From the NCBI GenBank assembly GCA_021736575.1, contig JAIPFP010000021.1:1-44502 (forward strand): a stretch of 44,502 nucleotides of DNA. Direction: 5' to 3'. Position numbers and translations under genes: made by a program. Source of the stretch: Pirellula sp. Its GTDB lineage: Bacteria; Planctomycetota; Planctomycetia; Pirellulales; Pirellulaceae. The notes under the pieces were generated by a model. It was given only the letters and a program-made list of their open reading frames with translations. It was not told where the DNA came from and searched no databases. Positions 1-44,502 of the stretch are shown in pieces. Position 1 is the stretch's first letter, and each line of letters opens with the position of its first letter.

Positions 1-1860
1 AGGCGATTGGTTTTCCACGAAGTAATTCGGCTTGAACATTTTCCCGATGTCATGAAAGCAAGCGCCAACTCGAACGAGCAATCCGTTCGCCCCGATACTG
101 TCCGCTGCGGATTCCGCCAAGGCTGCTACCGAAATGCTGTGGTTGTATGTTCCTGGGGCACGCTGTGCAAGCTGCCGCAACAGCGGATGACTCATGTCGC
201 TCAATTCCAAAAGACTTAAATCCGTTTGCACGTCAAACAACTTTTCTGCAAACGGCAACAAGCCGGTCATCAATGGTCCGCACAGCAGTATGCAAATTGC
301 TTGCCATGACGCCTCAGACACGAGTTGAATTGGGAACAACGACAAGCTTGATGATTGCAAGCTACTTACACCCGGGCCGTCGGTCGAAACTCCGCCCGTC
401 TGGCCTGTCAACACCCCCAGTCCTATCACGGTCATAAACACTATGATCGCAACTCCAGCTCCTACGTAGATCAGTCGCGTTCTTGTTCTAATGCGGCCAC
501 ACAACAGAATGGCCCCAGCCCCTGCGCTTGAAAGCACAATGAATTCGGACAAGTCAACACGAGTGCTAAAGGCGATTATCAGCGACAAAGCGGCCATCAG
601 CATGAGTGCAGTAGGGCGACCAAACGCAATGGTCGCAATGATGGCCGTCAGGGTTACCGGAATGACTTCAGCCCGGAATGGATCATTCGATGCGACCACG
701 GCAAAGATAATACAAGACGACGAGAGGGCCAAAAGTCGCAGCAGTCTCCACGTGTTTTTGATAAGAGAATTGTCGAGCGACTGATAGATAAAGAAACCGC
801 AAAGCATATACAAAGCAGTGATCAATCCAACAAACGCGGCAAGCCGCTGTGTGCGTTCACCCAGACTTAATTGTTGTGTGTAAGCGACATGTTCGGCTTT
901 GAGTAAAGAAAGCTCTTTTTGGTCTAGCGTGCGTCCAATCGGAACCAATGCACCAAAGATCGGATCGTAGGATACGGTGGCTTGCTTGACGCTCGAAACC
1001 GCATCCAGTCTCGCTTGACTGCTGAGATCTTCGCGGAACGTAAGTGTCTGCGGAAGCCTTACCGTTAGGTAGTTGCTTGCCATTCGGGCGACAAGCAATG
1101 CTTCGGGTGTTCCTAATTGATTCCTGAACTCCCGTTCCAATGCGCTTCGCAACGTTGCGGCGACTTCGGCAATTCGAATGCGTTGGACTTCCGCTTCGAT
1201 TTTCTTGGATTCGTCACCTATTTGGAAAACGAGTATGTAACGTCGATTCCCCTTTTCGATGTCGTGGTCCAGTGATTTGAGCAGCCCAAGCTCTTCGAAC
1301 GGCCGAAAGACCTCATGGAGTGCAAAATCAAATCGCGAGACGTCCGTGTCGGTTGCGAATATGGTCTGAACGGCTGATAATGCTTGTTCATATGTGAGCG
1401 GTTTCTCATCCGGGTTGAGCACGGTGGCTCCAAAGGAGTCGAGAGTCTGCTGTTGCACTTTGGTTAACGCGGTTGCGTCCGCCGCATCAAGGACAGAACG
1501 CAAAGCGTCCTTGACTGCCGTACGAAGCTGAATGAGCGGCTCTCGATTGTTTTGGTATATGCAGAGCACTTCGCGAGCCGCTTGCATGCGCAACGCGTCC
1601 GTCTTGACTTCATCGACTACTTTAAAAGGCACTCGAGCCAGTATGGCGCGTTGAGGGATGAAGCCCTTGCGATATCCAAACGGCGGTTCCCAACCTCGAA
1701 CAAACACCGTTATCAATACAGCGGCAGCGACTGCGATGCCCAATCTGGAAAGTGCATCCAAGGACGTGAAACGATCCAACTGTTGTCGCCATGGATAGCG
1801 ATCGACTCGCAGGTTTGCAGCTCTTTCGCTGCGTGTTTTCGCGTTTTGCGTCGAGGACAT
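1..1860 (-). CDS. 7TM-HD family membrane phosphohydrolase (partial, C-terminus off window)
   Basis: The reading frame is open from ATG at 1860 down to base 1 (620 codons) and leaves the window, so the C-terminus is missing. A hydrophobic segment near residues 35-50 is followed by a long extracytoplasmic region and then several membrane segments from about residue 335 to 510. After these comes an HD domain: TYNHS supplies the first metal His (H574) and FHDIGK the HD pair (H603, D604). This order matches the 7TMR-HD (PgpH/YqfF-like) family, in which characterised members hydrolyse cyclic di-AMP. Cyclic di-AMP as substrate here is inference. It starts 16 bases after the phoH stop. A phoH neighbour is common for this family, and ybeY often follows, which would lie outside the window. 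Confidence 0.85.
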   Translation of the reverse strand, partial: MSSTQNAKTRSERAANLRVDRYPWRQQLDRFTSLDALSRLGIAVAAAVLITVFVRGWEPPFGYRKGFIPQRAILARVPFKVVDEVKTDALRMQAAREVLCIYQNNREPLIQLRTAVKDALRSVLDAADATALTKVQQQTLDSFGATVLNPDEKPLTYEQALSAVQTIFATDTDVSRFDFALHEVFRPFEELGLLKSLDHDIEKGNRRYILVFQIGDESKKIEAEVQRIRIAEVAATLRSALEREFRNQLGTPEALLVARMASNYLTVRLPQTLTFREDLSSQARLDAVSSVKQATVSYDPIFGALVPIGRTLDQKELSLLKAEHVAYTQQLSLGERTQRLAAFVGLITALYMLCGFFIYQSLDNSLIKNTWRLLRLLALSSSCIIFAVVASNDPFRAEVIPVTLTAIIATIAFGRPTALMLMAALSLIIAFSTRVDLSEFIVLSSAGAGAILLCGRIRTRTRLIYVGAGVAIIVFMTVIGLGVLTGQTGGVSTDGPGVSSLQSSSLSLFPIQLVSEASWQAICILLCGPLMTGLLPFAEKLFDVQTDLSLLELSDMSHPLLRQLAQRAPGTYNHSISVAALAESAADSIGANGLLVRVGACFHDIGKMFKPNYFVENQSP

Positions 1861-1876
1861 ATGTATCTAATCGAAT

Positions 1877-2863
1877 CTAGCGCTCGCCGGCGGGGGAAGT
1901 ACGACTTCCCTGTAAGCCTTCATGCCTTGTGCCGTCATAAGCTGCAACGATTTTTCGAACCAATGGATGGCGGACGATATCGCTCTCATCCAAACGGATG
2001 AAGCTGATTCCTGGGATTCCATGCAATCGTTGGACGGCATCGCGCAAGCCACTGGTCACGCCCGATGGCAGATCCACTTGCGTAATATCGCCCGACACCA
2101 CGATTTTGGATCCCTCACCCATTCTGGTCAAAAACATCTTCATCTGTGCGACCGTCGCATTTTGTGCTTCATCCAATATAACAAACGCCTGATTGAGTGT
2201 GCGCCCTCGCATGTAAGCCAACGGAATCACCTCGATCAAGTCTTGCTCTCTCAAGAATTTCACCTGATCAAAGTCAACCATTTCGTTGATCGCGTCAAGA
2301 AGCGGTCGCAAATAGGGGTTCAGTTTTTCGTGCAGATCTCCTGGCAAATAACCCAAGCTTTCGCCCGCTTCCACCGCCGGGCGAACCAATACAATTTTCT
2401 TGATCGATTTGCTTTTGAGAGCCTCAACGGCTGTCGCGACAGCAAGATACGTTTTGCCACAACCTGCCGGCCCGATGCAAAAGGTCATGTCGTGTTGTCG
2501 GATGGCTTCTACATACGTCGCTTGCCCTTCGGTTCGAGGGCGAATGCGTCGACCGGCGTTTCCAATCGCAAGTTCGATTCGTTCGATTGCTGGAGAGCCG
2601 CGTGCGACTGTGGCTTGGGTGAGTGCTTCAGCTACTTCATCCTGCCCAATCGCCCCATGGCGAACGACTTTGTCTTTAAGTCTTTCCAGGATTTCAGTGG
2701 CCAGTCTGACGGATTCCGCAGGACCTGAAATTCGAATCTGCCCATTGCGATGTGTGATAGCAACGGCCAATTGGTTGCGGACCAATCTCAAATTGTTGTC
2801 CTGCGGACCAAACAGTTGCAGAGCAAGTTGGGGATCGGAAAGAGTAAGAGTCGATTCGGACAT
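1877..2863 (-). CDS. phoH: PhoH-like ATPase
   Basis: A 328-residue cytosolic P-loop protein. The N-terminal ~100 residues look like the KH-like domain of PhoH family proteins. The Walker A motif GPAGCGKT lies at about residues 131-138 and Walker B appears as FVILDEAQNA, both typical of PhoH. Family members are ATPases linked to RNA metabolism; the exact role is not settled. I chose the ATG at 2863 (MSESTLTL) rather than an in-frame upstream start at 2953, because the longer form would overlap the end of cdsA and adds a non-family N-terminus. The gene lies 17 bases after cdsA and 16 bases before the HD phosphohydrolase, so all three are likely co-transcribed. Confidence 0.92.
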   Translation of the reverse strand: MSESTLTLSDPQLALQLFGPQDNNLRLVRNQLAVAITHRNGQIRISGPAESVRLATEILERLKDKVVRHGAIGQDEVAEALTQATVARGSPAIERIELAIGNAGRRIRPRTEGQATYVEAIRQHDMTFCIGPAGCGKTYLAVATAVEALKSKSIKKIVLVRPAVEAGESLGYLPGDLHEKLNPYLRPLLDAINEMVDFDQVKFLREQDLIEVIPLAYMRGRTLNQAFVILDEAQNATVAQMKMFLTRMGEGSKIVVSGDITQVDLPSGVTSGLRDAVQRLHGIPGISFIRLDESDIVRHPLVRKIVAAYDGTRHEGLQGSRTSPAGER

Positions 2864-2880
2864 GCAGTAGAACAATTCGT

Positions 2881-3816
2881 TCAAGTGAGTTTGGCGATTA
2901 TACCAAGATAGCCGACAATTGCTGTCGGCAACAAGGAATCTGTAACATCCCACACACCTCCTAAGCCAGGTAGCAGTGTTCCGCTATCCTTTGCCCCAAC
3001 TGCTCGCTTAATCATCGATTCCAGCAAATCCCCTACAAGACCTACCAGCGTCAAAAGGCAACCAAGCAGAGCGGGTCCCCACCACGTTGTCCCGGCTGTG
3101 CCACCGCACATCGGCAACAACAATCGGAGGAAGACGTAAGCGATGACGACACTCATGAGCATTCCGCCGATGAGTCCCTCGACCGTTTTGCCGGGACTTA
3201 TGGCGGATATCAATTTGTGTCGGCCCATGGATTTCCCTGCAAAATACGCACCGGTATCTGCGAACTTCACGATCGCCAACATCGAGATCAAGTTGAGGAT
3301 ACCTTGCAACGAGCTCCCTTGCATTCGAACAAGAAACCAGACGCTCATACAACCAACGATATACACGATCACGAAGCAGGACAAGATCCACGCTAGAGTT
3401 GTTCGCTCGCCATGCGACGTTTCGAGCGGCATCGTTTGTTGAGTTCGCTGGAACGAATAGAGAGCATGAACGCCGCTGCTACCAACCCCAGTCAAAACGC
3501 CGATCAGAATCCAACCCGCTCGACCGACGGGGCAATCCGCAGGGTAAGAAACGCTCATCACGAAGCTATACCACAAAGGAAACATGCAAACCACACATGC
3601 GATCGCGCTGTGAACGAGCAAGCTCTTCGGCGAAACATACCACTTGCGTGCGAGAAGCTGACTTGCCTCCCAACCCGTCCCCAGCGTAAATGCGATGAAC
3701 AGTGGAATCAACCACATACCCGCTTGGCCACCGACGGGCCATTTCAGATCTAAGCCAATGGACAAGAGCGCGACGCATATCAAACAGGCCGCTGAAATCA
3801 GTCTCCGGTTAAGCAT
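2881..3816 (-). CDS. cdsA: phosphatidate cytidylyltransferase
   Basis: A 311-residue polytopic membrane protein predicted to convert phosphatidate and CTP to CDP-diacylglycerol, the branch point of phospholipid synthesis. The C-terminal signature region (about residues 267-296) reads SMIKRAVGAKDSG then LLPGLGGVWDVTDSLL. The KR and KD residues and final acidic residues of the CdsA signature are present. The usual PGHGG is PGLGG, and the usual D-R-x-D is D-V-T-D. An upstream ISPGKTVEG segment also fits the family. No strong Shine-Dalgarno precedes ATG 3816. The gap to ychF is 48 bases. Confidence 0.88.
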   Translation of the reverse strand: MLNRRLISAACLICVALLSIGLDLKWPVGGQAGMWLIPLFIAFTLGTGWEASQLLARKWYVSPKSLLVHSAIACVVCMFPLWYSFVMSVSYPADCPVGRAGWILIGVLTGVGSSGVHALYSFQRTQQTMPLETSHGERTTLAWILSCFVIVYIVGCMSVWFLVRMQGSSLQGILNLISMLAIVKFADTGAYFAGKSMGRHKLISAISPGKTVEGLIGGMLMSVVIAYVFLRLLLPMCGGTAGTTWWGPALLGCLLTLVGLVGDLLESMIKRAVGAKDSGTLLPGLGGVWDVTDSLLPTAIVGYLGIIAKLT

Positions 3817-3864
3817 AGAATGTGTTGTCTTTCTTGCAGTCTATGCAATGTGTCGCCGACTCCA

Positions 3865-4956
3865 TCAAACGTTGAATAAGAAGTGACAGATGTCGCCATC
3901 TTGCATAACGTACGTTTTTCCTTCGGTTCTCAGCTTGCCAGCTAACCGAATCTCCTTTTCGCTCCCGTATTTTTCCAGGTCGTCCAACGAAAAGACTTCG
4001 CAGCGAATAAAACCGCGTTCGAAATCGCTATGGATTACGCCAGCCCCTTGCGGAGCCGTCGCACCGACAGGAACCGTCCAAGCTCGAACTTCCTTTTCGC
4101 CTGCAGTGAAGTAGCTTTGTAGTCCGAGCGTTTGATAGGCTCGTTGCGCGACAACTTGCAGAGCCGGTTGTTCAAGCCCAACGGCTGCGAGCATTTCGCT
4201 ACGGTCGGGGTCGTCGAGTTCAGCGATTTCGGCCTCAAGCTTGGCGCATACCGGGACAACTTGTGCACCCACTTTCTCAGCGTAGACGCGGATTTTGGAA
4301 ACCAATTCGCTGGTACCTTGCAAATCATTCTCGTCGACATTGGCGATGAAAAGGATGGGTTTTGCGGTCATCAAACCAAAGCTGGCGATGGCTTTGGCTT
4401 CCGATTCGTCCATCTTGAGTTTTCTCAGGGGCAGATACTTGTTCAATTGCTCGAGACAGGTTTGGATGCCGCTAACTCGCAGTTTGGCTTCTTTGTCGCC
4501 GCCACGACCTGCGCGTTCTGCCTTGGGCAGCGCGTTTTCCAACGTTTGAATGTCGGAGAACATCAACTCCATTTCAATGGTTTCAATATCCGCCAACGGA
4601 TCGACTTTCCCGCCAACGTGGGTTACGTCGGGATCGATGAAGCAACGCACGACTTGGAGGATAGCGTCGACTTCGCGGATGTGACTCAAGAACTTGTTGC
4701 CAAGCCCTTGACCTTCACTCGCACCTTTGACAATGCCGGCGATATCCACCAGCTTGAGCATGGCTGGTATGACCTTTTGAGGGCCAACCAGCTTAGCAAT
4801 TCGATCTAAACGATTGTCGGGGACACTGATGATCCCTTCGTTAGGGTCGATGGTGCAGAACGGATAATTTGCGGCTTGAGCCGATTGCGAACCGGTCAGC
4901 GCATTGAACAACGTACTTTTGCCTACATTGGGTAGGCCAACAATTCCAGCTTCCAT
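3865..4956 (-). CDS. ychF: YchF/OLA1 family ATPase
   Basis: A 363-residue TRAFAC-class NTPase. The P-loop GLPNVGKST is at residues 7-15, and the switch region [17 protein letters not shown] is clear. The position normally occupied by NKxD reads NVDE, which agrees with the known ATP rather than GTP preference of YchF/OLA1 proteins. The C-terminal TGS-like domain ends in CHFLFNV, the usual family ending. YchF associates with ribosomes and is linked to translation and redox stress. It starts 15 bases after lysS, so the two are probably in one transcript. Confidence 0.95.
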
Positions 4957-4971
4957 TTTGGGGCGAACGTC

Positions 4972-6579
4972 CTAGCTTTCGTGGCGCATGAGTGGGAACA
5001 GTACAACGTCGCGAATGCTGCGCGAGTTTGTTAGCAACATAATAAGTCGATCGATACCAATTCCGAGACCTCCTGCGGGAGGCATACCGTACCTGAGCGC
5101 ACGAACGAAATCGGTATCCATTTTGGCCATTGAATCTTCTTCCGCCATGCCGTCGAGCTGGGTCTTAAACAACTCTTCCTGAAGGATCGGGTCATTGAGT
5201 TCGGTGTACGCGTTGGCCAATTCCATCCCATGAATAAACAGTTCAAACCGTTCTGCAATATCCGGATTGCCCGCCTTTCGCTTGGTCAATGGGCAAATGC
5301 TGGCCGGGTAGTCGATGACAAAGATCGGACCGATGAGCGAGTCCTCGACTTTTTCTTCGAAGACTTCGCTCTTGATAACGTCAGGGTGCTTGCCCGTTGT
5401 GACGATGCCGAGTTTCCGAGCGAGTTGAGCGATTCCTTCGCTGTCGGAGGTCTTCAAACCCGTGTGTTCTTCGAATAGATCGCTGTACGTTCTGCGTTGG
5501 AATGGCGGAGTAAAGTCGATATCGAGGTCACCCCATTTTAGCTTGTAGCCTTGGCCCGTCGCCTCGATCGCTTCGACGATGATTTGTTGCGTCAGGTCCA
5601 TCATGGTTTCGTAATTGGCATACGCCCAATAGAGTTCGATCATCGTGAACTCTGGATTATGTTTTGGACTAATCCCTTCGTTTCGATAGACCCGTCCCAT
5701 TTCATACACTCGCTCGATACCCCCCACCAACAATCGCTTGAGGTGAAGTTCGAGCGCGATTCGCAGGAACAATTTCATGTCGAGCGCGTTGTGGTGTGTG
5801 ACGAACGGACGGGCGGCCGCACCACCCGCGATCGTGTGCAATGTCGGGCCCTCGACTTCGACGAACTGATGTTTGGCCAACGTCGCTCGGATCGAGTGAA
5901 CGATCTTCGTCCGATTCAAAAACGTATGCAGTGAGTCGGTATTGTAAGTCAAATCGACGTACCGCATTCGCTGACGAAGTTCGGCATCTTGGAGCCCCGC
6001 GTGTTTTTCGGGTGGCGGCTCAAGTGTCTTGGTCATGAAATGCAGTTTGCTCGCGAACACGGTCAGTTCGCCCGTGTTAGTTCGTCCTAATCGGCCATCA
6101 ATACCGACAAGGTCACCAAAGTCGAGGAGTTTGGCGAGATCGAAGTCTTCGTCGGAGACATGTCCCTTGGCGATCATGATTTGGATGTCGCCAGTCCAGT
6201 CGCGAATGTTCAAGAAGAAAAGCTTGCCTGCGGTCCGGAGCAGCATGATCCGGCCTGCGACGCGAACGATTGGCCCAACTTCCTCGCCCGGGCCTTGACT
6301 GGCTTTCCAGCCCTTGTAATCAAAGCTTGCACGAACCTCCGAAGTGTCATTTTGCCCTTTTTCCGAAGGCGGAAAGTTAGGTAAAGGAATTAAGGAACCG
6401 TCTTCTTTGCGGAAATGAATTTGTGCCGCCAGTTCACGAACCGGGCCGATAAACGTCCGATCGTCGAATCGTGCTCCCCAAGGATCTAGGCCAAGTGCTT
6501 CGATTTTCTTGAGTTTTTCAAGCCTTGCTGCTTGATGGACACCTAAACCGGTGTTGTCTTGTTCGAGAGAATCGGCCAT
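4972..6579 (-). CDS. lysS: lysyl-tRNA synthetase, class II
   Basis: A 535-residue enzyme that charges tRNA-Lys. An N-terminal OB-fold (RVAGRIMLLRTAGKLFFLNI) precedes the class II catalytic core. Motif 2 appears as YRNEGISPKHNPEFTMIELY and motif 3 as GLGIGIDRLIMLLT near the C-terminus. The N-terminal domain carries an insert with a run of prolines (LPNFPPSEKGQ) between the opening helix and the OB-fold. I chose ATG 6579 (MADSLEQDN), because an in-frame start at 6696 would add 39 residues without family character and overlap the divergent receiver gene at 6677. First gene of the five-gene minus-strand run. Confidence 0.95.
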   Translation of the reverse strand: MADSLEQDNTGLGVHQAARLEKLKKIEALGLDPWGARFDDRTFIGPVRELAAQIHFRKEDGSLIPLPNFPPSEKGQNDTSEVRASFDYKGWKASQGPGEEVGPIVRVAGRIMLLRTAGKLFFLNIRDWTGDIQIMIAKGHVSDEDFDLAKLLDFGDLVGIDGRLGRTNTGELTVFASKLHFMTKTLEPPPEKHAGLQDAELRQRMRYVDLTYNTDSLHTFLNRTKIVHSIRATLAKHQFVEVEGPTLHTIAGGAAARPFVTHHNALDMKLFLRIALELHLKRLLVGGIERVYEMGRVYRNEGISPKHNPEFTMIELYWAYANYETMMDLTQQIIVEAIEATGQGYKLKWGDLDIDFTPPFQRRTYSDLFEEHTGLKTSDSEGIAQLARKLGIVTTGKHPDVIKSEVFEEKVEDSLIGPIFVIDYPASICPLTKRKAGNPDIAERFELFIHGMELANAYTELNDPILQEELFKTQLDGMAEEDSMAKMDTDFVRALRYGMPPAGGLGIGIDRLIMLLTNSRSIRDVVLFPLMRHES

Positions 6580-6676
6580 GTTTGAGCAAATGAATGGGTT
6601 TTGAATTGATTCGGGCTGTTCCGGTCCGAATAGATTCGTTTCGCCCGGACCGAAGTGCAGATTGTAGGAAAATGTG

Positions 6677-7132
6677 ATGGAAAACCAAGCTGTCAAAGCA
6701 CCAATGGTGCTAATTGTTGAAAGTGATCCCTTGCTACTGACCGGGATGTCAGCGATTTTGGATCAACGGGGATACCGATGTTTTTTGGCAAGGAACGTGG
6801 CAACGGGTCTCAAAGCAACCCAAGCGATGCCATTTGATTTGATCGTTTTGTCGTTTGAGCGAGACGCTTTAGAGGCTGCAAAAAATGCCTGCGAATTGCG
6901 GGGGGATGCAGCCTCGCGTGAACTTCCGGTTTTGTTTGTAGCGGACGCATTCGAAAACGCCTGGATTGAGCCACTGAACTTGGCGGGTGGTGTCTATTGT
7001 CTGCCAAAGCCTTTTGATCCAGACGTGTTTTTGGACTTGGTAGAAAAAGTGCTTTGCTTGCCACATTTGGCTGTTGCCAAAATAGCGCCCCCCAAAGCCC
7101 ACTTCGCCAAAGATTGGGTGCGATTGACTTGA
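6677..7132 (+). CDS. degenerate response-regulator receiver protein
   Basis: A 151-residue protein with the fold pattern of a CheY-like receiver and no output domain. The beta-1 segment VLIVESD retains acidic residues (E15, D17) and the beta-5 segment ends LPKPF with the conserved Lys (K111). At the phospho-acceptor position after DLIVL the residue is Ser (S59) rather than Asp. The protein may therefore act without phosphorylation or as a structural or inhibitory partner; that is inference. ATG 6677 has an AGGAA Shine-Dalgarno at 6666-6670 with suitable spacing; a GTG lies just before it at 6674. No kinase gene is adjacent. Confidence 0.7.
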   Translation: MENQAVKAPMVLIVESDPLLLTGMSAILDQRGYRCFLARNVATGLKATQAMPFDLIVLSFERDALEAAKNACELRGDAASRELPVLFVADAFENAWIEPLNLAGGVYCLPKPFDPDVFLDLVEKVLCLPHLAVAKIAPPKAHFAKDWVRLT

Positions 7133-7167
7133 AAACCGAGCGATAACAGCAAAGAAAATCGGATAGC

Positions 7168-7305
7168 GTTCGCGACTGGTTGCCTCGCTACACGGGACGA
7201 GAACTTGCGGACTTTGCAAGCTACCTCTTGGCCATTAGGATCGTCGCATTGATCGAATTACGCGATTCCGGCGAATCGGTAAAGCATCTTCGCGTTGAAT
7301 CTTAG
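7168..7305 (+). pseudogene. orphan coding-like fragment without a start codon
   Basis: A 45-codon frame that ends TAG at 7303-7305 and reads VRDWLPRYTGRELADFASYL followed by AIRIVALIELRDSGESVKHL. It has amphipathic, protein-like composition but no ATG or GTG, and an in-frame stop lies at 7144; a TTG at 7180 is the only candidate start. It may be the remnant of a decayed gene. The RYTG..L.DF..Y phrase faintly recalls AMP nucleosidase-type proteins, from memory only. It lies between the receiver gene and the convergent acylphosphatase gene. It could also be chance. Confidence 0.22.
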
Positions 7306-7308
7306 GCT

Positions 7309-7578
7309 TTATCTTTTGATTGCGAACCCATCGAACTCTCCGCTGGGCTCGGAATCGAATCGATCGATGGATTTGATCCTTCCGGATACGGAGGTTTGTA
7401 TTTCGTCGACGAACCGCTGGATTTCGTCGCGCTCTCCTTCGACAACAATCTTGACTCGTCCATCGTCAAGATTCTCGACTGTTCCAGAGACAACAAACGA
7501 TCGGGCTATCTCGGTGGTCCGATAGCGAAAACCAACGCCTTGAACGTGGCCTGAGACAAAAAGGGTTGCCCGTTTCAT
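7309..7578 (-). CDS. acyP: acylphosphatase
   Basis: An 89-residue enzyme of typical acylphosphatase length, hydrolysing carboxyl-phosphate bonds. The family signature SGHVQGVGFRYRT (residues 9-21) carries the catalytic Arg (R18), and GTVENLDDGRVKIVVEG carries the catalytic Asn (N36). It starts 9 bases after the desaturase stop on the same strand, so the two are likely transcribed together. The physiological substrate of bacterial acylphosphatases is generally unknown. Confidence 0.93.
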   Translation of the reverse strand: MKRATLFVSGHVQGVGFRYRTTEIARSFVVSGTVENLDDGRVKIVVEGERDEIQRFVDEIQTSVSGRIKSIDRFDSEPSGEFDGFAIKR

Positions 7579-7587
7579 CGGCCAAGT

Positions 7588-8607
7588 TTAGGCGGCCAAA
7601 CGATCGGCGTTCTTTCGCTTTTTGTCCGTCATGCTCTGCAAGTCAACAACGTCTTTGGCTAGTCCAAGTGCCCGCAGGACTCGGATGGCCAAGAAAGTCA
7701 TGTCGAATTCCCACCATTTGTGACCGTGCTGAGCCAATCGTGGGTGAGCATGATGATTATTGTGCCAGCCTTCGCCGTAAGCGATGACAGCAACCCACCA
7801 AAGGTTTCGGCTATCGTCGCGTGTTTCGTAGTTCTTGTATCCCCAAATGTGCGAGGCCGAATTGACAAACCATGTCGTATGGAGCACCGCCACCATTCGC
7901 ACGCAAACAACCCAAACCAGCCATGAAATAGCCAAGGACGAGCCACCCATCCAATATCCGGTCGCGGTAATTGCCGTGGCAAAGGCAATGTGGATTCCGA
8001 GGAACCACTTTTCCAAAAACATCAAGTACTTATCTTTGATCAAATCCGGGACCCACTTGCGAGCAAATCCCTCTGGATCGCCATTATCCGTACTGAAAGC
8101 TAGCCATTGGGCGTGAGCCCACCAGGGGCCGTCGTGAGGCGAGTGTGGATCACCAGGCAGATCACTGTACGCATGATGCTTGCGATGGTTTGCGGTCCAA
8201 CTAATGGGTCCACCCTCGCCTGCCAAAGTACCGATCGTTGCAAACACATTGCACAACCATTTTGGCAAAACCAATCCAGTATGTGTCAACAATCGATGAA
8301 ATCCAAGGCAAATGCCAAGACTTCCTGTCATCCAGTGAAGCAAAACCGCCAAGCCGAGTGCGCTCCAAGTAAAGGACCAAGGAGCATAGAGAGCGCCGAT
8401 ATGCAAGGCGATCAGCCAGATGGTAGCACCCCACTGAATGTTCCAAACCGTTGGTACTGGGGATTGTTTCGCGGTTCCGCCAGCAGATGGAATACCCGCA
8501 AGCAAGACCTCTTCGAGTTGGGGTTGCGGCGGGGCTATCATCGTGCCTGCGTGATGCTGGTGATATTGCTGATTGAGCGTATCCACATTTGCATCTTTGC
8601 CTAACAT
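7588..8607 (-). CDS. fatty acid / acyl-CoA desaturase (membrane diiron)
   Basis: A 339-residue membrane desaturase. The three histidine boxes are complete: HRLLTH (104-109), HRKHH (141-145) and HNNHH (282-286), which ligate the diiron centre. Hydrophobic pairs flank the boxes. The family introduces a cis double bond, usually delta-9, into acyl chains and needs an electron donor, which is not encoded nearby. ATG 8607 is preferred over an upstream in-frame start, because AGGAA lies 7 bases before it on the minus strand (8615-8619). The N-terminal 50 residues are hydrophilic with a His-rich stretch. Confidence 0.9.
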   Translation of the reverse strand: MLGKDANVDTLNQQYHQHHAGTMIAPPQPQLEEVLLAGIPSAGGTAKQSPVPTVWNIQWGATIWLIALHIGALYAPWSFTWSALGLAVLLHWMTGSLGICLGFHRLLTHTGLVLPKWLCNVFATIGTLAGEGGPISWTANHRKHHAYSDLPGDPHSPHDGPWWAHAQWLAFSTDNGDPEGFARKWVPDLIKDKYLMFLEKWFLGIHIAFATAITATGYWMGGSSLAISWLVWVVCVRMVAVLHTTWFVNSASHIWGYKNYETRDDSRNLWWVAVIAYGEGWHNNHHAHPRLAQHGHKWWEFDMTFLAIRVLRALGLAKDVVDLQSMTDKKRKNADRLAA

Positions 8608-8935
8608 ACCAATATTCCTAGGTGTTAATGATAATTTGAAACGATAATGGGTGGTCAAAACCCTTGCGGGCGTTCTGCTTTAGTCGCTTGCTGATACATA
8701 CATTAACGCCGTTTTCGGTTTGTGTATGTCCGAGATTGGTTGTCGATGTGTCAAAGATTTGTAAAAGTCCATTTGGCGCATCAATTCCCAGGCTTTCGGG
8801 CATTCAATTCGTCAAAATTCATGGGTTTGACATGAAATCCCAAATGAATTGGTAGGGTACTTTCTTAGGTACAACCCGGCTATCTTCGGTAATCGTGCCA
8901 TGCCTAGTCACACGAAAAACTGCGACAGCACAACT
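8608..8935. other. 328-base intergenic region upstream of the desaturase
   Basis: It lies between the dehydrogenase stop and the desaturase start, both on the minus strand. It should contain the desaturase promoter. A minus-strand TTGACA near 8750 could be a -35 box, but I could not match a convincing -10 to it. No gene, repeat or strong hairpin was seen. Confidence 0.4.
8615..8619 (-). promoter_or_regulatory. Shine-Dalgarno of the desaturase gene
   Basis: AGGAA on the minus strand, 7 bases before ATG 8607. It decides the start in favour of the 339-residue form. Confidence 0.6.
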
Positions 8936-10021
8936 TCACTGCTGTTTTTCCATAAATAGCTGATCGATGACCACTTGTGTCGCCATGGCGATTTCGCCCC
9001 AATGCGGTTCGAGCTTCTTCGATAGAACGATTTGATTAAATCTCTCAAACATATTGATTTCTTGAGAGGGCGCATACCCGCTGGCGTACTCTTCGACTCG
9101 GATTCGTCGCGTATGCTCTTGCATGTGAAAGTCACACCCATGGATCTCAAACCGAGGATTCTCTAAATCAAATGAAACTTCGCTACCGAAGTTTGGCAGG
9201 ACGAAGTCTTTTAGAAAAATATTTCCATGGGTGCCACTGATGTGCGCCCATTGCTGATTCCCAGTCAGAAACGAACAGTAGAAACTGCCGGTCGACCCGT
9301 TCGCGAAAGCAAGCTCGGCAGAGAAGTCTGCAGGTACGGTCGTTTCGCTGTCGTTCCGTTTCAAACTTTGGATGCAATTGGCAGCAATCTTGGTTGGCAT
9401 CTGCCACTTGTTGGCCCACAGCAAGAATCGGACGCAGTACCAACCTAAATCACCGAGACAGCCAAATGGTTCTAGTTCGCTATCGACACGAATATTGCTC
9501 TTTGAAAAATCGTCTCCTCCAAAGAAGGAAAAGTGGCATGCGATCCTTCGAATATCGCCGATGGATTCGCCATCGTCGAGCGATTGACGGAGCATCCCCA
9601 TTCGGGCGCTGTGCATAAACATTACGCCGTCCATATACTGAACGCCGTTTTGTTTGCAGACCGAAAGAACTTCTTCTAGGTCCCTGGCGGAAAGGGCGGA
9701 AGGCTTCTCAGCCAGCACGTGCTTGCCTCGTTTTGCGGCCGCAATAATCCATTCCTTACGCAAACCGGTCGGAAGTGGGATGTAAACCGCATCGATATCA
9801 GGACGGTCTAGCAAGGCTTCGTAGCTGCCGAAAGCATTTGGCTTTTGACGTTGCGGGCAACTCGATTGGCATTCGTCGATGAATGCGCTGGCGGCTTCTA
9901 GTCGACGACTGGCGACAGCAACCACGGTCCCTGAGCTTGTTTTCGAAATAGCCCGCCAATTTTTTTTCGCAATGGTTGCGGTAGAGAGGATTCCCCATCG
10001 GCATAACGCGGATTCCGACAT
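8936..10021 (-). CDS. Gfo/Idh/MocA family NAD(P)-dependent oxidoreductase
   Basis: A 361-residue dehydrogenase. The N-terminal Rossmann segment reads WGILSTATIAKKNW (residues 9-22), and the family's EKP motif, which carries the catalytic-region Lys, is at 105-107. The C-terminal half has the alternating strand pattern of the GFO_IDH_MocA alpha/beta domain (for example FSFFGGDDF and LGDLGWYCVRFLLW). Members oxidise or reduce sugars, inositols and dihydrodiols; the GILSTA opening recalls the dihydrodiol dehydrogenase branch. No substrate can be assigned. The neighbours do not point to a sugar pathway. Confidence 0.85.
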   Translation of the reverse strand: MSESALCRWGILSTATIAKKNWRAISKTSSGTVVAVASRRLEAASAFIDECQSSCPQRQKPNAFGSYEALLDRPDIDAVYIPLPTGLRKEWIIAAAKRGKHVLAEKPSALSARDLEEVLSVCKQNGVQYMDGVMFMHSARMGMLRQSLDDGESIGDIRRIACHFSFFGGDDFSKSNIRVDSELEPFGCLGDLGWYCVRFLLWANKWQMPTKIAANCIQSLKRNDSETTVPADFSAELAFANGSTGSFYCSFLTGNQQWAHISGTHGNIFLKDFVLPNFGSEVSFDLENPRFEIHGCDFHMQEHTRRIRVEEYASGYAPSQEINMFERFNQIVLSKKLEPHWGEIAMATQVVIDQLFMEKQQ

Positions 10022-10293
10022 TTCATTGACTTTCTGAACGTTCGAGTTGATTTCGGTGGGTTGCCCAGGCTTGCCAGGGACGCTTCAAGCCGCCCGCTAG
10101 CCCCTGGTTACGCAAATTACTGAGACGCTGTGAACTGCTTGAATTGAAATCCACCTTGACCTGAATTGCGCCGCATGGCTATCCTCCGCCCAACCAAGGT
10201 AGGTTTGGTAACTTCGGCAGACGCGGATGCTGTCACAGGATAAACCGAGCGTGTGAGTTTGGCGACCCGTCGTCAACATTGCAACGAACATTC

Positions 10294-10300
10294 AGGAAGG
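10294..10300 (+). promoter_or_regulatory. Shine-Dalgarno before the HTH-receiver gene
   Basis: AGGAAGG directly abuts an in-frame ATG at 10301 and lies 12 bases before a second ATG at 10313. The first spacing is too short for initiation, so 10313 is preferred, although the spacing there is on the long side. Confidence 0.5.
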
Positions 10301-10312
10301 ATGATTCCCCCA

Positions 10313-10903
10313 ATGTCCAGCACAAAAACTGTTTTTACGACCGGCGAGGCCGCCAAGATTTGCAAGGTTAGCCAACAAACAATTATTCGTTGTTTCGACA
10401 ATGGATCGTTGAAGGGCTTTCGCGTGCCAGGCAGCCGATTTCGCCGCATTCCCCGCGATCAACTCTTTGTCTTTATGAAGGACAATGGCATCCCAACGGA
10501 TGCTCTCGAAAGCGGAAAGAAAAAATTGCTTATCGTCGATGACGATCAGGATTTGGTCGATCTCATGTACGACACTTTTGAGCGAGATGGTCGATTCGAC
10601 ATCCGAACGGCCAACAACGGATTCGATGCAGGCATGCAGGTCAAAGAATTCCGTCCAGACGTCGTCGTCTTGGATGTGATGCTCCCCGACATTAATGGCC
10701 GGGAGGTTTGCCAGCGTGTCCGAGGCGATCGAACCATGGATTCGGTCAAAATTCTCTGTATCTCGGGAATGGTCGAACAAGACAAAGTCACCGAGCTCCG
10801 CGCATCGGGAGCCAACGATTTCATGCAAAAACCTTTTACGACCGACCGGCTGCTCGATCGCGTATGCGATTTGTTAGAAATCGATCGACCCGTCGCAATC
10901 TAA
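10313..10903 (+). CDS. HTH (excisionase/MerR-like) - receiver fusion regulator
   Basis: A 196-residue regulator with an N-terminal winged-helix DNA-binding module (residues 7-52, TTGEAAKICKVSQQTIIRCF then FRVPGSRFRRIPRDQL) of the excisionase/MerR type. It is followed by a complete receiver domain (about 70-190). Phosphorylation residues are intact: acidic triad D76-D78, acceptor D121 in VVVLDVMLP, and K173 in QKPF. The order is DNA-binding first and receiver second, the reverse of OmpR or NarL regulators. The gene is alone, with no histidine kinase in view. Its stop is followed directly by a cluster of hairpins. Confidence 0.88.
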   Translation: MSSTKTVFTTGEAAKICKVSQQTIIRCFDNGSLKGFRVPGSRFRRIPRDQLFVFMKDNGIPTDALESGKKKLLIVDDDQDLVDLMYDTFERDGRFDIRTANNGFDAGMQVKEFRPDVVVLDVMLPDINGREVCQRVRGDRTMDSVKILCISGMVEQDKVTELRASGANDFMQKPFTTDRLLDRVCDLLEIDRPVAI

Positions 10904-10910
10904 GGAGAGC

Positions 10911-10970
10911 CGTAGGATGGGACCAATGTCCCGTCCGTTGATTGGTTCGGGACAATGGTCCCAAACTACG
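10911..10970. repeat. long imperfect palindrome (stem of about 20 bp)
   Basis: CGTAG (10911-10915) pairs with CTACG (10966-10970). Inside it, GGGACCAATGTCCC (10919-10932) pairs at 13 of 14 positions with GGGACAATGGTCCC (10949-10962) around a 16-base loop. There is no T-run, so it does not look like an ordinary intrinsic terminator, although it sits 8 bases after the HTH-receiver stop codon. Confidence 0.75.
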
Positions 10971-10991
10971 ACTGGTATCTTTCGCCTAAAG

Positions 10992-11012
10992 CGGATCGGC
11001 GCGAGCCGACCG
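10992..11012. repeat. short palindrome, 8-bp stem with one bulge
   Basis: CGG-A-TCGGC (10992-11000) pairs with GCCGA-CCG (11005-11012) around a GCGA tetraloop, with A10995 bulged. Second of four adjacent hairpins. Confidence 0.6.
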
Positions 11013-11043
11013 TTGAATTTCGAAGGTATTTGCGAATCCTCAC

Positions 11044-11064
11044 CGGACAGCTTGCGCTGTTCCG
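11044..11064. repeat. short palindrome, 8-bp stem with one bulge
   Basis: CGGACAGC (11044-11051) pairs with GCTG-T-TCCG (11056-11064) around a TTGC loop, with T11060 bulged. Third of four adjacent hairpins. Confidence 0.6.
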
Positions 11065-11069
11065 CTGCA

Positions 11070-11090
11070 AGCCACTTCTCCGAGGTGGCT
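11070..11090. repeat. short palindrome, 8-9 bp stem
   Basis: AGCCACTT (11070-11077) pairs with GAGGTGGCT-type sequence ending at 11090, with one T-G wobble and a three- to five-base loop. Fourth of four adjacent hairpins. Confidence 0.6.
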
Positions 11091-11258
11091 ATTTTCGTTT
11101 GTGCACAATCGGCTCGCAAACTTTCTTTCCAAAACTTTGCCAATCCAATTCGCTGTGACCAAAGGTGTCCAGCTCTTCCCGATCATTCAGTGTGTCGCAA
11201 CGGTCTTGGTGCTCACCAAGCCATCCGAAACACCGAACGAAATGACGAGAATTGGATC

Positions 11259-11561
11259 ATGGCAGTAGCAACTCAAACCGCGCCTGTATTTGTCCAGCAA
11301 GCATTCCAATGGGATGATGCTGAATCGGCATCCTCGTTTTCCTCCAACGGACGAGCCACCACGGTCGCTGATTCCGAAACGACTCGCAATTCAACCATTC
11401 GCCCGTCATCCCGGCCAGCCATCACCGTTCCGACATTTCGAACCAATTCCTCGGCTCGCCGCGGTCGATGCGAACATGTGGGCGGGATGTTGGCTACCGT
11501 GCTCGAGCGTTATGGCATTGGGCTGGATCAATTAATCGCAGAGATCGATCGCCAGAAATAA
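11259..11561 (+). CDS. small hypothetical protein
   Basis: A 100-residue protein not assigned to a family. The first 70 residues are Ser/Thr/Ala-rich and probably disordered. The last 30, with GGMLATVLERYGI followed by LDQLIAEIDRQK, form a likely amphipathic helix pair and look conserved in style. There is no signal peptide or membrane segment. The start at ATG 11259 is chosen because upstream codons in the same frame run through the hairpin cluster. The Shine-Dalgarno is weak. Confidence 0.55.
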   Translation: MAVATQTAPVFVQQAFQWDDAESASSFSSNGRATTVADSETTRNSTIRPSSRPAITVPTFRTNSSARRGRCEHVGGMLATVLERYGIGLDQLIAEIDRQK

Positions 11562-11599
11562 TGGTTGAACGTACAACAAAGCCCAATTTCGCAAATTGC

Positions 11600-11688
11600 G
11601 TTTAACCGTTAGCCGTAGGCGTACGTTCATGGTAGTGAGTACGCCTTAGGCTGACGGTTAAACAAACAGGCTAACGGTTAAACAAACA
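11600..11688. repeat. palindromic repeat with 20-bp tandem tail (family R1, full copy)
   Basis: A 25-base arm (11600-11624) pairs with 11639-11663 with three mismatches around a 14-base loop. The right arm runs into two tandem 20-base units (11649-11668 and 11669-11688) that differ at one base. The minus-strand version of its right half recurs at 32284-32327, so this is a dispersed element rather than a private terminator. Confidence 0.75.
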
Positions 11689-11767
11689 ACGGAACGGTAC
11701 TGCGTTTTACCGATCATTCCTCGCCAATCGCCCGTTCTGCTGATACCATAGTGGTAATTGTTGGAGG

Positions 11768-11790
11768 CCTGAACTCGGGGCGAGTTCAGG
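11768..11790. promoter_or_regulatory. perfect hairpin in the mnmG leader
   Basis: CCTGAACTC (11768-11776) and GAGTTCAGG (11782-11790) form a perfect 9-bp stem with a GGGGC loop, ending 36 bases before the mnmG ATG. It could be a leader structure or an operator. No T-run follows, so termination is unlikely. Confidence 0.5.
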
Positions 11791-11826
11791 TTGAAAAAGA
11801 ACTTAACGGGATTGTACACTTAGGAA

Positions 11827-13698
11827 ATGAATCGATACGAGTACGACGTGATTGTCGTCGGAGCAGGCCATGCCGGAACGGAGGCTGCTGCGGCTGCGGC
11901 TCGACTTGGCGCCCGTGTGGCTTTGCTTACAGGCAATCTTGATACTGTCGGCCAAATGAGTTGCAATCCTGCCATCGGTGGAGTTGCCAAAGGTCAGATT
12001 GTTCGTGAGATTGATGCACTTGGCGGATTGATGGGAGAAACCATCGATCGCACGGGAATTCAGTTCCGTTTGCTCAATAGCCGCAAAGGTCCGGCGATGC
12101 ATTCGCCTCGGGCTCAAGCGGACAAAAAAGCATATCAATTCGAGATAAAACGACGTATTGAGGAAACACCCCAACTCGATCTTCGACAAGAGTTAGTCGA
12201 AGACTTGATCAGCGAGACGATCGATGGCGAAGAACGCATTCTTGGCGTAAAGGTTCGCGGAGATGCGTTCTATTATGCCCGAGCCGTTGTTCTGACAACA
12301 GGCACATTCCTGCAAGCCATCATGCATACAGGCGAGGCCAAGACAGCGGGCGGTCGAGCAGGCGAGGGAACCACCTCCGGTATTAGCCATGCCCTTTTGC
12401 GTCTCGGGTTTCGAGTGCAACGATTCAAAACAGGTACTCCAGCGCGACTGAACGGGCGAACAATCGATTATTCGAAAACGGAAATTCAACCCGGTGACGA
12501 ATCGCCGCAACCCTTTTCATTCATGTCGGACGCGTTGCCCGGTCCGCAAGTGCCTTGCTGGATCACTTATACCAATGAGTCCGTTCACGCCTTGATCCGC
12601 GCCAATTTGCATCGTGCACCGATGTACACGGGCCAAATCAAGTCGACCGGCCCACGCTATTGTCCTTCGATCGAGGACAAAGTGGTTCGTTTCGCGGACA
12701 AGGACCGTCATCAGTTGTTCCTCGAACCCGAGGGACGCAACACCCTTGAGATCTACGTAAACGGCATTTCGACCTCCCTGCCCCGCGACGTTCAAGATCA
12801 AATGATGCGCATGATTCCAGGTTTGGAAAACGCCCAAATCATGCGTTATGGCTATGCCGTCGAATACGATTTTTGCCCACCCGACCAGCTTCAGCCATGG
12901 TTCGAAACCAAATCCGTCCAAGGGCTCTTCTTTGCCGGTCAAATCAATGGCACAACCGGCTACGAAGAAGCGGCCGCTCAAGGCTTGATAGCAGGCGCAA
13001 GTGCCGCCCTCCGATTGCAAAACAAGGATGGACTTGTTTTGGGTCGCGAGTCGGCATACATGGGAGTACTCGCCGACGATCTTGTGACATGTGGCGTCGA
13101 TGAACCCTATCGCATGTTTACCAGCCGAGCCGAGTATCGCATGATGCTCCGTCAAGACAACGCAGACCGCAGGCTTACGCAACTCGGATTCTCGCTCGGA
13201 CTTGTCGATCAAGCTCGCTTTGACCGCTTCACTTCCAAGTTAATCGCCATCGATTCTGCAACCAAGGCTCTGAACCAATTGCGAGTCGAAGGGGTGCCAG
13301 CCGACAAGTACCTTCGCCGTCCAGAAATCACGTGGGCGGAATTGGTCCAGATGTTTCCGGAAACGCTAGGATCGATTTCGCCGGAGATCGCTCAACAAGT
13401 CGAATACGATTCCAAGTATTCCGGTTACATCGCCCGTCAACAAATTCAAGTGGACCGTCAAAATCGAATGGCGGACAAAGTTATACCCAAACACTTCAAT
13501 TACGATTCCATCATCAGCATGCGAGCCGAGGCCAAACAAAAACTTGGCAAGATTCGTCCGATTAACTTGGATCAGGCAGGGCGAATCAGCGGTATTACGC
13601 CAGCCGATATCTCCTTGGTGTTGGCCTATATCGAAAACCCAAAGCTGGCGCGACATAAGCCCATTGCAATCGCTTCGACCGGAGCAGAACCCGAATAG
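11827..13698 (+). CDS. mnmG: tRNA uridine-5-carboxymethylaminomethyl modification enzyme MnmG
   Basis: A 623-residue FAD protein that, with MnmE, modifies U34 in the wobble position of certain tRNAs. The FAD-binding motif VVGAGHAGTEAA is at residues 10-21. The family hallmarks GQMSCNPAIGGVAKGQIVRE and the later FFAGQINGTTGYEEAAAQG are intact. The C-terminal MnmE-interacting domain is also present (YSGYIARQQIQVDR then LARHKPI). Length is normal. mnmE is not in the window. The stop TAG abuts the ATG of the next gene. Confidence 0.97.
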   Translation: MNRYEYDVIVVGAGHAGTEAAAAAARLGARVALLTGNLDTVGQMSCNPAIGGVAKGQIVREIDALGGLMGETIDRTGIQFRLLNSRKGPAMHSPRAQADKKAYQFEIKRRIEETPQLDLRQELVEDLISETIDGEERILGVKVRGDAFYYARAVVLTTGTFLQAIMHTGEAKTAGGRAGEGTTSGISHALLRLGFRVQRFKTGTPARLNGRTIDYSKTEIQPGDESPQPFSFMSDALPGPQVPCWITYTNESVHALIRANLHRAPMYTGQIKSTGPRYCPSIEDKVVRFADKDRHQLFLEPEGRNTLEIYVNGISTSLPRDVQDQMMRMIPGLENAQIMRYGYAVEYDFCPPDQLQPWFETKSVQGLFFAGQINGTTGYEEAAAQGLIAGASAALRLQNKDGLVLGRESAYMGVLADDLVTCGVDEPYRMFTSRAEYRMMLRQDNADRRLTQLGFSLGLVDQARFDRFTSKLIAIDSATKALNQLRVEGVPADKYLRRPEITWAELVQMFPETLGSISPEIAQQVEYDSKYSGYIARQQIQVDRQNRMADKVIPKHFNYDSIISMRAEAKQKLGKIRPINLDQAGRISGITPADISLVLAYIENPKLARHKPIAIASTGAEPE

Positions 13699-14991
13699 AT
13701 GCCGAGCGCCATCATCATTGGAGCGGGTCTTTCAGGATTGACCGCTGCTCGCAAGTTGCATCGATCCAATTGGTCCGTCCGTCTGCTTGAGACTCGCGAT
13801 CGAATCGGTGGCAGAATCCAGACAGATGCGGTGGATGGCTTCATGCTTGACCACGGTTTTCAAGTCTATTTGACTGGTTACAAAATGGCTGGGCAAGAGC
13901 TCGATTTGCCTTCGTTGAAACTGGGTGCATTTCCGGCTGGAGCGCTCATTCAAACCAACGGCAAACGCTATCGAGTCTGCGATCCGCTACGATCGCCTTG
14001 GTATATGGCTCCCAAGCATGCCATCGAAACGATGCTTGCACCGGTTGGTTCGTTTGCGGATAAATGGAATATCGCCAAATTCCGCCAACGCGTTTGCAGT
14101 GCAGATGAAGTTCAAATGCTTGGCGTACAACAAGTGACGGCTCGCGCCCGGCTTGAGCAAATGGGTTTTTCCAACCTCATCATCGAGAAATTCTTCCGTC
14201 CTTTCTTTGGCGGGATTTTTCTGGACAAATCCCTGAGTGTGTCCGCAGGCTTGATGGAATTCGTGTTCCGGACATTTAGCCAAGGATTCGCAGCGTTGCC
14301 TGGAAACGGTATGCAAGCCATACCTGATCAGATCGCTTCCTCGCTACCATCGGAAACGATTCAGCTCAATACGACGGTGGCAAGCGTTGAAGCGGATCAT
14401 CTAGTCCTTTCCACTGGCGAGCTTCGTACAGCGGATTGCATTATCATCGCTACCGAAGAGCCTACCGCAAGGCGACTGCTGAACTCTAATACTGGATCGA
14501 TGAAACAAGAAGCTGCGCAGGTAGCGTGCGCTTCGACAAGCTGCCTTTACTTTTCAGTTGAAAACCCACCGATTCGTGAAGCCACGTTGGTGCTGAACGG
14601 AGACGGCGAAGGCATCATTAATAATCTCTGTTTCCCAAGCTTTGCCCAGCCAACTTACGCACCTGTTGGGCGAGCTCTATTGAGCGTGAGTACAATCGGT
14701 CACATCGAGCCAACTGGAGAGGCTTTATTGGATTCCGTCATGAACCAGCTTGCGGACTGGTTTGGACCATCTGCGAGAACGTGGCAACACTTACGGACCT
14801 ATCGAGTTCCATATGCATTGCCAAACCAGTCCCCCGAGAATCTCGCAACGCGTTCCGTTCATTCGAGATTGAGCGAACGAGTTTATCGATGTGGCGACTA
14901 TTGCGAATCGGGAAGCATCGAAGGAGCAATCCAAAGCGGCCTCAAGGTTGCCGACTTAGTAATCCGGAAGAGCGAGTCACTCACTTTGTAG
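13699..14991 (+). CDS. FAD-dependent amine-oxidase / protoporphyrinogen-oxidase-like protein
   Basis: A 430-residue flavoprotein. The N-terminal dinucleotide motif IIIGAGLSGLTAARKL and the following ETRDRIGGRIQT are typical of the amine oxidase / phytoene desaturase superfamily. A C-terminal FAD motif reads VYRCGDYCESGSIEGAIQSG. The substrate is not identifiable; squalene, carotenoid and porphyrin enzymes all share this layout. The ATG follows the mnmG stop with no gap, so it should be translationally coupled to mnmG. No Shine-Dalgarno of its own was seen. Confidence 0.8.
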   Translation: MPSAIIIGAGLSGLTAARKLHRSNWSVRLLETRDRIGGRIQTDAVDGFMLDHGFQVYLTGYKMAGQELDLPSLKLGAFPAGALIQTNGKRYRVCDPLRSPWYMAPKHAIETMLAPVGSFADKWNIAKFRQRVCSADEVQMLGVQQVTARARLEQMGFSNLIIEKFFRPFFGGIFLDKSLSVSAGLMEFVFRTFSQGFAALPGNGMQAIPDQIASSLPSETIQLNTTVASVEADHLVLSTGELRTADCIIIATEEPTARRLLNSNTGSMKQEAAQVACASTSCLYFSVENPPIREATLVLNGDGEGIINNLCFPSFAQPTYAPVGRALLSVSTIGHIEPTGEALLDSVMNQLADWFGPSARTWQHLRTYRVPYALPNQSPENLATRSVHSRLSERVYRCGDYCESGSIEGAIQSGLKVADLVIRKSESLTL

Positions 14992-15101
14992 CAATTCGAG
15001 CCATACCCACAATTTGACTCGTATGCTTTGTGTACAATTCACGTTGGTAGGACCATTCGACAAACTCAACACATTACTCTTGCAGCAAAGTACCCAAGTT
15101 T

Positions 15102-16793
15102 ATGCGTGGCATCGACCTTGATTCTTTTTCTCAGCATTGCGGGGCGATTCGGTTGGACGATCGATCCCGACGATGCAAAGTCAGCGGAGTTGTAGCGAGA
15201 CTACGATTCGTGGTCGTAATTGTTTTATTCTTCATTGTGGGCAACACGTCATTACTTTCCCAACAGGTCTCGGATCGATACGCTCAAATCCCTGGGGACT
15301 CGTTGAGTATCACGTCCATCGATTTCGAAACGATTCGAAACCTCAAAGAACTGGAAATGGTGCCTTGGGAGATTCTTGCTGCATTTGGCAAGCAGGAATT
15401 GGGAATCGACCCGATGTTGATCTCAACCATAGATTTCACGAGTGGCCTACCCAGTCTCAACGGTCTTGAATTTGGGATTGTTATTAGAACGAAAGCGCCT
15501 GTTGATATCGCGCAGCTCAACGGTCGTCTTTTTTCGGATATGACGCGCGCGCCTAAGAACCAAAACATGAAAGTACGAAGCCTTAACGACGCGCCTGCCA
15601 AGGTCGTCCAGTTAGAGCCGCTAACGGTTATGGTTGGCTCGGAGGGAACGCTGCGACGCATGCTTGCCGGCAAAGTCCAGACGAGCAAGACGATTGAGTT
15701 GATTGGCAAGTCGAAATACCCATTCCGATCGATCACAGCCATCGAACCATTGCGACCAATCATCGAAGGAGCCCTGGCGGATGCGAGCGGCGCGATCCCT
15801 CCCCAGTTCTTGTCTGACCTTCAAGTGGTCGCGGACGAACTGTCGTACATTCAAACCGAGAGCAGCGTCGGCTTATCCGCCGAAGTCGTTCTCAAATTAG
15901 GTGCCAGAGACAAGGACTCCATCGAGAGACTCGTGATCTCCCTTGAACGGCTACGAAAGAACGGCCTTGTATTCGCCGAAGCGATGGTCAAACAACAAAT
16001 TCAGAACGACCGTCAAATGACGCCAGAAGTGAAAACGGCAGCCTTGCAATACGTCCAGCGAATGAAAGGATTCCTGGCAACAGCGGATCTGTGGAACGTC
16101 GTCGGGGACGAGATTGTTATGGACGGGAGAGTCGCCTATTCCGTTCCGACCATAGGTGTTTTGGTCGGCTTGCTTCTGCCTGCTGTGCAAGCGGCTCGGG
16201 AAGCTGCGCGGCGGATGAGTTCGCAGAACAACATGAAGCAGATCATGCTTGCAATGCTTAACCACGAATCTGCCTTCAAGCAATTCCCAGCTCGAGCAAC
16301 CCGCGACGCCGATGGCAAGCCGCTGCTAAGTTGGAGAGTCAAGATCCTGCCGTTCCTAGAGGAAAACGGTCTTTATCAAGAATTCCATCAGGACGAACCA
16401 TGGGACAGCGAGCACAACATCAAGCTACTTGAGAGGATGCCCGCTGTTTATAAGCATCCTAGCTATGTTGGGCCAGAAGGCCACACGGTCTACTTGGTGC
16501 CCTATCAAAAAGGGAATGTTTGGACTTCGGCGAAACCTCAAATAAGAAACATCACGGACGGTACGTCGAACACGATTGCATGCTTTGAAACCAACGATGA
16601 GCATGCCGTTCCTTGGTCGAAACCGGACGATATCGATTTGGACCAAGATGACATTTTCGATTTTTTCCGTTTCGGCGCTTCCAACGTCGGGATGTTTGAT
16701 GGCAGTGTCCGAGCGATTGCACCCTCGATCGATCCGGTTGTCTTGAAGGCAATGATGACAAGCGCGGGAGGCGAAGTTGTGCAACTGCCTTAG
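15102..16793 (+). CDS. exported DUF1559 protein with long N-terminal domain
   Basis: A 563-residue protein. A hydrophobic segment at about 35-54 looks like a signal anchor. Residues 55-345 form a domain I do not recognise. At 355 the typical planctomycete pilin-like helix LLLPAVQAAREAARRM begins, and the DUF1559 (SBP_bac_10) domain follows with its end motif GMFDGSVRAI. In most DUF1559 proteins this helix lies directly at the N-terminus. Start 15102 is the longest option; a TTG at 15153 would give a more ordinary signal peptide. DUF1559 function is unknown. It is convergent with the hydrolase at 16899. Confidence 0.85.
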   Translation: MRGIDLDSFSQHCGAIRLDDRSRRCKVSGVVARLRFVVVIVLFFIVGNTSLLSQQVSDRYAQIPGDSLSITSIDFETIRNLKELEMVPWEILAAFGKQELGIDPMLISTIDFTSGLPSLNGLEFGIVIRTKAPVDIAQLNGRLFSDMTRAPKNQNMKVRSLNDAPAKVVQLEPLTVMVGSEGTLRRMLAGKVQTSKTIELIGKSKYPFRSITAIEPLRPIIEGALADASGAIPPQFLSDLQVVADELSYIQTESSVGLSAEVVLKLGARDKDSIERLVISLERLRKNGLVFAEAMVKQQIQNDRQMTPEVKTAALQYVQRMKGFLATADLWNVVGDEIVMDGRVAYSVPTIGVLVGLLLPAVQAAREAARRMSSQNNMKQIMLAMLNHESAFKQFPARATRDADGKPLLSWRVKILPFLEENGLYQEFHQDEPWDSEHNIKLLERMPAVYKHPSYVGPEGHTVYLVPYQKGNVWTSAKPQIRNITDGTSNTIACFETNDEHAVPWSKPDDIDLDQDDIFDFFRFGASNVGMFDGSVRAIAPSIDPVVLKAMMTSAGGEVVQLP

Positions 16794-16806
16794 AAGTCCA
16801 AAACAT

Positions 16807-16862
16807 AGTCGCCTTTCGCTCCGCGAAAGCAGCGTTGACGACGTATCTTTCGCGGATAGGCT
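16807..16862 (+). repeat. palindromic intergenic element, family R2 copy A
   Basis: CTTTCGC (16813-16819) and GCGAAAG (16823-16829) form a perfect stem with a TCC loop. The core TTTCGCTCCGCGAAAG is followed after a spacer by ATCTTTCGCGGA. The same order of blocks occurs on the minus strand at 21429-21475. It lies between two convergent genes and might also end transcripts, but it has no T-run next to the stem. Confidence 0.65.
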
Positions 16863-16898
16863 GTGATTTTTTGGATGGACCACTTTTTATCGGTTGCC

Positions 16899-17735
16899 TT
16901 ACATGATCAAGCAATGAAATCTTGCAATCGATTCAGCCAGCTGCTCGGGACTTGAAATCGGCATCCAATGAGTTCCGTCCACGACGATTTCAAGTGTCGA
17001 GCCAGGAATGGTTTGATGCAGTCGCGTTGCTTGAATGATCGGAAAGTGCTTGTCATTCTCTGCCCAAAGAATTAAAGTTGGGCAGCGGATGGGAGCATAC
17101 AGCCTGGGCAACTGGTCCAAGGTTCCTTGATAACCCGAACACATCTTGCTGATGAATCGACGGACTTCGGGTGATGAAAAAGCGTTCCAGAAATCTTGCC
17201 GCAATGGCTCGTCGATACGCTCGCTCTTCTTCAAAAACGTTTTTTGAGCCCGTCGAAAGATCAAGCCTGGCAACGTTCGCAGGGCAAACCGGTTAAAGCC
17301 GAAATGGCGCAGCAATCGGATCTCCCAGGATGTACTTTCGTCGCCAAAGACAAGCGAATTCATCACAACCAATTGTTTGATGCGTTCCGGAAACATCGAA
17401 GCAAAAGCCAGTGCAGGTTGCCCTCCCATGTCCATTCCGACCACAGTGGGACGTGCCAAATGCAAGTCATCCAAAATCGTTAATAGGCGTTTTGCCAATA
17501 ACTGAGGAGTTGCACCTCCGGGCCACTGTTCGCTGTAACCCATTCCTGGCCAGTCGAAGGCAATGACCTCAAACTGTTCCGCTAGCAACGGCCCAAGTCT
17601 ACTCCAGATCTGCAACGTTTCTGGATAACCATGCAAGAATACGATCGGTTGGCCTTGGCCAAGACGCGCGATACGTAGAAGCCTTCCGTTGCTTAATGGA
17701 ATTTGTTCCGTTGACAGAAGCGACGTAGCTTTCAT
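16899..17735 (-). CDS. alpha/beta hydrolase with Asp nucleophile (epoxide hydrolase / dehalogenase-like)
   Basis: A 278-residue alpha/beta-hydrolase. The oxyanion segment FLHGYPET (33-40) is of the epoxide hydrolase/dehalogenase kind. The nucleophile elbow reads VVGMDMGGQP, placing Asp (D102) where esterases have Ser. A candidate acid lies in WAENDKHFP (D228) and the His in DGTHWMP (H256). Enzymes with this triad include epoxide hydrolases, haloalkane dehalogenases and OleB-type beta-lactone decarboxylases; the reaction here is undetermined. I chose ATG 17735 because it overlaps the upstream stop as ATGA, showing tight coupling to the CrtI-like gene. The longer frame (start 17795) lacks support. 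Confidence 0.85.
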   Translation of the reverse strand: MKATSLLSTEQIPLSNGRLLRIARLGQGQPIVFLHGYPETLQIWSRLGPLLAEQFEVIAFDWPGMGYSEQWPGGATPQLLAKRLLTILDDLHLARPTVVGMDMGGQPALAFASMFPERIKQLVVMNSLVFGDESTSWEIRLLRHFGFNRFALRTLPGLIFRRAQKTFLKKSERIDEPLRQDFWNAFSSPEVRRFISKMCSGYQGTLDQLPRLYAPIRCPTLILWAENDKHFPIIQATRLHQTIPGSTLEIVVDGTHWMPISSPEQLAESIARFHCLIM

Positions 17736-19162
17736 CTCCCGTCCCTCGCATCCTTCAAGAGTTGATCTGCTGCAAGGATTCCACTCACGGCACAAAAGCT
17801 AACCCATTGCCCAGGATGGGTTGCACTTCCTGAATGGTACAGGTTCCGAATCCATGGACTTCTGTGTGCAATTCTCCCCGACAACATAAACCTTGAAGTC
17901 ATCACGGGATTCATGCTCTGATGGTAGAGGTTGAATTGGCCTCCCCACTCGTTCGGGATGCGAGTGCGCAATACACGTACTTCGTCGAACAATTCGCGCC
18001 ACCAGCTTTCGGTCTCGACGACTCGGTGAAGGAAATCACGTTGCCCTAGCTCTCCGCCTGTCTCAGCACGTGCGTGCCCCATAGGAGCGATCAATCTAGC
18101 GGGAAACCAACCGTTCTTTTCGAGCGACGGATCGATCACACCTGGAGTGACTAACAGTCTGCACCCATCGAGCTCATTTCGAAGCCGGAATCTCAGATAG
18201 GGAGGATTCGGCTTCCCTTTCACAGCAAGGTATGCACATATGCCAGGTGATTGCAGTGGCAATCGATTGAAGTAGTTCCTAGTTCGATTGGGCAAGGCAG
18301 CTTGACCGTTTTCGTCCAGCAGGGACAGATATGAAGCAAGTCCTACATTGGATACTATTGCATCCGCAGATAATGTTTCGGCCTCTATCGCGACTCCGAT
18401 CACTTTGTTTTTGACGCAACGAATGCGACTAACCTTTGTGCTAAAACGAAACTCGACACCTTCCTCTACCGCTTTTTCGAACAAAACCTCGGGAATCGTC
18501 CCAATGCCACCTTTTGGATAGCACGCTCCCACTTGATGAATCACCGATGTGACGAGAGCTAAAGGTGATGGTGCTTTATCCGCCAGTTGACCAGCCACGT
18601 GCGTCCATATCCCGAGCGCTTGCACAACCGATTCAGGCAGCCGCGAAGATCGAAAAACAGAACCTAGCGATTGCAAAACAAACGGAATGTCTTGAACCGC
18701 ACCGCTCCGAACCACATCTAGAATCCCCGGTCGCGATTTCCATTGCAACGGTTGTAGCCTTCCATAGGTCGAACTCGTCCGTTCGATAAAACGTCGGTAG
18801 TGTATTCCGCAGCCCGGCCAACGGGCGTCCAGCTCCGCAGCGGTTTTCTCAAACGAATCGTGTATTGAAACTGGAAGTGCGGAACCGTCATCAACCTGAT
18901 AGACATGCGAAATCCGTTCCAGCTGCAGATGAAGATTCGGATCGATTCCCAATCGCCCGAATGCCCATTCAAGCCCAGGGCGATCGAGCAAGACATACGG
19001 CCCAGTGTCAAATCGAAAACCCTCCAGTTCAAAACCCGACGCCAAACCTCCGACGGACGAGCGTGCTTCAACTATAGTTACCTTCCAACCGTCTTGAGCC
19101 AATCGAATCGCCGAACATAGCCCACCGATCCCTGCTCCAATTACAACAACCCGTCGAGTCAT
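17732..19162 (-). CDS. CrtI-like (phytoene desaturase family) FAD oxidoreductase
   Basis: A 476-residue flavoprotein of the phytoene desaturase superfamily. The N-terminus VVVIGAGIGGLCSAIRLA, the VEARSSVGGLASGF segment and FRFDTGPYVL match CrtI-type enzymes. The C-terminal FAD motif reads YHSGSATHPGQWVSFCAVSG. Related enzymes desaturate, isomerise or hydrate isoprenoids, and a few act on other lipids. No phytoene synthase or prenyltransferase of carotenoid type is in the window, so carotenoid synthesis is not established. It is the middle gene of a three-gene operon: 7 bases after the diiron-DUF362 stop and 4-base overlap with the hydrolase. Confidence 0.85.
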   Translation of the reverse strand: MTRRVVVIGAGIGGLCSAIRLAQDGWKVTIVEARSSVGGLASGFELEGFRFDTGPYVLLDRPGLEWAFGRLGIDPNLHLQLERISHVYQVDDGSALPVSIHDSFEKTAAELDARWPGCGIHYRRFIERTSSTYGRLQPLQWKSRPGILDVVRSGAVQDIPFVLQSLGSVFRSSRLPESVVQALGIWTHVAGQLADKAPSPLALVTSVIHQVGACYPKGGIGTIPEVLFEKAVEEGVEFRFSTKVSRIRCVKNKVIGVAIEAETLSADAIVSNVGLASYLSLLDENGQAALPNRTRNYFNRLPLQSPGICAYLAVKGKPNPPYLRFRLRNELDGCRLLVTPGVIDPSLEKNGWFPARLIAPMGHARAETGGELGQRDFLHRVVETESWWRELFDEVRVLRTRIPNEWGGQFNLYHQSMNPVMTSRFMLSGRIAHRSPWIRNLYHSGSATHPGQWVSFCAVSGILAADQLLKDARDGR

Positions 19163-19169
19163 TTCGGCC

Positions 19170-21032
19170 TCATGAGTCTAACTCCGCCACGTTCATCCCA
19201 AGCAACCAACGGACGGCCCGACGAGTCATCTTCAAAACAAATCCTTCGCGATGAATCAATGGAAAGGCATGCTTGTCCATGTTAGGCACGAAAAGCGACC
19301 CTCGACCACTTCCCATAACATAAACTGGATAGGCCATGATACTTAAGAGTGCCCGAAGTTCATTATGGTACGGACCTCGCCAGTTCTTGATCACCGAATC
19401 ATCGCCGACAACTTCGACTTTGTTTTCTGTACCTCCGAACCACTGAGAAGTGCTTCGCAACATGCTAGATGATTCGTACTGTTCGACCCCTATGTGCCGT
19501 AGCGTTATCTTATCGACAGCGAATGCATCGGCGCCTGCATAAAATCGCATCGGGTGAATTGGACTTTTGCTACCCATCACACCCACAAGGCCATCTGGTA
19601 CGTCTTCATAAGCATCGACGATTCCAAAGTGAGGTGGGAAATCGTTGAGTAGCATCATAACTGCGGTAGAGCGATCGGCCTGTCTTTCAAGAAACAAGTA
19701 TTCGTCGCAACGGCCTCCAACCCACTCGATATTGCCGACGCACAGCAATGCCATTTCAATCGGATGACTCCTCAGTTTAGGGAACGAAATCCGAAAGTCC
19801 GCATTGCACCATGTTTCGGCGATCGTGTACTGAGCCATTCCCCGCGAATATTGGTGCCGAATCTGATCTTCTTCAGTATCGATGATTCGGTAATTCCTGG
19901 ATCGGAAGCCAAAGTAGTCTGCGACTGCATGGACCGAGCGGTTTAGAAAGAAGCGATCGTAGATATTGCGTCCTTCGATGACAACGATGTCAGAGCAGCC
20001 GCATTCACCTAAAAAGGTAGCAAGATCGTCAACTAGTTCAGGAGATGTCAACGGTGACAAGTCGTTTCGATGGTAACCAAGCATGAACGTCGGCTTGACG
20101 GCAATCTTCATTTGCTCCATTGGTACCTTTAAGAACTCAGAACGCATCCGAATCGTGTCAACTAGGCCGCATTCATCCAACAGTCGTCGGAATAGCTCCC
20201 GTTTCTCGCTACGAACCGTGGTACTAAGTACATGCACTAGGCTACCGCTGCCGATCGGTTTTTCGACAACCGAATGACGCCTTTGCTCGCGCGGCAGGAA
20301 CTCTTCACCAACCATTCGAATCTGCTCGACGATCGATTCGAACGAGTGTTTCGTGTCCAACGTGTCGTGCTCTGTCAAAGCGTCTGCCAAGATTTGAAAC
20401 ACCTTGCAGTGTCGATCTTCGTCCATAGCAACTCGAACAAAGTCGCGAGCAAGCTGAGCGTCAAGGTCCGGTTGAGACGCCGCCAATTCCGCGATTCGAT
20501 ACCAACAGACAGCTGCCGTTTGCTCGGCATCAATGTTGAAAACGCAGAAGTTTCGGAACGGACCAAGCTGCAAATGCTTTTTCACGTCACGCGGGACTTT
20601 TCCCACAAACCCGCCAATGGCAGTGATGATTGTTGCGGCGAATCGCGAAAAGGGTGCTCGGCTCCATCGAGTGTGTTGAAGCACCGATCCTGCCCATCCC
20701 CCAACGCCTCCGGCGGCTTGAGTCATGAAGGCTTGAACCCGCAATCTCCACCCCCCCAGTTTGAGAATCGCGCCTCGGATGTAAATAGTGTGCATTTCCT
20801 CATCCTTCCAAATCCAGATGAGCGAGTGTTTCAAGAGATCCTTGACTTCTTCAGCGACTGGCATTGCGGCTATTCGCTGCTGCATTAGAGACTCGCGATA
20901 GCCAATCGACACGAGCTCCTCTCGTTCCAACGCCAACATGAATAGTTGTATCAATTCACGCCGTGGATTGTCGAAGCACTTCTTGCGGATGACAGCAAGT
21001 TCACGCTCAAATTCGTCGTAGACTGCACCCAT
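19170..21032 (-). CDS. ferritin-like diiron domain fused to DUF362
   Basis: A 620-residue two-domain protein. Residues 1 to about 250 are helical and carry two ExxH motifs, E78-x-x-H81 (DEEMH) and E205-x-x-H208 (DEDRH), plus acidic helix residues near E36-E39 and E170. This is the ligand pattern of a four-helix diiron protein. Residues ~305-520 match DUF362 from memory: AVKPTFMLGY, TSPELVDDLATFL, ISFPKLRSHP, then a GADAFAVDKITLRHIG segment. There is no signal peptide or clear membrane helix. First gene of the operon, with a 480-base leader region shared with tex. Ferritin-like proteins of this kind can be oxygenases, desaturases or peroxidases; the function of DUF362 is poorly known. The fusion itself is the clearest observation. 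Confidence 0.8.
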   Translation of the reverse strand: MGAVYDEFERELAVIRKKCFDNPRRELIQLFMLALEREELVSIGYRESLMQQRIAAMPVAEEVKDLLKHSLIWIWKDEEMHTIYIRGAILKLGGWRLRVQAFMTQAAGGVGGWAGSVLQHTRWSRAPFSRFAATIITAIGGFVGKVPRDVKKHLQLGPFRNFCVFNIDAEQTAAVCWYRIAELAASQPDLDAQLARDFVRVAMDEDRHCKVFQILADALTEHDTLDTKHSFESIVEQIRMVGEEFLPREQRRHSVVEKPIGSGSLVHVLSTTVRSEKRELFRRLLDECGLVDTIRMRSEFLKVPMEQMKIAVKPTFMLGYHRNDLSPLTSPELVDDLATFLGECGCSDIVVIEGRNIYDRFFLNRSVHAVADYFGFRSRNYRIIDTEEDQIRHQYSRGMAQYTIAETWCNADFRISFPKLRSHPIEMALLCVGNIEWVGGRCDEYLFLERQADRSTAVMMLLNDFPPHFGIVDAYEDVPDGLVGVMGSKSPIHPMRFYAGADAFAVDKITLRHIGVEQYESSSMLRSTSQWFGGTENKVEVVGDDSVIKNWRGPYHNELRALLSIMAYPVYVMGSGRGSLFVPNMDKHAFPLIHREGFVLKMTRRAVRWLLGMNVAELDS

Positions 21033-21198
21033 GATTGCCTATACTTTGTCGCACGATTCGAGCTTCCGCAGGTATACAAACAATCTACAGACCTGATTGG
21101 CCCGAGCCCACTGAAGTCTCGAATGATACTATACCACCTGCGGACCGATCGCGGTTGTAACTCAATCCACTTAGCATTTTTTGAGTTCCATCAGTAGT

Positions 21199-21217
21199 CG
21201 AGTCTTTCCGAGACTCG
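21199..21217. repeat. perfect 7-bp hairpin
   Basis: CGAGTCT and AGACTCG around a TTCCG loop, in the region upstream of the diiron-DUF362 gene. It may be an operator or leader hairpin. Confidence 0.45.
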
Positions 21218-21222
21218 CGAAA

Positions 21223-21246
21223 GGAGGCAGAAGAGGAGGCAGAAGG
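21223..21246. repeat. 12-base tandem duplication
   Basis: GGAGGCAGAAGA (21223-21234) is followed directly by GGAGGCAGAAGG (21235-21246). Confidence 0.7.
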
Positions 21247-21428
21247 GGACACTCCACTTTGGCATCGAAGGCTAGAGACCAAGCGACTTTTCTTGTGCAA
21301 TGAATGTACGATTCGGATTGCTGCACAGGGATTAGCACCTCGTGCGGTGCCACCTACTGCGGGATTCGGGCAACCGGTGCGTCAAATAGGGCGGAAAGAC
21401 GTCCGATGCGTCTAATAGTATAAAATCA

Positions 21429-21475
21429 GTGCTCTGCGAAAGATCGCCACATTCGCTGAGCGAAAGTCGCCACTC
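21429..21475 (-). repeat. palindromic intergenic element, family R2 copy B
   Basis: Read on the minus strand, TTTCGCTCAGCGAA is followed by GCG and ATCTTTCGCAGA, the same order of blocks as copy A at 16807-16862 but with a shorter spacer. On the plus strand it appears as a direct repeat GCGAAAG(A)TCGCCAC at 21436-21450 and 21460-21473. It ends 37 bases before the tex ATG. Confidence 0.6.
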
Positions 21476-21512
21476 ATTGTTCGAACGTACCTGACGATAG
21501 AAATCAAACATA

Positions 21513-23702
21513 ATGTCACGCCATTCCATAATCGACTTCGATTTAGCTGACGCTGTTCACAGCATTGCCAAACATCTCAACGTCAACGACAAACAAGTTG
21601 AGGCTGCGATCCAACTGTTGGAAGCAGGCAACACCATTCCGTTCATTGCCCGTTATCGCAAAGAATTGACGCGTGGTCTCGACGAAATCCAGTTGCGAAC
21701 CATCGAAGATGCGATCGAAAAAGCACGCGATTTGTTCTCAAGGAAAACCACCATCCTGAAAACCATTGACGAACAAGGACTTCTCACCGAACCACTCCGT
21801 CAACAAATCGTCGAGTGCCAGGACATGCAAATGTTGGAGGCGATTTACCTGCCGTTCAAGCCCAAACGGCGAACCTGCGCGACCATTGCACGCGAACGTG
21901 GCTTGCAACCCCTCGCCGATATCTTGCTCAAACAAACAACGCTCGGCCGATCTAAACGGGATGTTTTGAAACCATTTGTCAAGCCCGATGCCGAGGTGCC
22001 TGACGAAGATGCGGCCCTTCAAGGTGCGTTGGACATCGTCGCGGAACAGTGGTCCGACGACGCTGAAACCAGAATTTGGTTGACCGAACAAACGATGATG
22101 CACGGCCGCATCGTCTCGAATGTCAAACGCGGCAAGAAAGAAGAAGCCAGCAAGTTCGAAATGTACGTTGACCACCAGGAATCGGTAGCACGCTTACCCT
22201 CGCACCGTTTTTTGGCGATGAAGCGTGGTGAAGCCGAGGGGATACTTCGCGTCGGTGTCGAATTAGACAAGGTACGCATCGTCAGCCAAATCCAATCACA
22301 CTTTGTCAAGAATCCTCAATTCGAGTTTTATCGTGACCTACTCAGTACGGTAGAAGACTGCTTCGATCGACTGCTGATGCCCGCAACCGAATCAACGGTA
22401 TCTCAAACGTTGAAGGAACGTGCGGACGCCGAAGCGATTACTGTCTTTGGCAAAAACCTTCGAGAACTATTGCTCGCCCCCCCTGCTGGACCGAAAGTCA
22501 CGTTGGGGTTGGACCCGGGCTTTCGTACCGGTTGCAAGCTGGCGGTTGTTGACGGAACCGGCAAGTATCTTGCACATACCACCATCTTTCCAACACCCCC
22601 AACCAACGACCTCCAATCTGCCAGCAAAACCATTCTCGACTTGATTACCAAACACAAAATCGAATTGATTGCGATCGGAAATGGGACCGCTTCACGTGAA
22701 GCCGAAGAATTTATCACCGACTTAATTCGCAACCACTCGTTGCAAATAACCAAAGCAGTGGTGAGTGAATCAGGTGCTTCGATCTACTCCGCTAGCGAAC
22801 TGGCTGCGCAGGAGTACCCCAACTTAGACGTTACCGTTCGTGGGGCCATCAGCATCGCTCATCGCTTGCAAGACCCGTTGGCCGAGCTCGTCAAGGCGGA
22901 TCCCAAATCGATCGGAGTCGGACAATATCAGCATGACGTAAATCAAAACCAGTTGCGCAAGTGCCTCGAGCGGGAAGTGCAGTCGTGTGTCAATAGCGTC
23001 GGAGTGGATTTGAACTTGGCAAGCTCGTCTCTTCTGTCGTATGTTTCTGGGATCGGCCCTAAGCTTGCCGAAAACATCGTCTCCTATCGAGATGCGAACG
23101 GTCGATTCCATAACCGACAACAATTGACCGAAGTGCCAAAACTCGGTGCCAAGGCGTTTGAGCAAGCGGCCGGTTTTCTTCGCATTCGAAACGGCAATCA
23201 GCCTTTGGACAATTCTGCGGTTCATCCGGAATGCTATCGGCTCGTTGAACGAATGGCAAAGAAACTAAATGTTCAGGCGGAGTCCCTCGTCGGAAATGGT
23301 GGACTTTCGCAAAAGCTCAAACCAGAGGAGTTTGTGGACGAGCGTTTTGGTTTGCCGACGATCGTCGACATTGTTCACGAGTTGTCCAAGCCGGGCCGCG
23401 ACCCTCGCAGCGAGTTTCGAGTGGTGCGGTTTTCGGACGAAGTAAAAAAAATCGAGGACCTCAAGATTGGAATGATTTTGGAAGGGGTAATCACGAATGT
23501 GACACACTTTGGGGCATTCGTAGATTTGGGTGTCCACCACGATGCATTGATTCATATTTCGCAATTATCCAACACGTTTATCAAAGATCCGAACGAAGTG
23601 GTTGCGGTTGGAAATGTCGTCAAGGTAAAAGTGCTCGAAATCGACCTGCCTCGAAAGCGAATTGCGGTGACGAAAAAGCTCGACATGCCAGGAAAAGCCT
23701 GA
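21513..23702 (+). CDS. tex: Tex family RNA-binding transcription accessory protein
   Basis: A 729-residue Tex protein in its usual domain order. The helical N-terminus contains NTIPFIARYRKELTRGLDE. The YqgF/RNase H-like domain follows with LGLDPGFRTGCKLAVVD. Next come helix-hairpin-helix motifs (YVSGIGPKLAENIVSYRDAN) and a C-terminal S1 domain (VTHFGAFVDLGVHHDALIHI). Tex binds nucleic acid through the S1 domain and associates with transcription or ribosomes. Length is slightly below the common 750-780. It is convergent with the MATE gene. Confidence 0.95.
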   Translation: MSRHSIIDFDLADAVHSIAKHLNVNDKQVEAAIQLLEAGNTIPFIARYRKELTRGLDEIQLRTIEDAIEKARDLFSRKTTILKTIDEQGLLTEPLRQQIVECQDMQMLEAIYLPFKPKRRTCATIARERGLQPLADILLKQTTLGRSKRDVLKPFVKPDAEVPDEDAALQGALDIVAEQWSDDAETRIWLTEQTMMHGRIVSNVKRGKKEEASKFEMYVDHQESVARLPSHRFLAMKRGEAEGILRVGVELDKVRIVSQIQSHFVKNPQFEFYRDLLSTVEDCFDRLLMPATESTVSQTLKERADAEAITVFGKNLRELLLAPPAGPKVTLGLDPGFRTGCKLAVVDGTGKYLAHTTIFPTPPTNDLQSASKTILDLITKHKIELIAIGNGTASREAEEFITDLIRNHSLQITKAVVSESGASIYSASELAAQEYPNLDVTVRGAISIAHRLQDPLAELVKADPKSIGVGQYQHDVNQNQLRKCLEREVQSCVNSVGVDLNLASSSLLSYVSGIGPKLAENIVSYRDANGRFHNRQQLTEVPKLGAKAFEQAAGFLRIRNGNQPLDNSAVHPECYRLVERMAKKLNVQAESLVGNGGLSQKLKPEEFVDERFGLPTIVDIVHELSKPGRDPRSEFRVVRFSDEVKKIEDLKIGMILEGVITNVTHFGAFVDLGVHHDALIHISQLSNTFIKDPNEVVAVGNVVKVKVLEIDLPRKRIAVTKKLDMPGKA

Positions 23703-23788
23703 ATATCATTTTCATTCGAAGTCAAACTTCTTCATCAAAATGGTTCTACAACATGCTTGGCGTTCGATACTTAAAGTCTTCACCTACC

Positions 23789-23812
23789 CGAGTAAAACAC
23801 TGAGTTTACTCG
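23789..23812. terminator. hairpin at the tex / MATE convergent junction
   Basis: CGAGTAAA (23789-23796) and TTTACTCG (23805-23812) form a perfect 8-bp stem with an 8-base loop and overlap the MATE stop codon. It may act in both directions, but a T-run is lacking, so terminator function is uncertain. Confidence 0.4.
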
Positions 23813-25230
23813 ACGATCTGAGCCTCGATGACTCGCTTCGTTTGCCAGCCCCCTTGCAAATAACGAAGCGTGAAGATGACGGCTAGGAGAATTATCCAAA
23901 CGGTGATGACAGACCACCAATAGTACAGCCCGCCCATGCCGTCCAACGTGCTAAAAGCAATACCGCCGATCAGTGTTGCGCTCCCAGCAAAGAGGTGACC
24001 GCCCAACACAAAGCGAGTATCCCCGGCTCCCTTCAATGCCCCTACGAAAACCATTTGAAACGCGTCAAATACACAGTAACATGCAATAAAGTAGAGAAGG
24101 GGTTTCAGAACTGGACGCATCTTTTCGAAACGTTCTGGGTCGGAATCAAAGGAGTAGATTGTCATTACCCACTCCGGAAAGAAACCGTAAAGGATCACGA
24201 AGATCAAGCTATAGGCGATCCCAATCAATAAGCCACTGAACACCATGCGTTTGGCTTTTTCGACCTGCTCCTGTACCAAATACTTGCCAACCAACACTCC
24301 GATCGCAGTACCAAGTCCAACCAAAGGAATGAACGCCAGTAAGTTAACATTGAGCGCAAGGGTTGTGGCAGCGGCCGCTTGATCTCCTAATCGCCCTACA
24401 AACACCATGATCGCGGTGAAGCACCATGCTTCTGCCACAACCGACACACCCGCAGGCCAGCCGAAATGAACAAGTCGCTGCATCAGCGGCCAGTCACGCT
24501 TGAGCAAGTCTCGCACTCGAGTGCCTCGCTCTTCGACCGTTTCTACATCTTGGTTCGCATGCATGATCCCGCTTTTTCGCCGGAAATCGCGGCTTGCCAT
24601 CCATGCCAATACGACTAACTTCAGTATCAACGCAATACTGCTTGCCAGTGCCGCACCTCGAACACCCATCGCAGGAAAGCCGAACACCCCAAAGATCAAA
24701 ACGTAGTCCAAAAATCCATTGACGACAGTGACAACCATATCGGTGTAAAGCAAAATCATCGACCGACCGCTTCCCGAAAAGAGCCCCGTCAGCGAGGATG
24801 CGATGATCGTTGCCCCCGTACCAGGAATGAGCCACACAAAGTACTCCCCTCCCTGCTCGGCCAAATGCCGCTCGTGCCCGACCAGCGAAAAGAGCGGCTC
24901 GGAAAACAGTCCAAGCGTAAAAAGAAACGGTCCGCACAGTAAGCCTAGCAAGACTCCCTGCCAAACGACCTGCAATGCCCGACTTGGGCGATTGGCGGAT
25001 AAGTACTGAGCAACAAAGGTATTCGTGTAGCCGCAAATGCCTATGGGCAGACAATTGATGGACCACAGGATCGTTCCTGCGCCGAGAGCCGCCGCTGCCG
25101 CCGAATCGGAGAATCCGTAGAGCATCCATCGGTCTACAAAGAGCGTCACGGAAAACAAGCCAGTCGACAGCATGAGCGGCCAAGCAGTCGACAGGACTTC
25201 CGGCAAATCTTTTCGTAAATTGGCGATCAT
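23806..25230 (-). CDS. MATE family efflux transporter
   Basis: A 474-residue membrane protein with about 12 hydrophobic segments and the two-half MATE layout. WPLMLSTGLFSVTLFVDRWM and the half-site GWPAGVSVVAEAWCF are MatE-like, as is GAGDTRFVLGGH in the second half. MATE proteins export cationic drugs or metabolites with Na+ or H+. No regulator is adjacent. It starts 37 bases after ctaB on the same strand, so read-through from the heme A genes is possible, without evident functional link. Confidence 0.9.
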   Translation of the reverse strand: MIANLRKDLPEVLSTAWPLMLSTGLFSVTLFVDRWMLYGFSDSAAAAALGAGTILWSINCLPIGICGYTNTFVAQYLSANRPSRALQVVWQGVLLGLLCGPFLFTLGLFSEPLFSLVGHERHLAEQGGEYFVWLIPGTGATIIASSLTGLFSGSGRSMILLYTDMVVTVVNGFLDYVLIFGVFGFPAMGVRGAALASSIALILKLVVLAWMASRDFRRKSGIMHANQDVETVEERGTRVRDLLKRDWPLMQRLVHFGWPAGVSVVAEAWCFTAIMVFVGRLGDQAAAATTLALNVNLLAFIPLVGLGTAIGVLVGKYLVQEQVEKAKRMVFSGLLIGIAYSLIFVILYGFFPEWVMTIYSFDSDPERFEKMRPVLKPLLYFIACYCVFDAFQMVFVGALKGAGDTRFVLGGHLFAGSATLIGGIAFSTLDGMGGLYYWWSVITVWIILLAVIFTLRYLQGGWQTKRVIEAQIVE

Positions 25231-25267
25231 CGGGCAAGTGGCAGTTCGAATGCTTGGCTGTTTGAAC

Positions 25268-26215
25268 TCACTGGATGCCCCAGCGGACTACGACTAATAG
25301 CATGATTGCCGGTAGGTAGATCAACGAACTGTGCAAGAGTTTTCTTGCCGTTAGATTATTGCGGTCTCTCAGGAATCGAAGTGATGCGGCCGCTTGGCCT
25401 AAACACGATGCTGCACCTAAGCCAGCAACAATCCAGGTGACCACAGATATCGGTTGCAGAACGTAAATCGAAAGGGGAACGAGCAAAACAGCTGGAATGA
25501 TCGCGTGCCAGCCAGCCGCAATGCCAGTTGGCTCCTCTTTCGTGAGCATGCGAAACCCTGCTTGTTCGTATTGATCTCGATACAGCCAAGCAATCGCCAT
25601 GAAGTGTGGGAATTGCCATAGGATTACGATGGCAGTTAAGGCCCATCCATTTGTATCGAAAATACTGCCCCCAGCAGCGGTCCAGCCGATCATGACCGGC
25701 AACGCGCCGGGCAAAGTTCCTACAGCAGTATTCCACCACGAGTACGTTTTCATCGGGGTATACACCCAGCAATAAATTGCCCACGTCGCGAGTCCGCAAA
25801 GCATAGCGTGAAAATTCGCTCCGAACCAAAGATAAACGGAGCCGATGATCATCAGCAGCCAGCCAAACACCGCAGCCTCAATCGATGTCAATCGACCACT
25901 CGGCAGAGGGCGTTTTTGAGTTCGTGGCATAAGTGCGTCTCGGTCCCGCTCAAACCATTGGTTAAGTGTACTGGCGCTTGCCGCAATCATTCCCGTAGCA
26001 ATCAGCGTGTTCAAGCAGACCAGCCAAGAAACAATCGTTCCATTGATTCGCGTGGCAGCTAACATTGCGACGCCCACGGTCAAGAGTATCATCATCATGA
26101 TACGTGGTTTGGTCAGCGCCACGTAATCGTTCCACCATGCCACGGAGGCGTTCGTGACCGCCAGTTCGGAGGACTCTTCGATTGCTAACCTTGGTGTGGA
26201 AACCGTGGATGTCAT
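25268..26215 (-). CDS. ctaB: protoheme IX farnesyltransferase
   Basis: A 315-residue UbiA-superfamily membrane prenyltransferase that makes heme O from heme B and farnesyl diphosphate. The first Asp-rich motif NQWFERDRDALMPRT (residues 85-99) and the loop WQFPHFMAIAWLYRDQYEQA are diagnostic. A central GTLPGALPVMIGW segment also fits. Its ATG overlaps the ctaA stop as ATGA. With ctaA it completes heme A synthesis for cytochrome oxidase. Confidence 0.96.
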   Translation of the reverse strand: MTSTVSTPRLAIEESSELAVTNASVAWWNDYVALTKPRIMMMILLTVGVAMLAATRINGTIVSWLVCLNTLIATGMIAASASTLNQWFERDRDALMPRTQKRPLPSGRLTSIEAAVFGWLLMIIGSVYLWFGANFHAMLCGLATWAIYCWVYTPMKTYSWWNTAVGTLPGALPVMIGWTAAGGSIFDTNGWALTAIVILWQFPHFMAIAWLYRDQYEQAGFRMLTKEEPTGIAAGWHAIIPAVLLVPLSIYVLQPISVVTWIVAGLGAASCLGQAAASLRFLRDRNNLTARKLLHSSLIYLPAIMLLVVVRWGIQ

Positions 26216-27261
26216 ACTGTACCACCAACAGCAACGAACTCAGTTGCCTTCTCTTGTGGAATCGATGTGTCATTGATCATGGGTTGGGCATTCTCAGCTT
26301 TATTCGTTCGCGTGGCGACTCGGCAAACCATCCACAGTGAAAATACAATGAGCAACGAACCGGTCGCTTGGTGGCCCGTGACAATCATCGATTCCCAAAA
26401 GCCCTTGCCCTGCAGTGTGTATTTAGCCAACCAGGGTGTCAGTTCCACCCAAGGTGTGGCGTAGTTCGCAATCCAAGTCGCAAGCCCCAAGGCAACTTGC
26501 GCAACCACGATTAGCAATAGCATGTTCGCTGGCAGTCTCAATTCCAATACTCGTCGATTGTGATCTGCGCGGACCAAGACGAATATCCCAAAAATGCTCA
26601 AAGTGATCAAAGTTGCCATCAACAAATGGGTGTGTACGATTGAAGTGAAAAAGGGAGGGAGCCATGTTGGCTGCGCATGTCGCAGTTGAGCGCCTACAAA
26701 CAACTGCACAATAGACATAAGCACAAGCAAATACGAAATGCGCTGAAGTCCACGGGAAACCGGTTTCGTACTCGCGCTCTGAGTCGCTCTCCGCCAATCC
26801 GTCGAGCAGGCCATCACGATGAAACTGCCCATGGCGAACACGAGTGGCCCCGTGCAACCGTGGATCATGGCCGCCGTCCGTGCGTCGAGGAGTACCCTGA
26901 CACCCCCCAAAACACCTTGAGAAATGATGGCTGCTAAAAAGCCAAAGCACAAGTTTCTCACCCAAGTTCGCTTTTCGTTGCGATAGGCAACGACGCAAAG
27001 ACATATCGCCAATAAACCAACCAGCGATGCCAATAGCCTATGACCATGCTCTACGAACAAATCAAATGGTCCGTAGAGCCAAGCCGACCACGGGTAAAGG
27101 AATAGGTTGTATCCAAACGTGCCGGGCCAATCCGGCACAGCCATGCCAGCATCATGCGTTGTAACTAGCCCCCCCAACCATATGAGCGGAAACGTCAGCA
27201 ACGTGACCAACATTGCCCATCGATAAACCCATCGCGACGAATCCTTATTCACTTGCAGCAT
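26212..27261 (-). CDS. ctaA: heme A synthase (COX15/CtaA family)
   Basis: A 349-residue polytopic membrane protein that oxidises the C8 methyl of heme O to the formyl group of heme A. Four conserved His occur in the expected places: EHGHRLLAS, MIHGCTGPL, VHTHLLMAT and GHQATGSLL. The segment GGLVTTHDAGMAVPDWP is typical of the family. ATG 27261 is chosen over the longer frame (27333) because AGGAGG lies 6 bases before it. The gene overlaps the cytochrome c gene by 17 bases and ctaB by 4. Confidence 0.95.
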   Translation of the reverse strand: MLQVNKDSSRWVYRWAMLVTLLTFPLIWLGGLVTTHDAGMAVPDWPGTFGYNLFLYPWSAWLYGPFDLFVEHGHRLLASLVGLLAICLCVVAYRNEKRTWVRNLCFGFLAAIISQGVLGGVRVLLDARTAAMIHGCTGPLVFAMGSFIVMACSTDWRRATQSASTKPVSRGLQRISYLLVLMSIVQLFVGAQLRHAQPTWLPPFFTSIVHTHLLMATLITLSIFGIFVLVRADHNRRVLELRLPANMLLLIVVAQVALGLATWIANYATPWVELTPWLAKYTLQGKGFWESMIVTGHQATGSLLIVFSLWMVCRVATRTNKAENAQPMINDTSIPQEKATEFVAVGGTV

Positions 27262-28468
27262 GATCAACCTCCTGCCTCGAAGAGGTGTTTCTCGCACCGT
27301 CCGATAGAGAGTGAACATACTCAACGAGGTCACGGATATCGTCGTCCGTTAAACCAGGGTTGCCGTTCTCTTTTTTGGCCACAGCCAGCATTGGGCTTCC
27401 CTCGATCCCTAAAACCAATCTCAAGTAGATATCCCCCCTGGAGGTCCCGCCACGGAGCGCACCCAGTGTCAAATTTCGCGGGCGATCGATAACAGGCTTC
27501 AGCGCGCCGTACTTCTTCATAGCCTTCCACTCGGATTTGTTAGCAGGATCGATTCCCGCTCGAATCGTCCAGTCCTTGGTCCAATCATCGAAATCTTGCG
27601 ATGTCCCTGTGCCCGATCCGTCTCCGCCGTGGCATTTCACACACGCCGTCAATTCGCTTTCGAAAAGGGCCTTGCCCTTCGAAACCGACTTCATTCGCTC
27701 GTCATGATTTGGATTTGCGACCAACTCCGGCCGTTTGACGCAATGGGATTCGGCGGCCATCCAATCGTTTGCAACTCGGGTCAATATTTCCAAAGAAGCC
27801 GACTCGTCGATATCTTGTTCCGACAGTGCCACCAATAGTCTCCGCTCAACCTCTCCTCGAATAGCCAGAAAGCGAACATAGTGGGCGAGTGCATCCACGT
27901 CGTCTGCAAATTCTTCGGAATCACTGAGGGTTCCGAACGCTGGCATCGCGGTTCCCGGTAGCCCCTGTTCGAGAGTCCGCACGATATCGGAATGAGTTGG
28001 TTTCTTCCCAATTGGAGTCGATTTGAATTTGAACGAACCGCGACGAAAATCTCGCGGGTATGGGGCAAGCAAAGCGGCAGCCGGTCCCCGCCCATCGCCT
28101 GAGATACCGTGGCATTGAACACAATGTTTTCGAAACAGCCCGCTCTCGACTTTCGACTTATCCCGCCCGACTGGCCCGGACGACCGCACCACTTTCTCGA
28201 TATCGAGCGGAGGCAACACAGACGCTGGCCACGTAGGCAAATCTGCGGTCCCCAGCAGCACTTCGGTCGCATCCTTGGCTCGATCCGCCAAACGCCTTAT
28301 CTCAAGTGGAGTCGACTCCATTGAAAGGCTCGCAGCATGAAGCTCGTTGCTGCGAAACTCTATCTTTTCCGAACTGCAGCCACAAAGCACCAATCCCAGG
28401 ACTACGGGAAAAAGCCAAAGGTGGGCGTGGAGGTAGCGGTTATAGCTGTGTTGAAAATCGAAAAACAT
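27245..28468 (-). CDS. diheme cytochrome c lipoprotein
   Basis: A 407-residue exported protein. A hydrophobic N-terminus ends in a lipobox-like LCGC (Cys31), so it is probably a lipoprotein at the periplasmic face. Two heme-binding motifs are present, CVQCH (116-120) and CVKCH (276-280). Candidate axial Met residues lie in GTAMPAF and GSPMLA. The two cytochrome domains resemble each other, suggesting an internal duplication. Being translationally linked to ctaA-ctaB suggests a role in electron delivery to an aa3-type oxidase; oxidase subunit genes are not in the window. The start has no Shine-Dalgarno. Confidence 0.88.
   Translation of the reverse strand: MFFDFQHSYNRYLHAHLWLFPVVLGLVLCGCSSEKIEFRSNELHAASLSMESTPLEIRRLADRAKDATEVLLGTADLPTWPASVLPPLDIEKVVRSSGPVGRDKSKVESGLFRKHCVQCHGISGDGRGPAAALLAPYPRDFRRGSFKFKSTPIGKKPTHSDIVRTLEQGLPGTAMPAFGTLSDSEEFADDVDALAHYVRFLAIRGEVERRLLVALSEQDIDESASLEILTRVANDWMAAESHCVKRPELVANPNHDERMKSVSKGKALFESELTACVKCHGGDGSGTGTSQDFDDWTKDWTIRAGIDPANKSEWKAMKKYGALKPVIDRPRNLTLGALRGGTSRGDIYLRLVLGIEGSPMLAVAKKENGNPGLTDDDIRDLVEYVHSLSDGARNTSSRQEVDHAASE
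27268..27273 (-). promoter_or_regulatory. consensus Shine-Dalgarno of ctaA
   Basis: AGGAGG on the minus strand, inside the end of the cytochrome c gene and 6 bases before ATG 27261. It is one of the few full consensus sites in the window and fixes the ctaA start. Confidence 0.85.
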
Positions 28469-28651
28469 TTCAAATTACTGCCGATTACTGCCGAAATCGC
28501 GGTGACTCATGCTTAAGGAGATAGGTGGTAACCGAGCCGAAGGTCTCTGAGCAACATCTAATTCTCTCATATTTCTGCGGGATTCGAAGGGGACAAATAG
28601 ACGCGGACCACGATTCTACCTGCCAACGCGAGCGGCAGAATGAGTATACCC

Positions 28652-28710
28652 GTAGCACAGGCTGCTAGCCTGTGCTTTTTAAACCGTCACAGGCTAGCAG
28701 CCTGTGCTAC
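28652..28710. repeat. perfect 23-bp inverted repeat with self-palindromic arms
   Basis: Bases 28652-28674 are the exact reverse complement of 28688-28710, separated by 13 bases. Each arm is also a 9-bp palindrome by itself (GCACAGGCT, GCT loop, AGCCTGTGC), so the sequence can form one long hairpin or two short ones. There is no terminal T-run on the minus strand. Confidence 0.8.
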
Positions 28711-28722
28711 GCAACGGCCAAC

Positions 28723-28753
28723 AAAAAACCTCGGCTTGAAAGCCGAGGTTTTT
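28723..28753 (-). terminator. intrinsic terminator of groES-groEL
   Basis: ACCTCGGCTT pairs with AAGCCGAGGT around a very short loop, extended by A-T pairs. On the minus strand the stem is followed by six T residues (bases 28728 down to 28723). It lies about 105 bases after the groEL stop. The plus-strand side has five T residues, so it could work in both directions. Confidence 0.85.
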
Positions 28754-28782
28754 GCAGTTTCATTCTTCGCTTTTAAGTTGCA

Positions 28783-28822
28783 CGACGCTCCGCCGTCGTG
28801 ATTATTGCGACGCGGAGCGTCG
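28783..28822. repeat. 15-bp palindrome with one bulge
   Basis: CGACGCTCCGCCGTCG (28783-28798) pairs with CGACGCGGAGCGTCG (28808-28822), leaving one bulged C and a 9-base loop. It lies between the groEL stop and its terminator, so it would be in the groEL 3' untranslated region. Confidence 0.65.
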
Positions 28823-28856
28823 CACACCGAAAGGAGCGTACCTAAGGCATGAAGAC

Positions 28857-30494
28857 CTAGTACATGTCGTAGTCGCCGCCATGGCCACCGCCGGACTTTT
28901 TGCCATGTCCATGGTCATCCTTTGGCTTTTCGGCAATCAACGCGTCGCTGGTCAACAACAGGACCGAAACCGAAGCGGCATTCGCAAGCGCTGTTCGCGT
29001 TACCTTGGTTGGGTCGATAACGCCAGCCTTAACCATGTCCTCGTAGACGTTGGTCAGTGCATTGTATCCGTTATTCCCCTTGGATTCCGATACCTTAGCG
29101 CAAACAATGCCACCATCTTGGCCGGCATTGGCTGCGATCATGGTTAACGGAGCACGGCAAGCACGCAAGACAATGTTGTACCCGGTGACTTCGTCTATTG
29201 TCAAAGTCTCAGCAGGCGATACTTGGCTTGCTGCGCGAATCAAAGCGACTCCACCGCCCGGTAGAATGCCTTCTTCGATCGCAGCCCGAGTTGCATGGAG
29301 TGCATCTTCGACACGAGCTTTCTTTTCTTTCATTTCGCTTTCGGTTGCTGCCCCGACGTTGACCTTGGCAACACCGCCAGCCAATTTGGCCAGTCGTTCT
29401 TCAAGCTTCTCGCGATCGTAATCGCTCGAAGTGTTGTCGATTTCGCGTCGGATTTGATCGATTCGAGCCTTGATATCGCTCGCTTTGCCAGCACCTTCGA
29501 TAATGGTCGTGTTGTCTTTATCGATGATGACCTTTTTGGCGCGACCAAGGTCTGCCAGTGTCAACGCTTCGAGTTTCTTGCCGAGGGCCTCGAAAACAGG
29601 TGTTGCATGTGTCAAGATTCCAATGTCTTCCATCATGGCCTTGCGGCGATCGCCGTAGCCAGGAGCCTTAACTGCTGCGATTTGAAGGGTTCCACGCAAT
29701 CGATTGATAACCAAAGTTGCAAGTGCTTCACCTTCGACGTCTTCGGCGATGATCAACAGAGGCTTGCCTTGTTGAACAACTTGTTCGAGCACAGGGACCA
29801 AGTCCTTGATGTTCGACACTTTCTTTTCGTAGACCAAGATATACGGATCTTCGAGAACCGCTTCCATGGTTGCTGGATCGGAAACGAAGTAAGGCGACAG
29901 GTAACCGCGATCGAATTGCATGCCTTCAACGAATTCGAGTTCGTCGTGAAGACTCTTGCCTTCGTCAACCGTAACCACACCGTCTTTGCCTACGCGTTCC
30001 ATTGCGTCGGCTAGCAAGTTTCCGATGGCTCGGTCGTTGTTTGCAGCGATGCTCGCAACGTTGGCCATTTCGGTTTTATCTTTGATTTTGATGGACATCT
30101 TGCGAAGTTTTTCAGTGATGTCGGTCACAGCGGCTTCGATACCGCTTTTCATCTGAATTGGATTGACTCCGGCGACGACGGCCTTGAGGCCTTCGTTGAA
30201 AATCGCTTCGGCCATCACGGTCGCGGTGGTTGTTCCGTCACCAGCCACGTCGCTGGTTTTGGACGCGACTTCACGCACCATGCGTGCTCCCATGTTTTCG
30301 TAAACGTCTTCCAAGTCGATTTCCTTGGCAACCGTCACACCGTCTTTCGTGACGGTAGGACTGCCGAAACTCTTTTGAAGAATAACGTTTCGCCCTCGAG
30401 GACCGAGAGTCACCTTAACGGCGCGGGCAAGCTTGCTGACACCGCGGCGAATCGCTTCGCGTGCTTCTTGATCGAAAGCAATAATCTTTGGCAT
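28857..30494 (-). CDS. groEL: chaperonin GroEL (60 kDa)
   Basis: A 545-residue group I chaperonin of normal length. [10 protein letters not shown], the [16 protein letters not shown]-binding motif and [12 protein letters not shown] are intact. The C-terminal tail is rich in His and Gly ([20 protein letters not shown]) rather than the common GGM repeat. It folds client proteins in the cytoplasm with GroES, encoded 79 bases upstream. Transcription ends at the terminator near 28723-28753. Confidence 0.97.
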
Positions 30495-30537
30495 TGAAAA
30501 AACTCCGTAAAACTGTGTTGCTAATGTGGTTCAGTGT

Positions 30538-30563
30538 AGTGGCGAGAAATAGTGGCGAGAAAT
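30538..30563. repeat. 13-base tandem duplication between groES and groEL
   Basis: AGTGGCGAGAAAT occurs twice in direct succession (30538-30550, 30551-30563), followed by a partial third AGT. It lies in the 79-base groES-groEL spacer. Confidence 0.75.
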
Positions 30564-30573
30564 AGTTGGCAAC

Positions 30574-30891
30574 CTAGCCGATCACTGCCAAAACTTCGTT
30601 TTCGCTCATCAAAAGGTATTCTTCTCCATCGACTTCGATGTTTTCGCCAGCGTAGCTTGTGAAAAGCACGTGGTCACCGGATTTGAGCTGCAATGTCGAA
30701 CGGCTGCCATTGTCCAAAACGCGGCCATCGCCAACGCTTATGACCTTGCCGCGGGTCGGGCGATCCTTGGCGGAGTCAGGCAAAAAGATCCCGCCGCTTG
30801 TCTTTTCCTTTGATTCTTCTCGTTGAACAACGATTCGGTCCCCAAGAGGAACGAGCTTGACCTTGGTCTTTTCTTTGGTGGCGGCAGCCAT
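30574..30891 (-). CDS. groES: co-chaperonin GroES (10 kDa)
   Basis: A 105-residue co-chaperonin that caps GroEL. The mobile loop EKTSGGIFLPDSA and the segments VPLGDRIVVQ, GDHVLFTSYAG and ENEVLAVIG are characteristic. It begins with a short charged extension before LVPLGDR. No CIRCE operator (TTAGCACTC-N9-GAGTGCTAA) was found upstream, so HrcA control is not supported. Confidence 0.96.
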   Translation of the reverse strand: MAAATKEKTKVKLVPLGDRIVVQREESKEKTSGGIFLPDSAKDRPTRGKVISVGDGRVLDNGSRSTLQLKSGDHVLFTSYAGENIEVDGEEYLLMSENEVLAVIG

Positions 30892-31266
30892 GTGACGGAA
30901 CTCCAGTTGATAAGGGTGGTGATTAAGTTTTTAGTTGGTTCGTGCAATTACGCCAAAACGGCACATCACGTGGTGAGACCGCCCAAAGAGCAATTGGCGT
31001 GCCTTTCGCCAAAATAAACCTAAATTTAACCCGTTCCTAGGGCGTTGCCTTAGGCTACGTTGAATATGGCCATTGGCCAATAACCTAAGGGGGCACTGCG
31101 GAGGATGGAGCAAATACTCGTGCTAAGCGGTTTCCATTTACGCACATTTACGCACAAATCAACTCGTTGTCAGAAAAACAACGGAATGACGTTGTTTCAC
31201 GCCGCCACTCGGTCCAGAATAACGTTTGCACTCGCGTTGAAATTCGCAATTCAGAAAGTAGTTAGT
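30892..31266. other. 375-base divergent intergenic region (groES / zinc-ribbon protein)
   Basis: It holds promoters for two divergent genes. TTGGCG-N7-CGCCAA near 30990-31010 is a short inverted repeat and a possible groESL operator. A weak palindrome occupies 31046-31095. A 7-bp inverted repeat (AAACAAC at 31176-31182, GTTGTTT at 31191-31197) precedes the zinc-ribbon gene. An in-frame extension from 31105 has no family character and is not counted as coding. Confidence 0.45.
31046..31095. repeat. imperfect palindrome containing ATTGGCCAAT
   Basis: TGCCTTAGG (31046-31054) can pair with CCTAAGGGGGCA (31084-31095) with unpaired bases. ATTGGCCAAT (31072-31081) is a perfect palindrome inside. 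It may be a degenerate copy of a dispersed element. Confidence 0.4.
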
Positions 31267-32169
31267 ATGCCTATCCGTGTTACCTGCCAATGTGGACACA
31301 ACCTAAGCGTTCCCGACAGTATGGCGGGAAAGTCAGGCAAGTGCCCCAAGTGCCAGCAGATCATTAAGGTTCCGGTTGCTGTTACGCCTGCTAAATCGGG
31401 GCAGTCCGCTCCCAGCTCTCCGACCACTGCCAAGGCGGGCACCCCCGCAGCTCCTGCGAAAACCACGGGCGCTCCTGCGAACGCAAAGGGCACGCAAGCG
31501 TCAGCCGTTGCTCCCGCAATTGCACCCGCCGGTTTAGGCGGTCTGCTCGATGCGGCTGGATTAACACAGCGTACCGGTAGATTTTGCCCTGCATGCGACG
31601 CTCCCGCCGCAAACACGGCGGTAATCTGCGTTAAGTGCGGTTTGAACTTCACCGAAGGGACCAAGCTCGAAGGATTTCAATCCACCGAGAAAAAGAGGTT
31701 CGGAAACAAACGGCTCAACGAAGCTGCGGACATGATGTCGCGGGAGCTAGAAACCGAAAAACGCCTGCTCAATACAGGCAGCCCGTGGTGGTTCATGTTT
31801 GCGGGCTTGATGGGGCTGGTTGTCTTTATTGGCGGCGCTCTCGTCAAAATGGATGCAACGACGAGCGGAAAGAAGTCGACTATCGACGCTATCGCACGCA
31901 TTCAGCAGGCAGACTGGTTGAGTGTAATGAGTTTTTCTGCTGGAACGGCGTGCGCTTTGATTGCTTCCTTTGCCTCCCTTGCAATTCTTTTCACCGCTTT
32001 CTTCGAATCGGCAAAGCAAGGCTTGCTCTGCTTTTTCGTTCCCTTTTATGTAATTTACTACATGTTTTCAAGGATATCATCGAAGCGACTGTTTGGAACT
32101 GTTATGATTTTTTGGGTGACTCAGATCCTTGCTATTTGTTTGCTTGGCTACTCGTTACCGAGAATATAA
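31267..32169 (+). CDS. zinc-ribbon membrane protein of unknown function
   Basis: A 300-residue protein. An N-terminal zinc-ribbon-like block (CQCGHNLSVPDSMAGKSGKC with CPKC, Cys 7, 9, 26, 29) is common in planctomycete proteins. An Ala/Pro/Thr-rich linker (about 35-95) leads to a second Cys pair set (CPAC at 107-110, CVKC at 121-124). Three hydrophobic helices follow at about 174-193, 220-246 and 252-296. It is probably anchored in the cytoplasmic membrane with its zinc ribbons inside. I chose ATG 31267 because the family begins at the ribbon. Confidence 0.8.
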   Translation: MPIRVTCQCGHNLSVPDSMAGKSGKCPKCQQIIKVPVAVTPAKSGQSAPSSPTTAKAGTPAAPAKTTGAPANAKGTQASAVAPAIAPAGLGGLLDAAGLTQRTGRFCPACDAPAANTAVICVKCGLNFTEGTKLEGFQSTEKKRFGNKRLNEAADMMSRELETEKRLLNTGSPWWFMFAGLMGLVVFIGGALVKMDATTSGKKSTIDAIARIQQADWLSVMSFSAGTACALIASFASLAILFTAFFESAKQGLLCFFVPFYVIYYMFSRISSKRLFGTVMIFWVTQILAICLLGYSLPRI

Positions 32170-32190
32170 TATCGACACAGATTACAGATA

Positions 32191-32249
32191 GTAACCCGAG
32201 CCCGTGTGCGTGGGATTGCAGCCGCTCCTCGCTTACGGGCACGGGTTAC
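32191..32249. repeat. 15-bp inverted repeat downstream of the zinc-ribbon gene
   Basis: GTAACCCGAGCCCGT (32191-32205) pairs with ACGGGCACGGGTTAC (32235-32249) except for one central A-A, with a 29-base loop. It is 21 bases after the stop codon, with no T-run; it is more like a dispersed palindrome than a classic terminator. Confidence 0.65.
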
Positions 32250-32283
32250 CAAACTGCCGCCAAGAAGTGGTCCATCCAACGTG

Positions 32284-32327
32284 CCGTTGTTTGTTTAACA
32301 GTCATCCCAAGGCGTACTCGATACCAT
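32284..32327 (-). repeat. half copy of family R1 forming a gene leader
   Basis: On the plus strand the block TTGTTTGTTTAAC, then GTCA, CC and AAGGCGTACTC, then TACCAT, matches the minus-strand reading of 11625-11668 with only a few substitutions. The match ends at the ATG of the gene at 32329. The palindromic partner arm is absent. Confidence 0.65.
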
Positions 32328-32328
32328 C

Positions 32329-33003
32329 ATGCAAAACAAATCGAATCCAAAACAATCGCGCAGCAGGTGCATCCAGAGTTTCGTATTCGCGATCACCACC
32401 GTCCTGTTCGTTTATCCGGCCGATGCTCAGGTCGTCCAACTGCCGACCACCGGTTCGTTTTCGATTCAATCCGGCGTGAGTGTTCCGGATTCAGGGTCCG
32501 CATACGCGGGAGGCTACCGATCGGGGGCAATCGGCAGTCAGTCTCAGGGACCGCTTGGAAGGTCTGCATACGGCTCGCAGACGTCTTCTGCATCTGCATC
32601 CGTACGTGCGACCATCATCGATTTGGGCGAACTGGATCGAATGATTCGCTCACAAGCAGGAACCAAACCAGCGATACCCGAATTGGAAAACAAGGATACC
32701 CCGCCACCGAAGTATGTTCATGGCGACAAAGCCTTTCCTGCTCCAAATGCCCAATACGAGTACTTGGCTGCATTGAGCAACGATGCTAAGGCAGCACCAT
32801 CACGTGTGAGCGAAGACACGCGTTATTACCTGTCGCTAGCTCAAGGTGCCCGACAAAAAGGACACTGGCACGCAGTCGAGCTCTATTACAAACTTGCATG
32901 GGAAAGCCTTCCCTTGGATCGACGCGAGAATGCTTTGGTGGCATTGGCCAACGCGCGAAGCCAACCCGAGAAAAAAGAGACCAACAAATCTAAATCGCGA
33001 TGA
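32329..33003 (+). CDS. exported hypothetical protein
   Basis: A 224-residue protein not assigned to a family. A basic N-terminus and hydrophobic core (FVFAITTVLFVYPADA) form a signal peptide with likely cleavage after ADA near residue 33. A Ser/Gly-rich region follows. The C-terminal ~90 residues are helical and include a TPR-like stretch (YYLSLAQGARQKGHWHAVEL and YYKLAWESLPLDRRENALVA). Its leader contains a half copy of a dispersed repeat. The next gene starts 19 bases after the stop, so they are probably co-transcribed. Confidence 0.65.
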   Translation: MQNKSNPKQSRSRCIQSFVFAITTVLFVYPADAQVVQLPTTGSFSIQSGVSVPDSGSAYAGGYRSGAIGSQSQGPLGRSAYGSQTSSASASVRATIIDLGELDRMIRSQAGTKPAIPELENKDTPPPKYVHGDKAFPAPNAQYEYLAALSNDAKAAPSRVSEDTRYYLSLAQGARQKGHWHAVELYYKLAWESLPLDRRENALVALANARSQPEKKETNKSKSR

Positions 33004-33022
33004 TTCGCAGACTTGTATTCAC

Positions 33023-33919
33023 ATGAAAATCCTCTCCCAAACAGTGATCCTATTCGTCCTTACGTCGTTGTTTGTTCCCACGACTTTTGCGCAGTCCACC
33101 GGACTGACTTTACCGATTTGGCCTGATCTGGCACCCGGCGAATCAAGTCGCGAGCCAGGGACCGCTTTGCCGCTCAGGGCGACAGACCAGCCCATCATTA
33201 CTCGCGTCGAAAACATTACTCAACCGACGATGGATGTCTTTTTGGCGGAAAAGCCCAACGGAACAGGCATCGTCATCCTACCGGGCGGTGGGTTCAAGTA
33301 CGTCGTTCCCGATCTCGAAGGCTCAGAGGCGGCGGCGGCACTGAATCGCATTGGAATCAGCGTCTTCGTTCTTCGCTATCGAACGACTCCGGATGCGGCG
33401 GACAAACCTTGGGCTCGTCCCTTGCAAGACAGCCAACGCGTCATCCGCACCATGCGTTCGCAAGCCAAGAAATGGAATCTGGATCCACAAAAAATCGGAC
33501 TTCTTGGTTTTTCTGCGGGTGGGCAAGTCGCCGCAATCCATCTCACTCAATCGGAACCTGCCTACACGTCCATCGACGAAATCGACAAGTCGAGTTTTCG
33601 ACCAGACTTTGCAATGCTCATCTACCCATGGCGAATCTACGACGGAGCCACGGACGATCTCATTTCGCCGATCAAAGTAGGCAAGGAAACGCCACCGACC
33701 TTCCTGGTGCACACACATGATGATCAGTCCACTGCGTTAGGCGCGGTCATGTTCTATGCGCATCTTAAGAAACAGAACATCTCGTCGGAGCTGCATGTGT
33801 ACCAAAACGGAGGTCACGGTTACGGCGTTCGATCCAGGCCCAAGTCAGCCATCGGTACTTGGCAAGATCGAGCAATCGAATGGTTGGAGCTGCGAGAATT
33901 GGGGCGTGCAAGCGAATAA
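33023..33919 (+). CDS. exported alpha/beta hydrolase / esterase (BD-FAE-like)
   Basis: A 298-residue secreted esterase-like enzyme. Residues 1-23 form a signal peptide ending TFA-Q. The oxyanion segment ILPGGGFKYV, nucleophile elbow GFSAGG (S164), acid in HTHDDQST (D233) and His in NGGHGYG (H265) complete the triad. The layout resembles planctomycete hydrolases annotated as acetyl xylan esterase or lipase. The substrate is unknown but the export suggests polysaccharide esters. I chose ATG 33023, where the signal peptide begins. It converges with the Uma2 gene, leaving 5 bases between stops. Confidence 0.85.
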   Translation: MKILSQTVILFVLTSLFVPTTFAQSTGLTLPIWPDLAPGESSREPGTALPLRATDQPIITRVENITQPTMDVFLAEKPNGTGIVILPGGGFKYVVPDLEGSEAAAALNRIGISVFVLRYRTTPDAADKPWARPLQDSQRVIRTMRSQAKKWNLDPQKIGLLGFSAGGQVAAIHLTQSEPAYTSIDEIDKSSFRPDFAMLIYPWRIYDGATDDLISPIKVGKETPPTFLVHTHDDQSTALGAVMFYAHLKKQNISSELHVYQNGGHGYGVRSRPKSAIGTWQDRAIEWLELRELGRASE

Positions 33920-33924
33920 AGCGA

Positions 33925-34476
33925 TTAGGCAAACGCCCCATTTCGATCGAAACGAATGACGCAACCGTCACTCAGAGAAACCGAGAATAATCCGTCATCC
34001 GGGATTGAATCTGAAGTATCTCTGTATTTCCCGCTGGATTGCAAAGCAAACCACCGAATGAAACGTTCGGCAGTATCCGCGATTAGGTAGTGTTCGACTC
34101 GTTGGTTCTCGTAGAGTTCTCTTTTGGCACCGCTGTCTTTGGTTGCGGTAGATTCGCTGAGAACTTCGATGGCTAAAACAGGCGGTTTTTCGAGATGGCG
34201 GGTGGGTTGATCGCCGCAAACGATCATAACGTCGGGTCGAACGACCGTATCGTGCTGAACAATCCAATCAAGCCCTGCGTAGACAGCACAATCGCATTTG
34301 CCGTTTGTTAGCGACGAGTCGATTTGAGCCACAAACTTGGCCACCGCTCGTTCGTGTGGTCCAAATGGCGATGGACTCATTGCGATGGCAGTGCCGTACC
34401 ATAGCTCCCAGTCTCCTTCCCAATGCTGGTAGTCGGCGACCGTGTAATGCGGTCGGAATTTGGGAACAGTGGACAT
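33925..34476 (-). CDS. Uma2 family (DUF820) putative endonuclease
   Basis: A 183-residue protein of the Uma2/DUF820 family, a PD-(D/E)XK nuclease fold. RPDVMIV supplies the Asp region, PVLAIEVLSEST the E-x-L-S motif and KRELYENQRVEHYLIAD the conserved helix and strand. The family is abundant in cyanobacteria and planctomycetes; activity and role are uncertain. ATG 34476 (MSTVPKFRPHYTV) gives the usual family N-terminus, so the longer frame to 34659, which overlaps larB, is rejected. Confidence 0.85.
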   Translation of the reverse strand: MSTVPKFRPHYTVADYQHWEGDWELWYGTAIAMSPSPFGPHERAVAKFVAQIDSSLTNGKCDCAVYAGLDWIVQHDTVVRPDVMIVCGDQPTRHLEKPPVLAIEVLSESTATKDSGAKRELYENQRVEHYLIADTAERFIRWFALQSSGKYRDTSDSIPDDGLFSVSLSDGCVIRFDRNGAFA

Positions 34477-34571
34477 GTTCAAGTTCGCTCGGCGGAGAAT
34501 AGGGAAATGGAATACATCGTTGATTAACCATAACGCAGGACCGTTCGAGAAACAACCGTCGCAATTGGACT

Positions 34572-35384
34572 CTAGTGCTTCTTGGCTGCGATGAGTCCAG
34601 CCATGTAGCCTCCCTTGAAACCTGCGTCGATGTTGACGACAGCGATATTCGCCGCACAACTATTGAGCATACTCAGCAAGGCGGATAGGCCTGCAAAATT
34701 GGCTCCGTAACCAACGCTTGTAGGAACTGCGATAACTGGACATCGCACGTGACCTGCCAGTACGCTTGGCAATGCCCCTTCCATGCCTGCAACGCAAACG
34801 ATTGCCGACATCTGCTGGAGTTTCGGCACCTGAGCCATCAAACGATATGGGCCGGCTACTCCGATGTCTTGGATGAGCTTGGTTGGCAACCCCATCCAGG
34901 CCAGAGTCTCCAGTGCTTCCAGCGCAACAGGCTCATCGGTCGTTCCAGCGCTTACCACTGCTACCATGCCTGGCAAATCGTTGCCTTTAAAACCATTTTC
35001 GCTCGCTGTGGCTTCGATGTGCTCTGGTGCGAGTGGAGTTCTCTCTCGACCGATGCGCAGGGTTCGTGCGACATGATTCCAACGAGTATGAGTGAACATT
35101 TCAGATAGCGTTCGCACTTGTTCCGCCGTAACCCGTGTCACCAGCAATTCCGCGTTTGCTTTGAGCAGAGCTTCCGCTACCGTCCTGATAGAATCAGGAG
35201 ATTTCCCAGCACCATAAATCACCTCTGGGTAGCCGCATCGCCGCGTGCGATCCAAGTCCGGCGTGACCGCCCCTTTCGACTGCACGGCTGCATGCAAAAT
35301 CCGCTGCCCCATTTCAATGGCAGACAGTTTTCCGGATTGAAACTCCGACCAAAGGATCGCGATTTCTTCGTTTTCGTTTTGCAT
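34572..35384 (-). CDS. larB: LarB, nickel pincer cofactor biosynthesis protein
   Basis: A 270-residue protein of the LarB family (AIR-carboxylase fold). LarB carboxylates and hydrolyses nicotinic acid adenine dinucleotide to begin nickel-pincer nucleotide synthesis. The N-terminal DLDRTRRCGYPEVIYGAGK and VVSAGTTDEPVALEA are characteristic. larC, larE and a client such as lactate racemase are not in the window. The gene starts 11 bases after pcp and is probably in one transcript with it. Confidence 0.92.
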   Translation of the reverse strand: MQNENEEIAILWSEFQSGKLSAIEMGQRILHAAVQSKGAVTPDLDRTRRCGYPEVIYGAGKSPDSIRTVAEALLKANAELLVTRVTAEQVRTLSEMFTHTRWNHVARTLRIGRERTPLAPEHIEATASENGFKGNDLPGMVAVVSAGTTDEPVALEALETLAWMGLPTKLIQDIGVAGPYRLMAQVPKLQQMSAIVCVAGMEGALPSVLAGHVRCPVIAVPTSVGYGANFAGLSALLSMLNSCAANIAVVNIDAGFKGGYMAGLIAAKKH

Positions 35385-35395
35385 CGGTGCTACAG

Positions 35396-36013
35396 TTATG
35401 CGATCGAGTTGTGGTGTTCGGACTCGTGAATCAAGTCAAGAATGCTCCCGATGGCTTCGGCCGATTGTTCGCGGGGCATCGACGGAAAATCGCGTCGACT
35501 GTGCAGAACTTGCTCTGGTGTTAGAGGCAGATGCAAGAAACCGATGGAACATTTTCGACGCCGTATTTCGTGCCAGCGATGCGAAAGATACATGACTGCA
35601 TTGCATAGATAAGTCCCCGCATGGAATGAGACAGAACATGGAATTCCAGCCGATCTCAAGTGAATATTCCAATCATCGAGTGGGAATTGTGTTCGATAAG
35701 CGACCGGCCCATCCGCCACCAAAGGTCCAAAAAAGTCGCCGGCAGCTTCCGTCATGCCTGCTACATTTAAAGCGATCGCCTCCAATTGAACCCGGCTGAT
35801 TCCAGGGGCTTGGCCCAAATGCAAAATCGCGTCGAAGCCCAATTCGAGATCCTTTTCAAGCCTAGTTTGCAGTTTTGGCAGATCGACGGGGTATCGCCGC
35901 GTGGTCACCCCTTGCGTTATGCCTCGATCGTGCAAGTAGGTCACGAGAGCTTCCCAACTGGAATTTTGTTCCCAGGTATCGTATGGTTCAAAGGCTGTCA
36001 GCAGGACTCGCAA
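35396..36013 (-). CDS. pcp: pyroglutamyl-peptidase I family protein
   Basis: A 205-residue peptidase C15 family protein that would remove N-terminal pyroglutamate. VLLTAFEPYD opens the fold. The triad candidates are all present: E78 in VQLEAIALN, C137 in HAGTYLCN and H161 in GFLHLPL. It is cytosolic. Its pairing with larB has no known biochemical reason. Confidence 0.88.
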   Translation of the reverse strand: MRVLLTAFEPYDTWEQNSSWEALVTYLHDRGITQGVTTRRYPVDLPKLQTRLEKDLELGFDAILHLGQAPGISRVQLEAIALNVAGMTEAAGDFFGPLVADGPVAYRTQFPLDDWNIHLRSAGIPCSVSFHAGTYLCNAVMYLSHRWHEIRRRKCSIGFLHLPLTPEQVLHSRRDFPSMPREQSAEAIGSILDLIHESEHHNSIA

Positions 36014-36213
36014 TTCGGATCTCTTATTTTGATGGTTTGCCGCGAAACTGACAATTCGCGAACTATTTATACCTCTTTTGTAGTCAAAAAACTTGGTTGT
36101 ACATCCCTCCGCATGCCAACAAGCCTGGAATTACGTAGTTCGTTGAGATAAAGTGGATGGGTGATATGTGAAGTCACTCCCACCCGTGAACACTTTTGGA
36201 AGGCGCTTTTTGG

Positions 36214-37071
36214 ATGATTCGTTTGGATAATTCTCTCCGTTGTGGCTTGGCTACGACTATGGCAATTGCTTCCTTTGCGGTTCAGTCCCTAACGATTTGG
36301 GCAGACGACCTTTTTCCAGATAAAAACCTTGAAGCGGCGGTCCGACGCGAGGTATTTGAAAAACGGTACAACACCGAAGCGTTGTCGGCCGACGACGTCA
36401 AAAATATTTCACAAGTGGTAGGTAAAGGCAAGGGGATCAAAAGCCTCGAAGGGCTACAAAACTGCAAAGCCCTCATGAAGCTCGATCTAGAGAAAAACGA
36501 AATCGTCGACCTGGGGCCCCTCAGAGAACTGAAACTGCTGCAATCGATCGATTTATCCTCGAACAAAATCGAATCGATCGAGCCCATCTCGAAGCTTATT
36601 CAGTCTCAGTATTTGGAACTGTCCAAAAATGCAATTGTCGACTTGGCCCCGCTGCGAGAAATGAGCAACTTGCGATCGCTTTACGTCTCGGATAACAAAA
36701 TCAAATCGCTCGAACCACTCGTCGGGCTTAAAAAAATGTGGACCCTCAATATTGCAGGTAATCCAATCGAGGACCCCGCTCCCATCGCGCAGCTCAAAGG
36801 CCTCGATTCGATAAACCTCAAGGGGTGCGGAATCAAGAGCGTTGAATTCATTCGCACCTTGACTCCGAATTTCCTAATGCTCAACGGCAACCCCATCGCG
36901 GACCTGGGACCGTTGGCCGAATCCTGCGAAGCGGACTCCAAGTCGGATCGTCGCTTTGCGCCTTTCCTCAGATTGTATTTGGATGAAGCATTTCTCAAGG
37001 AACCCAACCCTTCCGCCGCCGCGGAACGCTTGCGCAGCGTCGGCGTGCGTATCAATCCAGCGAACAAGTAA
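36214..37071 (+). CDS. exported leucine-rich repeat protein
   Basis: A 285-residue protein. A signal peptide (about 1-27) is followed by a short cap region and about six internalin-like repeats of 21-23 residues, each with an L-x-x-L-x-L-x-x-N-x-I core (for example LMKLDLEKNEIVDLGPL, LQSIDLSSNKIESIEPI). Such domains bind proteins. ATG 36214 is preceded by GGAAGG at a workable spacing; a TTG lies upstream at 36196. The downstream gene is also exported and begins 41 bases later. Confidence 0.8.
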   Translation: MIRLDNSLRCGLATTMAIASFAVQSLTIWADDLFPDKNLEAAVRREVFEKRYNTEALSADDVKNISQVVGKGKGIKSLEGLQNCKALMKLDLEKNEIVDLGPLRELKLLQSIDLSSNKIESIEPISKLIQSQYLELSKNAIVDLAPLREMSNLRSLYVSDNKIKSLEPLVGLKKMWTLNIAGNPIEDPAPIAQLKGLDSINLKGCGIKSVEFIRTLTPNFLMLNGNPIADLGPLAESCEADSKSDRRFAPFLRLYLDEAFLKEPNPSAAAERLRSVGVRINPANK

Positions 37072-37112
37072 CGTGTCAGGAGCAAGCAGCTCCAAATCCA
37101 AGAGTAGCATCA

Positions 37113-38537
37113 ATGAATTCGTCCATACGCAGGTTGTTTTCGATAACCACTGTTTTTTTGTCGTTCGGAATAGGCAACTATTCGCTAGCCCAAACGGAGA
37201 ACAAAGACCCAGCTTTTCGCCCCCGAAGTGATTCTGGTGCGACTCGTGACACCCAAGCTCTCCGCGAACAACTTAACAAGATGAAGGACTCGCGAGGGCC
37301 TATCAATCCGCTGGGGGATTTTCTCCAACGAAACTCGCAGCCGCTCCAAAACGAATTCGGCCGCGACACGGAATCGGAACAAAGACCCGCACTGAGAAAC
37401 AGTCCTGATGATTTTCGATCGTCCGAGTCAACACCAGATCCAAAACGATCCAAGGGAGTCGTTTTGCTGCCCGGCCCCAAATTCACCATTATTCAACAAG
37501 CGAGTCCATCTCAAGCGAGCTACGCTGCGTTAGATACCTTTCGACCCGCAAAATTTGTTTCCGACTTGGAAGCTACCAGTCGCCCCACGCTTCAAGCTCC
37601 AGTTTCGTTCGCGTCGGCCGATGTTCCGGTCCTTGGAAAAACCATACCGGTTGCTGCATACTATCAACTAGGACCTGTATTGCCGGGTGGCAATGGAGGG
37701 CCTGCGCCGCGCCCCTCAGTGCCGAATGCAGTGCCTCTAGCGACTGCCGCTCCGACGTTTGCTCCTGCCCCTACGACGTTTGCTCCACCACCTCCTACGA
37801 TGTTCGTCCCGCCTCCTACGACGTTTGTTGCTCCACCTACGACGTTCGTTCAACCTCCTGCAACGTTTGTTGCTCCACCCACGACGTTCGTTCAACCTCC
37901 TACAACGTTTGTTGCTCCACCCACGACGTTCGTTCCACCTCCGGCAACGTTTGTTGCTCCGCCAACGACCTTCGTTCCTCAGTCCTTTCCGCAAACGAGC
38001 ATTCCGCAGGGTTTTTCGCAAGTTAACCCACCGCCGATTACTTCCATGCCGATCGGGGGCATGGGACCGTCTGGAAGAGTACTCACAAATCCAGGCACGA
38101 CGTTCGTGGCCCCACCCCCGTATTACCCAACGAACCCAACGAACCTCGCAACTGGCGGGGCTCCGATGCGAAGTCCAAGCGATATAATGCCTCGTTCCCA
38201 GCCGCGTTCGAACACCATCAACGGTCCTCCGTTTGTGAGCCAACCTCCGTGTCAGTTCGACGCGGATTTTATGGTCTCGTCGGATGTTTACCGTCAATCG
38301 TTGGATCCCTGTGCGGTGACCTCGTCCGCGGATGATATGCGTTCAGGCGCGTCGCCGTTTTCTTATGTGCCCCCGACTTCCATGGCGGCAACGGTCCGTA
38401 AGTCATATCACCGTCCAATCATTGGATTTGGGCAAACGCTAGACAATTCCTATGCCAGTCGGGGTATTGTCGGTCAGCCGAAACTCTACAAAGATGGGCA
38501 GCCGGTTCGTAATTTCGTGCGATACCTTACCCCGTAA
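37113..38537 (+). CDS. exported Pro/Thr-rich repeat protein
   Basis: A 474-residue protein, signal peptide about 1-26. There is no recognised domain. Residues about 215-290 are a tandem array of a seven-residue unit TFV-x-PP-[TA] with higher-order 14-residue periodicity (TFVAPPTTFVQPPT). The rest is rich in Pro, Ser and Asn, except for a short C-terminal region with Tyr and Gly. It may form an extended wall- or surface-associated stalk; that is inference. A long Arg-rich reading frame on the opposite strand is an artefact of the repeat. Confidence 0.7.
   Translation: MNSSIRRLFSITTVFLSFGIGNYSLAQTENKDPAFRPRSDSGATRDTQALREQLNKMKDSRGPINPLGDFLQRNSQPLQNEFGRDTESEQRPALRNSPDDFRSSESTPDPKRSKGVVLLPGPKFTIIQQASPSQASYAALDTFRPAKFVSDLEATSRPTLQAPVSFASADVPVLGKTIPVAAYYQLGPVLPGGNGGPAPRPSVPNAVPLATAAPTFAPAPTTFAPPPPTMFVPPPTTFVAPPTTFVQPPATFVAPPTTFVQPPTTFVAPPTTFVPPPATFVAPPTTFVPQSFPQTSIPQGFSQVNPPPITSMPIGGMGPSGRVLTNPGTTFVAPPPYYPTNPTNLATGGAPMRSPSDIMPRSQPRSNTINGPPFVSQPPCQFDADFMVSSDVYRQSLDPCAVTSSADDMRSGASPFSYVPPTSMAATVRKSYHRPIIGFGQTLDNSYASRGIVGQPKLYKDGQPVRNFVRYLTP
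37821..37980 (+). repeat. in-frame tandem repeat, four 42-base units
   Basis: Units begin ACGTTTGTTGCTCC at 37821, 37863, 37905 and 37947, each encoding 14 residues made of two seven-residue subunits. Degenerate 21-base units precede them from about 37757. The nucleotide near-identity suggests recent slippage or unequal exchange. Confidence 0.85.
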
Positions 38538-38552
38538 TTAGGCCAATCTGAT

Positions 38553-39722
38553 TTGGAATCACGTCACCGTTATTATTTGGATCATGCGGCAACTTCGTGG
38601 CCCAAGCCGCCGGGATCCTTGGAAGCGTGCATCGATTTTCAGATCAACAATGGGGCTTCATCAGGTCGAGGCATCTATCATTCGGCGGAAGCCTCGTCGC
38701 GACTCGTGCATTCCGCCAGGCAAGCCGTCGCTCGCCTGATCAATGCACCGAGCGAACGCCACATCGCCTTTTGCAACAATGGAACCCATGCGCTCAACGC
38801 AGCGATCTTGGGTTTGCTACATTCACCAACTCTTCGAGGCTGCCATGTTGTCACCACTGCTACCGAACACAACAGCGTATTGCGACCGTTAGAGCTCGCA
38901 CACAAAACGAACGGAACGACTTGGACCGCTGTGCAATGCGACGAAACCGGCTTCGTAGATCCAAACTGCGTTGTGGAGGCCATGACACCAGACACCCGAT
39001 TGATTGTGGTGAATCATGCATCGAACGTCACCGGTTCGATCCAAGACGTTCGAACATTGGCGGGAATCGCAAAGTCGAAGAACGCGATCCTCCTTGTCGA
39101 CGCGGCTCAATCGCTCGGCTACCTACCCATCAATGTGCTCGACTGCGGAATCCAAGTTTTGGCCGCACCCGGTCATAAAGGAGCAGGTGGGATGCTTGGT
39201 ACTGGAATTCTATATGTTCATGAAGAAGTACAGCACTTGATCGAACCGATATGGATTGGCGGGACAGGGTCCCAAAGCGATTCGATTTCAGGACCGTTCG
39301 ATTGGCTTTCGGCGGTTGAATCGGGAAACAGCAACTTGCCAGGCATCGCATCGCTCAAAGCGGGCATCGAGTGGCTTGAGACGCGGCCGTTAACGGCTCA
39401 GACGGACCGATGGGCTCAACAAATGATCGAAGCTATCTTGGAGGAGCCAACTTTGAAACTGATCGGTCCGTTAGAAAACCGCCTACCGGTTATCAGTTTG
39501 ATCCATGAGCATTCATCCTGTCATGAAATGGCTATGATTCTGGATTCCGCCTGCCAAGTTGAAGCGAGGTCCGGCTTTCACTGTGCTGCCTTGATTCACC
39601 CGTTCCTTGGAACACAATCGACGGGTGGAACATTGCGACTTAGTCTGGGGCACACAACAGTGGAAGCGGATGTCGAAGCCGCGATTGAGGGAATTCACTT
39701 GCTCGGAAGTCTGCGCAGTTAG
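38553..39722 (+). CDS. aminotransferase class V, cysteine desulfurase family
   Basis: A 389-residue PLP enzyme. YLDHAATSWPKP is the usual N-terminus, TEHNS places H106 over the cofactor, and DAAQS gives D183 and Q186. K209 in AAPGHKGAGG is the Schiff-base Lys. The mobile-loop Cys (C344 in SGFHCA) is present. These features fit a cysteine desulfurase or selenocysteine lyase-like enzyme, not assignable to IscS or SufS by eye, and no suf or isc partner genes are near. The only in-frame start near the family N-terminus is TTG 38553, with no good Shine-Dalgarno. Confidence 0.85.
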   Translation: MESRHRYYLDHAATSWPKPPGSLEACIDFQINNGASSGRGIYHSAEASSRLVHSARQAVARLINAPSERHIAFCNNGTHALNAAILGLLHSPTLRGCHVVTTATEHNSVLRPLELAHKTNGTTWTAVQCDETGFVDPNCVVEAMTPDTRLIVVNHASNVTGSIQDVRTLAGIAKSKNAILLVDAAQSLGYLPINVLDCGIQVLAAPGHKGAGGMLGTGILYVHEEVQHLIEPIWIGGTGSQSDSISGPFDWLSAVESGNSNLPGIASLKAGIEWLETRPLTAQTDRWAQQMIEAILEEPTLKLIGPLENRLPVISLIHEHSSCHEMAMILDSACQVEARSGFHCAALIHPFLGTQSTGGTLRLSLGHTTVEADVEAAIEGIHLLGSLRS

Positions 39723-39792
39723 ATAGCATCATTTAAATAGCATCTTTTGACATTGTTCTCCTCTCCCCGCTCTTCCCGAGACCAGGGCCAAC

Positions 39793-40824
39793 TCAGTGAA
39801 CACTCAGTTCTTTTGTATTTTCATTGCGTTTTGCGGCCGTCAACAGTCCGATCATCACGAACTCGGCAATCAAATTCGCGATTCGAAACGCGATGGCAGC
39901 GAAAAGGGCGATGGGCTGCGGTACAAGACTGCTCAGCAGCCAAGTGATGACCAACTCACGCACTATCGCTCCACTGGGCAGCATCGAGGCAAAGCCCGCC
40001 ACCGCGCCAAGCGAAACGGCTGCAACGCATGCCGACCATCCATGCAGGGTCCATAGGCCGGCTGACGGTTGTATGCCCCCTAGCACCAGCCAAGCAGCCG
40101 AACCGTGTAGTATCCATCCGAGCAACATCCAAGCACACGTTCGAAGCATCAAGGTTCCGGTAAACGCATCATTGACAGAACGTGGCATGCGTCCGATTTT
40201 GCTCTTGGCTAGTACGGCTAGCACGGCCCGAAACGTATGCGGCAGCAGCATTAAGAAGGCGCAGGGTATGCAGACCAAGGCCCCCAGTAGCATCCATTTC
40301 GGGGGTGATTGCGTTAACAAAAAAATGCAGCCAAGAATCGCCCCGGTGCAAATACTTGTTAATGTCTCTACAAATATGCTTACCACCGTTGGTTTGATCG
40401 CGACCCCTAGCGGGTGCAGTTTGCCGGCCCGAAGCACAATCACCATGGCTTTGCCAGGAACATATTTGCCAAGGTGACCAAGAAAGTACGCATACAGACC
40501 CGTCCAAAAAGGGACCGTTTCACCGAACGCCTTAAGCGTTTGCAGCCAAGCGAGTCCGGCAGGAATCATCCCGATTGCATACACAAGGACGCCAGCCAGC
40601 AGCCATTTCCAATCCATTCTTGAAAAGTCGAGGTGCTCTCGGTGTCGCTGAATATCTTGGTATGCGCGTTGAATCGTCAGACCCAAAAAGACCAACACTA
40701 CGATCACAATAACCCATTTCAAAATCGGCTTCGCGCGGCCAATCCAGCCGGAACTCTCCGTTTTGTCCGGTGGCCGATTGGGCGTGGCTCCCGGGACGGC
40801 CAGGGTTTTCTCGACGTTCTGCAT
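39793..40824 (-). CDS. UPF0104 / lysylphosphatidylglycerol synthase TM-region-like protein
   Basis: A 343-residue polytopic membrane protein with about eight hydrophobic segments. The GHLGKYVPGKAMVIVLRAG segment and the MLPSGAIVRELVITWLL segment are typical of the YbhN/AglD type. The LPG-synthase catalytic domain is absent. Such proteins are linked to lipid or glycan flipping or transfer, without a firm function. ATG 40824 (MQNVEKTL) is chosen over a TTG upstream at 40845. Confidence 0.8.
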   Translation of the reverse strand: MQNVEKTLAVPGATPNRPPDKTESSGWIGRAKPILKWVIVIVVLVFLGLTIQRAYQDIQRHREHLDFSRMDWKWLLAGVLVYAIGMIPAGLAWLQTLKAFGETVPFWTGLYAYFLGHLGKYVPGKAMVIVLRAGKLHPLGVAIKPTVVSIFVETLTSICTGAILGCIFLLTQSPPKWMLLGALVCIPCAFLMLLPHTFRAVLAVLAKSKIGRMPRSVNDAFTGTLMLRTCAWMLLGWILHGSAAWLVLGGIQPSAGLWTLHGWSACVAAVSLGAVAGFASMLPSGAIVRELVITWLLSSLVPQPIALFAAIAFRIANLIAEFVMIGLLTAAKRNENTKELSVH

Positions 40825-40975
40825 AAAAATTGGAAGTCTTAACAATGGGATAAGATAAGCCAGAGTGGTAGAGTCTAATTTGTTTTTGCGATAAAATCAG
40901 TGGCAGAAATCCTGGCATGGACGGCTTATTTGTCTAGGTCAGTTCAACCCCCTTTTCCGTAAAGCATTCGCCTAG

Positions 40976-42787
40976 ATGGCCCGTTATATTTCGTTTGCCG
41001 TTTTGCTTGCGATCATCGTCGTTATCGGCGCTCTGTTCTACAAAGTAATGATTGGCTTCTTTGTTCCCGTGTTTCTCGCGGTTGTGCTGGTCGTCGTGTT
41101 TCGGCCTTTGCATCGATGGGTTTTGGTTAAGTTCGGTGGTCGCGAGCACGTGGCAGCCGGAATTACAACCATGCTTATTGTGCTAATCGTTCTCATTCCG
41201 GCTGCATTGGTTGTATCGATGGCCGCCGTACAAGGAACGAATCTGGTTCGGTCGACCAGTGTTACGTTGACACTTGCAAAACTTCGGTCGAATAGCCTAC
41301 TACCACTGGAATTTCCCTACGCAAACCAAGTTCAAGATATTCAGAAGAATATAGATAATATCCAGGACTTGGTGTCGAAACAGCAGAGCTATGACGCTCT
41401 CATGAACCTGATGGACAACAAAGGTGCATTGCAAGGAGACGTCTCAGCAATCCGCATGGAGCTCACGAAGTTCATCCCGCAGCTTGTCGTTTCAACCAAG
41501 AAGGAACTTGTGACGCAGATTGGAAAGACCCGCCGCAAAAGCGTGAAAGAACCAATCCCGCGAGAGAAAATTGAAGTTGAAATTGCAAAATACTTTGAGC
41601 AGGTTGAAAAAGACTTAGCCGCACTGCTTGGAACAAACCGCGAAGAATCCGCCGATGCGTCGCAAGAAGAGCTAGCTAGAATCCTTTACGGGCCCGGCGT
41701 TCCGTTGACGGGTTTCTCGAGCGACGAGGGAGCGATCATTTCGCATGCCCGCGAAGATCTTTTTAAGAAGGGATTGGCATGGGATCAAACGCTATCGGAG
41801 ATGGAGACGTGCCTGGATGCCTTCACTCCAGGACCAGATCAAAACGTATCGCAAGTGCAACGAGCGGCCGTCGAACTGGGTTCGCAATGGCAAAGGACTC
41901 GTGACATTATTTCGGGTGGTGCATGGTTGAGAGCCCTGAAAGAACTCGCCAATCCGTCCGTCGATGATCTCGAGAAGCTAAACCAAAGTTTTTTTGATTA
42001 CATTGGACCGAGGCTAGTTGGTTTCTCTGGAGATCTAGCGACGTTCTTGCTTCGCTTCGTTATAGCCAGCAGCATTCTATTGCTATCGCTTTATTTCTTT
42101 CTCTACGATGGCCCAGGGATGGTTCGCACGCTGATGGAATTGAGTCCGTTGGACGATCGGTATGAACTCGAACTGCTGGCCGAGTTTGATCGAATTTCTC
42201 GAGCCATTGTCTTGGCAACCGTCTTGTCCGCTCTGCTTCAAGGTCTTGTTGCCGGGATTGGATACTACTTTGCTGGCATGCCGTCGCTCATTCTATTGAC
42301 TGCGTTGACAGCTACATGCGCGCTCGTTCCATTTGTTGGGCCAGCGATCGTTTGGGCACCGGTATGTGTCTACCTTGCTATATACCAAGAGAACTTTTGG
42401 GCCGCCGGGTTGTTGGCATTATGGGGCATGTTCATTGTTGGAACGGTCGACAACGTCGTAAAGATGTTTGTTTTGCATGGCCAAAGCCAGCTTCATCCTT
42501 TGCTCGCATTGCTGAGTGTACTCGGTGGAATACAGTCACTTGGCCCGATCGGAATCTTGGTAGGACCGATGGTGGTGGTTCTTCTCCAGACATTGCTCGG
42601 CATCTTGAGAACGGAGCTAACGCACTTTAGAAAGTCGGAGGACTCCGCTACCGAAAATTCTGGTTTGGCAACCGATCCTAAGTCGCTCAGCGGCCTCATT
42701 CGCAAGGTGAAAGGGACCGGAACGAGTAGCGATTCCGAGTCAAATGAACCGGAATCGCCGATGCCTCTCGGTACTGTAACCCCGTAG
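40976..42787 (+). CDS. AI-2E (UPF0118/PerM) family transporter with large insert
   Basis: A 603-residue membrane protein. The first three hydrophobic segments (about 1-85) and the C-terminal segments (about 350-580, including the family's ALVPFVGPAIVWAPV and LGPIGILVGPMVVV) match the AI-2E exporter family. A hydrophilic block of about 250 residues (92-345), partly coiled-coil-like, lies between them. Usual family members are about 350-380 residues long, so the insert accounts for the excess. Transport of autoinducer-2 is one reported role; ion exchange is another. The next gene begins 1 base after the stop. Confidence 0.85.
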   Translation: MARYISFAVLLAIIVVIGALFYKVMIGFFVPVFLAVVLVVVFRPLHRWVLVKFGGREHVAAGITTMLIVLIVLIPAALVVSMAAVQGTNLVRSTSVTLTLAKLRSNSLLPLEFPYANQVQDIQKNIDNIQDLVSKQQSYDALMNLMDNKGALQGDVSAIRMELTKFIPQLVVSTKKELVTQIGKTRRKSVKEPIPREKIEVEIAKYFEQVEKDLAALLGTNREESADASQEELARILYGPGVPLTGFSSDEGAIISHAREDLFKKGLAWDQTLSEMETCLDAFTPGPDQNVSQVQRAAVELGSQWQRTRDIISGGAWLRALKELANPSVDDLEKLNQSFFDYIGPRLVGFSGDLATFLLRFVIASSILLLSLYFFLYDGPGMVRTLMELSPLDDRYELELLAEFDRISRAIVLATVLSALLQGLVAGIGYYFAGMPSLILLTALTATCALVPFVGPAIVWAPVCVYLAIYQENFWAAGLLALWGMFIVGTVDNVVKMFVLHGQSQLHPLLALLSVLGGIQSLGPIGILVGPMVVVLLQTLLGILRTELTHFRKSEDSATENSGLATDPKSLSGLIRKVKGTGTSSDSESNEPESPMPLGTVTP

Positions 42788-42788
42788 T

Positions 42789-44502
42789 ATGAAGCCGTTC
42801 AGAAGCAAACTACCTGGAGGTTTATGGTCGCATTTGCCAGCGTTCGCATTGGCATTCCTTTGGTGGTTGCTTGCAATCGCATTGAGTAGCCGCGATTACT
42901 TCTTGCTCAACTACGGTGCGTTGCGCAGCGTCGACCCGATGCTCGCGCCTTTTCGGTCGACGTTGTTCGCAAACGCGTTTGCGATCGTCGCGATGATCGT
43001 TTGGCTTGTTTTGCGTCAACTTGGTTTAAGGTCGAATGATGGTCGACGTTCCATCATGCTTGCAACGATCTTTCTAGCCATTTCGCTTTTGCCGGCCTCC
43101 GCATGGATCACACAATGGTCCGCAGAGAGTGTCGCAATAGAAAGCATCTGGAGTGTGTTTTGGATGTCCGCTTGGACCGGACTTAGTTTCGCGGAGCTAG
43201 GACGAGCCTGTAACCTTGGAGCGATCGAGCCATACGCAACTTCCGTCGAGCATAACGCCACGCAATCGTGGATCGGCTTTGCAATGGTATGTTTACTGAG
43301 CTTGACTTGTGGAATATGGTGGACATATCAGTCCTACGACTTCTACAATAGTTTTATGCTCGGCTTCAATGACTTTGGTCATTTCATGCAGCGCGTCGCG
43401 AATACGGCTGACGGTCGAAGCATCTTGCTAGAAACTCCTGTCTTGCCAGCCTTTTGGGATCACTTCAATCCAGGCCTATTGATGTTGGTTCCGCTTTGGA
43501 AGTTGTTTCCGGACGTGACCGTTGCATTCTACTTGCAGTCCATTTCGTTAGCGGGGAGCGCCATTCTCGTTTGGCAGGTAGCTCGTGCGGCGGGGCACAG
43601 GGTGTTGAGTGCCGTGATTTGGTCCACCGCATGGCTTTTTCAACCAGTGCTCGGTCAAATGAACTTGGCGTATACTTATGGATGGCATCCTATCAGTCTT
43701 GCTATCCCGTTGCTGCTGATGTCGGTACTCTGCCTTCAGAAGCGTCGAGTTGGTTTGGCTTTCGCATCCATCCTGCTTGCGTTGTCGATGGAAGAGGGTG
43801 TTTTCGTCATCGCGGCCTTATTTTGCGGACTAAACGCTGCACTCCGTTATGGTTGCTTCGATCGTGCGCGAACACCTGAGACGCAGATTCACAACGCCAT
43901 GCCCTGGCAAACGTGGACGGTGCTTTTCCTTGCATTTGCAGTTGGCTTCGTTGTGGTTTTTCGTTTCAGTGGACTTGCGGAATTTCAGACGGCAAGGTTT
44001 GCTTCCTTGGGTCAAACTCCGATCCAAGTACTATTTTCTCCTGTGCTTCGTCCAGGCATTTTTTGGGGCCAACTGCTCAGCGTGAAGAACGGTACCTTCC
44101 TGCTTGGATTGTGCTTGCCTTGCTTCTTGCCTTCGATGGTTCGCGGGTGGCGGTACTTGTTAGCGGTGGTCTTGCCGCTGGGTGTGTTGTTGGTTTGGGA
44201 ACATCGGCCTGCACAAAGTCTAGCCTTTCAATATTCGAGTATCTTGCTCCCAGTTATATGGCTATCGACGATGCTTGGTTCTCAATCGCCAGAACCTTTG
44301 GTAGCAAACAACGCCAAATCCCGATGGCGTTTACCGAGCTGGAGCGGCGGAGCCGCTGCGTTGGGCGCGTTCGCAACCGCTTCAACGCTCAGCTTGTTCC
44401 TTGGCCAATTTCCTTTTAGTTCTAGAACGCTACAGGATGTCCAAGTTCAGACGTATCAACCTGAGGAAACGGGATTTCGTTTGCAACAAGGTGGCGCAGA
44501 TA
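42789..44502 (+). CDS. DUF2079-like polytopic membrane protein (partial, C-terminus off window)
   Basis: The frame is open from ATG 42789 to the right edge (571 codons). Many hydrophobic segments alternate with short loops. DHFNPGLLMLVPLWKLFPDV and YGWHPISLAIPLLLM match the DUF2079 pattern from memory: an acidic first loop and an HP motif. That family resembles GT-C glycosyltransferases. It starts directly after the AI-2E stop (TAG-T-ATG), suggesting coupling. Confidence 0.7.
   Translation, partial: MKPFRSKLPGGLWSHLPAFALAFLWWLLAIALSSRDYFLLNYGALRSVDPMLAPFRSTLFANAFAIVAMIVWLVLRQLGLRSNDGRRSIMLATIFLAISLLPASAWITQWSAESVAIESIWSVFWMSAWTGLSFAELGRACNLGAIEPYATSVEHNATQSWIGFAMVCLLSLTCGIWWTYQSYDFYNSFMLGFNDFGHFMQRVANTADGRSILLETPVLPAFWDHFNPGLLMLVPLWKLFPDVTVAFYLQSISLAGSAILVWQVARAAGHRVLSAVIWSTAWLFQPVLGQMNLAYTYGWHPISLAIPLLLMSVLCLQKRRVGLAFASILLALSMEEGVFVIAALFCGLNAALRYGCFDRARTPETQIHNAMPWQTWTVLFLAFAVGFVVVFRFSGLAEFQTARFASLGQTPIQVLFSPVLRPGIFWGQLLSVKNGTFLLGLCLPCFLPSMVRGWRYLLAVVLPLGVLLVWEHRPAQSLAFQYSSILLPVIWLSTMLGSQSPEPLVANNAKSRWRLPSWSGGAAALGAFATASTLSLFLGQFPFSSRTLQDVQVQTYQPEETGFRLQQGGAD

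Follow-up and report, generated by a model that had tools for sequence, protein, structure and literature searches.

The locus considered here raises the question of what three tightly packed genes, encoding a predicted diiron–DUF362 fusion protein, a CrtI-like flavoprotein and an Asp-nucleophile hydrolase, accomplish together in Pirellula sp., and whether they constitute a unit at all. The genes are numbered 1 to 3 in the order of their reading (Table 1), and the window, to which all positions refer, is the whole analyzed stretch of 44,502 nucleotides. The sequence-only reading of this DNA had described a 7-base gap between genes 1 and 2 and a 4-base ATGA overlap between genes 2 and 3, and our coordinates reproduced both exactly. 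The genes of mnmG, an HpnE-like protein and a DUF1559 protein lie on the opposite strand and converge on gene 3, and the gene of a Tex protein diverges from gene 1. The G+C content of the trio (51.0%) is close to that of the window (51.7%), and its composition bears no sign of transfer. An Rfam scan of the window returned zero matches.

Table 1. Positions of the trio and of its domains, residues and boundaries in the window.
Feature	Coordinates	Strand	Size	Description
Trio	16899–21032	-		Three tightly packed genes
Gene 1	19170–21032	-	620 aa	Fusion of a predicted ferritin-like diiron domain and a DUF362 domain
Gene 1, N-terminal domain	20262–21032	-	residues 1–257	Predicted four-helix bundle
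Gene 1, DUF362 domain	19500–20105	-	residues 310–511	PF04015, E 2.8e-9
Gene 1, H423	19764–19766			First His of the DUF362 triple
Gene 1, Gly433	19734–19736			Lys position of the triple
Gene 1, Glu449	19686–19688			Second-His position of the triple
Spacer	19163–19169		7 bases	Separates gene 1 from gene 2
Gene 2	17732–19162	-	476 aa	Divergent CrtI-like FAD oxidoreductase
ATGA overlap	17735–17732		4 bases	Common to genes 2 and 3
Gene 3	16899–17735	-	278 aa	Alpha/beta hydrolase with HGYP motif
Gene 3, Asp102	17430–17432			Nucleophile
Gene 3, His256	16968–16970			Catalytic-type His
Trio-holding segment	16821–21482			DNA matches to the same-genus genome G009 end on either side

Gene 1 was sought in five sets of sequences, namely the relatives, the window's phylum, the named GTDB contigs, and the phyla of two of the loci found there (L024 and L025). 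Among 60 genomes of relatives it was detected at 1e-10 solely in its own genome, and it is missing from all 26 other same-genus genomes searched at this threshold. In the window's phylum 16 of 392 genomes matched gene 1 at 1e-8; in six of them (the own genome, G103, G155, G232, G354 and G310, where the start of the gene is cut by the contig end) the match spans both domains, and in the remaining ten it is confined to the C-terminal part. The named GTDB contigs yielded ten gene-1 loci (L017–L026), all of them metagenome bins: seven planctomycete, including three of Fuerstiella, two acidobacterial and one from Chitinophagaceae. The phylum of L024 contained gene 1 in 5/297 genomes at 1e-30, with three matches spanning both domains, one of these being L024 itself, and the phylum of L025 contained it in 1/296, which is L025 itself. 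The total is 18 distinct loci with a two-domain gene 1, the own locus included.

The complete trio is adjacent on one contig in 14 of these 18 loci (own, L017, L018, L020–L026, G155, G232, G310 and G484), and 13 of the 14 keep the gene order and direction of the window, the exception being the Chitinophagaceae locus L025, in which gene 1 is turned round and points away from genes 2 and 3. One complete copy (L023) looks broken, as genes 2 and 3 are each read there in two frames. Two further loci are cut by contig ends: genes 1 and 2 are visible before the contig end in G354, and in L019 the contig stops inside gene 2, the remainder of which is found together with gene 3 on a different contig of the same genome, likewise at its end. 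In the last two loci, G103 and G467, gene 1 stands by itself: a search for gene 2 at 1e-12 found nothing in these genomes, and the hydrolases found there are all distant (24–32% identical). Gene 1 can thus occur without genes 2 and 3, which suggests that the core step is perhaps performed by gene 1. At 1e-40, gene 3 was detected in 4 and gene 2 in 5 of the 384 genomes of the phylum sample, all carrying a two-domain gene 1. The pairwise identities of the three proteins correlate with one another (r 0.93–0.97 over 11 shared loci, a level reached by none of 2000 permutations); judging by the sequences, this would argue against genes being exchanged from one unit to another, although common descent by itself could produce such r values as well. 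The recurrence of the trio across Planctomycetota, Acidobacteria and Chitinophagaceae is more than chance, and a case that is single in its phylum, such as the lone Chitinophagaceae bin, may reflect mis-binning. The earlier proposal that the genes form a conserved unit is therefore borne out by the 14 adjacent trios of the 18 gene-1 loci. The expectation that the same three-gene order would be met in other genomes held for the more distant ones and failed within the genus (0/26), where the three genes are not neighbors because gene 1 is absent.

The surroundings of the trio are far less constant. When 328 ORFs of at least 80 aa, taken from 21 sequences (the window plus 20 loci), were clustered, no flanking family occurred in more than three of the 21 sequences. 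Besides the trio, one family is present in three loci (L020, L022 and L030) and three families (clusters 4, 5 and 6) in two loci each, a trio locus being among them every time; seven neighbors are common to L019 and L020 by synteny, and the other shared flanking families involve loci with DUF362 only, one of these families being also present in L025. This lack of recurrent partners suggests that the substrate should be something that many bacteria already make. In the same-genus genome G009, gene 1 is missing, and the surrounding DNA is recognizable at 88–92% identity: the match of the left block stops at 16820, that of Tex begins at 21483 (92%) and that of the MATE–cytochrome block begins at 23808, the two outer blocks being 88–91% identical. 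A search of G009 for an intact empty site revealed no direct junction, the flanking blocks sitting on three different contigs, the left of which ends 133 bases beyond the match. Of 16821–21482, just two stretches have a counterpart in G009, in both cases elsewhere in its genome: 21197–21354 and 16821–16888, the latter being the end of a dispersed repeat. Comparison with the neighboring Tex gene offers a weak hint of transfer, as judged from sequence identities: gene 1 is 73–77% identical in L017–L020, where Tex is 60–63% identical, the two are about equal in L022 and L026 (64 and 67 against 66), and in the genome of L021 the Tex match is partial (42%). Tex is a weak yardstick of divergence because it is itself patchy, being present at 1e-60 in 15 of 23 genomes and missing in eight; among 11 same-genus genomes tried it is missing in five.

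The N-terminal domain of gene 1 carries the pattern E / ExxH / E / ExxH, composed of the presumed diiron ligands E38, E78xxH81, E170 and E205xxH208. Window included, E170, E205 and H208 are invariant in 18/18 members, and E38, E78 and H81 in 17/17, since the start of L031 is lost at a contig end. In the model of this domain (257 residues, mean pLDDT 76) long helices are predicted at residues 23–43, 61–92, 159–185 and 192–218, and the presumed ligands sit on all four of them. Pfam gave weak matches to FA_desaturase_2, Rubrerythrin and DUF455, which are sub-threshold for the window protein. The Foldseek search with the N-terminal domain ranked a designed helical protein at the top (E 0.019), and a Dps-like di-metal protein appeared as the best plausible fold, with a probability of 0.99–1.00 but an E value of 0.12–0.24; no match reached E 0.001 or better with either the full-length or the N-terminal model. 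In the full-length model (mean pLDDT 63.7) a large share of the DUF362 part is predicted poorly, so that its Foldseek output consisted largely of noise; PDB sequence searches with gene 1 and with a single ordinary DUF362 protein yielded no usable match. The predicted diiron identity is, consequently, motif-led and not proven, being derived from motifs and predicted helices, with no significant family match.

The presence of DUF362 in gene 1, claimed previously from the letters of the DNA, was confirmed by a PF04015 match that, at 37.7 bits, exceeds the cut-off (24), and the domain was matched in all 15 gene-1 members scanned (E 1 or better). DUF362 and DUF2088/LarA belong to one Pfam clan, CL0471 (PMC11770544), and in LarA His174 is the catalytic acid/base (PMC12611868, PMC11770544), Lys184 holds the nickel-pincer cofactor and His200 is a nickel ligand (PMC11770544, PMC9283937). 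The sequence-only reading named DUF362 without this clan tie to lactate racemase (PMC11770544). In comparison sets that are small and consist of related members, the seven ordinary DUF362 proteins taken from the fetched loci all showed a His followed by Lys at +10 and His at +26, and 19 of 20 LarA homologues from relatives showed the same spacing, one not being found by the motif. In a profile alignment of ordinary DUF362 proteins with LarA the same positions were paired without a gap, with a probability of 0.2% and E 0.3, which is not significant. The shared clan and the match of the triple make the DUF362–LarA parallel a good lead. In the gene-1 family the first His is invariant (18/18), the Lys position is occupied by G, A, S, P or N (18/18; Gly in the window), and the second-His position by E or D (18/18; Glu in the window). 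Gene 1 does not carry the full LarA triple, the positions being paired by the spacing and the non-significant profile alignment, and the family has presumably lost both LarA-type cofactor anchors.

Gene 2 matches the Pfam families Amino_oxidase, DAO and NAD_binding_8. Its score against TIGR02734 is 154.4 bits, below the curated cut-off of 238.1, and against the hydroxysqualene dehydroxylase family HpnE (TIGR03467) it reaches 61 bits, below the cut-off of 283. A single model of the defence library, 'C-3',4' desaturase', matched gene 2 at residues 4–47 (E 8.9e-15); genes 1 and 3 had no matches there.

Gene 3 belongs to Abhydrolase_1. In the alignment of 14 gene-3 proteins, which leaves out the broken L023 copy, HGYP, Asp102 and His256 are present in 14/14, and the putative acid D228 is kept in 12, with E and N replacing it once each; the HGxP motif, Asp nucleophile, acid and His of an epoxide hydrolase are, accordingly, all recognizable. 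An alignment with the epoxide hydrolase structure 5ng7 runs the length of the protein and takes in the lid, and Tyr202 of gene 3 (Tyr in 13/14) falls on the YY pair of that enzyme. Epoxide hydrolases are expected to possess two lid tyrosines, and no conserved candidate for the second one was found in the gene-3 alignments. Compared with 5ng7, other hydrolases score equally or better over parts of gene 3, whose resemblance is divided among esterases, ring-fission-product hydrolases, epoxide hydrolases and fluoroacetate dehalogenases, none of which stands out.

Taken together, the genes stay together and keep their catalytic-type residues invariant, and a three-enzyme oxidative tailoring module is the simplest account of the trio. 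The enzyme types named earlier (ferritin-like diiron protein, CrtI-like oxidoreductase, Asp-nucleophile hydrolase) fit the motifs and family matches obtained here. The trio most likely performs an O2-dependent tailoring of a hydrophobic substrate, with a reaction order and a substrate that we infer. The ferritin-like domain of gene 1 would hold two irons and activate O2, thereby hydroxylating, epoxidizing or desaturating the substrate. The DUF362 domain, which enters this scheme as a lactate-racemase-clan fold with one catalytic-type His kept and the cofactor-anchor residues gone, may move a proton or a hydride at the oxygenated carbon, or may do no more than bind the polar end of the substrate. 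The CrtI-like flavoprotein encoded by gene 2 would dehydrogenate or isomerize the chain, and the Asp hydrolase encoded by gene 3 could open an epoxide or lactone, or free the product, via a covalent ester. In its specific form, the trio would be a stand-alone tailoring module, gained or lost as a unit, for one hydrophobic small molecule such as an acyl chain, an isoprenoid or a quinone-like compound; we hold this reading tentatively and stop short of calling it probable. A bolder version, which we regard as doubtful, makes gene 1 a bifunctional enzyme of a new kind, in which an O2-activating diiron oxygenase is joined to a lactate-racemase-clan domain with the acid/base His kept, the cofactor Lys lost and the metal-ligand His changed to a carboxylate. 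On one and the same polypeptide, a hydrophobic chain would first be oxygenated and the oxygenated carbon then rearranged, and together with genes 2 and 3 this enzyme would make an undescribed lipid or isoprenoid modification; as a corollary, ordinary DUF362 proteins would bind a nickel-pincer-like cofactor.

Among other accounts, the trio might serve as a carotenoid-tailoring branch, in which gene 2 desaturates or isomerizes a carotenoid, gene 1 oxygenates it, and gene 3 trims or hydrolyzes the product. The solved structures closest to gene 2 (4rep and 4dgk) are indeed carotenoid desaturases, and the own genome encodes, on other contigs, two more CrtI-family proteins above the TIGR02734 cut-off (548 and 412 bits), the latter gene being preceded by an aldehyde-dehydrogenase-like gene, so that a carotenoid substrate could be supplied. 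Set beside these two, however, gene 2 falls short of the cut-off, and a tblastn search (1e-10) of the window and the 18 loci, with limited flanks, using both CrtI proteins and the aldehyde dehydrogenase retrieved only gene 2. Membership of the genes in a characterized carotenoid pathway, which the sequence-only reading had named as a possible objection, was thus not borne out: by these sequence comparisons the trio does not look like the genome's carotenoid pathway, and we consider a carotenoid branch unlikely. A catabolic or detoxification role, in which an aromatic, terpenoid or halogenated compound from the environment is oxidized and opened by the trio, would suit the sporadic distribution of the trio and the resemblance of gene 3 to several hydrolase classes, fluoroacetate dehalogenases among them. 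Yet no flanking family recurs in the manner one might expect of a catabolic island's transporters or regulators, gene 1 was not found among 72,556 plasmid records (1e-5), and the 28 pattern matches in viral contigs included no gene-1 relative. Typical haloalkane dehalogenases, moreover, have a Trp after the nucleophile Asp, where all 14 gene-3 proteins have Met (Met103). Such a role appears to us an improbable one.

It may also be supposed that the N-terminal domain of gene 1 is no oxygenase but a rubrerythrin- or Dps-like handler of metal or peroxide, which protects or feeds the other activities. The Dps-like fold match points in this direction, as does the weak Rubrerythrin match in four of 15 members; on the other hand, no rubredoxin domain is present among the 12 Pfam families listed for 15 gene-1 members, and the enzyme-type fusion and the operon with two lipid-type enzymes would fit catalysis better. 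We therefore judge a handler function distinctly improbable and retain the oxidative tailoring module as the preferred reading.

The conserved trio points to an undescribed pathway, probably modifying a fatty or terpene-like molecule. The earlier statement that no described pathway contains such a set stands, as no characterized pathway was matched and our literature searches found no description of the three-gene unit. Since the unit is compact, has no recurrent partners and occurs in environmental bacteria that are distant from one another, its transfer as a whole to a laboratory host is feasible. The trio is also useful for the study of DUF362, whose function is unknown: because ordinary DUF362 proteins and LarA homologues have the His/Lys/His spacing in common and the gene-1 family departs from it, binding of a cofactor by DUF362 can be tested directly.

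In comparison with known systems, the product of gene 3 shares with the soluble alpha/beta epoxide hydrolases (PDB 5ng7) the HGxP motif, the Asp nucleophile, the His and one lid Tyr position, but differs from them in showing one of the two expected lid tyrosines and in an acid that is not strictly conserved; from haloalkane dehalogenases it is set apart by the Met after its nucleophile. The product of gene 2 is similar to the CrtI/CrtN-type phytoene desaturases at the FAD-binding N-terminus, in the middle and at the C-terminal HPG motif, and departs from them by its sub-cut-off score (154 vs 238 bits) and its operon with genes 1 and 3. The four long predicted helices and the E / ExxH / E / ExxH pattern of gene 1 are reminiscent of ferritin-like diiron proteins, such as acyl-ACP desaturase, rubrerythrin and Dps-like proteins; unlike these, gene 1 has no significant sequence match to the group, is fused to DUF362, and separates helices 2 and 3 by some 66 residues, most of which are poorly predicted. 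As for the DUF362 domain, the first His is common to LarA, ordinary DUF362 proteins and the gene-1 family, whereas the Lys and the second His of the former two are replaced in gene 1.

Comparison of the window with G009, a same-genus genome lacking gene 1 of the trio (the predicted ferritin-like–DUF362 fusion), revealed breaks in the DNA matches at 16820, 21483, 23690 and 23808. As these breaks also separate Tex, the gene diverging from gene 1, from its neighbours, the stretch is, judging by the DNA matches, a mosaic extending beyond the trio. Tex was absent from 5 of the 11 same-genus genomes tried. A segment that spans the 3' end of the DUF1559 gene and adjoining downstream sequence matched 22 places in G009 (E 1e-10 or better) and is a dispersed repeat; an Rfam scan of the whole window gave no match. 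The HpnE-like flavoprotein gene, beginning directly 3' of the mnmG stop codon, scored 75 bits, below the cut-off of 283. In the trio locus of an acidobacterial bin (L023, 3727–5617), genes 2 and 3 are each split over two reading frames, reflecting either assembly error or decay.

Features located in the window and in fetched loci
Feature	Location	Extent	Evidence
Long DUF362 protein	L032	6480–8681	
Long DUF362 protein	L033	7547–10387	
Long DUF362 protein	L036	8519–11317	
Dispersed repeat, ~95 bases	window	16793–16888	DNA matches to G009
HpnE-like flavoprotein gene	window	13699–14991	profile score

Outside the gene-1 family, the long DUF362 proteins of three fetched loci comprise 734–947 aa, and their N-terminal part matched no Pfam family. 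In L033, the long DUF362 gene stands in a row with two others, one small and one encoding a GMC oxidoreductase; L036 also carries members of the two clusters to which these belong.

All seven ordinary DUF362 proteins (loci L032–L036, L040 and L041) possess a His followed by Lys at +10 and His at +26. The profile alignment with lactate racemase LarA, of the same Pfam clan, is not significant in itself; the spacing is identical to that of LarA His174 (acid/base), Lys184 (cofactor) and His200 (nickel), and the ordinary DUF362 proteins may bind a nickel-pincer-like cofactor.
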